A stretch of 11,179 bases of DNA, taken from positions 1-11,179 of the forward strand of contig CAMWRJ010000011.1 of assembly GCA_947176635.1 (NCBI GenBank), read 5' to 3'. Position numbers and translations under genes: made by a program. The notes under the pieces were generated by a model, which searched no databases, was not told where the DNA came from, and saw only the letters and a list, made by a program, of their open reading frames with translations. Each line of letters starts with the position of its first letter. The stretch's first letter is position 1. This document shows positions 1 to 11,179 of the stretch, one piece after another. The stretch comes from an uncultured Mycoplasmataceae bacterium (lineage in GTDB: Bacteria > Bacillota_I > Bacilli_A > Mycoplasmatales > Mycoplasmoidaceae).

Positions 1-1038
1 AACTATAATTTCTATATTTTTTAATTTTTTGCAATTTAAAAATACTTCTGGCTCAAAAAACCTTAATAAATAAGTTTTTATTTTAAAAATTTCTAAATTT
101 GGACAATTATTAAAAGAATTTTGAATATCTATCATTGGATTATTAAAATCTTTATTTATTAATTCAAACTTAACTAAATTTTTATTATTAGAAAAAGAAT
201 CTCAAGTGAAATGTATTGATTTATCGATAAAAAAATTAAATGATTGATCTTCTGATATTATAGGATTCGACAAAGAAATATTGACTATATTTATATTTGT
301 ATTATAAAATGATTTATCTTGAAAGTGGCAATATGCTGAATTCGATACATTATAACTATTTGGAAATTTATTGGTGTCTATTTCTTCATTATAATTAATG
401 AATAAATTAGGTGTTAATTTTGTACAATTTTCAAATGATGATGTTCCAAAATTTTTTATAGGTGTTTCTTCATTTTCAGAATTAAAACTTATTAAATTAA
501 TATTTTTAAAAACATTATTGTCATAAAAATAATTTGAAATTAAATATTTTGAAGGAGAGTTTGTTAACTCATATGTACTAGGAAATTTCAATGTTTCCAT
601 CTTAATTGTTCTATTTGCAATAGAATTAGCATATCATTCATTCATTTGTATATCTTTAACAAACAAAATATTATTAATTATTTTCTTATCATTAGTATTG
701 TTAGAAATTCTTAACTCTTTTACTTTTGATCAATGTATACTTCTATTTATGTTATACAATTCAATATTTGATAAATCTACATAATCTAATTCAAATTTTA
801 AGTTATCAAAAGCATTACTATAAATATATTTATAAGACTCTAAATCACTTGCATCTAAATGTTTTTTATTTTTTCATATAGTTTTGAAATTTTCTAAAAC
901 AATATCGGGTGTTAAACTATATGGGTCTTTATGTGGAAAAAGTGAACAAGAACAAGCTGCTGTAGTTGCTATTATTGGTATTGAAATTGTTGATGATAAA
1001 ACAGATAAAAAAACATTTTTATTAAATTTAAATTTCAT
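1..1038 (-). CDS. Surface lipoprotein with BspA-like leucine-rich repeats (C-terminus beyond window)
   Basis: Reading TGA as Trp gives an open frame of 346 codons from the ATG at 1038 to the left edge, with no TAA or TAG. The N-terminus is a lipoprotein signal peptide: basic MKFKFNK, a hydrophobic run, then a lipobox ATTAAC with the lipidated Cys at residue 29, so the mature protein should be anchored on the outer face of the membrane. From about residue 180 there are recurring units of the form F-x-N-C-x-x-L followed by short beta-like strings (SFENCTKL, SFNNCPNLEIFKI, VFLNCKKLKNIEI). This resembles BspA-type leucine-rich repeats, which in mycoplasmas occur in variable surface lipoproteins. 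At least five in-frame TGA codons are read as Trp. Ligand and role are unknown. The lipoprotein call is firm; the LRR assignment is by pattern and only moderately sure. Confidence 0.85.
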
Positions 1039-1056
1039 AATTAAGTATCCAATAAA

Positions 1057-1062
1057 ATTATA
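1057..1062 (-). promoter_or_regulatory. Probable -10 box of the lipoprotein gene
   Basis: The minus strand reads TATAAT 18 nt upstream of the ATG at 1038. No convincing -35 hexamer lies at the right distance, which is common in mycoplasma promoters. The leader would be only about 10-12 nt long, with no clear Shine-Dalgarno (only TTGGAT), so a near-leaderless transcript is possible. Confidence 0.4.
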
Positions 1063-1170
1063 TTAAATTAAATGTTATAAATCTATTTTAAATTTACTAT
1101 AAATAATTCTTACTGAAATAAATAAATTATAGCTAAATAAATTGTTTCTATTTTAAAAAGAATAATGCAA

Positions 1171-1201
1171 TAAAATACCATTCCATTATGAAGGAATGGC
1201 A
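1171..1201 (-). terminator. Rho-independent terminator of the hpt-ftsH operon
   Basis: A perfect 7-bp inverted repeat (CCATTCC at 1178-1184, GGAATGG at 1193-1199) has an 8-nt loop. On the minus strand it is followed by TATTTTATT. It lies 13 nt past the ftsH stop codon and upstream of the lipoprotein promoter, so it should end hpt-ftsH transcription and insulate the lipoprotein gene. Confidence 0.75.
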
Positions 1202-1213
1202 TAATATTTATAA

Positions 1214-3430
1214 TTAATTGTCTTTATTTTGTTCTTCGTCAAATTCTTCTTCTTGTCTATTCATTCTTTCTTTAGCTTCAATAGCAGAAGGAGGTAATTT
1301 TAAATTAGTGTGAATATAATCAATTTCTTCTTTAACAATTGTTTCTAAAATTAATAAAGTTTCAACTATTAAGTCTAATTCTTTTCTATTGTTTGCAATA
1401 ATTTCTTTTGCTGATTTGTATTGTTCTTGAATAATTTCTTCAATTTTGTCATCAATTTTTTGATGAGTTAAATCACTAAAGAATTTTTCTAATTGTGAGT
1501 GGTTACCTTCTGTTGGAATAAATTGTGTCATACCAACATTAGTCATACCTAATTGTGCTACCATTGCTTTTACTAAGCCAGTAACTTTGTATAAATCATT
1601 AGCTGCACCTGTTGAGATTGCATTTTCACCAAAAATGATTTCTTCTGCTGCTCTACCACCTAAAGTCATTCTAACATTATTTAAAATATCTTGTTTTGAT
1701 TGAATTTGTCTTTCTTGTTCTTGTGGAGTTTGTAAAGTATATCCTGCAGCATTACCTCTTGGGATAATTGTAATTTTTTGTACTACTTCAGGGCTGTTTT
1801 CAGTATGTAATCCAACTAATGCATGACCTGCTTCATGGTAAGCAATTTGTTTTTTCTCTGTTTCAGTCATCACTCTCATTTGTCTTTTTGGACCACCAAT
1901 TGTTCTATCAATTGCTTCATCAACGTTATGCATTGAAATAACTGTTTTATTTTCTCTAACTGCTAATAATGCTGATTCATTTAAAATATTTTCAAGTTGT
2001 GCTCCTGAAAAACCTGGAGTTCTTCTTGCAACTTCTAACATATTAACATTTTTAGATAATTTCTTAGATTTTGAATGAATTTTAAGAATTGCTTCTCTTT
2101 CTTTAATATCAGGTAAAGATACTTGAATTTGTCTATCAAATCTACCTGGTCTTAAAATTGCTTCATCTAATGAATCTAATCTATTTGTTGCTGCAATTAC
2201 AATAATCCCTTTTTCACTGTTAAATCCATCCATTTCAGCTAAAAGTTGATTAATTGTTTGATCAGCAATTCCGCTTCCACCACCAACTATATTGTTTTGT
2301 CCTCTTTTACCTGCAACTGAATCAATTTCATCAATAAAAATAATAGATGGTGCATTTTTTCTTGCTGTATTAAATAATTCTTTTACTCTTCTAACACCAG
2401 AACCTACAAACATATCATCAAACGATGAACCTGAAATAGGATAGAAATTACAATTTGCTTCTCCTGCAACTGCTTTAGCAATTAAAGTTTTACCTGTACC
2501 TGGTGGACCATATAAAATTACACCCTTAGGACATCTAGCACCCATTTCTGCATATTTTTGTGGTCTTCTTATAAAGTCGACAATTTCATTTAATTCTTCT
2601 TTAACTTCACCAATTCCACCAACATCTTCAAATTTAATAGAAGTTTTTGTATTTTTAATTAATGGTTTTCCATTACTCATTAAATTATCTATTCCGCCCA
2701 TTTGACTTTTTAATACTCTTGAGTACATTCAGAATAATAATCCAATTGTAATGAATGGTATGAATAAAGAAATTAATCCCATTCAATTAAAACCGCCAGT
2801 AGCTATTTGAGCATTAACTAAACCTTGAACTAAACAATCGCTATAAAATTTAGCTTCAGCTTCATTAGTGATACTTCCATTTTGATCTCTACCATAATCA
2901 TAATTAATTGAACCAACATCACCACCAAAATTAAATGTATATCCTTTATCAGAAGATATTATTCCTGCTTGGAAACGTATTGGTAATGATGAATTAGTAG
3001 TTTTTAAAATATAAGCTGTAATAGTAGAAGTGATAGGTGTTGATGAAATATATGCTGTTTCAGGGTTTATTGTATATGTTCTAGTTCCATCATTGATATC
3101 TATAAGTTTATTGTTTTCTGAATTTACAGAAATATTTTTTACAATGATTGAGTTATAGTCTTCTTTTGTTGCAAAATAAACACTAACCCCAATAATAGTA
3201 CCAACAACTGCTAGAGTACCACCAATTCAAAGTGTTTTTTTAATAATAGAATTTCTTTTTGCTTTTTTAGCATCTGTATCAGATAAATCAGGAGCTTTTT
3301 CTCCTAATGGTTGTGATAAATCAGGTTTTTGATTTTCTGATTCTAATGAATCATTTTCTTCTCTTTTTTTTCTTTCTTTTTCTTCTATTTTTTGAAAGTG
3401 TTTAAAAGCTCATTTTTTAATCAGACTCAT
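1214..3430 (-). CDS. ftsH: FtsH: ATP-dependent membrane zinc metalloprotease
   Basis: 738 aa. FtsH is a membrane-anchored hexameric AAA+ protease that unfolds and degrades damaged or unassembled membrane proteins and some cytosolic ones. In order: a charged, Lys/Glu-rich N-terminal segment (1-62), a membrane segment (about 66-87), an extracytoplasmic domain (about 90-212), a second membrane segment (about 216-236), then the AAA+ module with Walker A GPPGTGKT (308-315), pore motif FVG (341-343), Walker B IIFIDEID (363-370) and RPGRFDR with its arginine fingers (427-433). The M41 peptidase domain has the zinc site HEAGH (532-536) and the probable third ligand Asp612. Trp 7, 68, 216 and 234 are encoded by TGA. 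The start ATG lies 2 nt after the hpt stop, with an AGAAAGG ribosome-binding site inside the end of hpt, so the two are probably co-translated. The hpt-ftsH order is widespread in Bacillota and Mollicutes. Confidence 0.97.
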
Positions 3431-3432
3431 TT

Positions 3433-3981
3433 TTATTTACCTTTCTCAATATATTCAGGTTTTAAAATACCAATATATGGTAAGTTTCTATACAATTCTT
3501 TATAATCCAATCCAAAACCAACAATAAATTTATCTGGAATTTCAAAACAACTATAATCGGCTGTTAATTCAACTTTTCTTCCAGTAGGTTTATCTAATAA
3601 AGTTACAATTGAAACAGATTTTGCTCCATTTTCTAATAATCTATTTTTTATTTTAGATAAAGTTCTTGCTGTATCGATAATGTCTTCTAAGATAATTAAA
3701 TCTTTACCTTTTATATCTGCACTGATATCTAATTTGATTTCTGGTTCAGTACTTGCTTGAGTACCACCATGAAAACTATAAACTGCCATAAATTCAGTGT
3801 AACAATCAATTGTTAATTGTGGAATTATTTTTCCATAAAAAGGAATACAACCTTTTAAAATTCCAATTAAAATTGGTTGTTTATCTTTAAATTCACTATT
3901 AATTCATTTTGCTGCTCTTTTAATACCTTTTTCTAATTGCTTTTTTGATAATATAATTTCACTAATTCTATAGTCTTTCAT
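3433..3981 (-). CDS. hpt: Hypoxanthine (-guanine) phosphoribosyltransferase
   Basis: 182 aa, the usual length for bacterial HPRT. This cytosolic enzyme joins hypoxanthine or guanine to PRPP to give IMP or GMP, the main purine salvage step in organisms that, like mycoplasmas, lack de novo purine synthesis. Visible features are the LKG loop (42-44), the PRPP-binding motif EDIIDTART (99-107; E99, D100 and D103 contact ribose and Mg), LLDKPTGRK (128-136) with the purine-binding Lys, and VGFGLDY (154-160) with the Mg-binding Asp. Trp26 is TGA. The start at 3981 has a strong Shine-Dalgarno AGGAAGGA at 3991-3998. It is the first gene of a two-gene operon with ftsH. The usual upstream partner tilS is absent; a divergent helicase gene lies there instead. 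The exact base preference (hypoxanthine or guanine) cannot be read from the sequence. Confidence 0.95.
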
Positions 3982-3990
3982 CCAATAAAT

Positions 3991-3998
3991 TCCTTCCT
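3991..3998 (-). promoter_or_regulatory. Ribosome-binding site of hpt
   Basis: The minus strand carries AGGAAGGA, 9 nt before the ATG at 3981. It is the strongest Shine-Dalgarno of the minus-strand genes here and fixes the hpt start upstream of the internal Met at 3789. Confidence 0.8.
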
Positions 3999-4019
3999 AC
4001 TTTAGGATTGAGATAATTT

Positions 4020-4047
4020 ATATTATTTTATCAAAATAATTTATCAA
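4020..4047 (-). promoter_or_regulatory. Promoter of the hpt-ftsH operon
   Basis: On the minus strand TTGATA (4042-4047) is followed after 16 nt by TAATAT (4020-4025), a good match to a sigma-70 type promoter. The leader to the hpt ATG would be about 30 nt and contains the ribosome-binding site at 3991-3998. Confidence 0.6.
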
Positions 4048-4073
4048 TTTAAAAAGACAAATATTAATTATTA

Positions 4074-4079
4074 TATAAT
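4074..4079 (+). promoter_or_regulatory. Probable -10 box of the helicase gene
   Basis: A perfect TATAAT lies 33 nt before the helicase ATG. No -35 consensus is found at the right spacing; the nearest candidate, AAGACA at 4054-4059, leaves only 14 nt. It is back to back with the hpt promoter, about 27 nt away, so the two could influence each other. Confidence 0.5.
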
Positions 4080-4100
4080 AGATAGAGGTATAAGAATTTA

Positions 4101-4108
4101 GAGAGGAG
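4101..4108 (+). promoter_or_regulatory. Ribosome-binding site of the helicase gene
   Basis: GAGAGGAG ends 4 nt before the ATG at 4113. It is a near-consensus Shine-Dalgarno, with either GAGG or GGAG able to pair. It supports 4113 as the true start. Confidence 0.75.
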
Positions 4109-4112
4109 ATTT

Positions 4113-7100
4113 ATGAAAAAAGCAATTAAACAAAAACTAATGAATTTAGTGTCAATTAATGCTTCTGATCCTATTATTCAAACTAATTTAGGTTCTAAGC
4201 AAATTGACATTTTAAAATTAATACCTAAAGAAGATTTGCAATTATTTTTAGATAATGAATTAACAGTTATTGAATTTAATTTATTCAAATATATTAAAGA
4301 TATTGAAAGTAAATTAAAATCATCACAAAACATAAATGAATTCATGACTATTTTAAATAATCATGGTTGAACTTTAACTGATTTTAGAAAACAAACATTA
4401 GAAAACAATTTTTCTGAACACAAACCAAAAACTATTTCTACAGTAGTTGATCAAATTAATGCATTTGTGAAAAAAATGTTAACACTAAATAAATTAGCTA
4501 AATCATATTATGATGATACTAATGTATCTCCATTATATATTGCTACTAAATTTTTAGAGGGTAGAACTAAATCATTTAATTATTTTAAATCGCCGCTTGT
4601 TTTATATAGAGTATCAGTCAGATTGGAAGGTACAAAATTAATTATTTCAAAATTACAAGACGATTTAATCTTAAATGAAAAATTATTAGTGTATCTAAAA
4701 AAAGAATACAATGATTTAAAAACAAATATTTCAGATTTATTATCTGTTAATAACTATAAAGGAATTATTGAAACAATTGAAGCTATTACTGATAATACAA
4801 CTATCATAAACAAAAATGGTGATGATTTAGTAACTTACAAAGTTCAAGATTGAAACAATCCTCAAATTGATACAAATGCTTTCCAAATTGAAAATAGTGT
4901 TGTATTAGGAATTTATGAACCAGATGGTGGTTTATTAAAAGAAGATTTAAAATATATGGTTGATAATGAAATTGATCCTTTTGAAAATAAAGATGATAAA
5001 GATAAACCAAATGAATACTATATTGACAAAATAATCAAAGAACAACCTATTTTAGAATTATCTAAACCATTAAATATTTATCAAAAATATGCAATCGCGT
5101 CATCATTAAATCAAAATACATTAATCTATGGTCCGCCAGGTACTGGTAAATCTGAAATTATTGCTAATTTAATTTTTAATATCTTATTAAAAGGTAAATC
5201 AACATTATTAGTTTCAGAAAAAAAAGTAGCTTTAGAAGTTGTAACTGAAAGAATTAATTCATTAGCTAAATTTGCAATTTTTATTTATGATTTAAAAAAT
5301 AAAGATGCTTTTTATGAAAAAATTGATGAATTAAATCAATTACTTGGTCCACAATGATATAGAGAAAAATCAAAAGGTTCTAAATTTGCAAAATTAGATC
5401 CTATTAAATTTAGTCAAGAAGAATCAATGTTTATTAAAAACTATCATGATTGATATCAAGAATTAACAGAAATTTTAAAACAACATTGAAATGTTGAAGA
5501 TTTTCAAGATGGCATTTATAAATATGATTATGCTGATTATGAAAGAATCAAAAATGAATTAGGACCTCAAATCACAAAAGAATGATTAAACGTAATTGAT
5601 GATGATACTAAAAAAACACTTTATCAAGAAGTACAAGATGTTGTTAAAATGTATAACTTCATCAAAATAGAAGATTTATTTGAATCTTATTTAAATTACA
5701 CAAAATTCTTAAAAAAATTCGGATTAAGAGATAAATTTACACAAACAGAACTATATAGTTATTTAGATAAAACTATTAAAAAAATTAATTCAAATGTGGA
5801 TATTGTAGAAAACTATTTATCTAATCAAAAGAAAATTACTAATTACATCAATGCTTATAAAGAATTTTTAAGTAAATATGATAAAGGTGATGAAACACTA
5901 GAGGAATTATTTTTCTCTAAATCAATAAAAGAAAAGAGAGCATTTATTGAAAAAGCTTCAAGTTTTATGGAATTTTATGATAATGTAATTGCTAAAGATT
6001 TCTCATTAAATAATAAAACTCCAAAAGAATTACATAAAATTGCTGAACTATTCCAAAAAATGTATGATAAATATGGTGTGATTTTAAACAAATCAAACTT
6101 ATATGAATTCTTAATTGAACATAAAGAAAAATTAATTGAATTTGTTGGTGTATATAAATCATTATCATCTGAAGATAGAAAAGCTTATTTTGCAGAATTT
6201 ATTGATAGTGGTAGTTTATTACCAACTCACAACTTACAAGAACATTGTTCTTTAAACTTAAAACAAATTGCACAATTAAATAAAGATGCTGATTTAACAA
6301 TTAGTTTAATGAATTTCTTTATTGATAATCAAGTTTATTTATCTAAAAATAGATTAAATGAAATTATTAAACAAACAGATTTTATTGGTATTGATTTAAA
6401 CTTCTTAAAAGATTTAATGAATATCAAAGATGCATATTCTAATGAAATTCAAGATATTTATAAAGAATGATCATGATTATCTAATCCATACATTAAAACT
6501 TTATATTTAGATGACATTGTTTTATTTGACTTAACTAAAGTTGAAAAAACAATGAAAAAAATTAGTACATTTGTAACAACTGAACAATTTAAACAATTAA
6601 AAATTATTTTATTCTGAGAAAAAATTATCAAATTAAATCCAATATTCTCTGAAACTAAAAATAGATTTTTACAAGATATTGTTGTTCAATTAAGAAAAGA
6701 ATCATATCGTTCTGCTGAAATTGTTGAAGAAATCACTTTCAAAAAATATATTCAAAATTTAAGAGTTTATTTAGCTAAATTATCACAAGAAGAAAAAGAT
6801 GAAATTGCAACTGTATTTAAATTAGCAAGTGCAAAATCAAATTTGCCATCTCCTGTTAAATTTATTAAACATTTCTATTCAGCATTAAAAAAATTATTCC
6901 CTATTTGAGTGGGTAGACCTGATAATGTTGCGACTGTAATTCCTCTAAATCAAGCTGAATTTGATTATGGTATTTTTGATGAAGCTTCACAATTATCTAT
7001 TGAACGTGCTTATCCATTAGTTTATAGATGTGACAAAAAAATTGTAGCTGGTGATGATAAACAATTAAAACCAACATCATTCTTTGTTTCAAAAATCGAT

Positions 7101-8213
7101 AACACAGATTATGATATAGATGATTTTGACTCTGCTGAATCATTATTAGAAAGAGCTAAAACAGCTTGATGAAATGAATTCCACTTAAAAAATCACTATC
7201 GTTCTTGATCTAAATCATTAATGGAATTCTCTAATAAATACATTTATAATAACAATCTAGAAATCGCTACAAAAAGTGACTATTTACAATCTGCAATTGA
7301 TGTAATTAATGTTAATGGTTTATGAAATTCTGAAAATTTAGATGAAGCTAAAAAAGTTGTAGAATTACTAAAAGAAAACTGAAATAAATATAAAAAAATA
7401 TTAATTGTTACATTTAACTCTAAACAATCAGTATTAATTGAAAACTTATTATCAGAACAACATTCAAAATTAGAAACAGGATTAAAAGAAAAACTAGAAA
7501 CAACAGACATTACAATTACTAACTTAGAAAATGTTCAAGGTAATGAAGGTGATTTAGTTATTTTATCAGTTGCTTATGGTAAAAACAGTGAAGGTTATGT
7601 AAGAAATAACTTTGGTCCATTAATTGCACATGGTGGTATGAATAGATTAAATGTTGCTATCACTAGAGCAAAACAAAAAATGATTATTGTAAAATCTTTA
7701 TATGGTAGTGATATTAAAGTCTCTAACCAAGATAATGAAAATGCTGTAATCTTTAAAAAATTCATTGAATACGCTGATGATGTTGCACAACAAATTTCAA
7801 TTGATGAAGAATTAACAAATTTAGAACAATCAGCTATTGTTGAATTTAATAGTGAATTAATTAAAGAAATTTATGGTCAATTAATGATGAAATTATCATC
7901 AAAATATCAAATATTATTAGATTTAAATATTGGTACTAAAAATATTGATATAGCTGTTATTAATCGTGAAAATAAAGAAATTGTTAAAGCAATTATTATT
8001 GAACCATGAAAAGAAAATAGAAGTTATCAATTAATGATTGAAGATATTGATCGTCAATATTTCTTAGAAGAACGTGGTTATTCTACATTCAGAATTAAAG
8101 AATATGAATGATATACTGATAAACATAAATTAGTACAAAAAATCATTCAATCATTAGATAAAAAACATACTCCAAAAGTTGATTATGTTTTGTGACAACA
8201 AAATAATAAATAA
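4113..8213 (+). CDS. Large SF1 (UPF1-like) helicase with DUF4011-like N-terminus and REase-like C-terminus
   Basis: 1366 aa in one frame once at least 18 TGA codons are read as Trp; there is no TAA or TAG before 8211. The N-terminal third resembles DUF4011 (PLYIATKFLE at 140-149, then SPLVLYRVSV from 160). The SF1 helicase core follows: Walker A GPPGTGKS (340-347), a Lys/Glu-rich, probably helical stretch of about 580 residues (370-950), motif II DEAS (956-959), motif III GDDKQLKPT (980-988), HYRS (1028-1031), motif V around ENVQGNEGD (1139-1147) and motif VI NVAITRAK (1180-1187). The last 90 residues look like an REase-fold domain (IDIAV with D1279, IIIEP with E1297, EDIDRQYFLEERGY from 1310). 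All NTPase motifs are intact, so ATP-driven translocation on nucleic acid is very likely. A role in defence or repair is inference from domain order. It is monocistronic, with its own promoter region and terminator. Confidence 0.93.
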
Positions 8214-8223
8214 TTAAATTTAA

Positions 8224-8252
8224 AACTATCTAGATGGCCTAGATGGTTTTTT
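8224..8252 (+). terminator. Rho-independent terminator of the helicase gene
   Basis: A 10-bp stem (AACTATCTAG at 8224-8233 with CTAGATGGTT at 8239-8248, one T-G wobble) has a 5-nt loop and runs into TTTTTT (8247-8252), starting 10 nt past the helicase stop. On the minus strand the same hairpin is followed by TTTT, so it may also stop transcripts coming from the remnant gene at 8264. Confidence 0.85.
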
Positions 8253-8263
8253 ATATGTATTAT

Positions 8264-8745
8264 TTATATTAATACAGTTAATATATTATTTTTTAATTCT
8301 TGTTGTTCTTTTTTAAAATCTCATTCAGCTTTACAACCTTTATTTAAATTTTTATCGTAATTTGTCTTAGTTGAATAAAAACAATGATTAAAATCTAAGA
8401 TTAATGAATAAATTATTTCTTCTGAATGAATAAAAACTAATCTAATTCTACTAGATAAATCTAATTGATAAACATTTAAATCTAATAACCGATTTTTTCT
8501 AAAAATTTTCTTCAATGTCTTTATATAATTGTGGATGACATACTTTTATAACATTAAATGATTTTTCTTTATAGATGTTCTCTCAATTATGACTACGTGT
8601 GTGTTTTATATTATTCGACCAAGTATTAAATTTTTTAAAAGAAAGTACATGTTTTAATTTCTTTATTAAAAGATTTTTAATTATTTTTTCTTTTACTTCT
8701 ATTTTTTCTTATTTTTTTATTTATTAATTAATTTTTATTTTTCAT
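8264..8745 (-). pseudogene. Frameshifted remnant of a small mycoplasma hypothetical protein gene
   Basis: Two overlapping minus-strand frames make one plausible protein. The upstream frame is open from 8708 to the TAG at 8499-8501 and ends ...QLYKDIEENF. The downstream frame continues RKNRLLDLNVYQLDL and ends at TAA 8264-8266. Removing one T from the T5 run at 8501-8505 (minus strand) fuses them without any other change. The product has an unusually ordered composition, with HTRSHNW, SSRIRLVFIHSEE and FYSTKTNYDK, and uses TGA for Trp twice plus one TGG. The 5' end is also damaged: the only good ATG (8745) meets a stop after five codons and the Lys/Arg-rich start lies in another frame. From memory it resembles the MAG6450 family of mycoplasma proteins of unknown function, but I could not confirm this. 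No function is proposed. Confidence 0.55.
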
Positions 8746-8765
8746 ATATTTAAATTAGTGATAAT

Positions 8766-8801
8766 AAAAAAATATATTAACTAAATCAATAATTAATATA
8801 T
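8766..8801 (-). terminator. AU-only hairpin terminator of tig
   Basis: A perfect 9-bp inverted repeat made only of A and T (ATATATTAA at 8772-8780, TTAATATAT at 8793-8801) has a 12-nt loop. On the minus strand it leads into a run of seven T. It lies 12 nt past the tig stop. The stem has no G-C pairs, so it is weak by usual rules, but the position and the U-run support the call. Confidence 0.55.
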
Positions 8802-8812
8802 CTTTAAAGTTA

Positions 8813-10180
8813 TTAGTGATCGTGTCCACAACCACATTCATCATCGTGGTGGTGTTCAACTTTAATTCTTTCATTATTTTTATTTAATTCGAATAATCTA
8901 TCGATTACTTTTTCAAGTAATAATTCTTTCATTATTTTAGTTCTATTAGCTTCTAATCTTTCTTTAACAATTTCTTCTGAAATATTGTATTGTTTAGCTA
9001 ATTTTTTAATTTCTTCATTGTAATCTTCATCAGAAACTTTGATTGATTCTTTTTTAGCAATGTGTCTAATTAAAGCATCAGTTTTAATTTTATTTAAAAC
9101 TTCTTTATGGTGCATTTCTTTGAACTCTTTTAAATTTTTGTTAAGAGCTTTTAATAAGTAATCTAAAGTTACACCTTGTCTTTGTCAGTATTCTTCTAAT
9201 GATTTCATGTATTCATCAGTTTCTGCATCAATAATTCTTTGACTGATTTCTGATAATTCAGAGTTTTTATCTGAATATTCCATTACTGATTTTAAAACTA
9301 ATTCTTTATTGCTTGTTTTGATAGATTCTAATAAACTATTTTTAATAAATTCTTTTAATTGTTTTAAATTTTCAACATTAGGAATTTTTAATTCTTTAAT
9401 TGCTTCATCATCTAATTTTGCACTAGATTTTTCTTTAATTGAATGAAGTTTAATTTTGAAAACAACATCTTTTCCTGCTAATGATTTTTCATGGTAACTT
9501 TCTGGGAATGTTACATTAATATCTTTTTCATTTCCAACTGTTAATCCAATCATTTGATCTTCAAATCCAGGAATGAATTGATTAGAACCAATTTCTAGTT
9601 CGTAATTTTCTGCTTTTCCACCAGGGAATTCTTCACCATTTAATAAACCTACAAAATCAAATACTGCTGTTTGACCTTTTTTTAATTCTGTATCTTTTGA
9701 TTCAACTAATTGTGAATTTCTGTCTTGATACAAGTCAATTTCTTTTTGAACTTCTTCATCTGATACTTCTTCTGGTTTAGTTTCATATAAATTAATTTTT
9801 TTGTAATCTAATTCATTTTGAATTGATGGAAGAACATCATATTTTAATTCAATAATTGCTTTTTCAGAATCAAATTCAACAAGTTCTAAAGAAGGTACTT
9901 CAAATAATTCATCTTTTTCTTTTAAGAATTCATTATTTGTTTTTGCTAATTCTAAAATTTCATTAGTTGATTTGTAAACTGCTTTGTAAGCTACTTCTTC
10001 AACATTAATGTGTTTTTTAATAATGTTAGCTGGTGCTTTACCAGGTCTAAATCCTTCAACTTTTACATTTTTAGCAATTGAATCATATTCTTTTTTAAAT
10101 GCTTTTTTTCATTGTTCTCCAGAATATTCGATTTCAATTTTAAATTGATTATTTTCTTGTAATGTTTTAATAACTTTCAT
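8813..10180 (-). CDS. tig: Trigger factor (ribosome-associated chaperone and prolyl isomerase)
   Basis: 455 aa, close to the usual 430-450. Trigger factor binds at the ribosome exit tunnel and shields and folds nascent chains. The N-terminal ribosome-binding domain has the signature GFRPGKAP (43-50), with the F-R-x-x-G-K loop that docks on protein L23. An FKBP-type prolyl isomerase domain follows (about 163-245; VFDFVGLLNGEEFPGG and IPGFEDQMIGL), then the long helical C-terminal chaperone domain (about 255-440). The start at 10180 has AAGGA at 10188-10192. Trp24 and Trp332 are TGA. The odd part is the last 14 residues, EHHHDDECGCGHDH (442-455), a His/Cys/Asp tail that looks metal-binding and is not part of the core family. 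The gene is separated from its neighbours by intergenic gaps and a terminator, so it is probably transcribed alone. Confidence 0.97.
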
Positions 10181-10187
10181 TTGAAAT

Positions 10188-10192
10188 TCCTT
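10188..10192 (-). promoter_or_regulatory. Ribosome-binding site of tig
   Basis: AAGGA on the minus strand, 7 nt before the ATG at 10180, supports this start. Confidence 0.65.
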
Positions 10193-10221
10193 TATATAAA
10201 TTTAATATATTATGCTAATAA

Positions 10222-10227
10222 ATTATA
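10222..10227 (-). promoter_or_regulatory. Possible -10 box of tig
   Basis: The minus strand has TATAAT 41 nt upstream of the tig ATG, within the 124-nt gap behind the pseudouridine synthase gene. There is no clear -35. The background is so AT-rich that a chance match is possible. Confidence 0.35.
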
Positions 10228-10304
10228 ACTTAAAATAACTTATATTATTGATAAAAACTATGTGATTTTTAAAGTATTAAAATGTTAGATTTCAATAAAA
10301 TAAA

Positions 10305-11179
10305 TTAATTTTTATATTTATAATTTAAAGAATTCAAAAATCAAATATCATTTACTTTAAATTCTTTATTTGACAAATAATTTAAAATTCCAGTATTTAA
10401 ATCAAAAAATTTGATTTTATGACTAACTAAACATTGATATTTAAATCTACTATCTTTATTGATGAAACTTTTAATATATTTTTGTTCACCAACTAATGGA
10501 TGATTAATTAAATTAAATGTAGCTCTAATTTGATGTGTTCTTCCTGTTATTAAATCTATTTCTAATAATGAATACTTATTTGAAATGATATCAATCAATT
10601 TATATCTAGTTACTGCTTCTTTGAATTGAGCATTCTTTTTATCAAATGATGTTTCTACAATGTTTTTATCCGTTTTTCTAATAAAACAATTAATTTCTCT
10701 GTATTTATGTTCAACAACACCATAAACTAAAGCCAAATAAGTTTTTTTGATCAACTTATCTTTAAAAATTTCATTCATTTCTTTTAAAGCTTCAGCATTT
10801 TTAGCAGCAATTACTATACCTGATGTATTTGTATCAATTCTATGCGCTAATGATGGTATAAATGAATTTTCATTTTCATCATTATATTCTTGCTTTTCAT
10901 ACAAATATTTAATAATTTTATTAATTAAAGTATTTACTGTTGCTTGTTTTTCATCATATACAATCAAACCAATAGACTTATTTACAATAATAATATTTTT
11001 ATCTTCATAAATAATATCAATATTAGAATCTGCTTGTTTTCATAATTGATGTTTGTTGATTGATTTTTCAGAATCAATATTTAGATAAATATTTATTTCA
11101 TCATTTATCATTAATCTATAATCATAATTAACTTTTTGATTATTAACTTTGATTTTTTTATTTCTTAATAATTTATAAA
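10305..11179 (-). CDS. RluA-family 23S rRNA pseudouridine synthase (N-terminus beyond window)
   Basis: 290 codons are visible, entering from the right edge and ending at TAA 10305-10307; a TGA near the end (10341-10343) is Trp. The enzyme converts specific uridines in large-subunit rRNA to pseudouridine. The visible 5' part carries an S4 RNA-binding segment (KLLRNKKIKVNN and INDEINIYL). The catalytic domain follows, with HRIDTNTSG, whose Asp (codon 10833-10835, about visible residue 115) is the catalytic nucleophile, and the conserved GRTHQIRATFNLINHPLVG region. S4 plus RluA is the layout of RluC and RluD; which of the two is meant cannot be decided here, so no symbol is given. Only a few N-terminal residues should be missing, since S4 domains of these proteins start near the N-terminus. 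No convincing terminator is seen in the gap before tig. Confidence 0.92.

What the first reader, a model, noticed from the sequence alone, without database searches (positions are those of the whole stretch)
4113..8213. Single-gene DUF4011-helicase-nuclease-like protein, similar in layout to Hhe anti-phage proteins
The order seen is a DUF4011-like N-terminus, an SF1 helicase with intact motifs, and an REase/Vsr-like C-terminal tail. This is the architecture described for the single-gene defence system Hhe (DUF4011-helicase-Vsr). Here it sits alone between housekeeping genes in a reduced genome, in the position often occupied by tilS upstream of hpt. A 4.1-kb gene kept intact in a small genome suggests a maintained role. 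The defence role is inference; it could equally be a mycoplasma repair helicase.
Basis: partly seen in the sequence, partly recalled or inferred. Interest (0 to 1): 0.7.

Follow-up and report, generated by a model that had tools for sequence, protein, structure and literature searches.

The report
Core-like Ureaplasma helicase from defence family
This large gene encodes a helicase related to known anti-phage proteins, but in its own branch of ureaplasmas it looks vertically inherited and almost as conserved as a core gene, with an altered nuclease end, so it may serve routine genome upkeep instead of defence.

Summary
ORF 4113-8213 (+, 1366 aa, code 4) has DUF4011, an SF1 helicase core with intact motifs and a C-terminal MTES_1575 (REase) domain, alone between hpt and tig. 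It belongs to the superfamily of ProA and Hhe but falls far below both curated cut-offs (331 of 1500 and 224 of 2000 bits) and lacks ProA's DUF3320 tail.

Comparison changes the reading. It forms one orthologous group, in 5 of 10 Ureaplasma and 6 of 6 genomes of a neighbouring genus. Its tree fits the rpoB tree, with a loss in one Ureaplasma clade. Among four Ureaplasma species it is 63-75% identical (RpoB 70-76%); a family paralogue in the same four genomes is 34-47%. Canonical REase residues are altered: E replaced in 18 of 18, H in 17 of 18. No defence family was found in the flanking proteins tested.

Best reading: a vertically kept, core-like SF1B translocase for genome maintenance, from a superfamily with defence members. 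Anti-phage defence remains the main rival. Function is inferred.

The parts
4113..8213 (+). CDS of the DUF4011-helicase-REase-like protein, 1366 aa, code 4
4103..4108 (+). Shine-Dalgarno-like GAGGAG
   Evidence: read by eye
4338..4697 (+). DUF4011 match (residues 76-195)
5130..5156 (+). Helicase motif I, GPPGTGKSE (residues 340-348)
5430..6782 (+). All-helical insert between the helicase halves, about residues 440-890
   Evidence: local pLDDT mostly 70-90 in a model of pTM 0.36
6978..6992 (+). Helicase motif II, DEASQ (residues 956-960)
7050..7073 (+). Helicase motif III, GDDKQLKP (residues 980-987)
7191..7205 (+). Helicase motif IV, NHYRS (residues 1027-1031)
7533..7568 (+). Helicase motif V region, VQGNEGDLVILS (residues 1141-1152)
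7644..7673 (+). Helicase motif VI, RLNVAITRAK (residues 1178-1187)
7899..8156 (+). MTES_1575 (REase) domain with altered canonical residues (residues 1263-1348; D1279, I1295, E1297, N1302)
8222..8250 (+). Terminator-like hairpin

Best explanation
A vertically inherited SF1B (UPF1/Sen1-like) ATP-driven nucleic-acid translocase of the DUF4011 superfamily, kept in the Ureaplasma lineage. I think it works as a genome-maintenance helicase: the helicase core moves along or unwinds DNA at broken, stalled or transcribed structures, DUF4011 and the helical insert hold substrate or a partner, and the REase-type tail mainly binds nucleic acid because its catalytic site has diverged. Shown: architecture, intact helicase motifs, altered REase residues, purifying selection, slow rate, and descent that fits the species tree. 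Inferred: substrate, direction of movement, loss of cleavage, and the maintenance role.
For: The orthologue group is sharply set off: 11 of 95 family genomes score 1774-2391 bits, the next 521; 6 of 6 in genus g9, 5 of 10 in Ureaplasma. It is one clade (18 of 18 rows, SH-aLRT 100; 10 of 10 rows), and with the rpoB tree of 37 genomes one loss in the clade G002, G005-G008 explains Ureaplasma. Among G001, G003, G004 and G009 (6 pairs) X is 63-75% identical, RpoB 70-76%, a paralogue in the same genomes 34-47%. From the window to these four: X 50-53%, RpoB 57-58%, FtsH 47-50%, hpt 50-56%, tig 30-33%. dN/dS is 0.04-0.20 in 6 pairs of close orthologues (some pairs share rows). In L036 and L037 the last acidic residue is Cys, yet dN/dS of that pair is 0.07. 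Flanking proteins: no PADLOC family in 10 of 10 tested; Pfam gave housekeeping or membrane families or nothing in 10.
Against: Absent from 5 of 10 Ureaplasma genomes, so not indispensable in the genus. The best named matches include anti-phage or candidate defence families. The wider family is multi-copy and fast, with tandem paralogues. Neighbourhood not conserved: six kinds in ten genomes. D1279 is kept in 17 of 18 and an acidic residue at 1297 in 16 of 18 orthologues, and a Bacteroides protein above the ProA cut-off (L092) also lacks the canonical E and H, so loss of cleavage is not proven. Part of the tail evolves faster than the rest in one of six pairs (L062/L053, dN 0.184 against 0.137). 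The window's place beside the other four Ureaplasma has SH-aLRT 84 and is unresolved. The relative Mbov_0647 of M. bovis is named in the horizontal-transfer section of PMC3365025 (one passage). No experiment.
Confidence: 0.5

Rival explanations
1. A ProA/Hhe-like single-gene anti-phage protein, long fixed in the lineage. The helicase senses or travels along invading DNA and the REase-type tail, with a non-canonical acidic pair, cuts it or triggers another response.
For: Same domain order as ProA and Hhe, and best matches to ProA and PDC-S37; relatives on 395 of 72,556 plasmid records and one phage-labelled record of 50,697; a split relative close to a restriction-type gene on a Spiroplasma plasmid; clade loss and changing neighbourhoods; acidic pair mostly kept, and ProA reference L092 has a similar non-canonical site.
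Against: RpoB-like conservation while a paralogue in the same genomes diverges much faster; descent fits the species tree; no PADLOC family in 10 tested flanking proteins; far below both curated cut-offs; canonical E missing in 18 of 18; no relative found among 461 pattern matches in viral contigs.
Confidence: 0.38
2. A relic: an old defence gene drifting without a role, found whole by chance in these genomes.
For: Altered REase residues; absent from 5 of 10 Ureaplasma.
Against: Open frames of 1366-1407 aa in the 10 genomes read, intact helicase motifs and dN/dS 0.04-0.20.
Confidence: 0.02
3. An RNA-directed helicase (UPF1/Sen1-like), acting on transcripts or R-loops, rather than a DNA-repair or defence enzyme.
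For: The nearest solved structures by sequence and fold are UPF1, IGHMBP2, SETX and Sen1, largely RNA helicases.
Against: The REase-type tail points to DNA, and eukaryotic helicases dominate the solved set, so this resemblance says little about substrate.
Confidence: 0.1

Closest known systems
ProA anti-phage protein (NCBIfam NF058533)
   Same: DUF4011, SF1 AAA_11/AAA_12 helicase and MTES_1575 in the same order; best NCBIfam match, 331 bits
   Different: Cut-off 1500 not reached; the two references above the cut-off are 1963 and 1985 aa with a DUF3320 tail, which is absent here
Hhe anti-phage protein (NCBIfam NF042953; PADLOC PDLC02194)
   Same: Same domain order; 224 bits, 164 bits in PADLOC
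   Different: Cut-off 2000 not reached; the Vibrio reference has 1915 aa and the canonical D-E-D-H residues
PADLOC candidate PDC-S37 (PDLC05009)
   Same: 296 bits; best stretch covers residues 333-1353 and profile positions 308-1343 of 1550
   Different: Only a candidate family; neither its function nor a threshold was available here
MG_140-like helicase of Mycoplasma genitalium (1113-aa ORF, L173:2805-6146)
   Same: DUF4011, SF1 helicase, weak MTES_1575 with altered residues, in a very small genome
Core DUF4011 gene of Pseudomonas aeruginosa (PA14_RS11765)
   Same: A DUF4011 gene reported in every P. aeruginosa isolate searched (PMC10250203; passages, abstract): precedent for a core DUF4011 gene
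   Different: Its sequence was not compared here; the passages give no function and it flanks a defence hotspot

Membership tests
DUF4011-SF1 helicase-MTES_1575 superfamily | DUF4011 N-terminus | tested here: met
   31.0 bits, cut-off 22.2
DUF4011-SF1 helicase-MTES_1575 superfamily | SF1 helicase core with intact motifs | tested here: met
DUF4011-SF1 helicase-MTES_1575 superfamily | C-terminal MTES_1575 domain by sequence | tested here: met
   E 1.8e-9, 37.9 bits, 0.3 bits under the cut-off; orthologue L031 above it (40.5 bits)
DUF4011-SF1 helicase-MTES_1575 superfamily | REase fold of the tail by structure | tested here: inconclusive
Hhe anti-phage protein | Curated cut-off of 2000 bits (NF042953) | tested here: not met
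   223.6 bits; positive control L088 2193.8 bits
Hhe anti-phage protein | Protection against phage | not testable with these tools
   needs an experiment
ProA anti-phage protein | Curated cut-off of 1500 bits (NF058533) | tested here: not met
   330.6 bits; controls L089 2223.8 and L092 2196.8 bits
ProA anti-phage protein | DUF3320 tail | tested here: not met
   no match up to E 1; present in L089 and L092
MTES_1575 nuclease | Canonical residues D, E and D of ExD, H | tested here: not met
   D1279 kept, I1295, E1297, N1302; all four in 6 of 61 readable proteins, among them Hhe L088 and ProA L089 but not ProA L092, so the canon itself is not strict
PADLOC PDC-S37 | Profile match over most of the length | tested here: inconclusive
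   296 bits; no threshold given
Core (housekeeping) gene of the lineage | Vertical, slow, present throughout | tested here: inconclusive
   slow, and descent fits rpoB; 6 of 6 in g9 but 5 of 10 in Ureaplasma

The most novel reading that the evidence does not exclude
A DUF4011 helicase-nuclease of the anti-phage type was domesticated in the Ureaplasma lineage into a slow-evolving genome-maintenance helicase: its REase-type tail lost its canonical active site and became a conserved binding module, while paralogues in the same genomes went on diverging at defence-like speed.
Probability: 0.35. Interest if true: 0.65.

Novelty: new variant of a known kind. Interest (0 to 1): 0.45.

Why it matters
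Proteins with this domain order are being named as anti-phage systems. Here a branch of that superfamily looks core-like in a reduced genome, beside fast-evolving paralogues. If true, it warns against defence calls from architecture alone, gives a test case of recruitment from immunity to housekeeping, and offers a candidate role for a large uncharacterised helicase family of mycoplasmas, including the M. genitalium relative.

Tried and rejected
Rejected: 'X took the tilS place beside hpt'. Upstream of hpt stand other genes in 11 of 11 relatives examined, and tilS lies directly before hprK in 8 of 9 Ureaplasma relatives. Rejected: 'part of a defence island'. Of 10 flanking proteins of orthologues, Pfam gave an ion channel, an LMP repeat (just under its cut-off), Lit, ATP synthase epsilon, HPr kinase, aldehyde dehydrogenase, SUFU and nothing for three; PADLOC gave nothing for 10 of 10, eight flanks of orthologues plus the window's hpt and tig. 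More distant flanking genes were clustered but not annotated. I first read the tail as a dead nuclease; one search made me weaken this, because an acidic pair is kept in most orthologues and the ProA reference L092 also lacks E and H. Rejected as less likely: recent horizontal arrival; the tree of X fits rpoB, though the window's exact place is weakly supported or unresolved.

Rows dropped: one search found rpoB in 38 of 39 genomes, of which the tree holds 37 (G040 left out). The tree holds 55 rows (pieces L050, L058, L060, L090 left out). The tree holds 45 (further MAG copies and long or fast rows left out). In one search, 4 of 65 rows are unreadable at the active site.

Led nowhere: structure of residues 1-1200 (pTM 0.36; sensible fold matches for the helicase part only); viral contigs (461 pattern matches, no relative); Rfam (no match); tRNAs (none); promoters (chance level). 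Papers: nothing for ProA or for DUF4011 plus Vsr; Hhe occurs in 3 papers with DefenseFinder and helicase (listing only) and not in PMC9122126, so its source paper was not found; the library holds 3 papers with DUF4011 or DUF3320, of which I saw passages of two. PMC12852374 and PMC3365025: one passage each. In one search no record titled U. parvum or U. urealyticum appeared; its two patterns may miss relatives, so nothing is concluded for these species.

Full report

Gene unit. A GAGGAG precedes the ATG and a terminator-like hairpin follows the stop; promoter-like sites are at chance level. hpt diverges from it and tig converges on it. hpt-ftsH is adjacent in 11 of 11 relatives examined; X is absent from those 11 hpt loci and from 9 tig loci.

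Organism. Relatives labelled 'same genus' have contigs whose lengths equal named records of U. canigenitalium, U. diversum and Ureaplasma sp. ES3154-GEN, so the window is from a Ureaplasma (inference). Its assembly is 64.6% complete.

Family. NCBIfam: ProA 330.6 bits (cut-off 1500), Hhe 223.6 (cut-off 2000), with two weaker families. PADLOC: PDC-S37 296 bits, Hhe 164, then MkoA 80 and weaker ones. Reference proteins behaved as controls: L088 passes Hhe; L089 and L092 pass ProA; the mollicute L085 passes neither. Both ProA references carry DUF3320; the window protein does not. It is a member of the superfamily, not of ProA or Hhe as curated.

Distribution. With an alignment of 8 orthologues, 64 of 95 genomes of the family have some relative, and scores fall into two classes: 11 genomes at 1774-2391 bits, and the others with a match at 521 bits or less. 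The 11 are 5 of 10 in the window's genus (G000, G001, G003, G004, G009) and 6 of 6 in g9. A named scan gave 17 loci, 16 of them long matches and one of 32 residues. On an rpoB tree of 37 genomes, G000 is sister to the five that lack the gene (G002, G005-G008), these six are sister to the other four that have it, and a g9+g8 pair lies outside. The tree of X separates Ureaplasma from g9 likewise (window with the four others at SH-aLRT 84), though a second tree leaves the window's place unresolved. Simplest reading: vertical inheritance with a loss in one Ureaplasma clade and one in g8 (0 of 2 genomes). The five genomes without it are 74-93% complete, so five chance misses are unlikely.

Rate. 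Among G001, G003, G004 and G009 (6 pairs) X is 63-75% identical, RpoB 70-76%, and a second family member present in the same four genomes 34-47%; that second member forms one clade in the trees (SH-aLRT 99). From the window to these four: X 50-53%, RpoB 57-58%, FtsH 47-50%, hpt 50-56%, tig 30-33%. dN/dS (Nei-Gojobori) in six close pairs, some sharing rows, is 0.042, 0.045, 0.051, 0.070, 0.088 and 0.197; dN in the last 125 codons is below the rest in five pairs and above it in one (0.184 against 0.137). This looks like a core gene whose tail still has a role.

REase residues. Against Enterobacter ProA (ID...ECDGATYHS), 18 of 20 orthologue rows are readable. They have D1279 in 17 and E in one; I or L for the canonical E in 18; at the next acidic position E in 15, D in 1, C in 2; at the H position N in 17, H in 1. 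All four canonical residues occur in 6 of 61 readable proteins: Hhe L088, ProA L089, L085, L082, L175 and the window genome's own second member L049. Against a strong 'dead nuclease' claim: ProA reference L092 has D-I-D-K. For it: L036 and L037 have Cys at the second acid, and the pair L036/L054 (L054 is the same contig as L037, by length) has dN/dS 0.070.

Context. Among ten genomes with X the neighbourhoods fall into six kinds: hpt/tig (window); a 578-aa protein and an ion channel (G009, G001, G004); ATP synthase epsilon and HPr kinase (G003); G017; G034 with G026; G107 with G109, where HPr kinase is again a few genes away. Ten flanking proteins had no restriction, toxin or transposase family in Pfam, and ten, largely the same set with the window's hpt and tig, had no PADLOC match. 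The wider family does look mobile: 395 of 72,556 plasmid records match, none covering 80%, one of 50,697 phage records (unannotated, 28.8% identity), a split copy near an NgoFVII-family gene in Spiroplasma citri, and tandem paralogues in G002 and G008.

Interpretation. Domain order alone would file this as a defence helicase. The rate, the descent and the altered REase residues fit better a protein kept for the cell's own nucleic-acid metabolism, which I put at 0.5; defence stays at 0.38. A precedent for a core DUF4011 gene exists in P. aeruginosa (PMC10250203: passages, abstract). For M. bovis Mbov_0647, with the same domains, one passage lists it in a secretome table (PMC8249566) and another names it in the horizontal-transfer section (PMC3365025), which speaks for mobility of the wider family.

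Limits. The large protein database was unavailable; trees are quick searches with SH-aLRT only; RpoB, FtsH, hpt and tig are the yardsticks; no strain-level data; no experiment.

Noticed in passing
G000:C79 (L049:2-1852) and G000:C70 (L050:1948-3180): Pieces near contig ends of further DUF4011-helicase family protein(s) in the window's genome, perhaps one gene; the C-terminal piece L049 has the canonical D-E-D-H REase residues.
   Followed up: partly
L160 (G000:C35):137-1639: A 188-aa gene and hprK lie 12 bases apart; tilS stands directly before hprK in 8 of 9 Ureaplasma relatives, and a tilS query finds nothing in this 64.6%-complete assembly (only sub-cut-off TilS_N matches).
   Followed up: partly
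L034:8608-13849: In Ureaplasma sp. ES3154-GEN the orthologue sits directly before hprK, where tilS stands in the other species; its tilS is elsewhere.
   Followed up: partly
L047:5500-13296 and L048:2064-9848: Tandem pairs of strongly diverged family members in G002 and G008.
   Followed up: no
L090:5480-11458: Spiroplasma citri plasmid pSciBLHMB-7: a DUF4011 helicase relative split into two ORFs, close to an NgoFVII-family restriction endonuclease.
   Followed up: no
window 1-1038: ORF on the minus strand that runs off the window's end, lipoprotein-like by eye (signal followed by Cys), with only a weak leucine-rich repeat match.
   Followed up: no
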